DNA from: Arthrobacter sp. S41
Lineage (GTDB): Bacteria > Actinomycetota > Actinomycetes > Actinomycetales > Micrococcaceae
Assembly (NCBI RefSeq): GCF_004320535.1
Contig: NZ_SIHY01000001.1
Span: 2,046,001 to 2,110,000 of the forward strand
DNA length: 64,000 nucleotides
Direction: 5' to 3'
Positions 1 to 64,000 of the stretch are shown here, in pieces. The notes beneath the pieces are model-generated. The model saw only the letters and a list, made by a program, of their open reading frames with translations. It searched no databases and was not told where the DNA came from. The translations under genes and the position numbers were made by a program. Numbering within the stretch: position 1 is the first letter of the stretch; every line of letters starts with the position of its first letter.

Positions 1-426
1 TGGGAACCAAGCAGTGACTACCTTGTTATTGATTGGGTACGCAGGTGCTTCAAAACCACCAACGGCCAAACGCAAAACGATCAAGGCAACGAAGCTTCCA
101 GCCATGCCCATAAAGATGGTCGCTACGGACCAGAGCACGAGGCAGATTGGGTACAGCAGGCGGGGCTGTACCCGGTCTACCAACCATCCGCCAGGCAGCT
201 GCATGGCGGCGTAGGTCCAGCCAAAGGCGGAGAGCAGCAGACCTTGCTGTGCAGTATCGAGACCGAATTCCTCGGAGATCAATGGAGCTGCAACCGAAAG
301 GTTTGAACGGTCCATGTAGTTGATGACTACGGTTAGGAACAACATCAACGCTACGGCGTAGCGCATCTTTGTTGCTTTGTCAGTGCTCTTAAGTGTGGCA
401 GCTGACGACACTGTCGACTGAGACAT
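1..426 (-). CDS. MFS permease, galactonate/hexuronate type (3' part outside window)
   Basis: The first 142 residues of a major facilitator superfamily transporter are present; the gene runs off the left edge. A hydrophilic leader of about 20 residues is followed by a first membrane segment ending in the motif NYMDRSNLS, typical of the anion:cation symporter branch that contains the D-galactonate carrier DgoT. Membrane segments 2 to 4 and the inter-helix stretch GGWLVDR are also visible. It starts 5 bp after the dgoD stop and is the last visible gene of the dgo operon, so D-galactonate or a related sugar acid is the likely substrate. The ATG at 426 is the first in-frame start after dgoD. Substrate is inferred from context. 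Confidence 0.85.
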   Translation of the reverse strand, partial: MSQSTVSSAATLKSTDKATKMRYAVALMLFLTVVINYMDRSNLSVAAPLISEEFGLDTAQQGLLLSAFGWTYAAMQLPGGWLVDRVQPRLLYPICLVLWSVATIFMGMAGSFVALIVLRLAVGGFEAPAYPINNKVVTAWFP

Positions 427-431
427 TCGAT

Positions 432-1580
432 TTACCATTCTGCGAAGGATCCGTCCTTGTGACGCCAAATTGGGTTGCGCCAGCGGTGACCTTCAGCTGC
501 GCGTTCAATGACGTACTCTTCATTTACATCAACACCCAGACCCGGGCCGTCAGGGATAGCGACCATGCCATCCTCGTAGGCGAAGACCGACGGATCATTG
601 ACGTAATCAAGGAGATCGTTGGATTTGTTGTAATGGATTCCCAGGGATTGTTCCTGGATAAAGGCGTTGTACGCGCCGGCGTCAATCTGCAGGTTTGCTG
701 CCAGAGCGATTGGGCCTAGTGGGCAGTGCAACGCTACGGCCACGTCATAGGCTTCAGCCATGGCCGCGATCTTGCGCGCTTCGGTGATGCCACCGCAGTG
801 CGAAGGATCCGGCTGAATAATATCTACTGCCCCACTGGCCAGAACATCCTTGAAGTCCCAGCGTGAGAAGAGGCGTTCACCCAAGGCAATAGGAGTGCTG
901 GAGTTACGCAGCGGTTCCAGCATTGAGTTCACGTTTTCGCTGAGCACTGGCTCTTCAATGAACATCAGCTTGTAGGGTTCTAGTTCTTTGAGCAGGACCT
1001 TGGCCATAGGCTTGTGGACTCGGCCGTGGAAGTCGACGCCGATACCTACGTTCTCACCTACGGCATCACGAACTGCCTGAACGTTTTCCAAGCAGCCCTG
1101 GACCTTGTCCCAGGTATCGATGTACTGAAGTTCTTCGGTACCGTTCATTTTCACCGCGGTGAAGCCACGATCAACAGCGGCCTTCGCTGCGGCAGCGGTG
1201 TCCGAGGGGCGGTCGCCACCAATCCATGAATACACACGGATCTTGTCGCGGACTTTGCCACCCAGCAGCTCGTAGGCAGGAACACCAAGTGCCTTGCCCT
1301 TGATGTCCCACAGCGCCTGGTCGATACCGGCCAGCGCACTCATCATGATTCCGCCACCGCGGTAGAAACCGCCACGGTACATCACGGTCCACAGGTCCTC
1401 GATGTTTCGTGGATCCTGGCCAATGAGGTAATCAGAAAGTTCTTCCACAGCCGCAGCTACGGTTGATGCACGACCTTCAAGAACTGGTTCTCCCCAGCCG
1501 GAAATTCCCTCGTCGGTTTCGATCTTCAGGAAGAGCCAACGTGGTGGCACCATGTAAGTGGTCAGTTTGGTGATTTTCAT
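432..1580 (-). CDS. dgoD: D-galactonate dehydratase
   Basis: Converts D-galactonate to 2-dehydro-3-deoxy-D-galactonate, the first step of the De Ley-Doudoroff galactonate pathway. It is 382 residues, the same length as the Escherichia coli enzyme. The enolase-superfamily residues fall at the same numbers: metal ligands Asp183, Glu209 and Glu235, with catalytic His185 (in DFHGR) and His285 (in LHCPLGP). The N-terminal capping domain spans about residues 1-120, followed by the barrel. The start codon overlaps the dgoA stop by 4 bp, indicating translational coupling. The exact residue match makes this a secure call. Confidence 0.96.
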
Positions 1581-2221
1581 GCAGACATCCTCATCTCATG
1601 GATCGTTTGGTAAGCGTGGACAATCTTGTCCGCTCTGGTTTTCAAATCTTCTAGGCTTCGTCCCGCTTTGTAGAGCGAGGAGCCAATACCAAATCCGGTG
1701 GCACCGGCTTCAACCCATTGCTGCATGTTCTCCTCGGTAATACCGCCTACTGGTATCAGGCGAATCTCTTTGGGGAGCACTGCGGTCCAGGCTTTGAAGC
1801 CCGCCAAGCCAACTTGCTCGGCCGGGAAAATCTTTACGTTTGTGGCGCCAGCTTCGATGGCGTCAAAGGCATTGCTCGGAGTCGCGGCTCCGGGGAATGA
1901 TTCCATCCGTAGTGCCACGGTTTCGGCGATGACCGCGACGTTGGTGTTTGGCGAAACGATGATCTGTGCGCCCGCATCGTGGCAAGCGCGAACCTGATCC
2001 ACGGTGAGTACGGTCCCGGCACCAACAACGGCGTCCGCAGGAAGTGTGCGGCGCAAGATTTCGATACTCTTCAGTGGCTGTGGTGAATTGAGCGGTACTT
2101 CTAAAGAGCGAAAACCACTGGCATAGAGGCATTCACCGACGGCCTGCGCTTCAGCCGGGTCAAGGCCACGCAAGATGGCGACAAGCCCTGAGGGACGCAA
2201 CGAGGATGGATCTTCATTCAC
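1577..2221 (-). CDS. dgoA: 2-dehydro-3-deoxy-6-phosphogalactonate aldolase
   Basis: Class I aldolase splitting 2-keto-3-deoxy-6-phosphogalactonate into pyruvate and glyceraldehyde 3-phosphate, the last step of galactonate breakdown. The 214-residue KDPG/KDPGal aldolase fold is complete: the early Glu of SLEVPLNSP (about residue 41) and the Schiff-base Lys130 in NVKIFPAEQ are visible, with the phosphate-binding GGITEEN and GIGSSLY loops near the C terminus. It lies 42 bp after dgoK and overlaps dgoD by 4 bp. A plain KDPG aldolase (Eda) is the alternative from sequence alone; the neighbours dgoK and dgoD decide for the galactonate enzyme. Confidence 0.93.
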
Positions 2222-2263
2222 GGCGTGAGCCTTTCTATAAGAGTTGTTGGCGAGATAAATGAC

Positions 2264-3256
2264 TTAGATCGAGGTGGTCTGAAACATGCCGAGCGCACTG
2301 GCCACGGCCCAGACTCCACGAGGCGCGGTGCCCTGAAGTGCGCGGACTTCGGTGACACCAAAGATCTTCAGTGCCCGTGTGTATCTGGCGCTAAGTTCTT
2401 CGTTGCCGCAGATGGTCAGCGCTGGAAGTGCTGAGTCTTGCCAGGCGCCAAGTACCGACCTAATTTCGGCACCAATCATCAATCCGGACAGATAGTCACT
2501 GACTTCGGTTTGCTCTAAACGTCCGGTGAGTACCAAGGTGCGCGCCGAGAACGACGTCAGCATGAGGTCCGCATCCCCATTAGAAGATTTGGAGATGTTC
2601 ACCCCACGTTCAAAGGCATCCCAGCTCACTGAGTCTGTTGGCTTGATTAGTTTGGACAAGATGGACTGGGTGCTGAGTAACCCGAAGGTCTCCCCCGTCA
2701 TGGAGGTCGAGAATCCGGTGATTGTCCGCCCTTGAACTGTGGCCCACTTTGAGTGGGTGCCGGGTAGCAAGAAGAGCTGCTCCGCCGCATTATCTACAGC
2801 TGCATCACCAAGCTCGATTGCGCCGAGAATCTGAGTCTCTTCTCCACGCATGACATCGGGAAGTTCTCTGAGGTCTAGGACGCCGGGAATGATGTGCATT
2901 CGTCGGTTCTCGGCAATCTGGACCGAGGCTAGTTCAAAGGTGGGGTCTGCCACGGTGGCGGGCACCTGACGGTAGGTTGCTTCAACCCAGCCCTGCTGGC
3001 TGCCAATCATTCCGCAGGCAATGACGGGGATCTGCGGATAGTCTTCCAGCCAGTTATCGCATAGTTCGGCCAGGGCCTGCTCGAATGCTTTATTCAGTGT
3101 CAGGGACTGTTCTTTAGCTCGTGCCGCGACCTGCATGATTCCTAGAGCTGCACTTCGTTCGGCCACAATGCTCGCGTCGTTGCCCATGAGGTAGGCACGT
3201 GCGGAGGTGGTTCCCCAGTCAAGGGCAATCAGCTGGGCTTCGGCGATGTTTGTCAT
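2264..3256 (-). CDS. dgoK: 2-dehydro-3-deoxygalactonokinase
   Basis: Phosphorylates 2-keto-3-deoxygalactonate at C6. The protein begins with the ASKHA-type phosphate-1 motif ALDWGTTSARAYL, and carries the family motifs GMIGSQQGWVEA and LPGTHSKW. The ATG at 3256 was chosen, giving 330 residues; the frame stays open to 3334, but the upstream residues do not resemble the family and would cover the divergent regulatory region. An AGGAG lies only 2 nt before this ATG, which is unusually close. It is the promoter-proximal gene of the dgoK-dgoA-dgoD-permease operon and is divergent from the IclR gene. Confidence 0.93.
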   Translation of the reverse strand: MTNIAEAQLIALDWGTTSARAYLMGNDASIVAERSAALGIMQVAARAKEQSLTLNKAFEQALAELCDNWLEDYPQIPVIACGMIGSQQGWVEATYRQVPATVADPTFELASVQIAENRRMHIIPGVLDLRELPDVMRGEETQILGAIELGDAAVDNAAEQLFLLPGTHSKWATVQGRTITGFSTSMTGETFGLLSTQSILSKLIKPTDSVSWDAFERGVNISKSSNGDADLMLTSFSARTLVLTGRLEQTEVSDYLSGLMIGAEIRSVLGAWQDSALPALTICGNEELSARYTRALKIFGVTEVRALQGTAPRGVWAVASALGMFQTTSI

Positions 3257-3270
3257 AACTCCTGTTTCAT

Positions 3271-3287
3271 CTCGTGCACTGCACGAG
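3271..3287. promoter_or_regulatory. Perfect 17-bp palindrome upstream of dgoK
   Basis: CTCGTGCA, one central C, then TGCACGAG form a perfect inverted repeat 15 bp upstream of the chosen dgoK ATG. It is a candidate operator for the divergent IclR regulator, placed where binding would block dgo transcription. The regulatory role is inference. Confidence 0.55.
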
Positions 3288-3306
3288 CTCACTTGAATGT
3301 GGTCCC

Positions 3307-3320
3307 ATTCACATGTGAAT
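3307..3320. promoter_or_regulatory. Perfect 14-bp palindrome, candidate IclR operator
   Basis: ATTCACATGTGAAT is a perfect 14-bp palindrome between the divergent dgoK and iclR-type genes. IclR-family operators are commonly short palindromes of this size. It is a second candidate binding site in the same 150-bp intergenic region. Confidence 0.5.
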
Positions 3321-3406
3321 ATTCTCTGAGTCATCCCAATACTTCAAAGAGCGTTGCATATAGTGGGATACAGGATCTTGTTGATTATCAAACCAAGGGG
3401 ACGTCA

Positions 3407-4204
3407 ATGGCACTCGAAGCTGAACTCAAAGACGAAAATTCAGTTGATGCCCCGCCCGCCGGCACCCTCACACTTGCACGCGGACTAGACATTTTGCGTG
3501 CTGTTGGGCGCGGTGCAACTAACCTCAATGAAGTTTCAGCTGAAGCGAACATTGGCAAAAGCGCCGCCCAGCGCATGGTGAAGCTCTTGGTGCAGCGTGG
3601 ATTCCTGCGCAGCACTCATGGCACTGATTTCAGTTTGGGTCCAGCGCTCATTGAGCTGGGTTTCCACGCGCTGTACCAAAGCCCGGTTCCGGTTATTGCC
3701 AAACCAATCCTTGAAGAGTTGGCCCGCAAGTATCAGGACACCGTGCACCTGGCCGTAGAAGACGAAGCGCAGGTGCTCTATGTAGACAAAGTTCCCGGAA
3801 CTCGTGGCGCACAGATGCGCTCTCGGGTAGGTCAACGAATGCCACTAAGCCGCACCGGCATTGGCAAGGCGTTGCTGTTAGACACCCCGGACAGGTGGGA
3901 ATCAACCTTCGATTCGGAGTCCCCCATCGAGCAAGCACCGCACCAAACTAAGGCAGCCTTCCTCAAGCGCATGAAGTCCTACGCCAAAGAAGGTATCGCC
4001 TTGGATCTGGAAGACAATGAACCTGGAATCCGTTGCGTGGCTGCGCCAATTCGTGATGGCAGTGGAAAAATCATTGCCGCCATCAGCATGTCGGCCACCA
4101 ATCCATATATGCCGGATGAACGCATGAAGGCACTGAAGACGGTCATGGGAACTACCGCAGCGCAAATTTCGCGCAAGCTGGGATATTCGGGCAAGACCTT
4201 CTAA
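3407..4204 (+). CDS. IclR-family transcriptional regulator of galactonate genes
   Basis: A 265-residue IclR regulator with an N-terminal winged helix-turn-helix (about residues 20-80, including EANIGKSAAQRMVKLL) and a C-terminal GAF-like effector domain (about 95-260, with GKALL and a late CVAAPI core). The ATG at 3407 is preceded by AAGGGG at a good distance; the longer frame from 3293 would run through the intergenic palindromes and was rejected. It is divergent from dgoK, so control of the dgo operon, probably with a galactonate-derived ligand, is likely. In E. coli this role is filled by a GntR protein (DgoR), not an IclR protein. Confidence 0.88.
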   Translation: MALEAELKDENSVDAPPAGTLTLARGLDILRAVGRGATNLNEVSAEANIGKSAAQRMVKLLVQRGFLRSTHGTDFSLGPALIELGFHALYQSPVPVIAKPILEELARKYQDTVHLAVEDEAQVLYVDKVPGTRGAQMRSRVGQRMPLSRTGIGKALLLDTPDRWESTFDSESPIEQAPHQTKAAFLKRMKSYAKEGIALDLEDNEPGIRCVAAPIRDGSGKIIAAISMSATNPYMPDERMKALKTVMGTTAAQISRKLGYSGKTF

Positions 4205-4217
4205 TCGTGCTCGTCGC

Positions 4218-4901
4218 TCACGGCGTAAAACGGTACCCCATCCCTAGCTCAGTCAAAAAGTAGCGGGGGTTGGAAGGCTCAGGTTCCAGTTTGGTGCGCA
4301 GCTGCGACATGTATACCCGCAGATAGTTCGCTTCTTCACCGTATTCGGGACCCCAGACCGTGGTGAGCAGCTCGCTACCACCGATCAGCCGATGCGGGTT
4401 GCTGGCTAGCACTTCCAGCACTCGCCATTCCAAACGGGTCAGCCGCACCGCTTCGCCATTAACGCTCACCGAATGGCTGGATAGATCAATGCGCAGCCGC
4501 CCGTCCGAGGTTTCCACCACGGCCTGGCCCGGGTCCGGGAGTGCACGGCGCAGGGCTGCACGCAATCGCGCCAACAGCTCATCCATGGCAAAGGGCTTGG
4601 TAATAAAGTCATCCGCCCCACGGTCCAGGGCATCTACCTTGCTGTGGGACTCGTGCCGGGCGGAAACGACAATAATTGGCACACTTGACCAGCCACGGAT
4701 TCCGTCAATAACATCCCCTCCTTCAAGATCGGGTAACCCCAGATCCAGCAGGATCACGTCCGGGTGCGCGTCCGCAGCCAACTGCAGGCACTGAAGTCCG
4801 GTGGACGCATGCAGCGCACGGTAGCCTCGGGCCTTGAGATTCACCAGCAGGGCACGAGCGATCTGCGGATCATCCTCCACGATCAATACAGTGGTGGTCA
4901 T
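4218..4901 (-). CDS. kdpE: OmpR/KdpE-type response regulator
   Basis: Two-component response regulator of 227 residues. The receiver domain (1-120) has the acidic pair EDD at 9-11, the phospho-acceptor Asp53 in LLDLGLPD, and a conserved Lys in ITKPF. The C-terminal winged helix (about 130-225) contains the LTRLEWRVLEVL and GEEANYLRVYMSQLRTKLE segments typical of KdpE. It overlaps the sensor kinase gene by 4 bp. The KdpE assignment rests on this similarity and on the KdpD-like partner. No kdpFABC operon is in the window, so its targets may be the neighbouring ktrB and kimA-type genes (inference). The gene converges on the iclR gene with a 13-bp gap. Confidence 0.88.
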   Translation of the reverse strand: MTTTVLIVEDDPQIARALLVNLKARGYRALHASTGLQCLQLAADAHPDVILLDLGLPDLEGGDVIDGIRGWSSVPIIVVSARHESHSKVDALDRGADDFITKPFAMDELLARLRAALRRALPDPGQAVVETSDGRLRIDLSSHSVSVNGEAVRLTRLEWRVLEVLASNPHRLIGGSELLTTVWGPEYGEEANYLRVYMSQLRTKLEPEPSNPRYFLTELGMGYRFTP

Positions 4902-6781
4902 GTTCTGTCCTCGAATATCGGCAGGATGAAGACCATCGTGGCTCCCCCGCCCTGAGTATCTTGTGCTTGGACGTCCCCGTCCATGCCCGCGGCCAGACCT
5001 CGGGCTACGGCCAATCCCAGCCCCAACCCGGTGGTGTTATCCCTATCGCCATGCCGCTGGAAGGGGCGGAAGATCCGGTCTTTTTCTTCCTGCGGCACCC
5101 CTGCCCCATGGTCGATGACCTGAATACGCACGTCGGTGGAGGTGGGGACCGCGCGCAGCTGCAACGGGCTCTCCCCGCCATAGCGCACCGCATTTTCCAA
5201 CAGGTTGGCCAACACTCGCACGGCCAGTCCGTAGTCTGCGGTCACCGGTGGGCAGTCTGGGGGAATCTCCACCTGCAGGTGCGCCGGACGAATCTGCCCG
5301 GCCAGATCGCGCACGGCCGAAGCCACCAGATCCTCAACTTGGATCCGGCTTCGGTGCACCACCAGCTCGCCGGCTTGGATCCGGCTCATGCTCAACAGGT
5401 CCTCGATTCGTTCGCTGAGCTGGTCGGCCGACTCCTCAATGGTGGCCAACAGGTCCGCGGTGTCTTCTTCACTCAACACGACATCCTGCATCCGCAGACT
5501 GGAGGCTGAAGCCTTGATCCCCGACAGCGGTGTGCGCAGGTCATGGGACACCGCGGCGAGCAATGCTGTGCGCATGGCATTACCGGCGGCCAGTTCCCGG
5601 GACTGCAAACGCGCCTCGGCGAGCGCTCGATGTTGCAGCACTGCGGCGATGCGCCCTGCAAAGGCCTCAAAGATTCCCTGATCCGAGGCTTCGCGCGGAA
5701 TGCCATCGATCAGCAGCAGATGTTCTGCATCTACCGTGATGGCGTAGTCGCTGGTCTCTGCCTTCGCGGGCGCTACTCCAGCCGATGCCACGGTGACCGG
5801 AGTCGGCGAGGACTCACTACCCCGCCATACCAGTGCGGCCCCGCGCAGCTGGTAGGAACGGCAGAGCCACTCGAGCAGTGCCGGAACGCGCAGCCCTTCG
5901 CGGATCACCCCGCCGGATAATTCAAAGAGCGTGTCTGCCTGGTGCCGGGCTTGGCCGGCCTCGGCGGTGCGCCGTGCTTCGATGTCCACCACCCGTGCCA
6001 CGCCGGCCGCGACCAGCAAGAAAAGGCTCAGCGCCACGACATTGAATGGCTCATGGATATGCAATTGCCCCGTCGGTGGGGTGAAGAACCAGTTCAGGAT
6101 GGCGGTGCCCAGTAAGGCCGTTGCCAGCGCTGGCCACCAGCCTCCCAACAGGGCTACGAAGACCACCAGTGTGAGCTGGCTAAGGAAGATCAAGGTCAGC
6201 AGTTCGCTTTCACTGCCGCCCAGTAGAAAACCGCTGGCTAGCAAGGGTGGTCCGCAAGCGGCTAAGAGCCAGCCCAGCAGTCGCCGGGTGCCGTTAAGCC
6301 GTTGGCGTTTCTGGAAAACATCACGCATGGCCCTTCCTTCGCTACCTGGAAGTGCGGGACTGGGAATGATCATGATGCTGGGATCAGCCGGTGCGGTGGC
6401 CTGCTGCGCAAGCTTCAGGGACAGCTGATCGCGCATCCGCCGGCGTCCAGAGCCTGGGAGCTGGGCTCCGATGACCAGGTGTGTGGCTTGTGTGCTTCGG
6501 GCGAATCCCAGTAGCGCTTCGCTGATGTCTTGGCCCAGCACCATATGCCAGGTGGCCCCGGCGCTTTCCGCGGCCGTGCGCAATCTGGCAAGCTCGGCTT
6601 CTTGGCCTGCTTGATTTGCACCTATGCCGCGTTGTAGAACATGGACCGCCATTACCTCAGCCCCTTGCATCTGCACGGCCTCGTGCAGTGCTCGGCGCAG
6701 CAGGGACTCGGACCCGGCACGGCCCGACAGCGCGACGATCAGAAGCGGGTGGACCTGTGGCCCGGTGTTCGACACGTCCAT
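4898..6781 (-). CDS. Shortened KdpD-like sensor histidine kinase (Usp + DUF4118 + kinase)
   Basis: Membrane sensor kinase of 627 residues. In order: a universal-stress-protein-like domain (about 10-145), then four membrane segments of the KdpD DUF4118 type including the marker ILNWFFTPPTG. A GAF-like region follows, then the His-kinase core with the H-box AAVSHDLRTPLSG, N-box LANLLENAVRYG and a GLGLGLAVARG ATP lid. Full-length KdpD is about 890 residues and begins with a KdpD-specific cytoplasmic domain that is absent here. The ATG at 6781 is preceded by AAGGAG with 4 nt spacing, so the true N terminus appears to be present. It overlaps the regulator gene by 4 bp and follows ktrB by 79 bp. 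Confidence 0.87.
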   Translation of the reverse strand: MDVSNTGPQVHPLLIVALSGRAGSESLLRRALHEAVQMQGAEVMAVHVLQRGIGANQAGQEAELARLRTAAESAGATWHMVLGQDISEALLGFARSTQATHLVIGAQLPGSGRRRMRDQLSLKLAQQATAPADPSIMIIPSPALPGSEGRAMRDVFQKRQRLNGTRRLLGWLLAACGPPLLASGFLLGGSESELLTLIFLSQLTLVVFVALLGGWWPALATALLGTAILNWFFTPPTGQLHIHEPFNVVALSLFLLVAAGVARVVDIEARRTAEAGQARHQADTLFELSGGVIREGLRVPALLEWLCRSYQLRGAALVWRGSESSPTPVTVASAGVAPAKAETSDYAITVDAEHLLLIDGIPREASDQGIFEAFAGRIAAVLQHRALAEARLQSRELAAGNAMRTALLAAVSHDLRTPLSGIKASASSLRMQDVVLSEEDTADLLATIEESADQLSERIEDLLSMSRIQAGELVVHRSRIQVEDLVASAVRDLAGQIRPAHLQVEIPPDCPPVTADYGLAVRVLANLLENAVRYGGESPLQLRAVPTSTDVRIQVIDHGAGVPQEEKDRIFRPFQRHGDRDNTTGLGLGLAVARGLAAGMDGDVQAQDTQGGGATMVFILPIFEDRT

Positions 6782-6860
6782 GATGCTCCTTGGCGTTCCG
6801 GATCCTAGCCAGTACCCAGTGATCGTACCGGAATACGGTAGCTCAGACACGGTGCCCCAC

Positions 6861-8252
6861 TCAGCCTATGACCGGTTGCTCTTCTGGCAACTTAAACAGC
6901 AACCGTCGGTGGCTCAGGGCCAGCGCGGCGGCAGCCGAAACGATCCCCACACGGCCGATGAACATCAGACTGATAATCACCAGTTGGGCGCCGGTGGACA
7001 GATCGGCAGTAATTCCCATACTTACTCCGACAGTAGCGAACGCCGAGATGCATTCAAACAAGACTTCTTCCAACGAATGCTCGGTGAGCACCAGTAGTAA
7101 CAGCGAACCGGCCACCACCGCGCCAACGCCCAATAGGGCTACGGATAGTGCTTGGCGCTGAATCACTGTTCCAATAGCACGACGTCCCACGGTGATCTGC
7201 TCATGGCCGCGCGCTTCGCTCCACACTGCGAAGGCGAGCACCAGAAAGGTGCCGATCTTAATGCCACCGGCGGTGCTTGCGCTTCCTCCACCAATGAACA
7301 TTAGGACCTCTGTAACCAGCAAGGACTCAGACGAAGCCTGCCCATAGTCAATATTGTTAAATCCTGCGGTACGTGGAAAGACGCTCAATCCCATCATGCC
7401 CAGTGCTTTACCTCCTGGGGAAAGGTTCCCCAAGGTCTCGGGCCGGTTCCATTCGAACAGACCCAGAAGCAGTGCACCGATCACCAGCAGGCCGACACTT
7501 CCCCAGAGGGTCAGCGTGGTGTGTACGGACCAGCTCTTCTTTGAGCCATTGCCACGAAGCAATTCGTAGATCACCGGAAATCCCAATCCGCCCAGAACCA
7601 CCGCGACGCACAGCGGGACCATAATCCACGGGTCACCTGCGTGGCTGATCAGGCTATCGCTGTAGAGGGCGAATCCAGCATTATTAAAAGCAGAAATCGA
7701 GTGGAAGACACCGCCCCAGATGGCGCCAGCCGGATCTGAGGGATTGACCACCCAGAACCGCACCGTCAGCACCAGGGCTATCGCTGATTCGATGGCGAAG
7801 GTAGTTTTGGCGACAAAAACGAGTATCCGGCGCACATCGCCTAGGTTTATTGCTTGGGTCTCGGAAGCGGCCACCAGTTGTGTGCGCAATCCCAGTTGTT
7901 TGCGCACTAACAACGCCAGAAGTGAACTCAAGGTCATGATCCCGAAACCGCCCACCTGGATCAGCAGCAGGATAAAACCTTGACCTATCTCAGTCCAGTA
8001 GGTAGCAGTATCTACCGTAACCAAGCCGGTGACGCAGACAGCGGATACTGCAGTGAACAAGGCTGGCATGAAGCCGCCAACCTCTGGGTCAACTCGCGAG
8101 ATGGGCAAAAGCAGCATGAGCGTTCCAAACGCAATTGCGGCTAAAAATCCTAGAGGAACCAGGCGGACAGGATTATTCAGCAATGCTTTGCGAACTGGTC
8201 CGGTCAGAGCACTGATGACCTGCGCTGCGTCGTGGGAACCCTGAACCCTCAT
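6861..8252 (-). CDS. KtrB/TrkH-family potassium channel subunit
   Basis: K+ translocating subunit with the four-fold M1-P-M2 architecture. Four filter loops are visible, each carrying the conserved glycine: SAVCVTGLV, SAFNNAGFA, FPRTAGFNN and SAFATVGVS. About 463 residues from the ATG at 8252. A GTG at 8258 is an alternative start with a better-placed AGGTGG; the frame to 8333 lacks support. KtrB normally needs a cytoplasmic KtrA/TrkA RCK partner, which is not in this window. Located directly upstream of the KdpD/E-like pair on the same strand, and divergent from a KimA-type importer, marking a potassium-homeostasis locus. Confidence 0.9.
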   Translation of the reverse strand: MRVQGSHDAAQVISALTGPVRKALLNNPVRLVPLGFLAAIAFGTLMLLLPISRVDPEVGGFMPALFTAVSAVCVTGLVTVDTATYWTEIGQGFILLLIQVGGFGIMTLSSLLALLVRKQLGLRTQLVAASETQAINLGDVRRILVFVAKTTFAIESAIALVLTVRFWVVNPSDPAGAIWGGVFHSISAFNNAGFALYSDSLISHAGDPWIMVPLCVAVVLGGLGFPVIYELLRGNGSKKSWSVHTTLTLWGSVGLLVIGALLLGLFEWNRPETLGNLSPGGKALGMMGLSVFPRTAGFNNIDYGQASSESLLVTEVLMFIGGGSASTAGGIKIGTFLVLAFAVWSEARGHEQITVGRRAIGTVIQRQALSVALLGVGAVVAGSLLLLVLTEHSLEEVLFECISAFATVGVSMGITADLSTGAQLVIISLMFIGRVGIVSAAAALALSHRRLLFKLPEEQPVIG

Positions 8253-8724
8253 GAACACGATGCTGTCCACCTTTGTGCACTCTGCGAAGTTTTGGTCATA
8301 CCAATGCATGACGCTGATACATTCCCATTGCACCTCCCCAAGCCCCCGCCAAGACCGGCTCTTAACGCCGTCTTAATGCGCCTTGGAGGAATCTTGATAA
8401 TGGCTTCACATCACGGCGTTCCCTGTGCTCAACGACACAATTTCTTTCGTTTGAATGCTCCCACTGCCAAAGAAAAAAGACCCTCAATGCCGAGATCTCA
8501 AATCTCGCCATCAACCAATCGTATGGATTTTAAACGTATAGATCAAAGGGATTTTCCTCTGGACAGTTCCGGGTCGGCTTGGGCACCAATAGAGTATTTC
8601 TGACGCCTCGTAAACGTTCACCCTAACTTGCGCACAATCACTATTTCCTACGTTGACTGGGCTTTTAAAAATATTCCTCCCAATGGGGCGCTTACTTGCC
8701 AATTGAGGCGTACTGTACATTTTC
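8253..8724. other. 472-bp divergent intergenic region between ktrB and kimA-type genes
   Basis: It must hold the divergent promoters of the two K+ uptake genes. The part next to the importer (about 8500-8724) is AT-richer than its surroundings. A small hairpin (CGAGAT, loop CTCAA, ATCTCG) sits at about 8492-8508 without a following T run. I looked for the conserved core of a ydaO-type c-di-AMP riboswitch, which controls kimA in Bacillus, and did not recognise one. No protein-coding gene seen. Confidence 0.5.
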
Positions 8725-10686
8725 GTGAACAAAACAAATGCGCAGATCCAAGGGTCGAATCAGGCACCAGCAGCCAAGGTGCCATCTCGATTGCGCCTGT
8801 GGCTGACCGACAGTTCAGTCGGCCAGGAAGACACCAGCAACGAGGACAAGCATGGTGCCAAATGGTGGCAGGTAATGTGCCTTTCAGGTCTGGATTACTT
8901 CTCTACGCTCGGCTACCAGCCAGCTATTGCCGCGCTTGCTGCCGGCGCACTCGCACCCTTTGCAACATTGATACTTGTTGCCGTCACCTTGGGCGCCGCT
9001 CTGCCGGTATACCGCCGCGTTGCCCAAGAGTCCCCCCACGGCCAAGGTTCCATTGCCATGCTCGAAAGGCTCATGCCACATTGGAAGGGCAAAGTATTTG
9101 TCCTCATCCTCTTAGGATTCGCAGCCACCGACTTTATGATCACCGCGACCCTGTCGGCCGCGGACGCTTCAGCACACCTCATTGAGAACCCGTTCACCCC
9201 AGACTGGTTCACCGGCAAGGAAGTGCCGATCACCCTAGTTCTACTGATCTTGCTCGGTGCGCTGTTCTTGCGTGGCTTCTCCGAGGTCATCTGGATTGCC
9301 GTAACTCTCGTGTTCTCATTCTTGGCACTGAACTTGGTCATCATCATCGTTTCGGCCGCCAACATCATTGGACACCCGGTCACGGTCAGCAACTGGGTGG
9401 ACTCACTGTTCACCGCGCACGGGGATCCGATCATGATGTTGCTGGTCTGCCTGCTGGTGTTCCCCAAGCTAGCTTTGGGCCTGTCCGGCTTTGAAACCGG
9501 CGTTGCTGTCATGCCCCAAATCTCCAAGGCTCCAGGTGATACCGAAGCGAACCCTGCTGGACGCATCAAGGGCGCAAAAAAGCTCTTGACCAAAGCAGCG
9601 CTGATCATGAGCGGCTTCTTGGTCCTGTCATCTATCGTGACCACCATCTTGATCCCAGCTCGAGAATTCCAAGCCGGCGGTGAGGCCAATGGCCGTGCAC
9701 TATCGTGGCTAGCTCACCACCTGATGGGTGACGCATTTGGAACGGTCTATGACATTTCCACGATTCTCATTTTGTGGTTTGCTGGCGCTTCAGCGTTGGC
9801 TGGCATGCTGAACCTTATTCCGCGTTACCTGCCTCGTTTTGGCATGGCTCCGGCTTGGGCCAGCGCAGTGCGCCCCCTGGTTCTTGTTGTCATCCTGGTA
9901 GCCATTGGCATCACCGTTCATTTTGATGCAAGTGTTGATGCGCAGGGAGCCGCCTATGCCACCGGTGTTCTGGTGCTCATGAGTTCCGCGGCCATTGCGG
10001 TAACCATCTCGGCACGACGGCACGGTGAAAGAGGCAAAACAATTCTCTTTGGAACTGCCAGCCTGGTCTTCGTCTACACCACGATTGCCAACTGTGTTGA
10101 GCGCCCGGATGGCTTGAAGATTGCTGCCTTCTTCATTGCAGGAGTGCTCGTGGTCTCGATACTTTCTAGGTTCCGCCGCTCCACTGAACTTCGCGCCACC
10201 TCGGTCATGTTTGATGACTGCGCAGTGGACATCATCCAGAAAGCCAGCAGCGCTGGGTTGCTCCGACTGATCGCCCACGAGCCGGTGAAGATTTCCAAGC
10301 GGCGCTACCTGCACAAGCATCAGCACGCTATCCTTGCCAGCCATATCCCGCAGCGTGCACAGGTGGTGTTCCTGGAAATCAAGGTCAGTGACTACTCGGA
10401 CTTCGCCCAAGATATTGAAGTTCGCGGTATCACCCGTCATGGTCAATGGATTCTTGAAGCGACAGCCCCATCGGTTTCTACCTCGATTGCGGCCATCTCC
10501 ATGGCTATTCGAGATCAGTACAAAGTAATGCCACACATCTACTTCCGCTGGACCGAAGGCAATCCACTGCTCAACCTGGCCAAGTTCATCTTCCTTGGAC
10601 AAGGTGAGATTGCCCCCTTGACCCGCGAAGTCTTGCGCGAAGCAGAGCCTAATCTGCAGCGCCGGCCCTGGGTGCACGTGGGCTAG
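8725..10686 (+). CDS. KimA-type high-affinity potassium importer (APC superfamily)
   Basis: A 653-residue transporter starting at GTG. The signature GLDYFSTLGYQPAIAALAAG after a 50-residue cytoplasmic leader is characteristic of the KUP-related KimA (YdaO) family of K+/H+ symporters. About 12 membrane segments follow to residue 475, then a 170-residue cytoplasmic C-terminal domain, which in KimA is the c-di-AMP-sensing part. Older annotation would call this an amino-acid permease. Its position opposite ktrB and the KdpDE-like pair supports potassium as the substrate. The ribosome-binding site is weak (TTGAGG about 15 nt upstream). Confidence 0.85.
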   Translation: MNKTNAQIQGSNQAPAAKVPSRLRLWLTDSSVGQEDTSNEDKHGAKWWQVMCLSGLDYFSTLGYQPAIAALAAGALAPFATLILVAVTLGAALPVYRRVAQESPHGQGSIAMLERLMPHWKGKVFVLILLGFAATDFMITATLSAADASAHLIENPFTPDWFTGKEVPITLVLLILLGALFLRGFSEVIWIAVTLVFSFLALNLVIIIVSAANIIGHPVTVSNWVDSLFTAHGDPIMMLLVCLLVFPKLALGLSGFETGVAVMPQISKAPGDTEANPAGRIKGAKKLLTKAALIMSGFLVLSSIVTTILIPAREFQAGGEANGRALSWLAHHLMGDAFGTVYDISTILILWFAGASALAGMLNLIPRYLPRFGMAPAWASAVRPLVLVVILVAIGITVHFDASVDAQGAAYATGVLVLMSSAAIAVTISARRHGERGKTILFGTASLVFVYTTIANCVERPDGLKIAAFFIAGVLVVSILSRFRRSTELRATSVMFDDCAVDIIQKASSAGLLRLIAHEPVKISKRRYLHKHQHAILASHIPQRAQVVFLEIKVSDYSDFAQDIEVRGITRHGQWILEATAPSVSTSIAAISMAIRDQYKVMPHIYFRWTEGNPLLNLAKFIFLGQGEIAPLTREVLREAEPNLQRRPWVHVG

Positions 10687-10715
10687 TCCAAATCATCCGC
10701 TTCTGCGCGTCATGC

Positions 10716-10757
10716 ACCAGGTCGGTACCAGCCATCAATGGCCGGCGCCGACCTGGT
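10716..10757. terminator. Candidate bidirectional terminator between convergent genes
   Basis: ACCAGGTCGG (10716-10725) and CCGACCTGGT (10748-10757) form a 10-bp perfect inverted repeat spanning the junction of the convergent kimA-type and Y4yA-family genes. The right arm lies inside the last codons of the latter. There is no clear T run, so the terminator function is tentative. Confidence 0.4.
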
Positions 10758-12150
10758 CAATATCGTCAAGGCACGCGTTGGCACCATCCAATACAACATT
10801 CTTGGCCAGCGGCAATTGATGCGAAGCACTTTCGATAATGTGCATCAAGTATCCCCCGGTATTGGGGAAAGCCACCACATCGCCTTTCGCTACCCCTTGC
10901 GGGAATTCGAAGCGACGGCGCAGGATTAGTTCTTCCTCGATGCAGTACGCACCTACGAGGAAGCCACTGTATGGGGAACGATCGTGCGCATGCCTTCCCG
11001 AAGCTTTGATGAGAATCGGGTCGACCAAGAAGTCCGCGGCAGTAGAACGGCACTGCGTGCGATTCATATGAAGTCCCACCAGGCTCACCCCGTCGTTGCG
11101 TTCCTTGGTAAACGCCACCTCGGACAGGGTCAGTCCACACCCATCAAGTAGCGAACGTCCCGGTTCGCAACGCAGCTGGATCCCCCGGGCATTGAGCATC
11201 TGGCCTACAGTCTGGGACCCATCAGCACCCCGAGCGATGAGAATCTTCTCCAGCCATGGGCCGCGAATCAGGTCTTGGTGATACGGATACAAAGCGGTGC
11301 TGGCCTGTGGCCCAGTGGCGCCCAGCCGGTCAGATTTCCAAGTTAATGTTTCATCACCCTCAGGTACTTCGGCGAGCGCTACCCAGAACCCAGACCACTG
11401 CTGCGAATCATCAAGATAAGACATGGGAATACCGCCACCCATATCTACAAATTTCACCTTATGACCCAGCTGTGCCAGGGCGTCTGCAAATTCCAAGGAC
11501 TCTTGCAAGACTAGTGCCCGCTGTTCGCCGCTGTAGCCGTTAAGGTGGAAGTGCACGCCAACAATGCTGAAAACTTCGGGACTATGTATCTGGGCAAAGA
11601 AGTCCAGCCATTGCTGCGCGCTCAGCCCAAACCTGGTGGGCGCAATCGCCGGGTTGCTTGAGGCCAGGCGCAAAGCCACCGGCACCGGCGTTCCGTCACT
11701 CGTGGTCAATTCCAAGAGATCCATGACTTCATCGGTGTTGTCCAGGCTCAGCACGACGTTATTTTCTACCGCCAATTTCAGCAACGCTCTAGATTTCACC
11801 GCGGCGGTGACAATCAGCGACTCTGGGCTGACACCTCGCCGCAAGCATTGATCCAGCTCATTGAAGCTCGCCACATCTACACCGCATCCCTCGGCCACGG
11901 CTTTGTCGATGGCACCCAGGGTCTTGTTGGCCTTGCGTGCCAAATAGATTTGGAAATCAATGTCATGCACTGCCGCGGCATCCCGTAATTCAGCGACGTT
12001 CCGGGCCATGGATGAGTAATCATGAACGTTCAGTGGTGACCCGTAATCGGACAGCAATTCTTTGCATAGCTCCGGATCCTGAACCAGGCTCTTCATCCAT
12101 GGTTCTAGTCGGGCAGTCATGGGCAAGGTTCCGTGCATCAGCGGTGGCAT
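10735..12150 (-). CDS. Y4yA-family PLP-dependent decarboxylase-like enzyme
   Basis: Fold-type III PLP enzyme related to diaminopimelate and ornithine decarboxylases, 471 residues. The PLP-binding lysine is Lys73 in YLARKANKT. The barrel strand GVHFHLNGYS and the phosphate-binding CEPGRSLLDGCG loop follow, with GAYCIEEELILRRR in the C-terminal sheet domain. It resembles the Y4yA subgroup, whose reaction is not established; SbnH of staphyloferrin B biosynthesis is a more distant functional analogue. Its start overlaps the stop of the preceding FAD/NAD(P) gene by 1 bp. The substrate is unknown; an amino-acid-like product of the SbnA-like partner is a reasonable guess. Confidence 0.8.
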   Translation of the reverse strand: MPPLMHGTLPMTARLEPWMKSLVQDPELCKELLSDYGSPLNVHDYSSMARNVAELRDAAAVHDIDFQIYLARKANKTLGAIDKAVAEGCGVDVASFNELDQCLRRGVSPESLIVTAAVKSRALLKLAVENNVVLSLDNTDEVMDLLELTTSDGTPVPVALRLASSNPAIAPTRFGLSAQQWLDFFAQIHSPEVFSIVGVHFHLNGYSGEQRALVLQESLEFADALAQLGHKVKFVDMGGGIPMSYLDDSQQWSGFWVALAEVPEGDETLTWKSDRLGATGPQASTALYPYHQDLIRGPWLEKILIARGADGSQTVGQMLNARGIQLRCEPGRSLLDGCGLTLSEVAFTKERNDGVSLVGLHMNRTQCRSTAADFLVDPILIKASGRHAHDRSPYSGFLVGAYCIEEELILRRRFEFPQGVAKGDVVAFPNTGGYLMHIIESASHQLPLAKNVVLDGANACLDDIDQVGAGH

Positions 12151-13745
12151 CAGTTGGCTACTTTCTGGCTTCGAGCGTTCACTTGCGCCATGATGCGCCG
12201 GGCCCAGCCCCGGTACTCCAGGTGCAAGGTTCGATTCAAGGTGTCATGGCCCAAGGTGGGGTCTTCGGTGGGGCGTCCTAGAGCACTCAAGGTTTCGTTG
12301 CGTGAACCTTCGGCATTGATACAGGTCCCGTCGGCATCTGTGAGCAGCCCGCGCTCGCCGGTCCTGATCTTGACCTCGCCGGCAGAGAGTAACGAGCTGA
12401 TCAATTCGTTGGCGGGTTCTCCGTCAGGGAAGGCAGCTGCGAGCACACCGGGAGGTGCGGTCACGGCATCGATGGTTAGGACGCCGCCGGTATGTTCCGT
12501 GCCGGATGTTTGGTGCTGGAGCATTCCGGCGTCGTACAGGGCCAGCAGTTTCTGCGCCGTCGGTTCTGGCGGTCCGAAAGCCATGCGTTCAAGATTAGTG
12601 GCTGCCGCGTTGAACTTCTTCCGGTCCGCCGGGGCCCACTGGTATCTAGCCAGTGCGGTCACTAGTTCTGAATACAGGCCAGACCAAACGATGGCCCACA
12701 CCCATTCATGGGTTTGCGGCTTCAGCCCACGGTGCGCATCAAGGGTATATCTCATTTGTTCAAAGGGACTGGCCAGAGTGGAGAACTGCTCTGATCTCCC
12801 GTTATCCACCGTTTGTTTTAGGGATTCTTCGTTCGCCGGAACTCCGGCGCTACCGGCGATGTCCATGGCGCAAGCTAAAAGGATCCGCCACATCTGCTCG
12901 GTGTGGTGTTCGCTAGTGTTGCTCCACTGGCGCAGTTGTAACCGGTAGTTATGAAGAATGTCCTGCGCTTGGGTCGGAAGGCCCATGGGTTTGGGTGTCA
13001 TCGGGATACAGTGACGCGAGAGCATGGTCATGAGCCGTGGTTCTTTTCCGCTGGGCACATATCTCAAGCGGCCCGGTGTCCCGTCCTCCGAAGGTGCCCA
13101 TTGCCCGCCACGTCCCTCGGTCAACGTCATGACCACGTCATAAGCGGTCAGTGCTGCACCGCGGATCCGCACCGTGCTTCGGTCGGGCACCTTATGCTGA
13201 GCATCGGCCGAGCGCTCTACCGTTAGTTCAGCCGCAGTTATGGTCGTTGCCGACTTCTGCTCGTGTTGGTAGCCAGCGAGTCCATGCCCAGTGGCGATGA
13301 CTACCTCGTCATAGAGGTCGTACCAGGAGTCGCTGGTCACCAACCACTGTCCTGCTTGGCGTTCCACTTTGTGCACTGCTGACGCCCGATGTGTGACCGG
13401 CAGTTTCCCGTGCTGTACCAATCGTTGAAATTGCTCGCTGAGGTACTCCCCGACAAGAGCCCTCGGCGGAAAGACCTCATCGGTAGTTCCCTGCAATGCG
13501 TTATTTCTGAATTCGTTGAACGTCTGATCGCACAGACTGGATGACGCGTCGATAATGCGCGAGTTGACGTTCAATCTCAGTTCGTTGGGCTGCGTGGTAT
13601 TCCATACCCGTCCGGCTCCCGGCGGGTATGGGTCATAAACATCAACCTGAACTGTTTGGGCTTCGTTGTCGCTGAGCACATCGTTCAGTTCCAGCAAAGC
13701 AAACAAACATTTTGGTCCGCCTCCGATCATCGCTATGCGGATCAT
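12150..13745 (-). CDS. FAD/NAD(P)-binding protein of an amino-acid biosynthetic gene set
   Basis: A 531-residue protein with an N-terminal dinucleotide-binding loop MIRIAMIGGGPKCLFALLEL, a Glu/Asp-ended strand (VDVYDPYPPGAGRVW) and a second motif VVIATGH near residue 150. This pattern fits the FAD/NAD(P)-binding domain family seen beside siderophore-like and opine-like genes. The C-terminal half is not assignable by eye. The gene overlaps the SbnA-like gene by 4 bp and the Y4yA gene by 1 bp, so the three are almost certainly co-translated. A role as oxidoreductase or monooxygenase on the shared intermediate is inference. Confidence 0.75.
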   Translation of the reverse strand: MIRIAMIGGGPKCLFALLELNDVLSDNEAQTVQVDVYDPYPPGAGRVWNTTQPNELRLNVNSRIIDASSSLCDQTFNEFRNNALQGTTDEVFPPRALVGEYLSEQFQRLVQHGKLPVTHRASAVHKVERQAGQWLVTSDSWYDLYDEVVIATGHGLAGYQHEQKSATTITAAELTVERSADAQHKVPDRSTVRIRGAALTAYDVVMTLTEGRGGQWAPSEDGTPGRLRYVPSGKEPRLMTMLSRHCIPMTPKPMGLPTQAQDILHNYRLQLRQWSNTSEHHTEQMWRILLACAMDIAGSAGVPANEESLKQTVDNGRSEQFSTLASPFEQMRYTLDAHRGLKPQTHEWVWAIVWSGLYSELVTALARYQWAPADRKKFNAAATNLERMAFGPPEPTAQKLLALYDAGMLQHQTSGTEHTGGVLTIDAVTAPPGVLAAAFPDGEPANELISSLLSAGEVKIRTGERGLLTDADGTCINAEGSRNETLSALGRPTEDPTLGHDTLNRTLHLEYRGWARRIMAQVNARSQKVAN

Positions 13746-14740
13746 CGTTCAGCATCAACTTCTAACTCAGCTAAATTTGCAGACTGAGGCGACTCACCGA
13801 GAGTTTTTTGCACCCATTCGTCGTTGTAGACCGTGTGGAGATAGGGAACCCCCGAATCGTGCACGAGGAAAGCAACCCGTGATCCTTGGGGAATTTCTGG
13901 GAGCATTTTCCCCATGGCAGCGACGATTGCTCCGGTAGATGCTCCAGCAAGGATGCCTTCCCGCTTGGCCAGTAGTCGGCAGCCACGAACCATTTCGATC
14001 TCAGGTATACGTAAAACTTCGTCGGGCTGTACTTCTAGGGACAGCTCAGGGACGATTCCTGCACCCAGACCAGGCAGGCGCCGTTCGGCCGATTGGCCGC
14101 CAAAGAGCACCGAGCCCAGCGCATCCACCGCAATCAGTTTTGTTTTGAGCTGATGTTCTCGCACGTACTTTTGGCATCCGAGAATCGTGCCAGTGGTGCT
14201 GGTGGCGACAAAGAGCATATCTAGATCCCCACCCATCGCCTCCATGATTTCTGGCATGGTCGTGGAGTAATGAGCCTCGGGGTTGCGCGCAGACCCGTAC
14301 TGGTTGGTGGTCACCGCACCAGGGTTTTCTGCCAACAGGGTAGCGACCCGTTTCCGGCGTGCGGCAAGTCTGTTGCCATCGGGTGGATCCACCACTAGGT
14401 CCACGGTTGCTCCATAGGCACGCATGATGTCTAGGGCTGATTTGTTGGCGTTTTCATCAACAACGGCAACAAATCTGATGTCTCGCACGATGCATTGCCG
14501 GGCCAGGGAAATCCCCAAGTTACCTGAAGTTGATTCCACCACCATTCCGCCAGGCTTCAGTTCACCTGTCTCTAGGAATGATGTGATCAGGGATTCCGCG
14601 GTGCGTTCCTTGGTGCTGCCAGAAAGTTGTAATGAGTCCAGTTTGGCGAATATTTCAATTTCGTTGGCATCGAAGAGACGCTCAAGTTTCACAATGGGTG
14701 AATTGAAGGGTGTTAAAGCACCGGTAACTTCCATAGTCAC
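13742..14740 (-). CDS. SbnA-like PLP-dependent synthase (cysteine synthase fold)
   Basis: Fold-type II PLP enzyme of 332 residues. The PLP lysine lies in LSGSTKERTAESLI, the substrate loop in ESTSGNLGISLA and the phosphate-binding glycines in STTGTILG; GILAGASTGA near residue 275 is also typical. The closest functional model I recognise is SbnA, which makes N-(2-amino-2-carboxyethyl)-glutamate, precursor of 2,3-diaminopropionate, from O-phosphoserine and glutamate. There is no SbnB-type dehydrogenase beside it; the FAD/NAD(P) protein occupies that place. Start is GTG at 14740 or ATG at 14734. A housekeeping cysteine synthase is less likely given the context. Confidence 0.78.
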   Translation of the reverse strand: MTMEVTGALTPFNSPIVKLERLFDANEIEIFAKLDSLQLSGSTKERTAESLITSFLETGELKPGGMVVESTSGNLGISLARQCIVRDIRFVAVVDENANKSALDIMRAYGATVDLVVDPPDGNRLAARRKRVATLLAENPGAVTTNQYGSARNPEAHYSTTMPEIMEAMGGDLDMLFVATSTTGTILGCQKYVREHQLKTKLIAVDALGSVLFGGQSAERRLPGLGAGIVPELSLEVQPDEVLRIPEIEMVRGCRLLAKREGILAGASTGAIVAAMGKMLPEIPQGSRVAFLVHDSGVPYLHTVYNDEWVQKTLGESPQSANLAELEVDAER

Positions 14741-14903
14741 TACTCACATTCTTACGGCGGAGAACACTGCTGGCGGTCATTTCGATGTCAGTAGCTATGA
14801 GCTTGACTCGTCCCGTTTTTAGCAAGTCTATGTGTAGAAGTGAAGTGGTGGCTACCGGTGCCAGAGATTCAGATATAAGCTCCAGACCTTGCTCTCTTGC
14901 CGG

Positions 14904-16286
14904 TCAGCTGGCGTTCTGAGATTCCTCACTTACTAGGTGCTCATGAGCTACAACTTGGCCTCGGTCTCGTTGTTTCCAGGACAGACCCAGATAGAGCAGG
15001 AAGCTGACGAAGAAGCACGGAAGGGTGGCGCCAATTGGGCTTGGGAAGAGGTAGGTCAGCAGGTAGGCGACAACCGCACCTGCCACCCATACGGCAACGG
15101 CAATCGGGTTCACCCCGTTGCGGTACCAGTAGGCTCCACCGGTGTGGCGCAGGATGTCACGCGTGTAGCGCGAACGCTTGAGCAGGTAGTAGTCCACAAT
15201 CATGATGGCGAAGACTGGAACGAAAAATGCACCGATGAGCGTCAAGAAATCAGTGAACTGATCCAGTAACGCTAGCCAGGTGGCTCCGAGGATGGAAACT
15301 GTACCGACCACCAAAGCTGTAGCCAAGAACGGCAGTTTACGTTCGGGACGAGAGTTGACCACCGAGGTGATCATTCCGTAGACCGCCATCGTATTGGTGG
15401 CCATCACCGATAAGAAAATGGCAATAGCCAGTGGGGCGCCAAAGGCTTCAACAAGGATTGTTGGATCAAACTCTGTTGCTTGGTCACCGGAAAGGATGAC
15501 GTACCCAATAGCGGTGGCGCCAAGGATCATTGCCAACACGGTGGAAAGCGTATAGCCAATGCCTGAACCGACAATGCTGGCGCGAGTATTGCGCGCCATG
15601 CGGTTGATATCGGCCGATAGCACAGTCCATGAAATCGCCGTGGCAATCACGATATCCAGAACGATAAACGGTGTGTACCCTAGCGAGGTATCAACTGGGA
15701 TCGCAGCAAACTCTGCAGGATTGTATTTGCCGAAGGCCATGGCAAAGACGTAGGCCATGATGGCCAAGATCAATACGGCAAGCCAGGGTTCAACTCTCGA
15801 GATTCCTTCGTGCCCAAACAGTGCCAGTATCACTACGAAGACTTGGCAAAGCACTGAGAATAGGACAGGATTGCTGAACCCGGTCGTGGAGGCAATTAGA
15901 TAGTTGACGGTGACGCCCGCCAGCATGGCTTGCACCCAGCTCCATCCCATCAGCACGATGACATTGGCCGCCACGGGTAACAAGCTGCCTCGCGTGCCAA
16001 AAGCTCCGCGGGTGATGGCCATGGTCGGCAGCCCGGTGCGGGTGCCAATGTTTCCGATCAACACCAAGATGACGGCACCGATCAACGTTCCGGCAACGAT
16101 CATCACCAGCGCCAGTGAGAAGTTCAGTCCGGGTACAAAGAAGGTTCCGGTCAGAAGTGTGGTTACCACGAGGTTTGCTGCTAGCCAGATCATGCCGATG
16201 CGGCCGGTGCCCAGCTGTCCGCGAATCGGGCCGGAGCTTTCGGCGCCGGCTTCTAGCTTCTGTTCAAATTTGCGGTAGAGATTCAT
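14904..16286 (-). CDS. NCS1-family cytosine/purine-type permease
   Basis: A 460-residue nucleobase:cation symporter-1 protein with about 12 membrane segments. Family traits are the N-terminal GTGRIGMIWLAANL segment entering TM1, GTRTGLPTMAITRGAFGTRG after TM2, and WSWVQAML in TM3. Substrates of this family include cytosine, purines, allantoin, hydantoins and thiamine precursors. It overlaps the upstream NTF2-like gene by 4 bp and is followed after 163 bp by the SbnA-like gene on the same strand, so it might import the substrate of that pathway, though it may simply be a neighbour. Confidence 0.88.
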   Translation of the reverse strand: MNLYRKFEQKLEAGAESSGPIRGQLGTGRIGMIWLAANLVVTTLLTGTFFVPGLNFSLALVMIVAGTLIGAVILVLIGNIGTRTGLPTMAITRGAFGTRGSLLPVAANVIVLMGWSWVQAMLAGVTVNYLIASTTGFSNPVLFSVLCQVFVVILALFGHEGISRVEPWLAVLILAIMAYVFAMAFGKYNPAEFAAIPVDTSLGYTPFIVLDIVIATAISWTVLSADINRMARNTRASIVGSGIGYTLSTVLAMILGATAIGYVILSGDQATEFDPTILVEAFGAPLAIAIFLSVMATNTMAVYGMITSVVNSRPERKLPFLATALVVGTVSILGATWLALLDQFTDFLTLIGAFFVPVFAIMIVDYYLLKRSRYTRDILRHTGGAYWYRNGVNPIAVAVWVAGAVVAYLLTYLFPSPIGATLPCFFVSFLLYLGLSWKQRDRGQVVAHEHLVSEESQNAS

Positions 16287-16732
16287 GCGTTCTCACCGGT
16301 GGCTTCAGCTGGTGCTGTCTCCGGCACCGTTGAAAGGTGCTCGTGGATGGCTATCAGTGAGCCGTCTGTTTCGTGGCGGAAAACGATAGTTTCACGTTCT
16401 ACATAGGAATCAGTGGTGTAGTTCTCTGGATCATTTCCAGTGCGGGTTTGTGTTGCCACGGTGTGGCTGAAGACTGCACCGCCAACGAAAACATGAACCA
16501 GTTGCTCAGTGGACTGGCATCCGGTGACCTGCCATCCATCACTGAGCCAGCTGTCCCAGAGTTTTTCGTAACTAGCGCGGTCATCTAAGCGGGATGCTTC
16601 GGGGTGAAAAATGAATGATGCTTCGGGCGCGAAGAGTGAGAAGTATTCTTCAGTGTTAGTCGTGCCAAATGCTTTCACGATTTTGGCGGCGGCGGCCAGA
16701 ACGTCTTGTTCGGTAGGTGCAACTGTGCTCAA
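16283..16732 (-). CDS. NTF2-like (SnoaL/DUF4440-type) protein
   Basis: A small single-domain protein of about 149 residues with the NTF2-like cone fold pattern: an N-terminal helix (VLAAAAKIVKAFGTTNTEEY), LFAPEASFIFHPE, and a C-terminal strand pair ending RHETDGSLIAIHEHLS. Such domains serve as small enzymes or ligand-binding pockets. I chose the TTG at 16732 because GGGAGA stands 5 nt upstream; an ATG at 16810 would add 26 residues unlike the family and overlap the divergent regulator region. Coupled to the NCS1 permease by a 4-bp overlap, suggesting a shared substrate pathway. Confidence 0.72.
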   Translation of the reverse strand: MSTVAPTEQDVLAAAAKIVKAFGTTNTEEYFSLFAPEASFIFHPEASRLDDRASYEKLWDSWLSDGWQVTGCQSTEQLVHVFVGGAVFSHTVATQTRTGNDPENYTTDSYVERETIVFRHETDGSLIAIHEHLSTVPETAPAEATGENA

Positions 16733-16920
16733 CGGTTCTCCCAAGGATGAGGTCCGGATTCGGACGCTTCGAGGTGGGCATATGGCGTGAGATGGATTAC
16801 CTATATGCATTTTTTGTTTACCCTAGGTGATCAGTTGGCACCGGTCAATGAATTCCGCTCTTATGACAAGCACCCTATGACCACGAAGTTACAGACATTT
16901 CGGACGTTAAATATAGACTA

Positions 16921-16947
16921 TGCACTTTCAGTGCAATATGATGCACT
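16921..16947. promoter_or_regulatory. Inverted-repeat operator upstream of the XRE-cupin gene
   Basis: TGCACT (16921-16926), spacer TTC, AGTGCA (16930-16935) is a perfect inverted repeat, and a third TGCACT follows at 16942-16947, ending 1 bp before the ATG of the regulator. This suggests an autoregulatory site that would also cover the promoter region of the divergent NTF2/NCS1 genes. Function is inferred from position. Confidence 0.55.
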
Positions 16948-16948
16948 A

Positions 16949-17557
16949 ATGGAGACCAGCGCGGAGCGGCTCGCTCAAACCATCGGCACGCGAGTAAAAA
17001 ACGAACGCAAAAAACACGAATGGACGCTGGATCAGCTCGCTGAGCATGCCGGGGTCAGCCGCCGCATGCTCATCAACGTTGAGCAAGGGACAGCCAACCC
17101 CAGCGTCAGCATTTTACTCAAACTTTCTGATGCGTTGGGACTAGGACTGCCCGCCCTGGTTGAACCGCCGGAAGCACGCCACTCTAATGTGACGCGCGCA
17201 GGCGAAGGTGCTGTCTTGTGGAACGGTGAGAATGGCGGCCGAGGAATTCTGGTGGCCGGCACCCAAGCCCCTGAAGTCGTTGAGCTATGGGACTGGAATT
17301 TAGCCCCCGGCGAGCGCCACGAGAGCGAAGCCCATGTTGCAGGAACCCGCGAACTTCTGCATCTGCTCAAAGGCTCTATCACCGTAGACGTTGATGGTGA
17401 AGCCCATGAGCTCAAAGCCGGTGATGCCATGTCCTTTGACGGGGACACCGCCCACTCTTACTCAAACATTCACAAGACCACCGCCATATTCAGCCTGTGC
17501 GTATTCGAACCAGGCGTGGGCCACACACATAAGACGGAGAACACCCATGACGAATAG
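16949..17557 (+). CDS. XRE-cupin transcriptional regulator
   Basis: A 202-residue regulator with an N-terminal XRE helix-turn-helix (about residues 12-66; LDQLAEHAGVSRRMLINVEQG) and a C-terminal cupin (about 105-195; PGERHESEAH and GDAMSFDGDTAHSY) for small-ligand sensing. The ATG at 16949 was chosen because upstream residues look like intergenic DNA and contain the operator repeat. The next gene starts inside the last codons (11-bp overlap), so regulator, B3/B4 protein and EamA transporter form one operon. XRE-cupin proteins of this arrangement often control amino-acid or drug export; the ligand is unknown. Confidence 0.87.
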   Translation: METSAERLAQTIGTRVKNERKKHEWTLDQLAEHAGVSRRMLINVEQGTANPSVSILLKLSDALGLGLPALVEPPEARHSNVTRAGEGAVLWNGENGGRGILVAGTQAPEVVELWDWNLAPGERHESEAHVAGTRELLHLLKGSITVDVDGEAHELKAGDAMSFDGDTAHSYSNIHKTTAIFSLCVFEPGVGHTHKTENTHDE

Positions 17558-18266
17558 ACTGACCCCCACCGAATTCCTCTACGGCTGCTCCATTGACCCC
17601 TCGGTCATAGAACTACGCACCGACTACCGCGCACTACTGTTGGTGGTTGAAGGTATCGACCCACAGGCGAATTCTGAGATCGCTGATGAATTGATCAACA
17701 AGGCAGAAGCTCACGCCAATGAGTTATTGGCCTCCACCCCAGTGGATCAGCTACCGCAGATCAGCGCTTGGCGCGAAGCTTACCGCGGGTTTGGCGCCAA
17801 ACCTCAACGCACCCGCAACAGCCTCGAAGCACTCACTCGTCGCGCGGGCACAGGCTTACCGCGTGTGAATGCATTGACTGATATTTACAACGCCATTTCC
17901 GTACTGCATCAAATTCCGCTCGGTGGCGAAGACTTTGATCTCTATGACGGACCGGCCATGCTCACCCGTGCCACCGGTGATGAATCCTTTGATACGACCG
18001 CCGGTGGCGAAGTGGTGCTAGAGAACCCTGAAGCAGGCGAAGTGATTTGGCGGGATAATACCGGGGTGACTTGCCGCCGCTGGAACTGGCGCCAAGGTAA
18101 GCGCACCGCGCTGTCCCAGGACACCACTACCGCTTTTTTCATCTTGGATGCTTTGGCACCCATGACCGATGAAGAGCTAGAGGCAACCGGCGAAGCCTTG
18201 AGCCAAGCCTTGGAATCTTTGGGCACCGCAGTACAAGTGTCCACGCGGATGGTAGGTGCCCAGTGA
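17547..18266 (+). CDS. B3/B4 tRNA-binding domain protein
   Basis: A 239-residue protein with the B3/B4 fold found in the phenylalanyl-tRNA synthetase beta chain and in free-standing proteins. Diagnostic stretches are AWREAYRGFGAKPQRTRNSLEAL, shortened here to its core YRGFGAKPQRTRNS, and VLHQIPLGGEDFD, followed by GEVIWRDNTGVTCRRWNWRQ. Free-standing B3/B4 proteins may edit mischarged tRNA, but activity is unproven. It starts within the XRE-cupin gene and overlaps the EamA gene by 4 bp. This three-gene order is a known actinobacterial association and hints at handling of a toxic or non-standard amino acid. Confidence 0.86.
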   Translation: MTNRLTPTEFLYGCSIDPSVIELRTDYRALLLVVEGIDPQANSEIADELINKAEAHANELLASTPVDQLPQISAWREAYRGFGAKPQRTRNSLEALTRRAGTGLPRVNALTDIYNAISVLHQIPLGGEDFDLYDGPAMLTRATGDESFDTTAGGEVVLENPEAGEVIWRDNTGVTCRRWNWRQGKRTALSQDTTTAFFILDALAPMTDEELEATGEALSQALESLGTAVQVSTRMVGAQ

Positions 18267-19162
18267 ACCCTCGCTCCACACTCAATGGCCTGCCTCCGTG
18301 GACCTTGGCGGTTACCGCGATGCTGGCAGTCCAGCTATCCAACGCCACGTCCGTCTTTGTCATCGGGCAGGTTGGCGCTGGCGGTACGGCATGGCTTCGC
18401 ATGTGCTTTGGCGTTGTTTTCCTCTGGATCATAGCGCGCCCAAATTTCCGCTCTATTCGCAAGCAAGACATTCCAGCGTTGATCGCACTAGGTGTGGTCA
18501 CCGGTTTCATGACCGCGTTGTTCCTCGAAGCCGTTGACCGCATACCCCTGGGCACTGCCGTATCCATCGAGTTCCTCGGTCCGCTCACCGTTGCGGGAAT
18601 CATGAGCAAAAACCGCAAGGCGTTGATGTGGCCAATATTGGCTGTCCTAGGCGTTGTACTGCTCACCGAACCGTGGCACGGGAAAATTGACGCAGTAGGT
18701 GTGATGTTCGCACTGGGCGCCGGAACCTGTTGGGGCTTATACAACATACTGACTCAACACGTTGGTGATCGCTTCTCGGGAATCAGCGGCTTGTCATTGA
18801 CCATCCCCGTGGCTGCCATCGCAACGATGCCGGTGGGCCTGCCACAAGTTATCAGCCACGATTTTGCGTGGTGGACTCTGCCCGCTGCAGCGGGCATTGC
18901 CCTCATCACCCCGGTCATCGCCTTTGGTTTGGAGATGTTGGCCCTCAAGCGGATGACGCACACCGCTTTTGGCACATTGCTTTCCATCGAACCGGCCTTT
19001 GGCATTCTTATCGGCTTGCTCGTTTTGGCCCAGACCCCAACCTGGTTCCAAGTCTTTGGCATCATTATCGTGATCGCTGCCGGAGCCGGAGCACAGCGCG
19101 GAGGGCGCCGCACGAGCGATGACTTACCTCTGTCAGATCTGCCGCTGGAAACTCAAAAATAG
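18263..19162 (+). CDS. EamA/RhtA-type metabolite exporter
   Basis: A 299-residue drug/metabolite transporter with two EamA repeats and about 10 membrane segments; the end of the first repeat reads IPLGTAVSIEFLGPLTVA, and the second contains RMTHTAFGTLLSIEPAFG. This matches the RhtA group that exports threonine or homoserine. It begins with GTG overlapping the B3/B4 gene by 4 bp and is the last gene of the operon, ending before a strong hairpin at 19190-19232. Export of an amino acid sensed by the cupin regulator is inferred. Confidence 0.88.
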   Translation: MNPRSTLNGLPPWTLAVTAMLAVQLSNATSVFVIGQVGAGGTAWLRMCFGVVFLWIIARPNFRSIRKQDIPALIALGVVTGFMTALFLEAVDRIPLGTAVSIEFLGPLTVAGIMSKNRKALMWPILAVLGVVLLTEPWHGKIDAVGVMFALGAGTCWGLYNILTQHVGDRFSGISGLSLTIPVAAIATMPVGLPQVISHDFAWWTLPAAAGIALITPVIAFGLEMLALKRMTHTAFGTLLSIEPAFGILIGLLVLAQTPTWFQVFGIIIVIAAGAGAQRGGRRTSDDLPLSDLPLETQK

Positions 19163-19189
19163 TTTGTTGGCTACTGCTCAATTTCGCAT

Positions 19190-19232
19190 AAAGATATCGC
19201 CCAAGATCTTCTTGATCTTGGGCGATATCTTT
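19190..19232 (+). terminator. Strong 19-bp-stem terminator
   Basis: A perfect inverted repeat with arms 19190-19208 and 19214-19232 (19 bp each) around the loop TTCTT, 27 bp after the EamA stop. The arms begin AAAGATATCGCCC and end GGGCGATATCTTT. The run of Ts at the end of the right arm fits a Rho-independent terminator, and the symmetry would make it active in both directions. Confidence 0.85.
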
Positions 19233-19289
19233 AGTCCAACTAGCGGATCCTGAACTCGGAGAACGACTGGGGACTCTCCGGGAGGTCAG

Positions 19290-19655
19290 AGCTGATCGAA
19301 CGTTTTCTGTTCGTTTGCAACATAGTCACGGATAGCACTGCCGGCAACACTCGCCGAAGCCATCGCGGTAATACGTCCAGCACCGCCGAATTATTGGCCG
19401 GCCGCCGGAAAACCCAGGGCTGTAGTGCCATCAACAACCAATGGAAGAATGACGGCGCGCAGGCCCGAGCCCACTTCATTGAGCTCAGCAAAAACCGTAC
19501 TGCATTCTTTGCAAACTTTACTGTGCTGCTTTAATGCCTTCTCTTCTTTGCTTTTATTAGAGCCAAAGATCAAAGGGAGAAGATGCTTGCGCGCATCAAC
19601 GCCCCGCTGCGACAGCACGCACGGATCCTTCAGATGTGCCGCAAGATACGCCTAA
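19290..19655 (-). pseudogene. Remnant of a sigma factor with C-terminal zinc-finger anti-sigma domain
   Basis: The minus strand encodes a fragment resembling the tail of actinobacterial sigma factors that carry a C-terminal zf-HC2 anti-sigma module: KALKQHSKVCKECSTVFAEL followed by NEVGSGLRAVILPLVV. The frame opens after a TAG stop at 19652-19654 with AYLAALHLKDP and has no credible start. It is interrupted by TAA at 19391-19393, then continues coherently in the same frame (FGGAGRITAMASASVAG) to a TGA at about 19288. The sigma-2/sigma-4 regions are missing. I read this as a decayed gene. The rest of 19233-19877 holds no recognisable gene. Confidence 0.6.
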
Positions 19656-19877
19656 CGCTGACCGTCACGTGCGCGGATGGCGAGGGCTGAAACGGCAAAA
19701 GGCGTCACACCAAGAATCGGAGCAAACTCACGCTGCGGCAGGCGCCCCATCTTTCCATCACGCCCACCTCGCTGATAAAGCAAGAGGCTGGGGATACGGT
19801 GCGTCGATTTTGGGGTTCACCGGCAAGGAACTCGGTAAAGAAATACCCCTCTATTATCTGCCCAGAAAGGCCAAGAA

Positions 19878-20255
19878 TTAGTGAACCGGAGGATGCTCCG
19901 CAATGCAGAAGAGGTTGCCTTCTGGATCTGCCAGAGTAGTCCACTGAACGTGCTCAAATTCTTCGAGGACATCCCATTTGTGTGTAGCGCCCAGTTCGAT
20001 CACCCGCTGAACTTCTTCTTCCCGTGTTCCCCAAGGGACCGTGAGATCCATATGAGCGTCCTGCGACTGCAAACGTGGCCCGGTGGCAGGCTGGAAGAAC
20101 ATTCCAAAGCCGTCAGCACTGGCAGGTGCCAGGTAGAAGCTGTCGCCTCCACCAGAAATTTGGTTGCCGGTTACTGCTGCCCAAAAGGTGGCCTGTGTTT
20201 GTGGGTTGTCGGCGGTCATGTTGATTGCGCCCAAGGAAATCTTTGATGAGGTCAT
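19878..20255 (-). CDS. VOC-family (glyoxalase-like) protein
   Basis: A 125-residue vicinal-oxygen-chelate domain protein made of two beta-alpha-beta-beta-beta modules. The start ISLGAINMTADNPQTQATFW, the central DAHMDLTVP, and the end WTTLADPEGNLFCIAEH are typical of the glyoxalase_6-like group in actinobacteria. Members include small dioxygenase-like or resistance proteins; no specific substrate can be named. It stands alone, between a decayed sigma-factor remnant and an amino-acid permease gene. Confidence 0.85.
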   Translation of the reverse strand: MTSSKISLGAINMTADNPQTQATFWAAVTGNQISGGGDSFYLAPASADGFGMFFQPATGPRLQSQDAHMDLTVPWGTREEEVQRVIELGATHKWDVLEEFEHVQWTTLADPEGNLFCIAEHPPVH

Positions 20256-20333
20256 GCCTTTACCGTACTCCTAGGCACCGACCAGATGCCCTTTGGTTCT
20301 CACTTCGGGTCACTCACTCCGGGCCAGAACGGC

Positions 20334-20370
20334 AATCGACCTCAACCATGATCAATGGTTGAGGGCGATT
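20334..20370 (-). terminator. Terminator downstream of the amino-acid permease
   Basis: AATCG-A-CCTCAACCAT (20334-20349 with one internal mismatch) pairs with ATGGTTGAGG-G-CGATT (20355-20370) around loop GATCA, starting 20 bp beyond the permease stop at 20390 in the direction of transcription. Confidence 0.65.
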
Positions 20371-20389
20371 CTCATTTGTTCAATGATTC

Positions 20390-21853
20390 CTAGTGTTCGC
20401 TGACGCGCTCACCTTCGACGCCGTTGTTCAGCGCCAGGGCGTCTTGAGACGTTCCGCGTTTCTTCAGGTTCTTGCGCACCAGCGGCCAGAAGGCGACGAG
20501 CACCGCGGTGGCCAGCAAGCTGGTCCACACCTGGGTTCGACCGCTCTCGGAGCTGAGCATGACTCCCAGCACGCCCGCGATAGCAACAAACAGCACAATG
20601 TTCAGCCATGGGTGCAGCCACACCTTCAGCTTAAGATTCGCAACCTCTTCGGAGGTCATCTTCTGGCGTAAGCGCATCTGCGTCAACGAAATGAAGACGT
20701 AGACGAACAACGCCACCAGACCGGCAGAGTTCATGATGAAGTCGAAGACTCCCGAATCGGGAGCAGCGAAGTTCACAATAGTCGCAATCACCGCACCGGA
20801 AGTGGAAGCCACCAAAGCCCACAATGGGACGCCGTTCTTGGAACGGCGGGCCATAAACTTAGGAGCGAACCCTTGATCAGCCAGCGCGGCAAACATGCGC
20901 GAGGCCGAATACAGTCCAGAGTTGAGCACGGAAATCACCGCGGTGAAGATGACCAGCTGCATGATGATCGCAGCTCCCGGCAAACCGAGCAGTTCAAAGA
21001 CCTTGGTAAACGGGGCTGCGGCTACGTTCACTGGTTCAGGCAGCTCATCCCATGGAATCACCATGGTGATGATAAATACGGCTCCGACAAAGAAGAGCAG
21101 GATACGCCAGATCACGGTACTGGTCGCCTGTTTAATTCCCTTGGCTGGGTCCTCAGACTCGGCCGCTGCCATCACGGCGATCTCGGTGCCGAAGTAGGAG
21201 AAAATCACCAGTGCCACACCGGTGAGCGCCACCCCATAGCCATTCGGGGCAAACCCGCCATGATTCCACAAGTTGCTCACCGAAATTTCGGTATCAGGCC
21301 ACAGGCCCAACGCGAAGAGCAGACCAGCGCCGAGGAAGACCACGATGGCCAAGACCTTGATGCTTGCCAGCCAGAATTCGACTTCGCCGAAGGTACGCAC
21401 AGAGATGGCGTTAGTGCCGATGAAGATTAGGATCAGGATCAGCGACCAGGTCCAGGCAGGGAGGAAAGCAAACCAGGAGTTCAGGGTTTCACCGCCAAGC
21501 ACCGCTTCGTAGGCGAGCACTCCGACCCAGAAATACCAGTACAGCCAACCCACCAGGTACGCGGCCCAATTGCCCAGCCCTACTCGGGCATACTCCATGA
21601 AGGAACCGACCGCAGGGCGGGTAGCTGCCATCTCACCGAGCATCCGCATGGCAAGAAATACCAGCAAGCCGCCGATGAGGTAAGAGATAATTGCCGCTGG
21701 ACCCACCGAACGGATGACGTTGCCCGAACCGACGAACAAGCTTGCGCCGATGATTCCGCCGAGGGTAATCATCATGACGTGGCGCGAGCGAAGCTGCTTG
21801 GGCTTAACTGTCGTTCCGGTTGGGGTGCTGGAGGGATCTTGTGTTCCTGCCAT
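20390..21853 (-). CDS. Amino-acid permease, AAT/GABA-permease type
   Basis: A 487-residue APC-superfamily permease with 12 predicted membrane segments. The first is ITLGGIIGASLFVGSG, the substrate-binding glycine-rich helix of this family; GPAAIISYLIGG, GTEIAVMAAAESEDPAKGIKQ (helix 6 region) and FTAVISVLNSGLYSASRM are also conserved. It is of the GabP/AnsP-like group that imports GABA, proline, asparagine or similar. The gene stands alone with its own terminator, so the substrate cannot be fixed from context. Confidence 0.9.
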   Translation of the reverse strand: MAGTQDPSSTPTGTTVKPKQLRSRHVMMITLGGIIGASLFVGSGNVIRSVGPAAIISYLIGGLLVFLAMRMLGEMAATRPAVGSFMEYARVGLGNWAAYLVGWLYWYFWVGVLAYEAVLGGETLNSWFAFLPAWTWSLILILIFIGTNAISVRTFGEVEFWLASIKVLAIVVFLGAGLLFALGLWPDTEISVSNLWNHGGFAPNGYGVALTGVALVIFSYFGTEIAVMAAAESEDPAKGIKQATSTVIWRILLFFVGAVFIITMVIPWDELPEPVNVAAAPFTKVFELLGLPGAAIIMQLVIFTAVISVLNSGLYSASRMFAALADQGFAPKFMARRSKNGVPLWALVASTSGAVIATIVNFAAPDSGVFDFIMNSAGLVALFVYVFISLTQMRLRQKMTSEEVANLKLKVWLHPWLNIVLFVAIAGVLGVMLSSESGRTQVWTSLLATAVLVAFWPLVRKNLKKRGTSQDALALNNGVEGERVSEH

Positions 21854-22745
21854 GGTGCCTCACTAGAGAAAGGTTCAATCTGCACGCGTTGCTGCAATGA
21901 TTTTTCGTACGGTTCAGCATAAACGGTTCGCTGTCAGCGAAGAAATTGCGTGTCTACGCATGCAGAGTGGCGGTGGGAATCTGGACCGCCCAATGAACCG
22001 AGCAAGTGCGGCTCCTGGACGTCTTCACTTGAATCCCGCCGCAATCCCGAATGCAACTGTGAATCCCCGCGGAATCCAGCGGGATATCAACGCGACGTAC
22101 GTCCAAACCCAGTCCAAAAAGTCTTCCGGGTATGCCCGGAGGAAGATGGATTCACGAAGCGTTCTCGATAAAGAAGCAACGTGGATCATGCGCATCAAAG
22201 ACCCGAACGAAATCACCTTTTAACAAGTCAGTTACCTATTTTTAATTGCCTGACACCTCAGCGAGTTCACATTGCGCTCATGTACTAGCAACTCGTGGCT
22301 CCTGTTTTATCCATAGCTTCATGGTTGTTCGTCATCAAGGGCACGGCAGTCGGTGCGCTTCCTCAAGAGATGAAAGATTCAAGGGATCAACCCTTCCAGG
22401 TTTGAGCCCGCTCCCCCATTTGTCCTATAGATCCACATCCAAGACTTTAGAAGAAGCAACCCCAGGCTGCCGCAGCATTACACCTAGGGTCAGACCGACT
22501 GTCAGAGCTAATGCTTAGAGGGCCGGTTCCTTGCTTCACCCTAAACCAAAGGACGCCCACCAAAGGCTTTCAAGCAGACCATGGCTTGCTAGATGTTTTC
22601 CGGTGGCCTGCCTCTGGTTAGAGATCGTTACAACACTGAGCAATTAGGGTTGCTCACCTTGCGCTGTAAGGCTATGTCTCGCTGGGGATTTTGCTGGCAC
22701 CCCTCAGCGTCGCTTGAGTTTTCCCCATCGGAAAAAATCTTCTTG
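21854..22745. other. About 890-bp stretch with no recognisable gene
   Basis: Between the permease and the toxin-antitoxin promoter. Short open frames occur on both strands (for example 21897-22223 on plus and 22025-22216 on minus), but none has a ribosome-binding site or a product I recognise. The region may be remnant DNA of a lost gene. Confidence 0.4.
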
Positions 22746-22789
22746 ATTCCAATCAATATTGTGTGACAATATTCCTGTGTCATTGGAAT
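22746..22789 (+). promoter_or_regulatory. Nested palindromic operator of the toxin-antitoxin operon
   Basis: An inner perfect palindrome, AATATTGT (22755-22762), GTG, ACAATATT (22766-22773), lies between outer arms ATTCCAAT (22746-22753) and ATTGGAAT (22782-22789). The outer right arm overlaps the start of the toxin frame. RHH antitoxins usually bind such repeats to autoregulate their operon, so this is a likely operator. Confidence 0.55.
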
Positions 22790-23051
22790 TCTCTAACAGT
22801 GCGGACAAACACGGCATAGACCGCAGAGATGCATTGAACGCTATTTTGAATTATCAGTATCGCGAAGAGAAATTTGCCAAGCCCAGTGTCGGATCGCACG
22901 GTCCCCCGACCTGTTCATCGGTCCATTACGAGACCGCTCAAAGTTGCTAGAAGTTATGGCGGTAGTTACCCCGCCAAACAAGGTCTTCAACTTTCACGCC
23001 ATGGAGGCTCGAAAGAAGATTTTGAATATTGTGCGAGAAAGCACTCAGTAG
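22777..23051 (+). pseudogene. Toxin-like protein (BrnT-like family) broken by a 1-bp frameshift
   Basis: From GTG at 22777 (or TTG at 22783) the frame reads EFSNSADKHGIDRRDALNAI, the N-terminal pattern of small actinobacterial toxin-like proteins paired with RHH antitoxins. It then leaves the family pattern at a C5 run (22903-22907). One added C would continue the same protein as DLFIGPLRDRSKLLEVMAVV and FHAMEARKKILNIV, ending at the TAG at 23051, 2 bp before the antitoxin ATG; full length would be about 91 residues. As it stands the first frame terminates at 22950. Either a real inactivating deletion, or a homopolymer sequencing error. The family name is tentative. Confidence 0.6.
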
Positions 23052-23053
23052 AC

Positions 23054-23416
23054 ATGCATAAGAAGAATCCACCCATCAAGAGCTCAGGCACCTTTGACAT
23101 GTTGAGCGAAACTGAGATCAAAGAGCTAGAGGTTTGGGCAGAAACTGCGCAGATCTCTGAAAATGCGTTGATTAGTAAATCCGAAGCTGCGGGTGCCGGA
23201 ATGGATCTACTCGCAACTGCCTTAGGTTCGAAAATAGCGGTGCATCGCGCCGTTGGGAAACCGTCCCTCAGTGGACGCGGCATATCTCCCGCCAGATCTG
23301 TACGACTACCTGCAGACATGGATGAGAAGTTAATCGAAAGAGCAGAGCATGACCAGATAAAGCCCAGCGAGGTCATCCGTCGCGCCTTGGACGAGTACCT
23401 CTCGCGCGCGTCCTGA
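23054..23416 (+). CDS. Ribbon-helix-helix antitoxin
   Basis: A 120-residue protein whose C-terminal 45 residues form a CopG/Arc-type ribbon-helix-helix: SARSVRLPADMDEKLIERAE and SEVIRRALDEYLSRAS flank a short turn (the strand reads ARSVRLPAD). The N-terminal part, including LSETEIKELEVWAETA, likely binds the toxin. The ATG at 23054 follows the toxin stop by 2 bp; the frame is open further upstream but that sequence codes for the toxin. Survival of an intact antitoxin next to a broken toxin is the expected direction of decay. Confidence 0.75.
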   Translation: MHKKNPPIKSSGTFDMLSETEIKELEVWAETAQISENALISKSEAAGAGMDLLATALGSKIAVHRAVGKPSLSGRGISPARSVRLPADMDEKLIERAEHDQIKPSEVIRRALDEYLSRAS

Positions 23417-23469
23417 TCTTCTTTGCAGACACCCCGCTGACGGACCGAAGGGGAGCGCCGAAGAAGCAC

Positions 23470-24882
23470 CTAGTCGCTTGAAGTTCCCTCGACCAACTGT
23501 GCATTCCCATGCAACGTTCCGGTTGATAGCCCGAAGACCACCGGCTGCGGTCCACTACTGCAGCACGAAGATTCTTCCTGTGCCGGGGCATCACATGAGC
23601 CACCCAGATCCGTAGAGCAGACTCCGGTTTCCGGTAGGTCCAGCTCCACCCGGTCAGCGGCTTGGCTATCGCCGGATAACGCGGCGGCAATGGAGCGCAC
23701 CTGCTCATACCCGGTTGCCATCAAGAAGGTTGGGGCGCGTCCGTAGCTCTTCATTCCGACGATGTAGAAGTTCTTTTCCGGATGAGCCAGCAACTTTTCT
23801 CCGTGCGCGGTGACCGTGCCACAACTATGGAACGCGGGATCAATTAGTGGCCCCAACTGTCGTGGTGCTTCAACACTTTCATCCAAATCCAAACGAAGCT
23901 CGGAAAGCATCTGCAGGTCTGGGCGGAAACCGGTCGCCGCGATAATTCGGTCCACTACAAGCTCCCGGCCATCGGACAGGGACACAGTCAATTGATCTTC
24001 GGACTTCAGCGAAGCCACAGCCACATTTTCAAGTAGCTGCACGTTGCCGTTTTCTACCAGTCGGCGCAGTGAAGTGCCCAGCTGTCCTCGCGCAGGCAGC
24101 TGATCAGCCGCGCCACCGCCATAGAGGCGAATCGGATTCGCGTCCCCACGCAAGCCCCACACGACCCTGGTCTCGGGATACTGCTTTTGCAATCGACCCA
24201 GCGCAATGATGGTGTTGGCTGCCGAGTGCCCGGCGCCGAGAACCAGCAAGGACTTTCCAGCCAATTCCTGCTCATCAGCACCTAGCGGATCAACAAGACC
24301 ACCGAGGATATATCCGCGTTCGCGGGCTTTCGCTTCTCCGATGGCTTCGATACCTGCTCGGCCTACTGGGCTGGGTTGGTTCCAGGTTCCGCTGGCATCA
24401 ACCACGGCGCGACCAATGAGATCTACTTGATCCTCGTTAGTTTGGGCGCGCACCAAAAATAGTGTTTCGTCCCGATTGGCACCGCGAGTCTTGTCTACAC
24501 CGCGCCCGTCGGCGGCGATGCGGCTGACCTTGATAACCCGGTGACCGTAACGAATGCGTGGCGCCAGTTCGGGATGCGCGGCCAGCGGCTGAAGGTACTC
24601 GCTGACCAGTTCGCCGCCGGTAGGAAGTTTGGTGATTCGCGGTGCTTCCCACTCCCCTGCATAGCCTTCGCTTGCGGTTTCCAACAGACGCTGAGCGGCA
24701 GCGTCGATGTTAAACCGCCAAGGAGAGAAGAGCTTGATGTGTGCCCACTGCTTGATGGCCGAACCAGCCTGCTCTCCTGCTTCCAGAACCAATACTTCCT
24801 GACCGCGTTCACGCAGGTGTGCTGCGGTGGCCAGGCCAATGGGTCCTGCACCAATTACGATCACCGGATAGGTTGAGCTCAT
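23470..24882 (-). CDS. FAD-dependent oxidoreductase of the arsenic operon, Cys-rich tail
   Basis: A 470-residue flavoprotein with an N-terminal FAD motif (VIVIGAGPIGLATAAHL), a second NAD(P)H-type motif near residue 210 (SLLVLGAGHSAANTI) and the late ATG motif IAATGFRPDL, as in flavin-containing or thioredoxin-reductase-like monooxygenases. The last 60 residues carry four cysteines within 20 positions (CSTDLGGSC then SSCCSS), a possible metalloid-binding tail. It is the third gene after acr3 and arsC. Related flavoproteins recur in actinobacterial ars operons and have been called ArsO-like; the actual reaction is unknown. Confidence 0.8.
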   Translation of the reverse strand: MSSTYPVIVIGAGPIGLATAAHLRERGQEVLVLEAGEQAGSAIKQWAHIKLFSPWRFNIDAAAQRLLETASEGYAGEWEAPRITKLPTGGELVSEYLQPLAAHPELAPRIRYGHRVIKVSRIAADGRGVDKTRGANRDETLFLVRAQTNEDQVDLIGRAVVDASGTWNQPSPVGRAGIEAIGEAKARERGYILGGLVDPLGADEQELAGKSLLVLGAGHSAANTIIALGRLQKQYPETRVVWGLRGDANPIRLYGGGAADQLPARGQLGTSLRRLVENGNVQLLENVAVASLKSEDQLTVSLSDGRELVVDRIIAATGFRPDLQMLSELRLDLDESVEAPRQLGPLIDPAFHSCGTVTAHGEKLLAHPEKNFYIVGMKSYGRAPTFLMATGYEQVRSIAAALSGDSQAADRVELDLPETGVCSTDLGGSCDAPAQEESSCCSSGPQPVVFGLSTGTLHGNAQLVEGTSSD

Positions 24883-24917
24883 GGCATTCTCCTTAGCGTA
24901 AGGACTGCGTTAGGTGG

Positions 24918-25331
24918 CTAGTTAGCTGGTAGCAACTCGGAAATCAGGGTTTCGATCCGGCTGCGGATCTCGTCGCGGATTGGACGTACGGCGTCCACTC
25001 CTTGACCGGCTGGGTCTTCCAGCTTCCAGTCTTCGTAGCGCTTACCCGGGAAGATCGGGCAGGTATCTCCGCAGCCCATGGTGATCACTACATCGGATTC
25101 TTTCACCGCTTCGGTGGTCAAAATCTTTGGAGTTTCAGCCGACATGTCAATGCCTTCTTCGGCCATGGCTGCCACGGCTGAAGGGTTCACCGAATCAGCT
25201 GGTGCGGAACCGGCTGAACGGACCTCAATCTTGCCCTCGGAAAGATGGGAGAGGTACGCAGCAGCCATTTGTGAACGTCCTGCATTGTGAACGCAGACAA
25301 AGAGTACCGAAGGTTTGTGGAGCTCAGTCAT
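24918..25331 (-). CDS. arsC: Arsenate reductase, low-molecular-weight phosphatase type
   Basis: Reduces arsenate to arsenite for export. The 137-residue protein has the LMW-phosphatase loop CVHNAGRS starting at Cys13 and a catalytic Asp in EDPAGQG near the C-terminal third. A further Cys pair within MGCGDTCPIF (around residue 80) fits the redox relay used by thioredoxin- or mycothiol-linked ArsC enzymes. It lies 14 bp after acr3 and 35 bp before the flavoprotein gene. Confidence 0.94.
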   Translation of the reverse strand: MTELHKPSVLFVCVHNAGRSQMAAAYLSHLSEGKIEVRSAGSAPADSVNPSAVAAMAEEGIDMSAETPKILTTEAVKESDVVITMGCGDTCPIFPGKRYEDWKLEDPAGQGVDAVRPIRDEIRSRIETLISELLPAN

Positions 25332-25345
25332 GGTTAGTTGATTCC

Positions 25346-26434
25346 TTAGGCCGAAGTAGTTGCGAGTTCAGTGGATGGGAAGAATTTGCGAGTCCAGAGG
25401 GCCACATACACAAGTGCCACCAAAACTGGTACTTCGATCAGTGGACCAACCACGCCAGCGAGCGCTTGTCCACTGGTTGCACCGAAGGTGGCAATGGCCA
25501 CCGCGATAGCCAGCTCAAAGTTGTTGCCAGCTGCAGTGAAAGCCAGCGTAGTGGTGCGTGGGTAGCCAAGATTCAGGGCTCGACCAATGAGCATTCCAGC
25601 ACCAAAAACCACCACAAAATAGGTCAGTAGCGGCAGCGCCATCCGCAGTACATCCCACGGTTTGGAGATGATGTTATCTCCCTGCAAGGCAAAGAGCAGA
25701 ACAATGGTGAACAACAGACCGTAGAGCGCCCACGGGCCAATCTTTGGCAGGAATTTACCCTCGTACCAATCCCTGCCCTTGGCTTTTTCACCCAGGGTTC
25801 GGGTCAAGAAACCAGCCAGCAGTGGGATGCCCAAGAAGACGAGTACCGAGGCGGTGATGGCACCTATGGAGAATTCTGCACTGGTGGTTTCCAGCCCTAA
25901 CCAGGAAGGCAGCAACTGGAGGTAAAACCAACCCAGCGCACCAAAGGCAACGACTTGGAAGATCGAGTTGATGGCTACCAGCACGGCTGCCGCTTCTCGG
26001 TCACCGCAGGCCAAATCGTTCCAGATGAACACCATCGCGATGCAGCGAGCCAAACCAACAATGATCAGCCCCGTGCGGTACTCGGGGAGGTCTGCGAGGA
26101 AGATCCAGGCCAGGACAAACATGAAGGCCGGTGCCAGCACCCAGTTGATCACCAGCGAAGTGATCATGAGCTTTTTATCAGTGAGAACTCGAGAGGTTTC
26201 GTTGTAACGCACCTTGGCTAGGACCGGGTACATCATCACTAAGAGCCCCATGGCAATGGGAACCGAAACCCCACCGACAGTGAAGCGGTCCAACAGTTCA
26301 CCCAGCGCAGGAAAGATGCGTCCCAACCCCAGCCCGATGGCCATGGCTAGCAGGATCCATAGTGCCAAATATCGGTCTAGGAAAGAGAGCTTCGCCGCCA
26401 CGGGGGCGGTGTCGGGCATTGGCGCGGGTGTCAC
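25346..26434 (-). CDS. acr3: Arsenite efflux permease Acr3
   Basis: Ten-membrane-segment arsenite exporter of the bile/arsenite/riboflavin transporter superfamily, 362 residues. Diagnostic stretches are GLLVMMYPVLAKVRYNE in segment 2, the conserved Cys within VGLARCIAMVFIWN (segment 4), and FTAAGNNFELAIAVAIA in segment 9. First gene of the arsenic operon and divergent from arsR; two ATG codons (26434 and 26419) are possible. Confidence 0.95.
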   Translation of the reverse strand: MTPAPMPDTAPVAAKLSFLDRYLALWILLAMAIGLGLGRIFPALGELLDRFTVGGVSVPIAMGLLVMMYPVLAKVRYNETSRVLTDKKLMITSLVINWVLAPAFMFVLAWIFLADLPEYRTGLIIVGLARCIAMVFIWNDLACGDREAAAVLVAINSIFQVVAFGALGWFYLQLLPSWLGLETTSAEFSIGAITASVLVFLGIPLLAGFLTRTLGEKAKGRDWYEGKFLPKIGPWALYGLLFTIVLLFALQGDNIISKPWDVLRMALPLLTYFVVVFGAGMLIGRALNLGYPRTTTLAFTAAGNNFELAIAVAIATFGATSGQALAGVVGPLIEVPVLVALVYVALWTRKFFPSTELATTSA

Positions 26435-26469
26435 TGAATTATCACTCCAAGATTAGACATCGACGACTA

Positions 26470-26500
26470 TCGATATTTCGAGTATCCTTGCGTATATCGA
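26470..26500. promoter_or_regulatory. Candidate ArsR operator
   Basis: TCGATAT (26470-26476) and ATATCGA (26494-26500) form an inverted repeat with a 17-bp spacer in the acr3-arsR intergenic region. It overlaps the region where both divergent promoters must be. It is the only clear dyad there, so it is the best candidate ArsR box. Confidence 0.5.
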
Positions 26501-26542
26501 CGTTTGTCAATCTCTGACGGAACTACGAAAGCGGCCCAAACA

Positions 26543-26914
26543 ATGAGTACGGACACAAGCACCGAGTCGGGCCTGAACCTTCAGCCTTTCGAATCTCCAT
26601 GTTGTGTTCCAGCTGAGGGCAAAGACATCCTTCAGGCAGAAGAAGCCGAGCTACTCGCCTCTCATTTTAAGGCGCTCAGCGATCCCAACCGGCTTCGCAT
26701 TCTCTCGATTGTCTCGGCGAACAAGGATTCCGAGACGTGCGTCTGCGACTTGCCCGAACCCCTGGGACTGAAGCAACCCACCGTCTCCCATCACCTGAAA
26801 ATCTTGGTTGAGGCAGGGCTTTTACACCGCGAAAAGCGTGGCGTCTGGGCCTACTTCTCCGTGGTTCCCGGCGCACTGGAATCCCTAAGCGCAGCCTTGG
26901 TGGCAAAAAAGTAG
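26543..26914 (+). CDS. arsR: ArsR-type arsenite-responsive repressor
   Basis: A 123-residue SmtB/ArsR repressor with the winged helix KQPTVSHHLKILVEAGLL. Numbered from the ATG at 26543, it carries a cysteine pair Cys20-Cys21 before the fold and Cys66/Cys68 in ETCVCDLPEP. That is the arrangement of the atypical arsenite site known from Corynebacterium glutamicum ArsR (N-terminal Cys pair plus one Cys of the next subunit), not the classical E. coli CVC-only site. The frame is open to a TTG at 26504, an alternative start. Divergent from acr3-arsC-flavoprotein. Confidence 0.92.
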   Translation: MSTDTSTESGLNLQPFESPCCVPAEGKDILQAEEAELLASHFKALSDPNRLRILSIVSANKDSETCVCDLPEPLGLKQPTVSHHLKILVEAGLLHREKRGVWAYFSVVPGALESLSAALVAKK

Positions 26915-26970
26915 CTTCATTAGTTCAGATGACCCCGCCCTAGCGAGCCGGTCAGCTCACTGCCGTCCAC

Positions 26971-27486
26971 TCAAAGCCTCAGCTCGTACAGGTACGTGTC
27001 CATCCACTGTCCGGCAACCTCACCACATGCGCCCTTCGCAATACGTTCTCGGCGGCCGACTTCCCGGAAACCAACTTTTTTGTGCAGTGATCTACTACCT
27101 TCATTGCCGGAAATAATCGCTGATTGAATCGTCCAATAACCCTGCTCATTGGCCCGTTTGATGAGCTCTTGAAGCAGTATGGTTCCGATCCCACGCCCCG
27201 AGCATTGCGGATCAATGTAGACCGAATGCTCAACGACCCCACGGTAGGCGGAGCGTTCTGAAATAGGCGCGGCAGCAGCCCAACCGGCAACATTTCCCTC
27301 GGGATCGAGCGCCACCAAGGTCAGCTCCGGGATCTTCGCACCAAAGAATTTTTCCTTGGACGGAACCTCTGATTCAAAAGTTGCCAGCCCGGTTGTGATC
27401 CCTTGCCCATAAATAGTGGATACCGACTCCCAGTGATCTTGGGTCATCTGAGCAATCTGAATATCAGCGCTATTGGTCTTCCCCAC
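26971..27486 (-). CDS. GNAT acetyltransferase, phosphinothricin-acetyltransferase-like
   Basis: A 171-residue GCN5-related N-acetyltransferase. The acetyl-CoA-binding motif is GRGIGTILLQELI near residue 100, and the strand HSVYIDPQCSGRGIG before it plus the C-terminal SLHKKVGFREVGRRERI are typical of the PAT/Bar/YncA-type group, which acetylates amino-acid-like substrates such as phosphinothricin or methionine sulfoximine. I chose GTG at 27486, six nt after GGAAGGA; TTG at 27492 is too close to that site. The real substrate is not known. Confidence 0.86.
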   Translation of the reverse strand: MGKTNSADIQIAQMTQDHWESVSTIYGQGITTGLATFESEVPSKEKFFGAKIPELTLVALDPEGNVAGWAAAAPISERSAYRGVVEHSVYIDPQCSGRGIGTILLQELIKRANEQGYWTIQSAIISGNEGSRSLHKKVGFREVGRRERIAKGACGEVAGQWMDTYLYELRL

Positions 27487-27555
27487 GTCCAATCCTTCCC
27501 AAGGGTTCTGGCGCTATTTGGTGCGGATTTTCGGCGAGCGTTCATTCCCAACACG

Positions 27556-28377
27556 CTAATCCAAGGCAACCGTACGGTTCCAAGTGAATTCCGGTGCCCG
27601 CTTTTCTAGGAACGCCGTAATGCCCGTGGTTGGATCATCCGAGACATCCATCTGCTGTTGCCAATAGGCATTGACCTCTTCTAGGTCAATGCCACCAACA
27701 GCTATCGCGTCTACGATGGCTTTCATGGCCTGAATCGACAGGGCTGAACGCCCTGCCAGGTGTTGTGCGTACTTTTCGATTTCTTCCCAAAATCCCTGAA
27801 CTGGCAAAACGCTTCTAACCAGGCCAACGTTTTTTGCCTCATCTGCGTCGATGAAGTCAGCGCTGAACAGCAATTGCTTGGCTACGCCAGGGCCGACAAG
27901 ATGAACTAGACGTTCAATGCCACTGGTGGGATAAACGATGCCAATCTTGGACGGAGTAATCCCGAAGTGGGCACGCTCGCTAGCGATGCGGATATCGCAG
28001 GCTCCGGCTATCTGCCAACCACCGCCGACACAATAACCATCAATCGCCGCGATAGTTGGTTTAGGGAATGCTGCCAACGCGTTTTCTCCGGCGCTGACAT
28101 GTCCACCGTCATGACGGCCTGACTCTGCATCATGCAAGATTGCGCGCAAGTCGCTGATATCAGCACCGGCGCTGAAGTTCTCTCCGGCCCCGCGAACTAC
28201 CAGCACGCGTACCGAGTCGTCTTCAGCCAGGGTATAAAGCAGGGTCGCAAACTGTCCCCACATATCTTTGGACACCGCATTACGTCGACGCGGATTATCG
28301 ATATACAGCGTTGCCACCGCGCCACTGCGTTCTACGCGCAGGCTACCGGTTAGATCCGGTTGCTGTTCGACACTCAT
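27556..28377 (-). CDS. Enoyl-CoA hydratase/isomerase family protein
   Basis: A 273-residue crotonase-fold enzyme. The first oxyanion-hole segment is AGENFSAGADISDLRAI, and the second is AIDGYCVGGGWQIAGACDIRIAS, with a Gly-Gly pair as in hydratases. The usual second catalytic Glu position lies in the segment FGITPSKIGIVYPTSG, which does not read as a standard hydratase site, so isomerase or hydrolase activity is possible. It is the last gene of the acyl catabolism operon, 116 bp after the aldehyde dehydrogenase gene. Confidence 0.85.
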   Translation of the reverse strand: MSVEQQPDLTGSLRVERSGAVATLYIDNPRRRNAVSKDMWGQFATLLYTLAEDDSVRVLVVRGAGENFSAGADISDLRAILHDAESGRHDGGHVSAGENALAAFPKPTIAAIDGYCVGGGWQIAGACDIRIASERAHFGITPSKIGIVYPTSGIERLVHLVGPGVAKQLLFSADFIDADEAKNVGLVRSVLPVQGFWEEIEKYAQHLAGRSALSIQAMKAIVDAIAVGGIDLEEVNAYWQQQMDVSDDPTTGITAFLEKRAPEFTWNRTVALD

Positions 28378-28493
28378 AGTCCGCCCCTTAGTGCTGACCC
28401 AGCTCTGGGCCAGTTGATCAGTCCTGCCTCTATCAAAGCATCATTCGTTCTTCACCAAGCGAACTAGCTTTTACTCGGCCCATTTTGTTGCTT

Positions 28494-29993
28494 CTAGCCG
28501 CGCAACTTTACGTTGATTTGTTTGGTCTGGGTGAAGCCGGCCAGCATGCCCTCTAGAGATACTTCGCGCCCGATGCCTGACTGCTTGTAGCCACCATAGG
28601 ATTGGCCCACCACTTGGCCACCTCCCTGGTTGACTTGAACCCAACCTGCTTCCACACGGTGGGCAGTGTTCAGCGCATTATCTAGGTTGTGACTCCATAC
28701 GTAGGCGGCCAAACCATAGTGCGAATCGTTGGCCATCTTCACGACCTCGTCGACTTCTTTCCAACGAATAGCCACCAGCACTGGCCCAAAAATCTCTTCT
28801 TGTGCAAGACGGAAGTCATTGCTTGCTCCGCCAAAAACGGTGGGCTGGTGGAAGTATCCTTCGGTCAGTGGCCCTGAAGTTGGCTCGTCTCCACCCAAAG
28901 CTACGGTCAGCGCCGAGTTGTTCCGACCTTCTTGCAGGTAGTCACTGATTTGGCGGTGCTGGCTGGCATTGATGATCGCGCCCATGTCAGTGGCCTCATC
29001 CAGCGGGTCACCCACCTTCAGCGCTCCGAGCTTAAGGGTCAGCTTTTCCAAGACTTCGTCATAGACGTCTTCATGTAGGAAAAGCCTCGATCCGGCGGTG
29101 CAGCTTTGCCCCTGACGGGTGAAGCGCGAGGCGGCAAGCAGCCCATCAATCAGTTCATCGTCTACGGCATCGGGGAAGACAATCGAAGGATTCTTTCCGC
29201 CTAGTTCCAGAGAGACATGTGCAAGGCGTTCGCTTGCGGTGCGGGCGACTCCTCGACCTACGTCGGTTGATCCGGTGAAGGAGACTTTGTCCACGCCAGG
29301 GTGCTCGGATAGGGCCTGACCTATCACGGATCCGCGACCGGTCAACGCGTTGAGCACTCCTGCGGGCAGGTGTCGGTTGCAGATTTCGGCAAGTAGCAAG
29401 ATGGTCAGCGGCGCATCGTCGGCCGCTTTGAGGATGACAGTATTTCCGGCTGCTAGCGCCGCTGGAATCTTAAAGCCGGCAATCATCAGCGGTGAGTTCC
29501 ACGGCAAGATACACGCGACCACTCCCAACGGTTCAAGTCGGGTGTACTGCAGTTGGTTCTCGCCAGCGGGCAGTGTGGTGCCTTTGACTTCGCCCGCGAT
29601 GCCGGAGAAGTAGCGGAACAGGGCCACCAGCGTGGTGACTTCCGGGCGGGCCTGGGTGCGCAGCGCGTTGCCGGTATCAAGGGAGGTGAGCTTAGCGAAG
29701 TCTTCGGCTCGTGCTTCAATGTCGTCGGCGATTTTGGCCAGTGCCCTGGCACGCTCGGTGAAGTGCACCCCGCGCCATGCACCAAACGCCTTGCGAGCTG
29801 AGTCAACCGCTCGATCCACATCTTTGATACCGGCGGCAGGCACTCGGGCGATGACACTTTCACGGATCGCCGGGTTGCGGACCTCGCGCCATTCACCGGT
29901 ACTCGATTCGGTTTTTTCGCCATCTATCCACATGGGCTGGTCAAAACCGTTGAGCAGGTTTTCGGTGCGTGGATCAGTGTTAGAAGTGCTCAT
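28494..29993 (-). CDS. NAD(P)-dependent aldehyde dehydrogenase
   Basis: A 499-residue ALDH-superfamily enzyme. The catalytic Cys is in RQGQSCTAGSRLF (about residue 295) and the general base Glu in VSLELGGKNPSIVF; the nucleotide-binding motif is FTGSTDVGRGVA. The Cys context differs from that of CoA-acylating methylmalonate-semialdehyde dehydrogenase (MmsA), so it looks like a betaine/GABA-aldehyde-type oxidising enzyme. In an operon with mmsB and acyl-CoA dehydrogenase, it may oxidise a branched-chain semialdehyde (inference). Confidence 0.9.
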   Translation of the reverse strand: MSTSNTDPRTENLLNGFDQPMWIDGEKTESSTGEWREVRNPAIRESVIARVPAAGIKDVDRAVDSARKAFGAWRGVHFTERARALAKIADDIEARAEDFAKLTSLDTGNALRTQARPEVTTLVALFRYFSGIAGEVKGTTLPAGENQLQYTRLEPLGVVACILPWNSPLMIAGFKIPAALAAGNTVILKAADDAPLTILLLAEICNRHLPAGVLNALTGRGSVIGQALSEHPGVDKVSFTGSTDVGRGVARTASERLAHVSLELGGKNPSIVFPDAVDDELIDGLLAASRFTRQGQSCTAGSRLFLHEDVYDEVLEKLTLKLGALKVGDPLDEATDMGAIINASQHRQISDYLQEGRNNSALTVALGGDEPTSGPLTEGYFHQPTVFGGASNDFRLAQEEIFGPVLVAIRWKEVDEVVKMANDSHYGLAAYVWSHNLDNALNTAHRVEAGWVQVNQGGGQVVGQSYGGYKQSGIGREVSLEGMLAGFTQTKQINVKLRG

Positions 29994-30029
29994 TGTTCCT
30001 CGTATTCAATAAAGCTAGGGTTGACCAGA

Positions 30030-30944
30030 TCAGTTGGCGGGCTTGGCTGCGGCGGAAGCAGCTCGGATCTCGTTGATAATTCCGGAGAAGTCTTTGCGTG
30101 CGCCTTCACCGGCAGCAAAGTCTCGGTAGATCTTTTCGGCGGCCACTCCCAGTCGGGCTTGAACGCCTGCGGCGTCCACCGCCTGGACCGCTAAGCCGAG
30201 GTCCTTGGCCATCAATGCACCGGCGAAGCCTGGCTCGAAGTTTTTGTTGGCCGGGCTTGTTGGTACCGGTCCGGGGACTGGGCAGTTGCTGGTCAGCGCC
30301 CAACATTGGCCGGTGGCTGCGGAGGCCACTTCAAAGAGCGCTTCATTGGACAGTCCGAGGCTTTCACCCAGTACAAAAGCTTCAGAAACGGCAATCATGC
30401 TCACGCCGAGGATCATGTTGTTGCAGACCTTCGCCGCTTGTCCGGCGCCAGGGCCGCCACAGTGCACAATTCGCTTGCCCATATCTTTGAAGATGACTTC
30501 TGCGTCGGCAAAATCTGCGTCGCTGCCGCCAACCATGAAGGTCAGTGTCCCGTTTTCTGCACCGGTGGTTCCGCCGGATACTGGGGCGTCCACACCGCGA
30601 TGCCCGGCGGCGCTGAGCATCTGATGCACTGTGTGGGCATCGTCCACGGCAATGGTTGAGCATTCCAAGAACAGCGTTCCTTTGGCGGCTGCTGCGAGTA
30701 GTCCGTCCGGTCCCTCGAACGCGCCGATTACGTGGCGACCGGCGGGAAGCATGGTGATGACAACGTCGGCATCCGTCACTGCTTGGGCCCCGGATTCGGC
30801 AATATTCACGCCGGCCTTGATCGCAGCTTCTAGGGCTGGGGCCGAGAGATCAAAGCCTGTTACCTGATGTCCTGCCTTGACCAGGTTGGCGGCCATATAA
30901 CCACCCATATGGCCCAGACCGATGAATGCGATGTTCTTTACCAT
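30030..30944 (-). CDS. mmsB: 3-hydroxyisobutyrate dehydrogenase
   Basis: A 304-residue beta-hydroxyacid dehydrogenase. The Rossmann motif FIGLGHMGGYMAANLVKAGH at the N terminus, the substrate-binding DAPVSGGTTGAENGTL segment and the catalytic Lys within GQAAKVCNNMILG are all present. In valine breakdown it oxidises 3-hydroxyisobutyrate to methylmalonate semialdehyde. The neighbours acyl-CoA dehydrogenase, aldehyde dehydrogenase and enoyl-CoA hydratase support that pathway over the other reactions of this family (tartronate semialdehyde reductase, for example). Confidence 0.9.
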   Translation of the reverse strand: MVKNIAFIGLGHMGGYMAANLVKAGHQVTGFDLSAPALEAAIKAGVNIAESGAQAVTDADVVITMLPAGRHVIGAFEGPDGLLAAAAKGTLFLECSTIAVDDAHTVHQMLSAAGHRGVDAPVSGGTTGAENGTLTFMVGGSDADFADAEVIFKDMGKRIVHCGGPGAGQAAKVCNNMILGVSMIAVSEAFVLGESLGLSNEALFEVASAATGQCWALTSNCPVPGPVPTSPANKNFEPGFAGALMAKDLGLAVQAVDAAGVQARLGVAAEKIYRDFAAGEGARKDFSGIINEIRAASAAAKPAN

Positions 30945-31006
30945 TGAAATTCTCTCTTCTTCATTGAAGGTTTATTCGTTGGGGTTTCAGTCTGCAACCC
31001 GGAAGT

Positions 31007-32143
31007 CTATGAGTCCAGCAAGGTTCTGCCTACGATCAGGCGCATGATCTCGTTGCTGCCTTCAAGGATCTGATGCACTCGAAGGTCACGGGCAATTTTC
31101 TCCAACCCGTATTCAGCCAAGTATCCGTAGCCGCCGTGGAGCTGTATGGCGGAATTGGCAGCATTAAATCCTGCGTCGGTGGCTAGTCGTTTGGCCATGG
31201 CACACAGCCTCACTGCGTTGGGTGCGCCTGCATCCAACGCTGCTGCCGCCCGCCACAGTAGAGTGCGGGCGGCTTCTAATTCGGTTTCCATATCGGCAAG
31301 TTTGAAAACCAAAGACTGTTGATTAGTTAGTGGGCCGCCAAAAGCTTCACGCTCTTTGAGATAGGCAACTGACTTTTCTAAGGCTTTCTGTCCGCCACCT
31401 AGCGAGCATGCACCAATGTTCAGACGTCCACCGTTCAAACCCTTCATGGCAAAGCCAAAACCGTCACCTTCAGCTCCCAATAGGTTGCCTGCGGGTACTC
31501 GGACGTTGTCGAGGATGACCTGTCGGGTAGGTTGTGCGTTCCAGCCCATCTTCTTTTCGTTAGGGCCGAAGGACAAACCTTGAGCATCGGCAGGGACGAG
31601 GATCGCGGAGATGCCACGCGATCCGGTGTCCGCGGTGCGAGCCATAACAACGTAAGCGGCCGAAGATCCGGCGCCGGAGATGAATTGCTTAACGCCATTG
31701 AGCACGTATTCGTCGCCTTCGCGCACTGCTCGGGTGCGAAGAGCTGCGGCGTCTGAACCCACGCCGGGTTCGGTTAGGCAGTAGCTACCCAAGGACTGCA
31801 TGGAGGCCAGCTGCGGGATCCACTGCTCACGCAGTTCTCTGGATCCGAAGGTATCGATCATCCAGACAACCATGTTGTGGATGGAAATGTAGGCTGCGAT
31901 GGTCGGATCAGCCTTGGCAAGCTCTTCAAAAATCAGCACCGCATCACTGCGGGTCAGTCCGGAGCCGCCGAACTCTTCGGTGGCGTAGATGCCACCCATT
32001 CCCAATTCACCGGCTTGGGCCAAAACCTCTACGGGAAAGTATTTATTTTCGTCCCAGCTCGCCGCGTTTGGTTCCAATGCGGTGGTTGCAAAATCACGCA
32101 CCATATCTACTAGTGCGCGCTGGTCCTCGGTAATTTCAAACAT
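31007..32143 (-). CDS. Acyl-CoA dehydrogenase, isobutyryl/short-branched-chain type
   Basis: FAD enzyme of 378 residues removing two hydrogens from an acyl-CoA. The signatures YCLTEPGVGSDAAALRT (FAD-binding strand) and the C-terminal QLHGGYGYLAEYGLEKIARDLR are clear, and the catalytic Glu fits in the EGSNEIMR motif near the C terminus. ATG at 32143 was chosen: GGAAGG stands 7 nt upstream, while the open frame to 32176 lacks support. It is the first gene of the operon that includes mmsB, so isobutyryl-CoA from valine is the likely substrate. Three phased near-palindromes lie just upstream. Confidence 0.9.
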   Translation of the reverse strand: MFEITEDQRALVDMVRDFATTALEPNAASWDENKYFPVEVLAQAGELGMGGIYATEEFGGSGLTRSDAVLIFEELAKADPTIAAYISIHNMVVWMIDTFGSRELREQWIPQLASMQSLGSYCLTEPGVGSDAAALRTRAVREGDEYVLNGVKQFISGAGSSAAYVVMARTADTGSRGISAILVPADAQGLSFGPNEKKMGWNAQPTRQVILDNVRVPAGNLLGAEGDGFGFAMKGLNGGRLNIGACSLGGGQKALEKSVAYLKEREAFGGPLTNQQSLVFKLADMETELEAARTLLWRAAAALDAGAPNAVRLCAMAKRLATDAGFNAANSAIQLHGGYGYLAEYGLEKIARDLRVHQILEGSNEIMRLIVGRTLLDS

Positions 32144-32170
32144 GCTCGGGCCTTCCAAAGATGCGGTTAG

Positions 32171-32226
32171 CCACAAATATAGTTGGACATCCTACTAAAT
32201 ACTAGGGCTTCCAAGTAAATACTTGG
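32171..32226. promoter_or_regulatory. Three 16-bp near-palindromes phased at exactly 20 bp
   Basis: Three 16-mers start at 32171, 32191 and 32211: CCACAAATATAGTTGG, CCTACTAAATACTAGG and CCAAGTAAATACTTGG. They share the frame CC...AAATA...GG; the third is a 7-bp-arm palindrome around AA, and the other two are close relatives. They lie 28-83 bp upstream of the acyl-CoA dehydrogenase ATG. The two-turn phasing suggests cooperative binding of one regulator on one DNA face. No cognate regulator gene is adjacent. The role is inference. Confidence 0.6.
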
Positions 32227-32561
32227 AGCGAGAAACCAATCCTTGCTCAGCACGCGATTTAGGGCTTGTTTTTCATAGCAAGAAGCAGGACTCGAAGGTC
32301 CTACAGGGGGGCATCTAGTCGCTACCCAGTAACCTCACCGCAAGCACCTTGTGCACGAGACTAGTAGAGCCAATGCGCCGGACAGAGGGCAGATTTATCC
32401 CCGCCAAAGATACTATTTGGCCCATTCATTGAGTGCGATGCGTAGAATCTCGCTTCATGAGTCCGGATAAGAGACAACGTAAGTCCTCTAAGCAGTCACG
32501 CTTGCCACTAAAAGCAACCTCGCAGGCAAAGTGAGCGCCCTCCAGCGATGATGTACATTCA

Positions 32562-32966
32562 TTGGTTTACTTCAAGCGCCATAAGGATGATGATCCGAAC
32601 CAACCTTCTCCAGGTCGAGATTTTCTAAAATCCTGCCCACCGAAAGTTCGGGCAACCATGAGGGCAGTACTTATCGCAGTGGCCGAGGCCCCTCCAAAAA
32701 GCTTCTCTGGCGGCGGATACTGGGAAGCAATGCACTGCGATATGTCTGGATGGTTTGAGATTCGCGTCGACGGCCCAAAGAAGAAAGAACATTTCCGTCT
32801 TTTCTGCAGACTCGATTACGAAGCAGAAGGACTCGACAAGCCTTTGCTTGTAATTATTGACGGTCGAAGCAAACCAATTCGAACGACGCTTTCAGATGAA
32901 GACTACGCTGCAGTGCGCAAGCTAGGCGACGAATATTTCAGTCGAAACCCACGGCCTCTTGCTTGA
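32562..32966 (+). CDS. RelE/HigB-like toxin candidate
   Basis: A 134-residue protein beginning at TTG (only start available after the upstream stop at 32532). The pattern FLKSCPPKVRATMRAVL, then EAMHCDMSGWFEIRVD and EHFRLFCRLDYE, then a short strand LLVIIDGRSKP, resembles the phage-Gp49/RelE-HigB nuclease fold, in which an early helix pair precedes a basic sheet. It converges on an XRE-type gene with an 8-bp gap. Co-transcribed toxin-antitoxin pairs are normally tandem, so a convergent pair is odd. Function unproven. Confidence 0.55.
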   Translation: MVYFKRHKDDDPNQPSPGRDFLKSCPPKVRATMRAVLIAVAEAPPKSFSGGGYWEAMHCDMSGWFEIRVDGPKKKEHFRLFCRLDYEAEGLDKPLLVIIDGRSKPIRTTLSDEDYAAVRKLGDEYFSRNPRPLA

Positions 32967-32974
32967 GTCCATTA

Positions 32975-33391
32975 TTACGCAGCTCTTGAAGCCTTCGTAG
33001 TTTGACGGAGTTTTTCTAAGTATTCAGCCAATTCTTCCGTGTTGGCAGATCTTCCTTCGAGTAGCGGCCGGGTGAGCGCCGAGCGTTCTGATTTAGGTAG
33101 AGGTTCAAGCTTTACCCTCATGCCCAAAGCTGCAGCCACTTCGGCGAGCGTCCCAAGTGTCGGATTAGATGCACTGCCAGAAAAGAGCCGTCGCATTGTT
33201 GCCGGCTCAGCACTTATAGCGCGGGCCAGGCTAGCTTTCGACAATCCCGCGGCAACGCGAGCCTCATCCAGACCATTCACGATGCTGTCGATAGTGGCAA
33301 TCCGGATCGATTCGACAACGTACTCCCTGAGGAATTCCGGATCCTCAAGATCCTTAGCTAGATCGTCCCAAAATGTTGTTGACGCTTCCAT
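32975..33391 (-). CDS. XRE-family HTH protein, HigA-like antitoxin candidate
   Basis: A 138-residue protein with an XRE helix-turn-helix (about residues 40-95; LDEARVAAGLSKASLARAIS followed by ATMRRLFSGSASNPTLGTLAEVAAALG). A long helical N-terminal part precedes it and a charged helix follows. GGAGG stands 5 nt before the ATG. A 20-bp near-palindrome lies 26 bp upstream at 33417-33436, suggesting autoregulation. It is convergent with the HigB-like gene. It could also be a plain regulator. Confidence 0.7.
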   Translation of the reverse strand: MEASTTFWDDLAKDLEDPEFLREYVVESIRIATIDSIVNGLDEARVAAGLSKASLARAISAEPATMRRLFSGSASNPTLGTLAEVAAALGMRVKLEPLPKSERSALTRPLLEGRSANTEELAEYLEKLRQTTKASRAA

Positions 33392-33416
33392 TGAACCCTC
33401 CTCGGCGTGGATTCTA

Positions 33417-33436
33417 GCGTAACATATATGCTACGC
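33417..33436. promoter_or_regulatory. 20-bp near-perfect palindrome upstream of the XRE gene
   Basis: GCGTAACATA pairs with TATGCTACGC with one mismatch and no spacer. It sits 26 bp upstream of the XRE ATG, where autoregulatory operators of HigA-type antitoxins are found. Confidence 0.55.
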
Positions 33437-33503
33437 CATATGAACTGCACACCGTCGCGCTCTAGTGGAATCCAACCGTCCTGATCAACCGGAACTGGCG
33501 CAC

Positions 33504-33839
33504 TTAGAGCAGTTCGTTCAGATAGCGGTTAAGCGAAACGCCTTGCTCCGAAGCTTTGATTGTTAGGTCCCGATGTTTTTGGGGTGACACTCGCAGTCGA
33601 ATATTTCCGCTGTACACACGTGTGGCAAATGGGCTTGGCACTTCTTCGCCTGCTCTGGATAAGTCAGCAACCGCGCTTCTCACCAGACCAAGCATCCCCG
33701 ACAGTGCGGTTGCTTGGGACTCGGCCAGCCAGGACAGTGACGGGAACTCGGCCACGGTGGCGAGATACTCATCATCTTCAGCGGACCACGCAACACTGTA
33801 CTTATAGCGAGTTACTTGCACTGATTCTTCAGTTGCCAT
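33504..33839 (-). CDS. HicB-like antitoxin or orphan HicB-family protein
   Basis: A 111-residue protein with an N-terminal HicB domain (YSVAWSAEDDEYLATVAEFPSLS, about residues 13-35, then a helix rich in Ala) and a C-terminal ribbon-helix-helix (GNIRLRVSPQKHRDLTIKAS, then GVSLNRYLNELL). No HicA-like mRNA interferase is recognisable within 300 bp on either side, so the gene appears to be solitary. GGGGAA six nt before the ATG supports the start. Confidence 0.75.
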   Translation of the reverse strand: MATEESVQVTRYKYSVAWSAEDDEYLATVAEFPSLSWLAESQATALSGMLGLVRSAVADLSRAGEEVPSPFATRVYSGNIRLRVSPQKHRDLTIKASEQGVSLNRYLNELL

Positions 33840-34111
33840 CTTCCGTTCCCCATTTCCTTGATAACCGGAGGCCCTAGTTTCACCTAATAAGACCCAGTTG
33901 TCCCGTTGGTGTTTTGAACGTCCACGGGTTACGCCAAAAAACTTTGACGCGGAATACCCAAATCATGCGCTGCAAGCTTTGGTCAGCTTTGAGAAACGAA
34001 CCTTATTGGGACCTTGGCTCATCTGCGCCACAACGGCGTCTACCAATGGCATGACACCATAGTTCCACTATTGGTACCAATTAAACAAGAGGGCACAGAG
34101 CCGTCTCGGTA

Positions 34112-36001
34112 TTACCGAAACAGGTCCAGGTACGCCAACGAATAGCCGACTCGATACTCGCTGGCTGGTTCGCTAGCAACCATCTGGCGGTCAGTTATCG
34201 CCATTTCAACTTGGTCCGTCACGATGCCATCTACCGGCAGGCTCAACAGCTCCCGAATTTTGGACTCGTCATTAACGGTCCAAACGTAGACTTCCTGACC
34301 CTGCTCGTGAGCCTGATCCAGCAAGTCTGGACGGAACGATGCCTGTTCCAACGTGTAGAAATCGCAGTTCACCTGTGGCAGCCTGCCAACACTCATGGCC
34401 ACAGTGAGACCAACACGAAGTTCAGGGCGTTGGCGCTTAATTTCCTTGACTGCAGGAGCGTTGAGCGAGTGGTAGATATTATCGGTTGCAGTCCCGGCCG
34501 CATCGATTTCTTTGAGGAATTCCTTGAGGTATCCCTTATGCTCATGCCCGTTGACCTTGAGCTCTACTAGAACCGGTATTCCAAGTTCTTTGGCATGCTT
34601 CAAGTACTCCGCCATGGTGGGAATGTGGTCGGTGAAGCCACCCTCTCGGACGGTCACCTTTTGTACCTCGTCCACGGTCATGTCGTAGATATTCTTGTTG
34701 ACGCCGGAAACCATCAGCAGATTGGTGTCGTGGCTTGCGACGAACTTTCCGTCCTTGGTCTGCTGGAAATCCGCTTCAACATAGTCGGCCTTGTTTTCGG
34801 CAGCGGCATCCAGAGCACCAAGCGTATTTTCCACCCCACCGGCGGCATAACCGCGGTGGGCTATCACCAAACTGTCTTCGGCACTGGAGGTTGTTTGGCC
34901 CAAGGCCGGAGCGGCATACAAACTGGCGGAGACCGCAAGACCAAAAGCCAGCGCCTCTACCGAGGCACGGGTAGCTTTGGCCTGCACAGTGCGCTTGCGT
35001 AGCGTGTACTCCTCAAAGACGGAGGTGAGTCCGAGGTGGTCACGTCCCAAAGCGACCAGAATTTGCAGGGCCACCACTGTGGCAGCACCGATGATCATGA
35101 ACCCTAGGGTATGGCCTACCCCGATGCACAAGCTCGCAACCACCGCAGAGCTTTGCGCAGTCATGATGTTGGTGGCCATCTCGGAGATCCACGCCAGAAC
35201 TTCTACCAACAGCGAGGCGCTCAACGCGGCTATCCCTAGTGGCAGACCCACAAGCAGAAGATATCGGAAGAAGTTCTTATGCGTTGCTTTGAGGCTTCCG
35301 CCCAATGCTGCGTATGACTTTTTCTCGCCAATAACCAACAGTGGCAGGGTCAGAATCAGACGTAGGTTCAGCCACAAGATCGCGGCGATCATCAATGCAT
35401 AAAGGCCCGTGCTTAGCGGGACCTTCAGGTACTCACGGGTGATAAACGGCGGAATACCCACACCTTGAATCAATACCGATGAGAGGCCCAAGCCGCCCAT
35501 TGGCAACGCCAGGAAGAAGTAAACCATCAACAGTGGAGATGGATAGCGCAGCAACTTGCGCATCACCGTAAGAGTATCCCTGACCATGTCAGCCAGGTTT
35601 GGTGGGCGGCCTGATTGTTGCCGATTGACCATCACGATCAACGCCACGAACTGCAAACTAATGGCCGCAAAAGCAAGGATCGCGATGGCCAGTATCAACA
35701 GAAGGGAGATCGGATGGGTCAGCAATTCCGTATAGGTACGGTCGGTGACGTTTTCCAAATGACTAGCTTCAAGGGCCAGCCCAAACAGGTACTTGATAGC
35801 CGGCAAGACGCCTAGTCCGTTGATCAGCTGAATCACGCTAATGACAGCTAGGTAGCGGAAAACTCGCGCATGGCTAAGACGCCAAATTCGACGAAGGAAT
35901 CCGGGAATCTGCGAAAAGGTTGGTGCCACCTCGCGGGTCGCCGGGTGCAACTGAGCAGAATGATCCGGGCAAGTAGATCCGAATTTCATTCTGTCGTTCA
36001 C
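34112..36001 (-). CDS. Membrane-anchored glycerophosphodiester phosphodiesterase (copy 1)
   Basis: A 629-residue protein in two halves. Residues about 40-370 form a membrane domain with about 6-8 segments of the glycerophosphoryl-diester phosphodiesterase membrane-domain type. Residues about 385-610 are a GDPD barrel with HRGYAAGGVENTLGAL, YVEADFQQTKDGKFVASHD and LVELKVNGHE, the metal and general acid/base residues. It likely degrades glycerophosphodiesters or lipoteichoic/teichoic-type polymers at the membrane. Start is GTG at 36001 or ATG at 35989. Strongly similar to the gene at 36798-38708, with which it flanks a small lipoprotein gene. Confidence 0.88.
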   Translation of the reverse strand: MNDRMKFGSTCPDHSAQLHPATREVAPTFSQIPGFLRRIWRLSHARVFRYLAVISVIQLINGLGVLPAIKYLFGLALEASHLENVTDRTYTELLTHPISLLLILAIAILAFAAISLQFVALIVMVNRQQSGRPPNLADMVRDTLTVMRKLLRYPSPLLMVYFFLALPMGGLGLSSVLIQGVGIPPFITREYLKVPLSTGLYALMIAAILWLNLRLILTLPLLVIGEKKSYAALGGSLKATHKNFFRYLLLVGLPLGIAALSASLLVEVLAWISEMATNIMTAQSSAVVASLCIGVGHTLGFMIIGAATVVALQILVALGRDHLGLTSVFEEYTLRKRTVQAKATRASVEALAFGLAVSASLYAAPALGQTTSSAEDSLVIAHRGYAAGGVENTLGALDAAAENKADYVEADFQQTKDGKFVASHDTNLLMVSGVNKNIYDMTVDEVQKVTVREGGFTDHIPTMAEYLKHAKELGIPVLVELKVNGHEHKGYLKEFLKEIDAAGTATDNIYHSLNAPAVKEIKRQRPELRVGLTVAMSVGRLPQVNCDFYTLEQASFRPDLLDQAHEQGQEVYVWTVNDESKIRELLSLPVDGIVTDQVEMAITDRQMVASEPASEYRVGYSLAYLDLFR

Positions 36002-36164
36002 AGCGTTTTATCCCGTTCCAATCGTTTCGAAAGCTAAAGAAGGCTAACGACTATCTTATCCCGGTCTCTTTTTCTGCGCTGTGGAGGGGGTCTCAGAAAC
36101 AACCCCGAATTCTTAGAGTTCTCTGGACGATTCTGGATTCAAAAGCGTTAAGGATGGCAACAAT

Positions 36165-36641
36165 TTATTTTGCGCCAAACGCTGGGGTCGTAGCTTCGCA
36201 GTCCACGCGTTGGCCTGGTGCGCCCGTTTCAGAAGCTATTTCTTTAACACCGTCTAGGAGAATCTTGCAGGTTGCCGTTGCGTCTTTCCCCGGCGTGGCA
36301 GCAATGGCCGCATCTTGTTCTGCGGTGACCATACTTTCCAAGGACCAGACCTTGCGAGATTTCTTCTTCTCGTCGGCATTAGCTGTCACCGTATCTTCGG
36401 TGACTTCAGCCGACTCCTCGCCACGCTTTTGCGCCTCAAGATAGGAGACTTCGCTCAAAGTGTCGTCGGAGGCACCATCCACGCTGACTTCATAGGTCAC
36501 AGACCACGCATCGGAAATTGCTTTGTCGTAGGAGTCCACTGCGCCGCACCCTGCCAGACCTACGCCTAATGCTAAAAATGCTGTGCTCGCCGACATTCGG
36601 GCAATGTTGCGAGAAAGGTCGGACGATGAAAATCCACGCAT
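36165..36641 (-). CDS. Small predicted lipoprotein, unknown function
   Basis: A 158-residue secreted protein with a lipobox LAGC (Cys32), preceded by a hydrophobic helix from about residue 18. AAGGA stands 5 nt before the ATG. The mature part is rich in Glu/Asp/Thr, has a KKKSRK basic patch (about residue 92) and one pair of cysteines (in TCKILL and VDCEA) near the C terminus. No known family recognised. It lies between two paralogous GDPD genes on the same strand, with about 160 bp on each side, and may be a partner of them. Confidence 0.65.
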   Translation of the reverse strand: MRGFSSSDLSRNIARMSASTAFLALGVGLAGCGAVDSYDKAISDAWSVTYEVSVDGASDDTLSEVSYLEAQKRGEESAEVTEDTVTANADEKKKSRKVWSLESMVTAEQDAAIAATPGKDATATCKILLDGVKEIASETGAPGQRVDCEATTPAFGAK

Positions 36642-36797
36642 GAAATTCCTTCACGAGATCAAGGTGTGCAATTGCTACAGTCTCAAGCCTAGATCCGTAG
36701 GCACTTCCAATACCTCGCATACAAGGACGACTTTAGAGCGCCCGGATCAACCCAAGGGTGGAGACAGAATCAGAACAGCTCGCAAATGTTGGTGCTC

Positions 36798-38708
36798 TTA
36801 TCTGAAGAGGTCTAGGTGCGCTAGAGCTACACCAACACGGTAATCAGACCTCGGGTTCTCAGCCACAAAGTCCCGGTCTCGCAGCGCGACGTCCACGCTG
36901 TCGGTGACAATTCCATCCGCTCCTAGACTTAGGAGCTCTAGGATTTTCTGTTCCTCATTAACCGTCCAGACGTAGACCGGCTTGTCCGCTTCCCTGGCCA
37001 TCGCCAACAGTTCAGGGTCAAAGGACGCTTGCTCCACGACAATGAAGTCGCACTCAACTTCCGGGATCGCCCCAAGGCTCATGGCCATGGTGAGCCCCAC
37101 ACGAAGTTCGGGACGCCGTTCTTTCAGTTCACTGACCGCCGCGGGATCCAGCGAGTGATAGATGTTCTGCTCGGCGGTGCCGGCCGCGTCAATCTCTTTG
37201 AGGAAACGGTCCATAAAGCCAGGCGCCTCATGTCCTGAGACCTTGAGTTCCACAAGCAACGGAGTCTTCAACTCTTTCGCCCGATTCAGATACTCATTCA
37301 TGGTGGGGATTGTCCCGGTAAACCCGCTGACGTTCTGCTTCACCGAGGTCACTTCATCGACGTTCATTTCATAGATGTTCTGATTGCGCCCAGCCACTAC
37401 CAAGAGGTTGGTGTCGTGGCTGGCCACGAAGTGCTTATCTTTGGTTTCTTGAAAGTCAGCTTCAACATAGTCCGGATGCAATTTTGCGGCCGCTTCCAAA
37501 CCGCCAATAGTGTTCTCCACTCCTCCACCCGAGAATCCTCGGTGGGCCAAGATCGCAGTATCTTCTGCTTTGGACGTGGTGCCAGCCATCAGTGGCACGG
37601 CACGGACGCTAAAGGCCAGCAGTAACGAGGAAACCACGACCGCCACAATCATGAACAGCATTGAGCGTGCAGTGTGGTTGGGTGTCGATACGCGTGCTAG
37701 TCCATGCGGAAGATCCAACTGGGATCGGGCTGCGACCACGAGGACTTGAATGATGACCACCGTGGTGACGCCTACAAGTAAGAAGCCCAGAACATAACCG
37801 GCTTGGATGCACACCAAAGCCACAAACGCGGATCGCTGAAGGTCCAGGAGAGTGTTGGCCGTACGGGAAATCCAGATCAGAATTTCCACCATCAATGATG
37901 AGAGCAGTGCACAACCCAGCGCCGGAATACCGAACATAAACACCGAGCCCCAGAAGTTGCCGCTTGTGGCACGGAAACTCTCAAAAATAGCGTGCGTAGC
38001 TTTTTTCCCGCCCACAACAAACATCGGCAGGCTGAGTATAAGACGCAGATTCAGGTAGAAGATCACCGCGATCAGCAATGAATATCCCACGCCACTGAGT
38101 GGAGTCTTCAGATACTCTCTGCTGACAAATGGTGGGATTTCAATTCCTTGAATCAACACCGAGGAAAGACCCAACCCACCCAACGGCAGCACCACAATGA
38201 GGTAAAGCATCAGTGGCAGCGGAGGTCTGCGCACCATACGCCACAGCGTGCCCACGGTTTCCCGCACTACCTCTTTGGTACTCAGCGATAAACCTGATTG
38301 CTGGCGATTGACCATCACGATGAGCACGGAGAACTGAAGCCCGAGAGCCAACAGAACAATAAATGCAATCAGCAAGAGTAGGAGCGCGGCCCCCGGATGG
38401 CTCAGCATCGTTGGCAGGTCGCGGTTCGTCAGGTTGGCCAGGTCGCTGACGTTTAGTGCGTACGAGAAGATCGCCTTGACCGCAGGGAGCACAACAAAAC
38501 CGTTAAACGCCTGAGCCAGAATGATGGCACCCAAATAGCGAGGCACATGCGCGTGGCTCAGCCGCAGGGCCTGAACCAATAAGCGCAGCACCAACGCCAC
38601 GTTCAGCCGCTCATGTTGATCGCTATGGGTCTTAGCTCCAAGCAATGAGGCGCCAAGCCGTTGCTTCTTGGACTTTCGCTGAAGCTTTAGCTCCGAATGC
38701 TTTTTCAT
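36798..38708 (-). CDS. Membrane-anchored glycerophosphodiester phosphodiesterase (copy 2)
   Basis: A 636-residue paralogue of the gene at 34112-36001, with the same architecture: a basic cytoplasmic leader, a membrane domain to about residue 380, and a GDPD barrel with HRGFSGGGVENTIGGLEA, YVEADFQETKDKHFVASHD and LVELKVSGHEAPG. Both proteins end in nearly the same sequence (YRVG...AYLDLFR here AHLDLFR). ATG at 38708 is preceded by AGGA at 6 nt; the frame open to 38807 is unlikely to be used. Tandem-like duplication with later divergence is the simplest reading. Confidence 0.88.
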   Translation of the reverse strand: MKKHSELKLQRKSKKQRLGASLLGAKTHSDQHERLNVALVLRLLVQALRLSHAHVPRYLGAIILAQAFNGFVVLPAVKAIFSYALNVSDLANLTNRDLPTMLSHPGAALLLLLIAFIVLLALGLQFSVLIVMVNRQQSGLSLSTKEVVRETVGTLWRMVRRPPLPLMLYLIVVLPLGGLGLSSVLIQGIEIPPFVSREYLKTPLSGVGYSLLIAVIFYLNLRLILSLPMFVVGGKKATHAIFESFRATSGNFWGSVFMFGIPALGCALLSSLMVEILIWISRTANTLLDLQRSAFVALVCIQAGYVLGFLLVGVTTVVIIQVLVVAARSQLDLPHGLARVSTPNHTARSMLFMIVAVVVSSLLLAFSVRAVPLMAGTTSKAEDTAILAHRGFSGGGVENTIGGLEAAAKLHPDYVEADFQETKDKHFVASHDTNLLVVAGRNQNIYEMNVDEVTSVKQNVSGFTGTIPTMNEYLNRAKELKTPLLVELKVSGHEAPGFMDRFLKEIDAAGTAEQNIYHSLDPAAVSELKERRPELRVGLTMAMSLGAIPEVECDFIVVEQASFDPELLAMAREADKPVYVWTVNEEQKILELLSLGADGIVTDSVDVALRDRDFVAENPRSDYRVGVALAHLDLFR

Positions 38709-38939
38709 TGCCGGTCCTGCTTTCAGGTTCGTGCGCAGGCGACTACTGATGCCCTGTAAAGAATGCCGACAGCCAAGGTCACTAGTTACCTTGGTGCTGC
38801 ATGGCACCCCAACTGATACTTCTTCAGCCTGTTCAACTTTACTGCGGATCTGGCCTCTTAACTACTTCAAATGCAGTACTAGCCCGTACTTCATTGGTCC
38901 GATGTAGTCCCTGACGATTCCTCAGATAATTGAACTTGC

Positions 38940-39347
38940 GTGCAACGCACCCCGCACAGGACACTGCTCATCTTGCGTCGCAACCGGCGCATCAAGAATC
39001 GCGCCAGAGTTCTTGAACTGCATTCAGGGTTTCAGACAGCCCTAGAACACATCCAAAAGTTTGAACGCCGCATCCGCATCCAGTCCATGATTGTGGCTTT
39101 GCTGCTCATTGGATTAGGAATCGGCGCGGTGTGTGCAGGATTCGCCTGTCGAATCCCGCAGGAACAGGTGCTTGGTGCACTGTGCTTTTCCGTCGGTCTT
39201 ACTGCCCTGTGCCTGGTTGGTAAAACGTACCGTGCGGCTCAGCGGTCCCAACGTGCTCGACGGTTCACTTGTATTGCTGTCGCGCAGATGTTTGAGGAGC
39301 GGAATATTCGCTTCAGTCGGGAGGTAAGTCCTTGCATCAGTGTTTAG
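38940..39347 (+). CDS. Small membrane protein, unknown function
   Basis: A 135-residue hypothetical protein starting at GTG. A basic N-terminal part (RRNRRIKNRAR) is followed by a helix and two hydrophobic segments (SMIVALLLIGLGIGAVCAGF and VLGALCFSVGLTALCLVG), then a basic cytoplasmic tail with RAAQRSQRARRF. No family recognised. It is divergent from the second GDPD gene and followed by a hairpin at 39420-39448. Confidence 0.5.
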   Translation: MQRTPHRTLLILRRNRRIKNRARVLELHSGFQTALEHIQKFERRIRIQSMIVALLLIGLGIGAVCAGFACRIPQEQVLGALCFSVGLTALCLVGKTYRAAQRSQRARRFTCIAVAQMFEERNIRFSREVSPCISV

Positions 39348-39419
39348 TATCGGTCCGAATCGTTCGCAGGACGTGCACGAGTTTAATGTGGCATGCCGTC
39401 AGAGAGTAGCGGGACGAAC

Positions 39420-39448
39420 TGCGAGCCGGCTAACGTAACCGGCCCGCA
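39420..39448. terminator. Terminator hairpin between convergent genes
   Basis: TGCGAGCCGG (39420-39429) pairs with CCGGCCCGCA (39439-39448) with one mismatch, followed by a run of five Ts at about 39452-39456. It terminates the plus-strand membrane-protein gene and may also act on the convergent carboxypeptidase gene. Confidence 0.65.
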
Positions 39449-39463
39449 TGCATTTTTGAATTT

Positions 39464-40543
39464 CTATTCGTCTGCTTCTTCTTCACCTGGCAACGTCGAC
39501 TGCTCCGGCAACGTATCCCAGACGGAAGTGTCTGCCGTTTCAACCGAGCCGTCGGCCACCGCTTTGATGGTGGATTCCAAGGTCAGGATGGTCTGCTGGC
39601 GCAGATATCCGTTGGACTTCTGACCCAGCACATAGTCAGCGTTGTAGTGATCGCTCATTCCGCGCATTTCGAAGAGCAAAGTCGAGATGCCGTATTCGGC
39701 CGCGATGCCGTTGCGAGCAATGGTGTTAGCCGTACCGCCAACATACTTTCCTAAGTGGCCCCATCCCGTGGAATCCACGTTTTGGTAAACGATGGAACCA
39801 AGGCGCTTAGACCCCTCGCGCACTTCTTCCGAAACGTCGGCAGTAGTTGGATACAGTATCGACCCCGAGACCAATTCCCCATTGATGGCTGAGCGAGTTC
39901 CCTGATGGTGCAAGTCGATCATGTAATCAATGTTGAAAGCGGACAGCACGTTATTGTGCAGAGCCTGAATTTCCGGCTGGCTCTTGGCCACGTGATCGCG
40001 GTTTATGTCAACGTTGTTGGCGTTGTATCGGGTGAGGTGACGGTCGCCGGATGCTATGTAGTCATCCAGCGAGAAATCCACGTCTCCCATGGCCCCATCC
40101 GGGTTGAGCATTGGCACCACGAGGATATTAACGTTCTTTAGTACGTCTTTCATCCGACCTGATCCGAGATGTTTGATAACTTCAAGAGTTCCCTCGGTAG
40201 TCAGTTGTTCGTTGCCATGCTGCTGAGTTAGGAAAAGGATCGTCGGGTTACTCGGGTCCGAGATGTACTTTGCTAAGTACAGGTCACGACCCTTAACCGA
40301 CTGACCGATAACTTCGAGGTCCAGTGCCGCTTGTTTGGCATCCTGAGTCTTCAGTTCGGCCACCATCGAATCATAGGTGTGCAAGATCGAGGTGTTGGTC
40401 GTTCCATTCTGGTTGTTGTTTGGCCCTTCACCTACGGCTTGCGCCGGAGCCAGACCTAGTCCGAGCATCAACGCTGATCCGGCAACGATGCAGGCTCCTT
40501 TCTTCATCGCTTGGGTTGGGAACAGTGATGAACTTCTTTGCAT
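39464..40543 (-). CDS. Secreted M14-family zinc carboxypeptidase
   Basis: A 359-residue secreted metallopeptidase. The ATG at 40543 opens a signal peptide (hydrophobic core from about residue 13) with a likely cleavage site APAQA before VGEG. The zinc ligands are visible as TQQHGNEQL (His-x-x-Glu) and the second His in MIDLHHQGT; the catalytic Glu fits LLFEMRGMSDH. The C terminus is acidic (GEEEADE). Substrates may be peptides or peptidoglycan stems. It stands alone. Confidence 0.88.
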   Translation of the reverse strand: MQRSSSLFPTQAMKKGACIVAGSALMLGLGLAPAQAVGEGPNNNQNGTTNTSILHTYDSMVAELKTQDAKQAALDLEVIGQSVKGRDLYLAKYISDPSNPTILFLTQQHGNEQLTTEGTLEVIKHLGSGRMKDVLKNVNILVVPMLNPDGAMGDVDFSLDDYIASGDRHLTRYNANNVDINRDHVAKSQPEIQALHNNVLSAFNIDYMIDLHHQGTRSAINGELVSGSILYPTTADVSEEVREGSKRLGSIVYQNVDSTGWGHLGKYVGGTANTIARNGIAAEYGISTLLFEMRGMSDHYNADYVLGQKSNGYLRQQTILTLESTIKAVADGSVETADTSVWDTLPEQSTLPGEEEADE

Positions 40544-40704
40544 GGTTCTTCCTTCGTTCTTCCTCAATAGTGACGGGTGATGAAAATGTTGACGCCCCTG
40601 GTCCAGGTCCATCAATGCAGTGATGTGACGCCAGTCGCACTAGGCGCTGGCACCCATCCTTGTCGAATAAATCCTGCCCCGCAAGGGAAAAGAGAAGATT
40701 GCTG

Positions 40705-40758
40705 AACAGCACAAGGCCAGCCGCAGTATCTGTGTGCCACGGCTGGCCTTGTGCTGTT
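40705..40758. terminator. Strong bidirectional terminator downstream of purU
   Basis: Perfect 19-bp arms at 40705-40723 and 40740-40758 (starting AACAGCACAAGGCC, ending GGCCTTGTGCTGTT), with a 16-nt loop. T runs follow in the plus direction (TTTTTCG) and weaker ones in the minus direction. Lies just after the purU stop at 40769. Confidence 0.8.
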
Positions 40759-40768
40759 TTTCGTCTTT

Positions 40769-41641
40769 CTAGCGAAGAACTACGGTGCGCGAACCGTCGA
40801 GGAAGACTCGATCTTCACAGTGCCAGCGCACTGCGTCCGAGAGCGCCTTGCACTCGGTATCGCGGCCGGCGGCAACTAGGTGTTCGGGTTCGTAGCTGTG
40901 GTCAACTTCCTGAACACGCTGGGTGATGATTGGCCCTTCATCCAGCTCGCTGTTGACGTAGTGAGCGGTAGCGCCCACGGTTTTTACGCCACGTTCAAAT
41001 GCCTGGTGGTACGGCTTAGCGCCCTTGAACGAAGGCAGGAAGGAGTGGTGAATATTGATCGCACGGCCATTGAGCTTGCGGGTCAAGTCATCGGAGAGCA
41101 CCTGCATGTAGCGAGCGAGCACCACAAGATCCACGTCAAAGCGATCCACCAGTTCCATCAGCTTGTCTTCGGCCTCTGGCTTCGTCGCTGCGGTGACTGG
41201 AACATGGAAGAACGGAATACCGTTCCATTCAACCTGCTGACGGTGATCTGGGTGATTGGAAACAACCGCAGCAATTTCTACCGGAAGCTCCCCCATGCGG
41301 GCACGGAAGAGTAGGTCATGCAGGCAGTGGCCGAACTTGGAGACCATGATCAGCACGCGCTTTTTCTGGCCCGCTGGGCGTAGGCCCCACTTGGCGTCGT
41401 GTTCTTCAGCCAGGTTTTTCAGGTTGGATTCTAGGTCTGCGATAGCGATTTCATTATTGTCGCTGTCCGCAACCTCAAATTCGATGCGCAGGAAGTAAGT
41501 GCGTGAGCGCTGATCATCGTGCTGCTTGAGTTCGCGAATATCTCCATGATGATCAAGTAGCAGACCGGTGACCGCATGCACGATTCCTGCGCGCTCAGCA
41601 CAGGTGAAGGTCAAGACGTATTTGTTGTTCGGTTCGGTCAT
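40769..41641 (-). CDS. purU: Formyltetrahydrofolate deformylase
   Basis: Hydrolyses 10-formyltetrahydrofolate to formate and tetrahydrofolate. The 290-residue protein has an N-terminal ACT domain (about residues 8-85, LTFTCAERAGIVHAVTGLL) and a formyltransferase-like catalytic domain with the Asn-His-Asp triad in NIHHSFLPSFKGAKPYHQAF and ELDEGPIIT. ATG at 41641 follows AGGAG by 7 nt; the longer frame to 41806 is unsupported. Its location beside betaine catabolism genes suggests a role in releasing folate loaded with C1 units from methyl-group oxidation. Confidence 0.95.
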   Translation of the reverse strand: MTEPNNKYVLTFTCAERAGIVHAVTGLLLDHHGDIRELKQHDDQRSRTYFLRIEFEVADSDNNEIAIADLESNLKNLAEEHDAKWGLRPAGQKKRVLIMVSKFGHCLHDLLFRARMGELPVEIAAVVSNHPDHRQQVEWNGIPFFHVPVTAATKPEAEDKLMELVDRFDVDLVVLARYMQVLSDDLTRKLNGRAINIHHSFLPSFKGAKPYHQAFERGVKTVGATAHYVNSELDEGPIITQRVQEVDHSYEPEHLVAAGRDTECKALSDAVRWHCEDRVFLDGSRTVVLR

Positions 41642-41991
41642 CGTGCCGCTCCTTGCGTTCGCCGAGTTAGCGCTAGCTTCGCCATGGCTCGTGGTGGTAT
41701 CTGAGTTCAAGATTGGTGGCGTGTGATGGTCAGAGATCTTTGAGAACTCCGTCGATTCCTGACTTAGCAAGTGTCTGAAAGTCTGACCATGAGACTGATA
41801 TATCAATAGCTGATCACAATACTATGTGTGTACTAGGACAGCGTCAACAACATTTCTCAACAGATTTTTAACTTCTTCATCCGCAGCACTCGCACCGCTT
41901 CCGCGGGGCAAAAATCACCCCTCGCGGTTGCAGGCGATACCCTTTGTGTAGTGGCAAGTGCGTTTTGAACAGTGAAGAAAGCGAAATATCG
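41642..41991. other. Divergent purU-GntR intergenic region
   Basis: 350 bp holding the promoters of purU and the GntR gene. AT-rich around 41790-41870. A repeated TACTA-like element (ATACTATG at about 41819 and GTACTAGG at about 41829) is the only feature noted, and may be a GntR half-site pair. No gene seen. Confidence 0.35.
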
Positions 41992-42654
41992 ATGGCCCCC
42001 GAATTCTCCAGCACCATCACCGAACAAGGTTCGATGGCGGATCGCGCCTACGCGGCGCTACGTGATCGGCTGATGCTGTTAGAGATCGCTCCAACTCACC
42101 CGATTCATGAACCACAGCTGGCTGAAGAATTGGGCGTGGGACGCACCCCGATGCGCGAAGCTCTTAAGCGCTTAGAAATTGATCACCTGGTGGTCTCTTA
42201 TCCGCGTCGTGGAACCTTCGCCACCGCGGTAGATTTCCATGAACTGAACTACATTTCTGAGATGCGCCAAGCCCTTGAACCGCTCGCAGCACGTAATGCG
42301 GCAGCGAACAAGGATCCCGAGATCCAGTCCCAGCTCGCCGGTTATTTGGAACGCATTGATGCACTTGATCCGACGTTGGATCAGCGCTCACTGTTGCTAC
42401 TGGATGTACAGATTCACCGACTCATCTACAAGGCCGCAGCCAATAAGCATCTGGAAGAAACCCTGGTGCGCCTGGATAACCTCGTAACGCGAATCTGGTG
42501 CCTCGTTATCGATCAGATGCCACCAATCGCCGAACACCTCAAAGAGCATTCGGCACTCTTGCGAGCCATCTTAGACAATGACGGAGAGCTTGCCGCCAAG
42601 TTGGTCTCCGAGCATGTGACCCACTTTGAGCAGGCGCTGCGCAGCGCCCCTTAG
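41992..42654 (+). CDS. GntR-family (FadR/FCD subgroup) regulator
   Basis: A 220-residue regulator. The winged helix (about residues 12-75) has ADRAYAALRDRLMLLEI and GVGRTPMREALKRLEIDHLV, and the C-terminal helical FCD domain (about 85-215) provides metal/ligand binding with the early helix YISEMRQALEPLAARNA. ATG at 41992 was chosen; GTG/ATG codons upstream are possible. It is divergent from purU and convergent with the BCCT importer, so it may regulate betaine or C1 genes. Effector unknown. Confidence 0.87.
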   Translation: MAPEFSSTITEQGSMADRAYAALRDRLMLLEIAPTHPIHEPQLAEELGVGRTPMREALKRLEIDHLVVSYPRRGTFATAVDFHELNYISEMRQALEPLAARNAAANKDPEIQSQLAGYLERIDALDPTLDQRSLLLLDVQIHRLIYKAAANKHLEETLVRLDNLVTRIWCLVIDQMPPIAEHLKEHSALLRAILDNDGELAAKLVSEHVTHFEQALRSAP

Positions 42655-42698
42655 TCCGCAATCTTTCACGGTCCAAGAGGCGCTGTGAGCAGATACTT

Positions 42699-44522
42699 TT
42701 ACTTCCCGACACCTTCTGCCTCTAGATCTGGATCAGCAGCTGGCAGGATCACCGGTTCATCGCTGGAAACCTGAACAATAGGCTGCTCGGTGGTCATCAG
42801 GCTAAAGTGCTCACCGTCATGGCGGTCAATACCCTCATCCACGGCCTGCTCCAGAACTTCCAGCGCTACCTTGCCACGAAGCACCAAAGGATCCTTACTC
42901 AGGTCCTTCCAGATAGCCACGCAGAGCAAGAGCATGACCAGCACAAACGGTAGCGCCGCGACAATGGTGATGTTCTTTAGACCATTCAGCGCTTCTGCCG
43001 GATGCTCTCCACCGGCCAGCAGCATCACTGCGGCCACCGCCCCTACGGAGACGCCCCAGAAGATCACTGATTTCTTGGTCGGTTCTTCGGCTCCGCGTTC
43101 GCTGAGCGCACCCATCACAATCGAGGCCGAGTCAGCGCCGGTGACAAAGAAGATGGCAATCAGTATGACGGTCAAAACCATCAGTGCCGAGGCGAACCAG
43201 CCAGGTAGGTTCAGGCTGCCCAATAGCTCAAAGAGTACCGAGTCGAAGTTGATGTCCGGAGCCCCGTCCACCATCTGGGTGATCGCTTGGCCCATATCGC
43301 CCGAGCGTTCAGCACGTTCCTGAATGCCGATGGCACCGCCACCAAAAATCGCGAACCACAGCAGGGTCACTGCCGATGGAACCAGCAGTACGCCGGTGAC
43401 AAACTGACGGATGGTGCGGCCACGGGAAATGCGGGCAATAAACAGACCAACAAATGGGGTCCATGAAACCCACCAAGCCCAGTAGAAGATGGTCCACGAG
43501 GACAACCAGCTGGCCATGTCACCATCACCGGATGATGCGGTGCGTGATGCCATCTGCGGCAGATCAGCAATGAAGGATCCAACCGCGTTCGGGATAACGT
43601 TCAAGATGAACAGCGTCGGGCCGCCAATGAAGACCACCAAGGCCAGAGCGACGGCCAGCACCATGTTGATATTGGAAAGCCACTGAATTCCGCGCTCAAT
43701 ACCGGAGACTGCCGAGGCAACAAACAGAGCGGTGAGGATGGCGATGATCAAGACCAGCACGCCGGAGCCTACTGAGGACATGATCCCGGCGGACTGAATA
43801 CCGCCACCAATCTGCAATGCGCCTAGACCCAGCGAACAAGCCGAACCAAACAAGGTGGCCAAAATGGCCAGGATGTTGATGGTTTTGCCGCCCCAACCGT
43901 TGACGGCACGTTCGCCAAAAATCGAAGAAAACATTGAAGAGAATAACTGCGGGCGACCCAATCGGAAACTTCCGTACGCCATACCCAAACCAACAATTGC
44001 GTACATGGCCCAAGGGAAAAGCGTCCAGTGGAACAGCGTGGTTCCCATAGCGGTTCCCACTGCGGCCGAGGTCTGTCCGCCGACCGTTTCAGGTGGTGGA
44101 ACCATGTAGAAGTACAGCGGTTCGCCCACACCGTAGAACACCAACCCGATGCCCATACCGGTAGCAAACATCATGGAGATCCATGAGACGGTGCTGAACT
44201 GTGGCTTTTCATCATCCTTACCCAGCGGGATGCGGCCAAAGTTCCTGGCGGCCACCACGAGAACAAAGATGGTGAAGACGGTGGCTGCGATAACAAAGAC
44301 CCAGCCGGTATTGGTGATCACCCAATCAAGGGCAGTGGATGCGACACTACCCAACCCCTCGGGCGAGATGAATCCCCAGGCGATAAACGCCAGAGTGAGA
44401 ATGCCTGCAATTCCGAACACCCAATAGTCAGTTCCGCTGTTCAGATATCTTCGTGGCTTGCGTTTGCGCGCTGTATGCAGCTCGCTCACAAGGTCTACTT
44501 CAGGTTGCTCTGTGCTCTTCAT
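42699..44522 (-). CDS. BCCT-family betaine/choline-type transporter
   Basis: A 607-residue secondary transporter with 12 membrane segments between hydrophilic termini. The BCCT signature is FYWAWWVSWTPFVGLFIARI in segment 8, and GMGIGLVFYGVGEPLYFYM in segment 3. The C-terminal tail of about 80 acidic residues is of the type that senses osmolarity in BetP. In this neighbourhood, gbcAB and dimethylglycine oxidase suggest that it supplies glycine betaine for catabolism. Confidence 0.93.
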   Translation of the reverse strand: MKSTEQPEVDLVSELHTARKRKPRRYLNSGTDYWVFGIAGILTLAFIAWGFISPEGLGSVASTALDWVITNTGWVFVIAATVFTIFVLVVAARNFGRIPLGKDDEKPQFSTVSWISMMFATGMGIGLVFYGVGEPLYFYMVPPPETVGGQTSAAVGTAMGTTLFHWTLFPWAMYAIVGLGMAYGSFRLGRPQLFSSMFSSIFGERAVNGWGGKTINILAILATLFGSACSLGLGALQIGGGIQSAGIMSSVGSGVLVLIIAILTALFVASAVSGIERGIQWLSNINMVLAVALALVVFIGGPTLFILNVIPNAVGSFIADLPQMASRTASSGDGDMASWLSSWTIFYWAWWVSWTPFVGLFIARISRGRTIRQFVTGVLLVPSAVTLLWFAIFGGGAIGIQERAERSGDMGQAITQMVDGAPDINFDSVLFELLGSLNLPGWFASALMVLTVILIAIFFVTGADSASIVMGALSERGAEEPTKKSVIFWGVSVGAVAAVMLLAGGEHPAEALNGLKNITIVAALPFVLVMLLLCVAIWKDLSKDPLVLRGKVALEVLEQAVDEGIDRHDGEHFSLMTTEQPIVQVSSDEPVILPAADPDLEAEGVGK

Positions 44523-44700
44523 AGCATTTCCTTTGCGGTGAGTTGGCGCCCCGCCGGCTGGGTGTGGTCCGTGGCGGTTAGCCTAGTGCCAGATCACGGG
44601 GGTGAGCCGTGATGAGGGAGTCGGGAGGGCGCATCATTGCCCCAGCCCAAGCTAGAAATGGCAGGCAACCGGCTCCGATGACGTGCTTGCCACAGGTATT

Positions 44701-44732
44701 GCGGGGCTGAGGCTTCGCTGCCTCAACCCCGC
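44701..44732 (-). terminator. Terminator downstream of fdhA
   Basis: GCGGGGCTGAGGC (44701-44713) pairs with GCCTCAACCCCGC (44720-44732) with one mismatch around TTCGCT, 25 bp beyond the fdhA stop in the direction of transcription. Stable GC-rich stem without a pronounced T run. Confidence 0.65.
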
Positions 44733-44756
44733 ACCTGCTGAAGTTCTTCGTGGCGT

Positions 44757-45971
44757 TTAGGCGCCAATCATGCCGTGTGGATCAAGCACAAACTTCTGTG
44801 CCGCACCCTCATCAAAGGCTGCATAACCCTTCGGTGCATCCGTCAGCGCAATGGCGGTGGCATTGACGTTTTTAGCAATCGAAACCTTGTCGGAAAGGAT
44901 CGCGTGCATCAGGCCACGGTGGTACTTCATTACCGGGCACTGACCGGTGACAAAGGTGTGAGACTTAGCAAAACCAAGACCAAACCGCATGGACAGCGAA
45001 CCCTGCTTAGCAGCCTCGTCGGTGGCTCCTGGATCTCCGGTGACGTACAAGCCCGGGATGCCCAAGCTTCCGCCTGCTCGGGTGATTTCCATCAGCGAGT
45101 TCAGCACGGTGGCAGGCTGTTCCTTGCCGGCATTGTGTCCGTGTCCGCGAGCTTCAAAGCCCACCGCGTCAATACCGCAATCTACTTCTGGAGTACCGAG
45201 GATCTGCGCAATTTGCTCTCCCGGATCTCCCTTGGAGACGTCCACAGTTTCGCAACCGAAGCTGCGTGCCTGGGCCAAACGATCTTCGTTCAGATCTCCC
45301 ACGATGACCGTTGCTGCACCGAGCAACTGGGCTGAGGTTGCTGCTGCCAGACCCACTGGGCCGGCACCTGCCACGTAAACGGTGGAGCCAACGGTGACGC
45401 CAGCGCCAATGGCACCGTGATAGCCGGTGGGGAAGATGTCCGAGAGCATGGTCAGATCCAAGATCTTCTCCAGGGCCTGGTCACGGTCAGGGAACTTCAG
45501 TGCGTTCCAGTCTGCATAGGGAACCAGCACATACTCGGCCTGTCCGCCGACCCAGCCGCCCATGTCCACGTAACCGTAGGCTGAGCCCGGACGATCAGGG
45601 TTCACGTTTAAACAGATGCCGGTCTGGCCAACCTTGCAGTTGCGGCAGCGTCCGCAGGAAATGTTGAAGGGTACCGAGACCACATCACCGACCTTGAGGA
45701 ACTCAACGTCGCGACCAACTTCCACCACCTCGCCGGTGATTTCGTGGCCTAGGACCAAGCCTTCCGGTGCGGTGGTGCGTCCTCGAACCATGTGCTGGTC
45801 AGAGCCGCAAATGTTGGTGGCGATGGTCTTGAGAATGACGCCGTGGTGTACTTTTCTGCCGATGTTGGCCGGATGCACTCCCGGACCGTCTTTGAGTTCA
45901 AATTCGGGGTACGGAGTGTCGATGAGTTCGACTTTTCCGGCTCCTGCATAGCTCACTGCTAGATTGCCCAT
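44757..45971 (-). CDS. fdhA: Glutathione-independent formaldehyde dehydrogenase
   Basis: Zinc-dependent medium-chain dehydrogenase of 404 residues that oxidises formaldehyde to formate with bound NAD. The catalytic zinc Cys is in TNICGSDQHMVRG, the GHEITGEVVEVG motif follows, and the structural zinc site CGRCRNCKVGQTGIC is intact. The NAD-binding loop is YVAGAGPVGLAAA. It matches the Pseudomonas putida FdhA type, lacking a thiol cofactor requirement. Betaine demethylation by the neighbouring gbcAB releases formaldehyde, which gives it a clear role. Transcribed toward the BCCT gene and preceded by an ATTAGT/ACTAAT dyad. Confidence 0.95.
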   Translation of the reverse strand: MGNLAVSYAGAGKVELIDTPYPEFELKDGPGVHPANIGRKVHHGVILKTIATNICGSDQHMVRGRTTAPEGLVLGHEITGEVVEVGRDVEFLKVGDVVSVPFNISCGRCRNCKVGQTGICLNVNPDRPGSAYGYVDMGGWVGGQAEYVLVPYADWNALKFPDRDQALEKILDLTMLSDIFPTGYHGAIGAGVTVGSTVYVAGAGPVGLAAATSAQLLGAATVIVGDLNEDRLAQARSFGCETVDVSKGDPGEQIAQILGTPEVDCGIDAVGFEARGHGHNAGKEQPATVLNSLMEITRAGGSLGIPGLYVTGDPGATDEAAKQGSLSMRFGLGFAKSHTFVTGQCPVMKYHRGLMHAILSDKVSIAKNVNATAIALTDAPKGYAAFDEGAAQKFVLDPHGMIGA

Positions 45972-45992
45972 GCCAGACCTTTCGAATGAAAT

Positions 45993-46009
45993 ATTAGTTG
46001 GATACTAAT
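45993..46009. promoter_or_regulatory. Inverted repeat upstream of fdhA
   Basis: ATTAGT (45993-45998) and ACTAAT (46004-46009) with a 5-bp spacer lie 22 bp upstream of the fdhA ATG. The 10-mer GGATACTAAT inside it (46000-46009) recurs exactly at 47082-47091, between the divergent LysR and gbcA genes, pointing to a shared regulator. Confidence 0.5.
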
Positions 46010-46101
46010 CGGATGTACGAAAGTCTCCACATCTGAGTCAGTCATGTCAATAGGTTGCTGGAACTAAGAAGTGCCCTTAGGTGAGCCCTAGGCCTACCAG
46101 C

Positions 46102-47037
46102 TCAGTCCAGTTCGTCGGCCGAGCGTTGGGAGATAATTCCGCGGGCTGTGTCCTGCAAAATTTTCAAAGACTCGTCAATCATCGGAGAGCCCACGCTGCC
46201 TTTTCGGGTGACGGCGAGAATTCGACGTGAGGGCTTTGCCGCGCCGCTGACCCGTCGACGCACCACGTTTTCAACATTGCCCAGGGTGGCCAAGCGAGGC
46301 AAAAGTCCCACACCCAATCCGGCGCCAATAAACGCGATCATGGTTTCCCACTCCACCGCTTCATGAGCAATATGCGGAGTCACGCCCAGGGAGGTAAACG
46401 CGGCAACAAACAGTGCCCGGTACACCGAGTGCTCGGCTTCGGTAATCCACGGATCATCGGCCAACTGTTCCAAAGACACCGACTTATTGCCGGCCAAGCG
46501 ATGGTCAGCAGGCAACACCACATCCAAGGGATCATCAAGCAGCACCGTCTGCTCAAAGCGAGCCTGAACCATGGAACCAGTCTGCGCCTGACTGGCTACA
46601 ATCACCGCTAGGTCAATGCGTTCAGAAAGCAGCAGATCTAGACAGCGCTGGGGTTGCGCCTCAACAAGTCGCACTTCCATCTCGGGACGGGTGGTGCGTA
46701 GTTTTGCCGCCAGCGGGGCCAAAAGTTCGGCCGCTGCCGTGGAGAATCCACCAAGGCCAAAGCTGGACTGCAGCTGCCCGGAAGCCGTGCGCGAAGAAGC
46801 CATCAACAGCTCCCACTGCGTCACAATCGAGTCAACGCCTGCAACAAAATGCCTACCGGTGGCGGTCAATCGCACCCCTCGACCATCCTTGACCAACAGC
46901 TCTAGGCCAAGGCTGCGCTGTAGTTCGCGTAGCTGCGCGGATACCGCCGAGGGCGAGTATCCGGTCAATTCCGCGGTTTGGGCGATAGTTCCGGTGGAAG
47001 AGAAGACTCGCAGGGTGCTCAGGCGTGGATCAATCAT
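46102..47037 (-). CDS. LysR-family regulator of betaine catabolism
   Basis: A 311-residue LysR regulator: winged helix (residues 1-60; STGTIAQTAELTGYSPSAVSAQLREL) and a periplasmic-binding-like effector domain (about 90-300). It sits between fdhA and gbcA and is divergent from gbcA, so regulation of gbcAB-dmg and perhaps fdhA is likely. In pseudomonads this role is played by an AraC-type protein (GbdR); a LysR protein here would be a different solution. Ligand unknown. Confidence 0.86.
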   Translation of the reverse strand: MIDPRLSTLRVFSSTGTIAQTAELTGYSPSAVSAQLRELQRSLGLELLVKDGRGVRLTATGRHFVAGVDSIVTQWELLMASSRTASGQLQSSFGLGGFSTAAAELLAPLAAKLRTTRPEMEVRLVEAQPQRCLDLLLSERIDLAVIVASQAQTGSMVQARFEQTVLLDDPLDVVLPADHRLAGNKSVSLEQLADDPWITEAEHSVYRALFVAAFTSLGVTPHIAHEAVEWETMIAFIGAGLGVGLLPRLATLGNVENVVRRRVSGAAKPSRRILAVTRKGSVGSPMIDESLKILQDTARGIISQRSADELD

Positions 47038-47081
47038 GCACTAATTGTGCACGATTTCATCCAAAATATTGCGCTTTTCAT

Positions 47082-47091
47082 GGATACTAAT
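47082..47091. promoter_or_regulatory. Copy of the fdhA-promoter 10-mer in the LysR-gbcA region
   Basis: GGATACTAAT lies in the 156-bp divergent region, 45 bp upstream of the LysR ATG and 103 bp upstream of the gbcA ATG, and is identical to the element before fdhA. A 10-mer shared by chance between two chosen promoters is possible but unlikely. Confidence 0.45.
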
Positions 47092-47193
47092 TCTCCCTAG
47101 TCTCGATTCATGCGGTAGATCACAATGGTGTTCCCTTCACCGCTATATCCACAGCAAAAGGGCGCGCATCGCCCCGTGTTTCTAGGAGTACAG

Positions 47194-48498
47194 ATGACCG
47201 CTTCGGTAGGTGCCACGCGAAGCTCGCGAGGCAAACTCGTTTCGACACTGGACACGCAACAGCTCGCCGAGATTACCGAACTCTTCTCAAATCGGCGCAA
47301 GGGCTTTTCACTCGAAGCCCCCTTCTACACCGACCCCGCAATCTTCAAAGTAGAAATGGAAGCCGTCTTCGGCACCCACTGGCTTTTTGCCGCCAGCGTT
47401 GCCGAACTCCCGGAGCCCGGCGACTACGTCACCTTGGATTACGGACCCCACTCACTGATCGTGCTGCGCACCGATGACGGCGGAGTCAACGTCCTACACA
47501 ACGTCTGCCGCCACCGCGGAGCCCGCGTACTTACCTCTAGTTCGGGCAGCACCGGCAATCTGGTCTGTGGCTACCACTCGTGGACCTACTCGCCAGAAGG
47601 CAACCTAATCCACGCCTCCTCCCCGGGTGAAATCGACTTCGACAAAAACTGCTTTGCGCTCAAGCGTGCCCACGGCCGCATCCATGCTGGCCTAATCTTT
47701 GTCTCCATCGCTGACACGCCACCGGCTGACTTTGATGATGTCGCCAAAATCTTTGAACCATACCTCGCTCCTCATGATCTGGGCAGCTCAAAGGTCGCCT
47801 ACCAGCAGGACATCATTGAAGAAGGTAATTGGAAGCTGGTGATGGAGAACAATCGCGAGTGCTACCACTGCGATGGCCACCCAGAGCTAGCCTGTTCCCT
47901 GTTCCCCACCTGGGGTCTCACCGACGAACTGGTCCCATCACATTTAGAAGAAGTCTGGGAACGCAACAAGAGTGCCCAAGCCGCATTGGAAGAACGCTGC
48001 CGCCGTTATGGATTGCCCTTTGAAGTGGTAGAAGAACTTGATACCCGCATCGCCGGCATCCGCATCTCGCGCGAATCCTTGGACGGAGACGGAGAATCCT
48101 TCTCCGCCGATGGCCGCCGACTGTCCAAGAAGCTACTGGGCGACCTGCGCGACTTCCGCCTGGGCCGCTGCTCCATGCACCTACAGCCAAACTCGTGGTT
48201 CCACTTCCAGTCCGACCACGTGATCACCTTCGCCGCCTACCCGATCAATGAACACCAGACCCTAGTGCGCACCACCTGGCTGGTGGCCGACGACGCGGTA
48301 GAGGGCGTCGACTACGACCTGGAAAAGCTGACCTACACCTGGAAGCAGACCAACCTGCAGGACAAGGCCTTTGTGGAACTGTGCCAAACCGGAGCCGGCA
48401 GCCCTGCCTACCAGCAAGGCCCCTACATGAAGAGCGAATACCAGGTCGAAGCCTTCATCAGCTGGTACACCCAGCGCGTGCTGGAGCACCTGGCATGA
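47194..48498 (+). CDS. gbcA: Glycine betaine monooxygenase, Rieske oxygenase subunit
   Basis: Ring-hydroxylating-type Rieske oxygenase, 434 residues, that demethylates glycine betaine to dimethylglycine plus formaldehyde. The [2Fe-2S] ligands are CRHRGARVL and CGYHSWTY (Cys-x-His and Cys-x2-His). The mononuclear iron site is in NNRECYHCDGHPELA. ATG at 47194 was chosen, with AGGAG 5 nt upstream; the open frame to 47125 is unsupported. It overlaps gbcB by 4 bp. Stachydrine or carnitine demethylases are related enzymes, but linkage with dimethylglycine oxidase supports betaine. Confidence 0.92.
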   Translation: MTASVGATRSSRGKLVSTLDTQQLAEITELFSNRRKGFSLEAPFYTDPAIFKVEMEAVFGTHWLFAASVAELPEPGDYVTLDYGPHSLIVLRTDDGGVNVLHNVCRHRGARVLTSSSGSTGNLVCGYHSWTYSPEGNLIHASSPGEIDFDKNCFALKRAHGRIHAGLIFVSIADTPPADFDDVAKIFEPYLAPHDLGSSKVAYQQDIIEEGNWKLVMENNRECYHCDGHPELACSLFPTWGLTDELVPSHLEEVWERNKSAQAALEERCRRYGLPFEVVEELDTRIAGIRISRESLDGDGESFSADGRRLSKKLLGDLRDFRLGRCSMHLQPNSWFHFQSDHVITFAAYPINEHQTLVRTTWLVADDAVEGVDYDLEKLTYTWKQTNLQDKAFVELCQTGAGSPAYQQGPYMKSEYQVEAFISWYTQRVLEHLA

Positions 48499-49883
48499 AC
48501 AAAGGCACGACCGTGGTAGGCCCGTCCACCGCGCAGCGCATCCGCGGATTGGAAATGCCGTGGAACCGGGTACTGCGCAGCCCCGAGCAGCCAGCCACCG
48601 CGGCCAAGGCGCTCGGTCCGTGGCACCCGCAGGAATTTTTAGCCGAGTGTGTGCAGAACATCGAGGAAGCCGGCGGGCTGATGACCTTTGTCTTCCGCCG
48701 CGTGGACGGCGCCCCGTTGGCCTTCCGCGCCGGTCAGTACCTGAACATCGCTTTCCCGGTCTACGGAGAAAACGAAGAGACGGTTGATCGCAGCTACTCA
48801 ATTTCTAGCGCTCCGACCGTGCCCTGGACCTTTAATATCAGCATTAAGCGCGACGCTAAGGGATTGGTGTCCAACTGGGCTCACGAAAACCTGCGCCCGG
48901 GCATGGTGCTGGATATGCTCGGACCGGTGGGTGCCTTCCACCTCGGTGACTCGGACCGTCGAGCCCGCTACCTCTTTTTGGCAGCAGGAGCAGGCGTCAC
49001 CCCGATCATGTCCATGGTGCGCACCATTCACACCCTGCCAGGCCAGGCCGATGTGATTGTGCTCTGCCACGGCACCGTCCCAGGAGACTTTCCCTTCTGG
49101 CAGGAGCTGGAATATATCTCCAAGGTTGATACCCGCATCAAGGTGTACTACTCCCTAGGAGACCGCGACAAACCCAAAAATTGGAAGGGTTACACCGGCC
49201 GACTGTCGGCTTCCATGATTGATGCGGTGGCCCCCGATGCCAATGGACGCAAGGTTTTTGCCTGTGGACCCGAAGGCTACTTAAACTCCGCAACCCAGCT
49301 TTTGCATGATGTCGGCGTGGATGACACCTCGGTCTTTATGGAGTTTTTCTCTGGCGACCGCAAAACCTTACTGGAATACCAGAAGGAAATTGTGCTCGCC
49401 GAGTCCATCGCCGAGGAAGTGGCCGAGTCGGTGGAAGAGTTCTACGAGAGCCAACCACCAGAACTTGGCATGTACGAACCGGAATACGATGAGACCGGGA
49501 CCCTCCAGTCGGTTGGCCAAGAGCTGATCGCGGTGGATTCTGCCGCACCGATTCCCCCACCAGAACCGGTTGACCCACTGTTGCCGCCAGATACCTCGGA
49601 CTACGAGTGCGTCGGTGAAGGCAACATCACCATGAGCTTTGTGCGCTCCAAACTCAACGTGCTGATCAACCCGGAGCAGAAGATTCTCGGTGTGGCCAAA
49701 AATGCCGGGGTACGTATCGCCGCCAACTGCCAAGAAGGCATGTGTGGCTCATGCAAGGTCATCAAACTTTCCGGCGAGGTCACCATGAATCATCAAGGCG
49801 GCATCCGCGCCCGCGAAATTGCGGCCGGCAAGTTTTTGCCTTGTTGTTCCACCGCCTCTTCGGATCTGGTCATCGACGCCTAG
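48495..49883 (+). CDS. gbcB: Glycine betaine monooxygenase, FAD/2Fe-2S reductase subunit
   Basis: Electron donor to GbcA, 462 residues, with three domains: an FAD-binding barrel (about 55-150; RSYSISSAP), an NAD-binding domain (about 155-265; AAGAGVTPIMSM and CGPEGYL) and a C-terminal plant-type [2Fe-2S] ferredoxin (about 375-462) with CQEGMCGSCKV and a final Cys-Cys pair. A linker of about 100 acidic residues separates the reductase from the ferredoxin and is longer than in many relatives. ATG at 48495 overlaps the gbcA stop by 4 bp. Confidence 0.92.
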   Translation: MNKGTTVVGPSTAQRIRGLEMPWNRVLRSPEQPATAAKALGPWHPQEFLAECVQNIEEAGGLMTFVFRRVDGAPLAFRAGQYLNIAFPVYGENEETVDRSYSISSAPTVPWTFNISIKRDAKGLVSNWAHENLRPGMVLDMLGPVGAFHLGDSDRRARYLFLAAGAGVTPIMSMVRTIHTLPGQADVIVLCHGTVPGDFPFWQELEYISKVDTRIKVYYSLGDRDKPKNWKGYTGRLSASMIDAVAPDANGRKVFACGPEGYLNSATQLLHDVGVDDTSVFMEFFSGDRKTLLEYQKEIVLAESIAEEVAESVEEFYESQPPELGMYEPEYDETGTLQSVGQELIAVDSAAPIPPPEPVDPLLPPDTSDYECVGEGNITMSFVRSKLNVLINPEQKILGVAKNAGVRIAANCQEGMCGSCKVIKLSGEVTMNHQGGIRAREIAAGKFLPCCSTASSDLVIDA

Positions 49884-49922
49884 TTTCCAGATCCACCACA
49901 AACTTAGTCATCAAGAGCTTAA

Positions 49923-52451
<2,529 letters not shown>

Positions 52452-52783
52452 GCGTAAGAAGTAGAAGAGGCCCGGCTGCCTGCTTGCCGGGTCGAGATTT
52501 GCCGGTGCCGAAGCGATCAGGTTCCTTCGCTGTGTTCTCACCGAATGGGCATTTTTGCGCAGTGCATTACTGAACCCGCCCGCTCCAGCAAGATACGTTG
52601 CAGCTCTCCTGTTGGATGTGCTAATGACCATGGCTAATTCCCGGGGTACCCCAAGGGTCGATTCCCAGGAAGCACCCAGCTTGGCATCGAGGATTCCACT
52701 GCCTCTAGTACCTTACTGATCTGGAAGGCGGTGCCAGCAGGCACCACCGAAGCACCGTGACACTGAACAAAGGAGAAATCTCC
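52452..52783. other. Intergenic region after dimethylglycine oxidase
   Basis: 332 bp without a gene. A short hairpin CCCGGC (52471-52476) with GCCGGG (52486-52491) lies 20 bp after the dimethylglycine oxidase stop and may be a weak terminator, without a T run. The region before 52784 holds the promoter of the GlsB-family gene. Confidence 0.4.
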
Positions 52784-53044
52784 ATGGGCATTCTAGGATG
52801 GATCGTTTTGGGACTGATCGCTGGGGCTATTGCCAAGGCCATTAAGCCCGGGCAACAGGGCGGCGGATGGATCGCGACACTGCTACTGGGTATCGTCGGT
52901 GCCCTCGTCGGCGGATGGATCGGCTCCGCAATCTTCAATGTGGGAATCAACCAGTTCTGGTCACTCTCAACCTGGCTACTGGCTATTGGTGGTTCACTCG
53001 TGGTCCTGGTCATTTGGGGCTTGCTGACCCGCCGACGCGCCTAG
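52784..53044 (+). CDS. GlsB/YeaQ/YmgE-family small membrane protein
   Basis: An 86-residue integral membrane protein of the transglycosylase-associated/GlsB family, often general-stress induced. It has three hydrophobic segments, with MGILGWIVLGLIAGAIAKAI at the start, GGGWIATLLLGIVGALVGGW in the middle and a last helix before the basic tail TRRRA. AAGGAG with 8 nt spacing supports the ATG at 52784. Followed directly by a perfect terminator. Confidence 0.92.
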   Translation: MGILGWIVLGLIAGAIAKAIKPGQQGGGWIATLLLGIVGALVGGWIGSAIFNVGINQFWSLSTWLLAIGGSLVVLVIWGLLTRRRA

Positions 53045-53057
53045 GCCTCATGCCATA

Positions 53058-53096
53058 GCCCGTGAACGCACCCCGCTCAGGGGTGCGTTCACGGGC
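53058..53096 (+). terminator. Perfect 17-bp-stem terminator after the GlsB gene
   Basis: Arms GCCCGTGAACGCACCCC (53058-53074) and GGGGTGCGTTCACGGGC (53080-53096) around GCTCA, 13 bp beyond the stop codon. Confidence 0.8.
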
Positions 53097-53212
53097 AACG
53101 GCAATTCCACGTGCCCAGGCAAGGGCCTGCCCTAGTTTTGCGGTTCTTTATGCTACTTGCACTCCAGGCACTGTCCAGTTCCCCGAGCTTGACTCGACTC
53201 TTCGCACTCTGC

Positions 53213-53398
53213 CTATTCTTCGTAGTTATGCTCGGTGAATCTTTTGAGCAAGGTTTGGACTCCCGCGGCCCGGCCCACCCAGTATTCGGGTTCGAGGCGA
53301 AAGCCGTTGGACACTTCCTTCGTCATATCCGTCAATCCATTGCGGTGGTCTTCGAATTCGTCTGGGCTGACACTCAGATCAATACGCCTCAGTGGCAT
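53213..53398 (-). CDS. Small charged protein downstream of the MarR gene, unknown
   Basis: A 61-residue acidic/basic protein with no recognised family (SVSPDEFEDHRNGLTDMTKE; RLEPEYWVGRAAGVQTLLKR). It begins 21 bp after the MarR stop on the same strand, and GGGGG stands 6 nt before the ATG, which supports it as real. It could be a small partner of the regulator. Confidence 0.45.
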   Translation of the reverse strand: MPLRRIDLSVSPDEFEDHRNGLTDMTKEVSNGFRLEPEYWVGRAAGVQTLLKRFTEHNYEE

Positions 53399-53419
53399 TC
53401 ACATCCCCCTGCCATTGAG

Positions 53420-53980
53420 CTAAGACGAAGTAAGATTTCCCCGGGAATCAGTGCCAGATGAGTGATCGCCCTGCGCAGGATGGTGCAGCTCGCGGTCGCT
53501 ATATTCCACGCTGTCAATCAGGCCCTGCAGGAATTTCCCCGCCGCCCTGCGCTCCTGCGCGCTGAGCACGTCAACGGCTTCCATCATCCGCTCGTGCATC
53601 TGTTGCAAGGTCTCTCGCACCTCGGTGTCGCTGTACTGGGTGGGGACAATACCCACCGATCTGCGGTCAGCCGGATGCACGATCCGTTCAGCGTATCCGT
53701 CACGACACAGCCGGTCGATCATGGCTGACACCGAGGCATTAGAAATACCTAGTTTCTCAGCGAAATCTCGTTGACGGGGCACTTCCCCCTTTCGGTGTAC
53801 CCTCAACAAAAAACGTAGGGCAGTCATATCGGTCTCGTTCATCCCCATGGATCCGCGAGTCTGCTCGCGCATTTTCCGCTCCGCATCACGATAGCGGCGC
53901 ATCAGGTTCAACAGGTCAACAGCGTCCGGATCCCAATGGCCGTCACCATACCAATATCCATTTGCCCCATGGCCGCTCAT
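53420..53980 (-). CDS. MarR-family transcriptional regulator
   Basis: A 186-residue winged-helix regulator. The HTH is QRDFAEKLGISNASVSAMIDRLCRDGYAERI, shortened here to its core AEKLGISNASVSAMIDRL; the wing DRRSVGIVPTQ follows. The C terminus is an extended polar tail (about 30 residues). ATG at 53980 follows AGGAG with 5 nt spacing; the open frame to 54037 is unlikely. Divergent from the hypothetical gene at 54153, which may be its target, with a TTAG/CTAA dyad between them. Confidence 0.85.
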   Translation of the reverse strand: MSGHGANGYWYGDGHWDPDAVDLLNLMRRYRDAERKMREQTRGSMGMNETDMTALRFLLRVHRKGEVPRQRDFAEKLGISNASVSAMIDRLCRDGYAERIVHPADRRSVGIVPTQYSDTEVRETLQQMHERMMEAVDVLSAQERRAAGKFLQGLIDSVEYSDRELHHPAQGDHSSGTDSRGNLTSS

Positions 53981-54097
53981 GAGAACTCCTTTCATCGGAT
54001 TCGAGCACAACAGTTGAGAATTTTGAGGACCGCTCACACCTCACGGTTAAACTCCGCCTTGCATCTTTTGAAAAAAATAATGTAGCCTTTCTAATAG

Positions 54098-54110
54098 TTA
54101 GCTTGTCTAA
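54098..54110. promoter_or_regulatory. Short dyad between divergent MarR and unknown gene
   Basis: TTAG (54098-54101), five bases, CTAA (54107-54110) in an AT-rich stretch 43 bp before the plus-strand ATG. MarR sites often have this form, but the arms are only 4 bp. Confidence 0.3.
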
Positions 54111-54152
54111 ACATATTCTACTACGAAACATCGACGAGTGCCGGAGTGCAAG

Positions 54153-54611
54153 ATGAAAGAGCATTTAGCAGTTCTCACAGATAACAGGACTACGGTCAAA
54201 AAGGCATGGACTGACAGGATGCAAAAGATCGCATCGTTCGGGACAGAGCAATGCCGACTGAGAAGCACAGTGCATTCGGCGATCTGCACCATCCAAGGCA
54301 CGCCGGAAAAGCTGATCGTCAATCTTGCCTGCACCGCAAAGAGCGAAGAACATGTCACCGAGCACATGAACTTCGTCAATGACACCTTGTTGCCGCAGAT
54401 GGAGCAGCTCCTGGGTATCCAGTTTGAAGTACGGAATCTACAGTTCGCCGTGGCTGGCCGGGAAAATCTCTTGGCTCAGCCCGAACACCTCCACGGCGGG
54501 CAGCGCGCCACTGATTGGCTAGAGAACCCCTTCATTGCACCGACATTGACCCCCGCCCAAGGCCTGCGGCTAGAGACGAGAGGGGCGCACGCGGATTTGA
54601 GCATGGCCTAA
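54153..54611 (+). CDS. Hypothetical protein, possible MarR target
   Basis: A 152-residue protein of unknown function. The ATG at 54153 follows GGAG by 6 nt; a GTG at 54138 would add 5 residues. The first 110 residues mix helix and strand (KKAWTDRMQKIASFG; HSAICTIQGTPEKLIVNLAC), and the tail beyond 110 looks disordered. Contains three cysteines. Divergent from the MarR gene. Confidence 0.55.
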   Translation: MKEHLAVLTDNRTTVKKAWTDRMQKIASFGTEQCRLRSTVHSAICTIQGTPEKLIVNLACTAKSEEHVTEHMNFVNDTLLPQMEQLLGIQFEVRNLQFAVAGRENLLAQPEHLHGGQRATDWLENPFIAPTLTPAQGLRLETRGAHADLSMA

Positions 54612-54714
54612 GGAATCCCAAGGCCAGCGCGATCGATGACATTCCAGTGCATCGATAGCGCACCCTTTGCAGCACCGTATTCACTGAGTAACGTATGAAA
54701 GGGAAGTATCTACA

Positions 54715-55188
54715 ATGCCAGGTCGATTTGCTAGAACCCAGACCGCTGATCGGGTCGCTGATTTTCTCGCTACCCGTGAGGGCAAGTCCCATTTGACGTA
54801 TTTTGGCTGGGCTCCGGGCATGCCCATTGTGATTACTCGCCCCAGCGAACCTCTCCATGATGTGATGGCGATGGTCTCTGTACACGGTCGAGCGGTGCTG
54901 GTGGCCACACTCGATCCCCGGAGCGAGGAGCTGCGCATGCTACACATCACCACCCCGCAACCTGCGCTACGCGTGGTTACCCCAGCACCCTCCTCGATGA
55001 CCATTGGGGAGTTCTTAGACCGTGTCGCTTCGATGACAATTGTCGAATTTCGTGTGAGGTTCTGGCAGCACACCGCCGTAGCCCACGTGATTCCTTCCTG
55101 CCCTGCCATGCAGACGCCAAACACCGCTGGCATGAGATACCAGCTACCGACCCAGCGGCTCACTTTGGCAACCACCGACGCGAAATAG
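54715..55188 (+). CDS. Hypothetical protein
   Basis: A 157-residue protein of unknown function with an alpha/beta pattern: ADRVADFLATREG helix, then strands PIVITRPS and GRAVLVATLDP, then MTIGEFLDRVASMTIVEFRV. One hydrophobic face only; no membrane segment or signal peptide. The ATG at 54715 has only a distant GAAAGGG. It ends before a perfect hairpin terminator at 55213-55265. Confidence 0.5.
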   Translation: MPGRFARTQTADRVADFLATREGKSHLTYFGWAPGMPIVITRPSEPLHDVMAMVSVHGRAVLVATLDPRSEELRMLHITTPQPALRVVTPAPSSMTIGEFLDRVASMTIVEFRVRFWQHTAVAHVIPSCPAMQTPNTAGMRYQLPTQRLTLATTDAK

Positions 55189-55212
55189 CCAGCAGGCTCT
55201 TCTCCTTAGAGT

Positions 55213-55265
55213 CCACCCTGTGGGCAGCTACTGAACACCAACCCCAGCAGCTGCCCACAGGGTGG
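55213..55265. terminator. 17-bp-stem terminator between convergent genes
   Basis: CCACCCTGTGGGCAGCT (55213-55229) pairs perfectly with AGCTGCCCACAGGGTGG (55249-55265), followed by a short T run. It lies after the unknown gene's stop and before the convergent photolyase gene, so it can serve both. Confidence 0.75.
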
Positions 55266-55337
55266 TTTCTGCCGTGGATGCATCCGCAGCACCATGCTTT
55301 GGAAAGACGGTCCCTTTCAAGGCTGAGCGGGCCCCGA

Positions 55338-56741
55338 TCACTGACCTTTGGCGGATTTCATCTGCTGATAAGCATCGAGCGCCATTTGCCGTGATTCCTT
55401 CAGGTCCACCACCGGCTCAACGGCCAACGGCGCATAGGCAGCGACGTAGCTACCTGAAGGATCAAACTTCTTGGCTTGAAGTTCCGGATTGAACACCCTG
55501 AAATAGGGGGCAGCATCCGCCCCACTGCCGGCAACCCACTGCCAATTGGCCGTGTTGCTCGCCAGATCCGCATCCACCAAGGTGTCCCAAAACCATTGCT
55601 CGCCGACCCGCCAGTGCAACCCAAAATTCTTGACCAGTAAGCTGGCCGTCACCATACGCACGCGATTATGCATCCAACCGGTCTGCCATAACTGCGCCAT
55701 CCCCGCGTCAACCAGTGCGATTCCGGTGCGACCACGTTGCCACGCTTGCGCCAAGTGCGCCGCCCGAGCCGAATCCTCGGGCCAGGCCCAATCAAAATCG
55801 TCAAACTCTACGCGCAAATTTTCGGTGGGCATTTCTGGATGGTGGTAGTAGAGATGCCAGCAGAAATCCCGCCACGCAATTTGGCGGCGCATAGCCAACG
55901 CACCCTGAGCGAACCCCGGGGTGCTGCTCGCCAACACACTGAGCTCGTTCCATACCTGGTGCGCGCTGAGGTGTCCCCAACGCAGGGCCGCAGACAGCGC
56001 GGAGGTCCCGTCGAGGTCCGGTCGATCATGCTGATCCTGATAGTCTTGCGCGATCTGATCACGCACCATGGCCAGGCGCTCGTGGGCTGCTGGTTCGCCT
56101 GGCGTCCACGTTTCAGCCAAGCCCGTAGACCAATCCGGAGAGGTCGGCAGTAACTCCCAGCTCTGCAGCTCTTCGTTGAGTGGCAGCTTGCCCTGCGGCA
56201 CGGATTGTGGGGCAGGCGCGGGCTGGGCAGGGCGAATCTCGGTGTCGCATAATGCCTTATGGAAGGGGGTGAAAACCTTGTATCCGGTCCCTGACTGCGT
56301 CAGCAGTTCCCACGGTTCGTGAAGCAAACTCCCGGCGTAGCTGTGCGCGGGAATCCTAGCCTTGCGCATCGAACTCTCAAGCTCGGCATCGACGGCGCGT
56401 TCAGCATGGCCATAGCGCCGGTTGAAGTGCACCCCAGCCACAGCACCGTGGGCGATCACGTCGTCGAGGACCTGCACTGTTCTGCCTCGACGCAACAACA
56501 GCGGAATGCCGAGCTCTTTGAGCGATGCACGCAAACTGAGCAGTGCGTGGTGCAGCCACCAACGGGCCGCGCCTCCCAACGGCCTGATGCCGGGAGAACT
56601 CTCATCAAGGATATACAGCCCCACCACCGGCCCCATCGCACTGGCCGCCAGCAGTGCAGGATGGTCTGCGGTGCGCAAATCATCGCGGAAAAGTACTAGC
56701 TGACATCCCTGGGCGGAGGTGAGGCTATGGCTGGGGTTCAT
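55338..56741 (-). CDS. Deoxyribodipyrimidine photolyase
   Basis: Light-driven repair of cyclobutane pyrimidine dimers. The protein of 467 residues has the N-terminal alpha/beta antenna domain (VLFRDDLRTADHPAL; TPFHKALC) and the C-terminal FAD-binding helical domain with ALRWGHLSAHQVW, IAWRDFCWHLYYH, LVDAGMAQLWQTGWMHNRVRM and ANWQWVAGSGADAAPYFRVF. ATG at 56741 was chosen; the frame open to 56813 lacks the family start. A 6-4 photolyase or cryptochrome would be the alternative within the superfamily, but class I CPD photolyase fits best. Confidence 0.92.
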   Translation of the reverse strand: MNPSHSLTSAQGCQLVLFRDDLRTADHPALLAASAMGPVVGLYILDESSPGIRPLGGAARWWLHHALLSLRASLKELGIPLLLRRGRTVQVLDDVIAHGAVAGVHFNRRYGHAERAVDAELESSMRKARIPAHSYAGSLLHEPWELLTQSGTGYKVFTPFHKALCDTEIRPAQPAPAPQSVPQGKLPLNEELQSWELLPTSPDWSTGLAETWTPGEPAAHERLAMVRDQIAQDYQDQHDRPDLDGTSALSAALRWGHLSAHQVWNELSVLASSTPGFAQGALAMRRQIAWRDFCWHLYYHHPEMPTENLRVEFDDFDWAWPEDSARAAHLAQAWQRGRTGIALVDAGMAQLWQTGWMHNRVRMVTASLLVKNFGLHWRVGEQWFWDTLVDADLASNTANWQWVAGSGADAAPYFRVFNPELQAKKFDPSGSYVAAYAPLAVEPVVDLKESRQMALDAYQQMKSAKGQ

Positions 56742-57074
56742 GCAGCCAGCGTAAATCACTCTCCGCGGGCAGCCCGAGAACCTGAGTACCAGCAGTGAAC
56801 GGTGCCGTTTCATCTGCGCTCAGGACATTCCAACAGGGCTGTTTACCTCCGTGGCCCAAAGCACCATCGGCACGTCCAGAGGGAAATAACTGGCTCACCG
56901 AACCCGTGTGGCTGTCTTAGCAATTCCCTCGTCCTAGTCAAGCCCATGCGGGGTCTTCGCCCAGACACGCAGCGATGGAGGGTAGGACCCAGTAGGCGGG
57001 GTTGAGCACCGCGAACACTGCCACCCTGGTCCCACAGCGGCGCCTCGAAACCAGTGCCGAAAACAGAATCATTC
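56742..57074. other. Region between photolyase and the decayed glycosyltransferase
   Basis: 333 bp with no gene that I can support. Short open frames on both strands lack start signals and do not resemble known proteins. Confidence 0.4.
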
Positions 57075-57874
57075 TGCATTACCCAAGAGCATGGTCGCCC
57101 AGCCTAAGGCTAAGAGGCCTGCGCGACATCGCAACCCGATCAAGCAGACACCCACAGAGGTGATGATCGTGAATCCGCGAACCAGCGGGTAGGACAGGTT
57201 CGTGAGCGGAGCACTGGCAATGAGGCCAACCTATACCCACCGCTCCCCTAGACAGGTGCGCCGCACAAACCCCAGGAGACGACGCATATTCACGGCGGCC
57301 GTAACCATATAACCTTTGACCCACGCTGAGACCTTGGAACAGGCTTGCACCCACGTGGTCGAGTCGATGAACCCCAGTCGGAATCCACGCATACTGTCGC
57401 GTAGCCCCAAGTCAACGCCCCGGTAACGTTCCACGGATCCCAACCATCGAGCTCACTCAGTTGCGCAGAGCGCAAGTGATTCGACGTGCCACCCAGCGGC
57501 AATGGAATTCCGCTGGCCTCGATGCCCGGAATCATGGAAGCACACCAGTGCGAATCTTCCACCGCGAACATTCGAGTGAGCACTTTGTGCCCGGCATTGT
57601 AGTAGTTCACGGCTGTTTGGACGCTGACCAGTGGGCGGAGAGTCGGTGGCTGAGCGCGCCGACCCTCGTTGCTCACTGTCATGGCGAGGCGCACGAGGAT
57701 CATCGACGGTCGAGCATCAGTAAATTCACAGCGTCGATAATCAAGCAAGCAGGACCCTGGCTCCAGATCAGCGCTGCCATAAGTCAAACACGTGTTCAGG
57801 CCGGTCTCAACGCGTGCTGTCAACCCCGGCGCTAACAGCTGCGGCACCCGGCCTGCCAATAATTCACGCGGCAC
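57075..57874 (-). pseudogene. Decayed family-2 glycosyltransferase
   Basis: Pieces of a membrane GT2 glycosyltransferase (cellulose/N-acetylglucosaminyl-type) can be read in three frames of the minus strand. One frame (57290-57874) gives PLVSVQTAVNYYNAGHKVLTRMF (its core NYYNAGHKVLTRMF) and GIPLPLGGTSNHLRSAQLSELDGWDPWNVT. A second (57231-57443) gives GFIDSTTWVQACSKVSAWVKGYMVTAAVNMRR in pieces. A third near 57100-57230 codes ASAPLTNLSYPLVRGFTI, typical of the membrane end. The usual QxxRW catalytic motif is missing: SAW runs straight into VKGYM. So the gene has frameshifts plus a small deletion in the active site and is not functional. The N terminus is also gone. Confidence 0.7.
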
Positions 57875-58090
57875 CGCGAGCCCACGGCGAAAACCGCCGC
57901 ATGTTTGACCTCCACATCAACTATGCGGCGGTTTGGCGGGCATTATCCGATCGACAGATCCCACTTCACCACGTCGCCGGAAAAGCCCCTATTCATTCAT
58001 CGCTTCGCCTGGCATCGGCCCTCCCAGCTTCCTACGCGGCCCGACGGACTGGATTGCCCGCCATGGCCAACCCCAAACGCTGGCGTACAG

Positions 58091-58978
58091 TTACCGGCGT
58101 GTGCTCATGGACTCTCCTCTCCACATGATCGTCTGGCAAACTTTTGTTGCTGCCTGCACGGTGTGCAGCAAAAGTAAGGCGGTGGTCACCGTTCCCACAC
58201 CGCCAGGTACTGGGCTCAGCGCGCGAACCTTGGGTTGCACCGAAGCGGTGTGGACGTCGCCAACTAGTTGCCCATCGTCATCCACGTTCGTTCCTACATC
58301 GATAACCACCGACGAGTCAGCCACTTCATGGGCGGTGAGCAGGTTGGCGCGTCCAACAGCCATGACCGTCACCGCAGCCGTCTTGGTGAATTCGGGCAGT
58401 TCTGCGGTTTGCGAATGACAGATGCTCACCGTGGCATCACGCTGTAACAACAGCTGAGCCAAGGGTTTACCCACGACCGCTGAGCGTCCGACTACTGCCA
58501 CATGGTGGCCCGCGAGCGGGATCCGATAATGCTCAAGAATCTCAATCACCGAACGCGCGGTCGCTGGAGCAAAAGCAGGCTGGCCCACAGTTAGTCGGCC
58601 AAGACTCAATGGATTGGCCCCGTCAATATGTTTGGTCGGGTCGATCAACTGCACCAACGCCGCAGCATCCACGCCACTGGGTACCGGGGTCTGCAGGATG
58701 ATGCCGTGGACTGCTTCGTCCCCGTTCAAGGCCTCAATGGTGGCAGTAAGTTGCGCCTGGGTACCGTCCGGCAGTTCCAGCACTTGACATTCAACGCCTT
58801 GTGCAGCGGCGGCTCGCTCGATGGAGCGCACATACCATGTGGTCGCTTCGTTCCGGGTCGCGAGGACGACCGCTAACCGTGCACTGAAGCTATCACGGTT
58901 CAGACCGACTACCAACTGAGCGGTCCGCGCCCGAATCTCATCAGCTACCGGTTTCCCACTCAAACGTTGTGCCGTCAT
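58091..58978 (-). CDS. FolD-like methylenetetrahydrofolate dehydrogenase lacking the cyclohydrolase lysine
   Basis: A 295-residue FolD-family protein. Normal FolD oxidises 5,10-methylene-THF to methenyl-THF and hydrolyses that to 10-formyl-THF. The folate-site residues Tyr49, Gln96 and Asp119 and the NADP loop GRSAVVGKPLAQ are present, as is the end PVPGGVGTVTTALL. The catalytic lysine of the Y-V-x-x-K motif (E. coli Lys54) is Ile53 here (WYVRSIERA). In characterised homologues this lysine is essential for cyclohydrolase but not for dehydrogenase. The gene overlaps the fchA-like gene by 4 bp, so that protein may provide the missing step (inference). Confidence 0.85.
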   Translation of the reverse strand: MTAQRLSGKPVADEIRARTAQLVVGLNRDSFSARLAVVLATRNEATTWYVRSIERAAAAQGVECQVLELPDGTQAQLTATIEALNGDEAVHGIILQTPVPSGVDAAALVQLIDPTKHIDGANPLSLGRLTVGQPAFAPATARSVIEILEHYRIPLAGHHVAVVGRSAVVGKPLAQLLLQRDATVSICHSQTAELPEFTKTAAVTVMAVGRANLLTAHEVADSSVVIDVGTNVDDDGQLVGDVHTASVQPKVRALSPVPGGVGTVTTALLLLHTVQAATKVCQTIMWRGESMSTRR

Positions 58979-59610
58979 ACCGTCACCGCCGAGCGCACCT
59001 CGCAGCTGAGCTTTTGAGCTTGACCGATCATCTCACTGGCTAGGTTCGTGACCAGACCCAGGCGCTCCCGCTCTACTTCATCCTTGATGGCAGCGATATT
59101 CATTTCTAAGGTGACCAGCGCGGTTCCTAAAGCAGCGCGCGCAGACTCCCCTGCGGCAGCAATATCACTAGAAACGGCGCGATTTGCTATAGGCAATAAG
59201 TCTTGGGCAAGGTTGATGATTTTAGAAGCGATGTCAACCGTGGATATCAAAGGAGCGGCTGCTTCAATGGTGGCCTTGCGAATCGTTGTACTTCGAATGA
59301 GCTTCTGCTCTTCATCATCTTTTGGCAAAAAATACGCATCACTGAGCAGTCCGAACAGCCGCTCATCTTCTTCAGCGGCGTGTATTGCTTCTCGCATATG
59401 CTGCTTTGCTCTTTGTGCGATGAGCTCAGCTTGCTCTTGAACCTCGACATACCGTGGGCCGGAGGTAAATTCTGCCACCATTGACACCAGTGCGGCGCCC
59501 TGGGCCGCATGCAGTGCTGCCGCCGCCCCTCCGCCTGGAGCGGGCGCTCTAGAAGCGAGCCGCTGAAGATAACTGGTGACAGTTTCAGTGGTGATCATGG
59601 AATATCCCAT
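58975..59610 (-). CDS. FchA/FTCD-type cyclodeaminase-cyclohydrolase family protein
   Basis: A 211-residue helical protein of the formimidoyl-THF cyclodeaminase/methenyl-THF cyclohydrolase family (FTCD C-terminal domain, FchA). The N-terminal signature PAPGGGAAAALHAAQGAALV is diagnostic; further helices include DEERLFGLLSDAY and MNIAAIKDEVERE. In organisms with FchA it hydrolyses methenyl-THF to 10-formyl-THF. An ATG at 59598 is an alternative start. It is the first gene of a two-gene operon with the FolD-like protein (4-bp overlap). Confidence 0.82.
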   Translation of the reverse strand: MGYSMITTETVTSYLQRLASRAPAPGGGAAAALHAAQGAALVSMVAEFTSGPRYVEVQEQAELIAQRAKQHMREAIHAAEEDERLFGLLSDAYFLPKDDEEQKLIRSTTIRKATIEAAAPLISTVDIASKIINLAQDLLPIANRAVSSDIAAAGESARAALGTALVTLEMNIAAIKDEVERERLGLVTNLASEMIGQAQKLSCEVRSAVTV

Positions 59611-59878
59611 CGCTCAGTGTGCATGGCATGACAGTCCTAGACCAACCGGATCTGGCCGTGTTGGCTGCTTCAGCCCGCACCATAATGGGCCACAGGAATG
59701 CTGAATACGACACATAGGGCTTAATATCCAGTTGGTATATCACACTTTATTGAAGTCTAGAACACCACCGCGCGCTGGTCAAGAGCTTTTCCGCTAGCCT
59801 CCACGAACGTTAACTTCCAGTCCCAAACAGACAATGAGGCGCAGCCTAAATACTCAACTCGCGCCTGGTTGTTTCGTG

Positions 59879-60784
59879 CTATTCAATCCAAGTCTTACCC
59901 ATGTCAACCAGTAACGTCTGGAACGCGTTTTCTGCTGGTGCGCGAACACGATCCCTGCGCTGAGCCAAGACCACACTTCGCGCTGCGGCACCCGAACCAA
60001 GAGAAAGGATTTTGACGCCTGGATGTGGGTTCATCACCGCGGACTGCGGCGCCAAGGCAATGCCCAGTCCAACAGAAACCATCGCTTGAGCTTCTTGATA
60101 ATCGTTAGCCTGGAAGGAGATCTTTGGCGAGAAACCTGCGGCGTTGCAAGAGCGCTCTAGGAGCTCAGCAACCGGATGCATGTTTGCTCTGACGATCCAG
60201 TGATCGCCTGACGTGGCAGCCATATCCACTTCATCAAACTCAGCTAAAGGGTGGTCGGCACCAACAACCAAAACAGTAGGTTCGGTAAACAACGTGGTGA
60301 GTTCAAAGTCCGTCCGGTTCAGCGGCATCCAGTCATATTCCCACAGCAGACCAAGGGAGATTTCGCCACGGGAGAGCAACCCCATAAGCTCCTGCAATCT
60401 CGTACTACGCACGTCGAGATTAATCGACGGGTACATCTTGCGGAACTTGCTGATGACCTGAGGCAAGAACGAACTACCCAGCGTTGGGAAGGTACCCAAA
60501 CTCAAGCTGCCACTTTTCAGTCCTGCCAGCTGGTCTAAGTCCGCTATGGCCGCATCCATTCGACGCAAGATCGAGCGTGCGTGACCGGCAAGGATATGTC
60601 CTGCATCCGTGGGAACCATGCCGCGCGCATGTCGCTGCAGCAGCGGTTGCCCCACTTCTTCTTCCAGCTTTCGCAACTGCTGGGAGACGCCAGATGGAGT
60701 GTAAAAAAGTTCATCAGCAGCCGCCGTGACCGATCCGCCTTCTACGACGGCGAGCAGTATTTGCAGTCTTTTGATGTCGAGCAC
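59879..60784 (-). CDS. LysR-family regulator of the prpF-tct locus
   Basis: A 301-residue LysR regulator: N-terminal helix-turn-helix (SVTAAADELFYTPSGVSQQLRKL, core AADELFYTPSGVSQQL) and an effector-binding domain from about residue 90 (FPTLGSSFLPQVISKF). It is divergent from prpF with 279 bp between, the usual arrangement for a regulator of a tricarboxylate uptake operon. The intergenic region is AT-rich at about 60905-60965. Its likely ligand is a tricarboxylate (inference). Confidence 0.86.
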   Translation of the reverse strand: MLDIKRLQILLAVVEGGSVTAAADELFYTPSGVSQQLRKLEEEVGQPLLQRHARGMVPTDAGHILAGHARSILRRMDAAIADLDQLAGLKSGSLSLGTFPTLGSSFLPQVISKFRKMYPSINLDVRSTRLQELMGLLSRGEISLGLLWEYDWMPLNRTDFELTTLFTEPTVLVVGADHPLAEFDEVDMAATSGDHWIVRANMHPVAELLERSCNAAGFSPKISFQANDYQEAQAMVSVGLGIALAPQSAVMNPHPGVKILSLGSGAAARSVVLAQRRDRVRAPAENAFQTLLVDMGKTWIE

Positions 60785-61063
60785 GCCAGCACCTTTCAGT
60801 AAAACTTAACTATATTTCAGAAAGCTTACACGCCATGGAATCACTCGAATAGACAACGATCGCTTCAGCCCGCTTCAAGCCCCAGCAGCAATTCTCCACG
60901 TCTAAACAGTTTGTAATTTCGCAGTTTTAAGCATTACTACAACTATATGCAGTTTTTGTAGCTACTCATTAACTGACTGCTCACGGATCATCAATAGCAG
61001 ATTATTGTGCTGGCCGTCACGGTCAAGGCTGGCGCGCAGTTCTGAAGAGATTGGCTCAATCCA

Positions 61064-62422
61064 TTGAAACAAGCAGTCACAGCGACTTGGATGCGCGGAG
61101 GTACCAGCAAATGCTGGGTCTTCGAAAAAAGCGCACTGCAAGTCCCCGGGTACACTACCGATGAGGTGTTGCTTCGCCTCTTTGGTTCTCCCGACTCCCG
61201 CCAAATCGATGGCGTTGGTGGAGGCAGCTCAACGACGAGCAAAGCCGTCATCCTGGAACCAAGCCAGGAACCAGGAATCGATGTTGAGTACACCTTTGCC
61301 GAAGTCGGAATCGACCAAGCTGTCGTAGATTGGGGAAGCAACTGCGGAAATTGCTCCGCCGTCATCGCTCCTTACGCCCTGAAACGGGGCTGGGTTCAGG
61401 CCAAGGACCAGTTTGTCACCGTGCACATTCGCAACACCAATACGGGACAGCTGCTCGTCGAACAAATGAACCTCGACGGTTCAGAATTTTCGGCCCTCAT
61501 CCCCGGCGTCCCTTTCACCGCCCAAGGCGTTGAGATAGGTTTCCTCGATCCGGCCGGTGCCACCACCGGGAAGCTGTTTCCTGATAGAAACGAAACGTCA
61601 ACGCTGAGCATTCACGGCGACACGTCGGAGCAAGTTCAGGCAACGCTCATCGATGCCGGCGCACCCATCGTCATCATTGATGCGCAGTCCGCACGACTTG
61701 AAGGCATTGAGTTTTCACACTGGCTCACCGAGTCACTGGATGAAATGCCACGCCTTGACCGCATCCGCCGTGCAGGCGCGGTGGCCATGGGGCTAGCCGA
61801 CTCTCCAGCCCAAGCCGAACGGGCCATCCCCAAGCTGGCCATCGTCCAAGCCGCCGACACACAGAACCACAACGACCTACTGGTCATGATGCTCTCCATG
61901 GGTGCTCCGCATCCAGCCTTGGCCATCACCGGAAGCATTGGGCTGACCCTGGCAGCCCAACATCAAGGAACCGTGCTGGCAAAGCTGCTGAAGCAGACGC
62001 CCGGCGAGTTCCTCAAACTACAAACACCTGCCGGTCAGATCACTACCTGGCAGCGCCAGATCGACGGCACATTGGTTGTGGGCACCACCCGCACCGCTCG
62101 AGTATTAGCCGAATCTACGCTCAGTTTTGACCCCATCAGCACAGAACATGGTGAACCAACCGTGACTCATCTTGAACTTCCCGACGCCTCAGAAGATCAG
62201 CTTCTGCCCGACCCAGAACCTCATCGTCGCCGCACCGTCTTCGCATCGGTGACAGCCTTCGCGGTGCTCGGTCTGGGAGCTACCCTCGTGGGTGGAGGAT
62301 TACTGAACCCACCAGCCACCACGGCCGACGGTGACTATTCAGGGAAACCATTGAGATGGTCATTCCACTGGCCGAAGGTGGAGGCACCGATACCTGGGCC
62401 CGATTTGTCGGCCAAGAACTAG
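61064..62422 (+). CDS. prpF: PrpF-family isomerase, reading through into a TctC-type leader
   Basis: The first about 360 residues form a PrpF/methylaconitate-isomerase-type protein: TATWMRGGTSKCWVFEKS at the N terminus, DGVGGGSSTTSKAVIL, WGSNCGNCSA and the late GTTRTARVLAES. Such proteins act on aconitate-like acids. Start is TTG at 61064. The frame does not stop after the PrpF domain but continues into a basic-hydrophobic leader (HRRRTVFASVTAFAVLGLGA) that belongs to the following TctC-type binding protein, then runs out of frame near 62345. A GTGA at 62162 could mark a former coupled start for tctC. Confidence 0.8.
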   Translation: MKQAVTATWMRGGTSKCWVFEKSALQVPGYTTDEVLLRLFGSPDSRQIDGVGGGSSTTSKAVILEPSQEPGIDVEYTFAEVGIDQAVVDWGSNCGNCSAVIAPYALKRGWVQAKDQFVTVHIRNTNTGQLLVEQMNLDGSEFSALIPGVPFTAQGVEIGFLDPAGATTGKLFPDRNETSTLSIHGDTSEQVQATLIDAGAPIVIIDAQSARLEGIEFSHWLTESLDEMPRLDRIRRAGAVAMGLADSPAQAERAIPKLAIVQAADTQNHNDLLVMMLSMGAPHPALAITGSIGLTLAAQHQGTVLAKLLKQTPGEFLKLQTPAGQITTWQRQIDGTLVVGTTRTARVLAESTLSFDPISTEHGEPTVTHLELPDASEDQLLPDPEPHRRRTVFASVTAFAVLGLGATLVGGGLLNPPATTADGDYSGKPLRWSFHWPKVEAPIPGPDLSAKN

Positions 62423-63333
62423 CTCAAGACATTCCCGGGCAGCCCGGATTCGCGCCAGTCAACGAGGCCGGCGGTGAAGGCATTACCGGGAGTAACCGCT
62501 TCGCCTCCTCCGCCTCGGATGACGGGACCGAGCTACTGGTCAGCACCGCCACTACGGTGGTCCCTTGGGTCTTGGACCGAAACGTGGTGAAGTACTCGTT
62601 CGAGGATCTTACACCGGTTCTGGTCAACGGCACCGGCGGGGTGATCTACGCTCGCACGGCCGCTGGTGTGACGTCCCCCAAGGACCTGACCGACCGGCAG
62701 AAGCCATTGGTCTTTGGCGGCATTTCAGCTACCGGCCTTGATCTCACTACGCTGGTTGCCTTCGATCTCTTGCAAGCAGACATCTCGGCAACCTTCGGCT
62801 TCGAAGGACGCGGACCAGTCAACTTAGCCCTACAACGTGGAGAAGTAGATATCGACTACACCACCACCTCCTCGTATCAGTCCGCCGTTGAGCCGAGCGA
62901 AAAGGACGGGTCAGCTACCGTACTGATGTCCTTTGGCCAGCTCGATGAGAATGGGAAAGTTATCCGTGATCCCAACTTCACGGACACGCCCACAGTGACC
63001 GAGGTGTATCAGCAACTGCATGGAAAAGCACCTGAAGGGCCTAAATTTGAGGCCTACAAAACTCTGCTCGGCTTGACCTACACCTACCAAAAGGGACTCT
63101 GGGCACCCAAGGATGCACCCGCAGAAGCAGTGACGTTGCTGCGCGACTCCGCCCATGAGCTTTCAGACGATAAAGAATTCAACAAAAAGGCCGCCGAGGT
63201 ACTCGGTGGTTACCCGATCGTCGCTGATCAAGACCTATCCGAACGCGTTAAAAACGTTTACACCGTGACCGATGAGACCAAGAGCTATGTCACTACCTTG
63301 CTCAAGGACTCCTACGGCATCGAATTAGATTAA
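62162..63333 (+). pseudogene. tctC: TctC-type tricarboxylate-binding protein, frameshifted
   Basis: The binding domain of a tripartite tricarboxylate transporter receptor: VIPLAEGGGTDTWARFVGQE, VFGGISATGLDLTTLVAFD and a C-terminal EVLGGYPIVADQD. It is in a different frame from its own leader, which is fused in frame to PrpF. The join would be in frame if the A3 run at 62345-62347 had one more A, giving SGKTIEMVIPLAEGG, the usual TctC start of the mature protein. ATG at 62356 could start a leaderless product that would not be exported. Sequencing error is possible, but the tctA gene beside it is also broken. Confidence 0.72.
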
Positions 63334-63345
63334 GAAGGCACGACA

Positions 63346-64000
63346 ATGTTGGATTCCGCATTGGCCGCTTTGGCCTCGCGGGCCGATCCGAGCATGCTAT
63401 TGATGCTGCTCATCGGCGTTATCTCAGGGTTGGTTATGGGCCTGATCCCAGGCTTGGGCGGCACCGCCGCCGTAGCCATCCTGCTACCGGTCACCTTTGG
63501 CATGGAACCTGCGTCCGCGCTGGCCCTGCTCATCGGTGCCTTAGCCGTAGTACATACCTCGGACACGGTATCGGCAGTATTACTTGGTGCCCCGGGCTCA
63601 GCTTCTGCCTCGGTCACCATGCTTGACGGGTACGCGATGGCGCGCAAAGGCCAAGCCAAACGAGCCCTGAGCTGTTTATGCTGACCGTTCTCGGCGTGGC
63701 GCTGGCCGCGGTGCTCTCTCGAGGCAACGTGATCAAAGGATTAACCGCTGGGCTAGCTGGCATGTTGGTGGGCATGATTGGCACCGCGCCGAGCACCGCT
63801 GAAGAACGCTTCACTTTTGGTTCACTCTTCCTCGGCGACGGACTGTCCCTAGTAGCAGTGGCGCTGGGTATTTTTGGCCTGGCAGAAATTGCTTCGCGGG
63901 CCAGCCAGCGCCGTGGTGACAAGCAGTCGGTAGAGGTTACCGGTGGGTGGGGCTCGGGCATCCGAGAATGGCTCACCCACTGGTCTCAGGTGCTTCGTGG
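63346..64000 (+). pseudogene. tctA: TctA-type transporter subunit with internal deletion (3' part outside window)
   Basis: The large membrane subunit of a tripartite tricarboxylate transporter. The first frame (63346-63684) has the TctA hallmark LIPGLGGTAAVAILLP, and GAPGSASASVTMLDGYAMARKGQA, then stops after RALSCLC. From about 63669 a second frame reads ELFMLTVLGVALAAVLSRGN and GLTAGLAGMLVGMIGTAPST to the window end. In intact TctA these parts are separated by about 40 membrane residues, which are missing here. So an out-of-frame deletion of roughly 120 bp has inactivated the gene. TctB is not visible between tctC and tctA. Confidence 0.72.

Follow-up and report, generated by a model that had tools for sequence, protein, structure and literature searches.

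A FolD-like protein without the catalytic lysine and an adjoining FchA-like protein, a probable split dehydrogenase/cyclohydrolase pair in Arthrobacter and other actinobacteria

The window, a stretch of 64,000 nucleotides from Arthrobacter sp. S41 that was analysed as a whole, includes two overlapping genes, folD and fchA, whose products very likely constitute a split version of the bifunctional FolD enzyme, probably with a catabolic role in glycine-betaine breakdown. The FolD protein (FolD-I53) would act as a methylene-tetrahydrofolate (methylene-THF) dehydrogenase, the cyclohydrolase function of bifunctional FolD having been lost, and FchA would hydrolyse its product, methenyl-THF, to 10-formyl-THF. 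A preliminary description of this DNA had proposed such a reduction of FolD to a dehydrogenase, with a separate protein taking over the second step. At the level of sequence the proposal is supported by the co-occurrence of lysine loss with an adjacent FchA and by 14 genomes in which a FolD of this type is the only one.

The fchA-folD pair and the missing lysine

Both genes are on the minus strand, where fchA (59610-58975), coding for a predicted methenyl-THF cyclohydrolase of 211 amino acids, precedes folD (58978-58091), coding for a predicted methylene-THF dehydrogenase without cyclohydrolase of 295 amino acids. Both are open reading frames and overlap by 4 bp, the coding strand at the joint being GTATGACG. 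FchA matches FTCD_C (PF04961) with 144.8 bits against a cut-off of 24.5 and is a single domain, not fused to a formiminotransferase. The gene of a LysR-type regulator (59879..60784, minus strand) lies upstream of fchA-folD on the same strand, and three close relatives (L132, L133, L134) have an 85-97% identical counterpart ahead of the pair. Farther along, at 61064-63333, a PrpF and a TctC-like open reading frame overlap in different frames, which could be a frame-shifted fusion or a sequencing error; in L133 and L134 both matches are inside one open reading frame of about 774 codons.

The window FolD has both FolD Pfam domains, PF00763 and PF02882, above cut-off (90.1 and 183.3 bits), and its AlphaFold model (mean pLDDT 92.8) has the FolD fold, with FolD structures as Foldseek matches. 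Alignment showed that Tyr49, Gln96 and Asp119 are retained and that, in the stretch YVRSI, Ile53 occupies the position of E. coli Lys54 (E. coli numbering as in PMC3338484 and PMC5688156). Compared with bifunctional FolDs, namely the E. coli enzyme (1b0a) and the second copy of the same genome (L001), the window protein shares the fold as well as the folate-site Tyr, Gln and Asp but has Ile in place of the catalytic Lys. The Lys of the YxxxK motif, expected in a bifunctional FolD, is absent, and none of the curated NCBIfam bifunctional FolD models was passed; the best of 30, among the matches listed, gave 251.5 bits against a cut-off of 421. These results agree with the preliminary description as to the replaced lysine, the three conserved residues and the 4-bp overlap with a gene of the FTCD/FchA family. 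A chance or misread residue was ruled out by the alignment and by recurrence across genomes, and a pseudogene by the intact and conserved reading frame. The preliminary description also held that the lysine is needed for the cyclohydrolase and not for the dehydrogenase activity. The first part stands, while the second was too strong, because the E. coli K54N mutant described in PMC5688156 has undetectable cyclohydrolase and keeps only about 19% of the dehydrogenase.

Distribution of the pair and its exceptions

Within the genus, a Lys-less FolD with an adjoining strong FTCD_C gene occurs in 14 of 18 genomes, and the other four (G001, G003, G009, G010) have neither; three of these hold a weaker FTCD_C. 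A second, weaker FTCD_C family of the genus (L017-L024) scores 63 to 96 bits and has no FolD in its 1.5 kb flanks. A survey of 394 genomes of the class found an FTCD_C match in 66 and a FolD match in 388. When scored against a Lys-less profile, the FolD matches listed fell into two ranges, at least 343 bits (68 genomes) and at most 292 bits. Unfused FTCD_C proteins of at least 138 bits were present in 49 of the 394 genomes, and 47 of these 49 have a Lys-less FolD. The FTCD_C gene is adjacent to folD on the same strand in 44 of the 47, oppositely oriented at a distance of about 0.9 kb in G378, and unlinked in G048 and G124; the two genomes in which no Lys-less FolD was found are G107, where the FTCD_C gene is at a contig end, and G407. 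In this tally, five FTCD_C proteins fused to a formiminotransferase-like part, FTCD_C hits below 138 bits, and G214 were set aside and counted as having no FchA. The FTCD_C match of G214 spans 113 of 182 positions, and the neighbouring Ile-type FolD is gapped at the Asp column. The resulting table of Lys-less FolD versus strong FTCD_C (47, 21, 2, 324) has an odds ratio of 363, and its p-value is unusable because the genomes share ancestry.

The residue at the lysine position was read in 228 FolD stretches, which were reduced to 179 distinct rows. The preliminary description had suggested aligning FolD homologues at FolD-FchA neighbours, and all 60 rows with an fchA hit within 70 bp proved to have Ile (56) or Leu (4), none Lys. 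Among 38 rows with an FchA hit farther off in the stretch, there were 32 Ile, 1 Leu, 1 Val, 1 Ala, 2 Lys (L128, at 1.9 kb, and L215, at 131 bp) and 1 not covered. The 81 rows without an FchA hit, which include ordinary FolDs fetched on purpose and Frankia-like ones, comprised 50 Lys, 15 Ile, 9 Leu, 6 Ala and 1 Gln. The absence of a hit refers here to tblastn with the window FchA and to flanks as short as about 0.5 kb, so that partners far away or of divergent sequence escape; one such row is L026, whose partner a profile search revealed. Ordinary, low-scoring actinobacterial FolDs had Lys in 40 of 40 cases sampled (17 from the same genus, 23 from the class). A scan of named genomes confirmed 378 FchA relatives. 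The best 80 of them included the one closest to the window FchA, from Glutamicibacter sp. JC586 (79% identical), and 48 had a FolD in the stretch, with 45 Ile, 2 Leu, 1 Val and no Lys.

A particular case are 14 genomes of the class, from three family codes, in which a single FolD exceeds the PF02882 cut-off and is Lys-less (G034, G048, G073, G124, G159, G189, G266, G277, G301, G317, G333, G348, G356, G378). Completeness is at least 90% in 11 of them, each has an FTCD_C protein of more than 160 bits, and no formate-THF ligase above cut-off was found in any. 10-Formyl-THF is required for formyl-Met and, by the usual route, for purines. Therefore, a separate cyclohydrolase is expected in these genomes, and the candidate in view is FchA. 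The argument is weakened by the possibility of spontaneous methenyl-THF hydrolysis, to which the authors of PMC5688156 credit the survival of E. coli mutants without cyclohydrolase. Two genomes of genus g49 (L113, L114, L130, L131) have a sole FolD of the Leu type and an unlinked FTCD_C gene, which indicates that co-occurrence does not need linkage.

Exceptions were found in both directions. A strict rule by which a Lys-less FolD always lies beside FchA was ruled out by 21 genomes without an FTCD_C match and two with unlinked FTCD_C. The 21, among the 68 Lys-less genomes of the 394 surveyed, belong to family code f25, genera g53 and g79, and some of them presumably resemble Frankia and Pseudofrankia. 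The preliminary description had named an Ile FolD with no FchA partner as evidence against its proposal. This holds in part: Ile/Leu-type proteins of this kind do exist in these 21 of 394 genomes, but none of the 21 is without an additional FolD match, so that the chemistry can still be covered. Eight of the 21 were put to PF02882 and had two or more matches above cut-off each, and the second FolD copies of eight, a set that overlaps in part with the former, were read and keep Lys. The orphan Lys-less FolDs of these genomes (L092-L112) show the active-site Tyr changed to Phe in three rows and to Ser in L112, and are perhaps drifting or doing something else. Clustering of the neighbours, with open reading frames chosen by a third-position GC score, placed a GGDEF protein cluster in 21 of the 21 orphan loci; an aminotransferase cluster was present in 17 of them.

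The converse rule, that FTCD_C in a genome means a Lys-less FolD, was ruled out by genomes of the class in which no Lys-less FolD was found and by non-actinomycete genomes that keep Lys. Among the best 80 of 378 named loci, 34 were not named as actinomycete; 24 of these genomes have a FolD match along with FTCD_C, and the residues were 11 Lys, 5 Ile, 7 Ala and 1 Gln. Many clostridial FTCD_C genes adjoin genes that, read by eye, resemble those of histidine degradation, and may therefore code for deaminases. In L215, from Clostridiales, the Lys-type FolD located near an FTCD_C hit has Glu for the conserved Gln. Seven clostridial FolDs (L223, L225-L228, L232, L235) have Ala for Lys and also lost the Gln, replaced by F, L or M, while nearly all Ile/Leu rows retain it; they may have arrived at a dehydrogenase-only enzyme along another path. 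On a quick tree of 70 representatives, made with the Lys column left out, with SH-aLRT support only and with long branches, the residue must have switched between Lys and non-Lys at least four times. One side of a branch with support 99 holds the actinobacterial Lys-less set, and the Lys-less sets of Chloroflexota and Bacillota form two further, separate groups. It looks, from these sequences, as if the lysine was lost repeatedly and by different routes.

The second step and other readings of the pair

A role of FchA as the cyclohydrolase is suggested by its closest solved relative. The AlphaFold model of the window FchA (mean pLDDT 93.2) has the Methylobacterium extorquens cyclohydrolase 7vg4 as its top Foldseek match, and a profile of 17 FTCD_C proteins gave 205.9 bits to 7vg4 versus 134 and 127.8 to cyclodeaminases, so that both sequence profile and structure model put FchA nearer to the known cyclohydrolase. 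It is improbable, then, that FchA is a formimino-THF cyclodeaminase and that the pair handles formimino one-carbon units instead of completing the FolD reaction. This reading draws on the name of the Pfam family, taken from the cyclodeaminase, on the relatives FTCD and T. maritima TM1560, and on four strong FTCD_C hits of the class that are in frame with a formiminotransferase-like N-terminus (L025, L027, L040, L044), a fifth fused one, L029, running off its contig in the same frame. It also draws on the NCBIfam FchA model NF045657, whose cut-off of 275 bits is not reached by the window FchA (119.7 bits); of two other pair partners, L048 scored 143.6 bits and L043 gave no match at 1e-40. However, in the five genomes where the fused form is present, the FolD matches all score in the low range, that of the Lys type, and if FchA were a deaminase the 14 genomes with a sole Lys-less FolD would have no visible cyclohydrolase.

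Another residue could in principle have taken over from the lysine, leaving FolD-I53 bifunctional, and the preliminary description had named this as an outcome that would count against it. We consider it very unlikely. When 113 Ile/Leu/Val rows were compared with 52 Lys rows, no position had acquired a His, Asp or Glu in at least 85% of the former. The gained residues include Thr97, Thr230, Thr266, Cys64, Asn122, Ser125 and Lys171, and in our judgement none of them is a likely replacement. The clade does show concerted changes, L97T beside the conserved Gln, C139A, P141A, G41T and Lys171 for Arg. The VGKP-loop residue Lys171 occurs in 104 of 113 rows of the Ile/Leu type, an enrichment that leaves slight room for a new base, although 10 of 52 Lys-type rows have it too and it sits in the NAD(P) domain. 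Moreover, a FolD that had remained bifunctional would leave the steady link with FchA unexplained. A shift of FolD-I53 to another pterin substrate or cofactor, with the fchA linkage reflecting that pathway, can hardly be credited: the actinobacterial Lys-less set is well apart from Lys-type FolD in the tree, but in the 127 non-Lys rows of all groups Tyr is kept in 121, Gln in 117 and Asp in 125, and 14 genomes lack any other FolD.

The division of labour proposed here, a dehydrogenase-only FolD with a separate FchA cyclohydrolase, has precedents. The FolD of Clostridium perfringens reportedly acts as a dehydrogenase only and its FchA as the cyclohydrolase, which is the same split. The impression given in the preliminary description that such a pair had not been described is thus incorrect for the principle, already published for C. 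perfringens, and holds for the actinobacterial Ile/Leu variant: titles and abstracts of the openly licensed PMC literature yielded no report that combines FchA with a Lys-less FolD, be it in actinobacteria or in betaine clusters. Since the principle was known, the present comparison adds the form found in actinobacteria, with its distribution and genomic context. The MtdA of M. extorquens is presumably not a FolD of this type. The FchA of that species (7vg4) is homologous to the window FchA, and there, as here, dehydrogenase and cyclohydrolase, MtdA and Fch, have separate genes (PMC9618320). PMC7219735 likewise mentions microorganisms whose cyclohydrolase, FchA, is a separate protein, and cites Aluri et al. 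2016 (doi 10.1099/mic.0.000209), an article on FolD and FchA of C. perfringens as dehydrogenase and cyclohydrolase; that species is an anaerobe and, by the title of the article, also has Fhs. The Lys-less clostridial FolDs fetched here, none of them that of C. perfringens itself, mostly have Ala and lost the Gln, in contrast to the Ile/Leu of the actinobacterial type.

A probable glycine-betaine setting

The preliminary description had suggested a search for a second, intact folD elsewhere in the genome, and one was found (L001). Its product has the Lys, in the sequence YVGGK, and scores 462.9 bits with one of the curated NCBIfam bifunctional models, above the cut-off of 401. Since a formate-THF ligase is encoded there as well, the cell has other routes to 10-formyl-THF than the window pair, and fchA-folD would be a second, catabolic copy.

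The pair is found 6-17 kb from glycine-betaine/dimethylglycine genes and PurU. They include a gene for a dimethylglycine-oxidase-like protein (DMGO; 49932..52451, plus strand), a function deduced from DAO, FAO_M and GCV_T domains, and that of the formyltetrahydrofolate deformylase PurU (40769..41806, minus strand; TIGR00655, 323.4 bits against a cut-off of 285.95). The DMGO gene ends 5.6 kb from folD and PurU is 16 kb from it, and they are not in one operon with the pair. The region extending from the DMGO and PurU genes to the pair also has genes for a Rieske oxygenase with a putative glycine-betaine demethylase role (47125..48498, plus strand) and, read by eye, a ferredoxin-reductase-like protein (48381..49883, plus strand) and a BCCT-type transporter-like protein (42699..44522, minus strand). 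A formaldehyde-dehydrogenase-like zinc dehydrogenase, also read by eye, is encoded at 44757..45971 on the minus strand.

This neighbourhood was compared in 55 chosen actinobacterial pair loci, 43 from the named-genome scan (including six Micrococcaceae close to the window) and 12 others. By tblastn, a DMGO relative (at least 56% identity) was present in 13, a PurU relative (at least 50%) in 14, either in 17, and neither in the stretch in 38. The order DMGO-fchA-folD-PurU was found in Mycolicibacterium wolinskyi (L141) and Rhodococcus opacus (L154), and two Saccharopolyspora loci (L139, L177) have soxA-like, SoxG, DMGO, fchA and folD genes, then serine ammonia-lyase and PurU. The Nonomuraea and Streptomyces loci within the 55 had no DMGO or PurU in the stretch, and the pair is therefore not always linked to betaine. 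Arthrobacter dimethylglycine/sarcosine clusters (Meskys et al. 2001), as summarised in PMC3534580, serve to break down sarcosine and include sarcosine oxidase, serine dehydratase and purU; that summary does not mention a Lys-less FolD or FchA.

Dimethylglycine oxidase hands its one-carbon unit to THF. If DMGO feeds THF in this way, the pair fits in as the link that turns methylene-THF into 10-formyl-THF, from which PurU would release formate. We infer that DMGO, the likely source of methylene-THF during glycine-betaine breakdown, would supply FolD-I53, which would oxidise it, that FchA would hydrolyse the resulting methenyl-THF, and that PurU, the likely sink of 10-formyl-THF, would release formate and THF. 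Thus, the window pair is probably a catabolic module that leads from methylene-THF to formate. The E. coli K54N mutant is insensitive to carolacton, whose binding uses that lysine (PMC5688156). It is conceivable, if doubtful, that the split was also selected for blindness to such natural FolD inhibitors, with FchA supplying the lost step and some lineages being inhibitor-proof.

The change from Lys to Ile or Leu provides a one-residue marker for FolDs that are probably misnamed as bifunctional. The comparisons indicate that a near-universal folate enzyme is split in several bacterial groups, in some without any other FolD. Because a subset of actinobacteria combines the split with a specific catabolic context, the reason for splitting the enzyme becomes directly testable.
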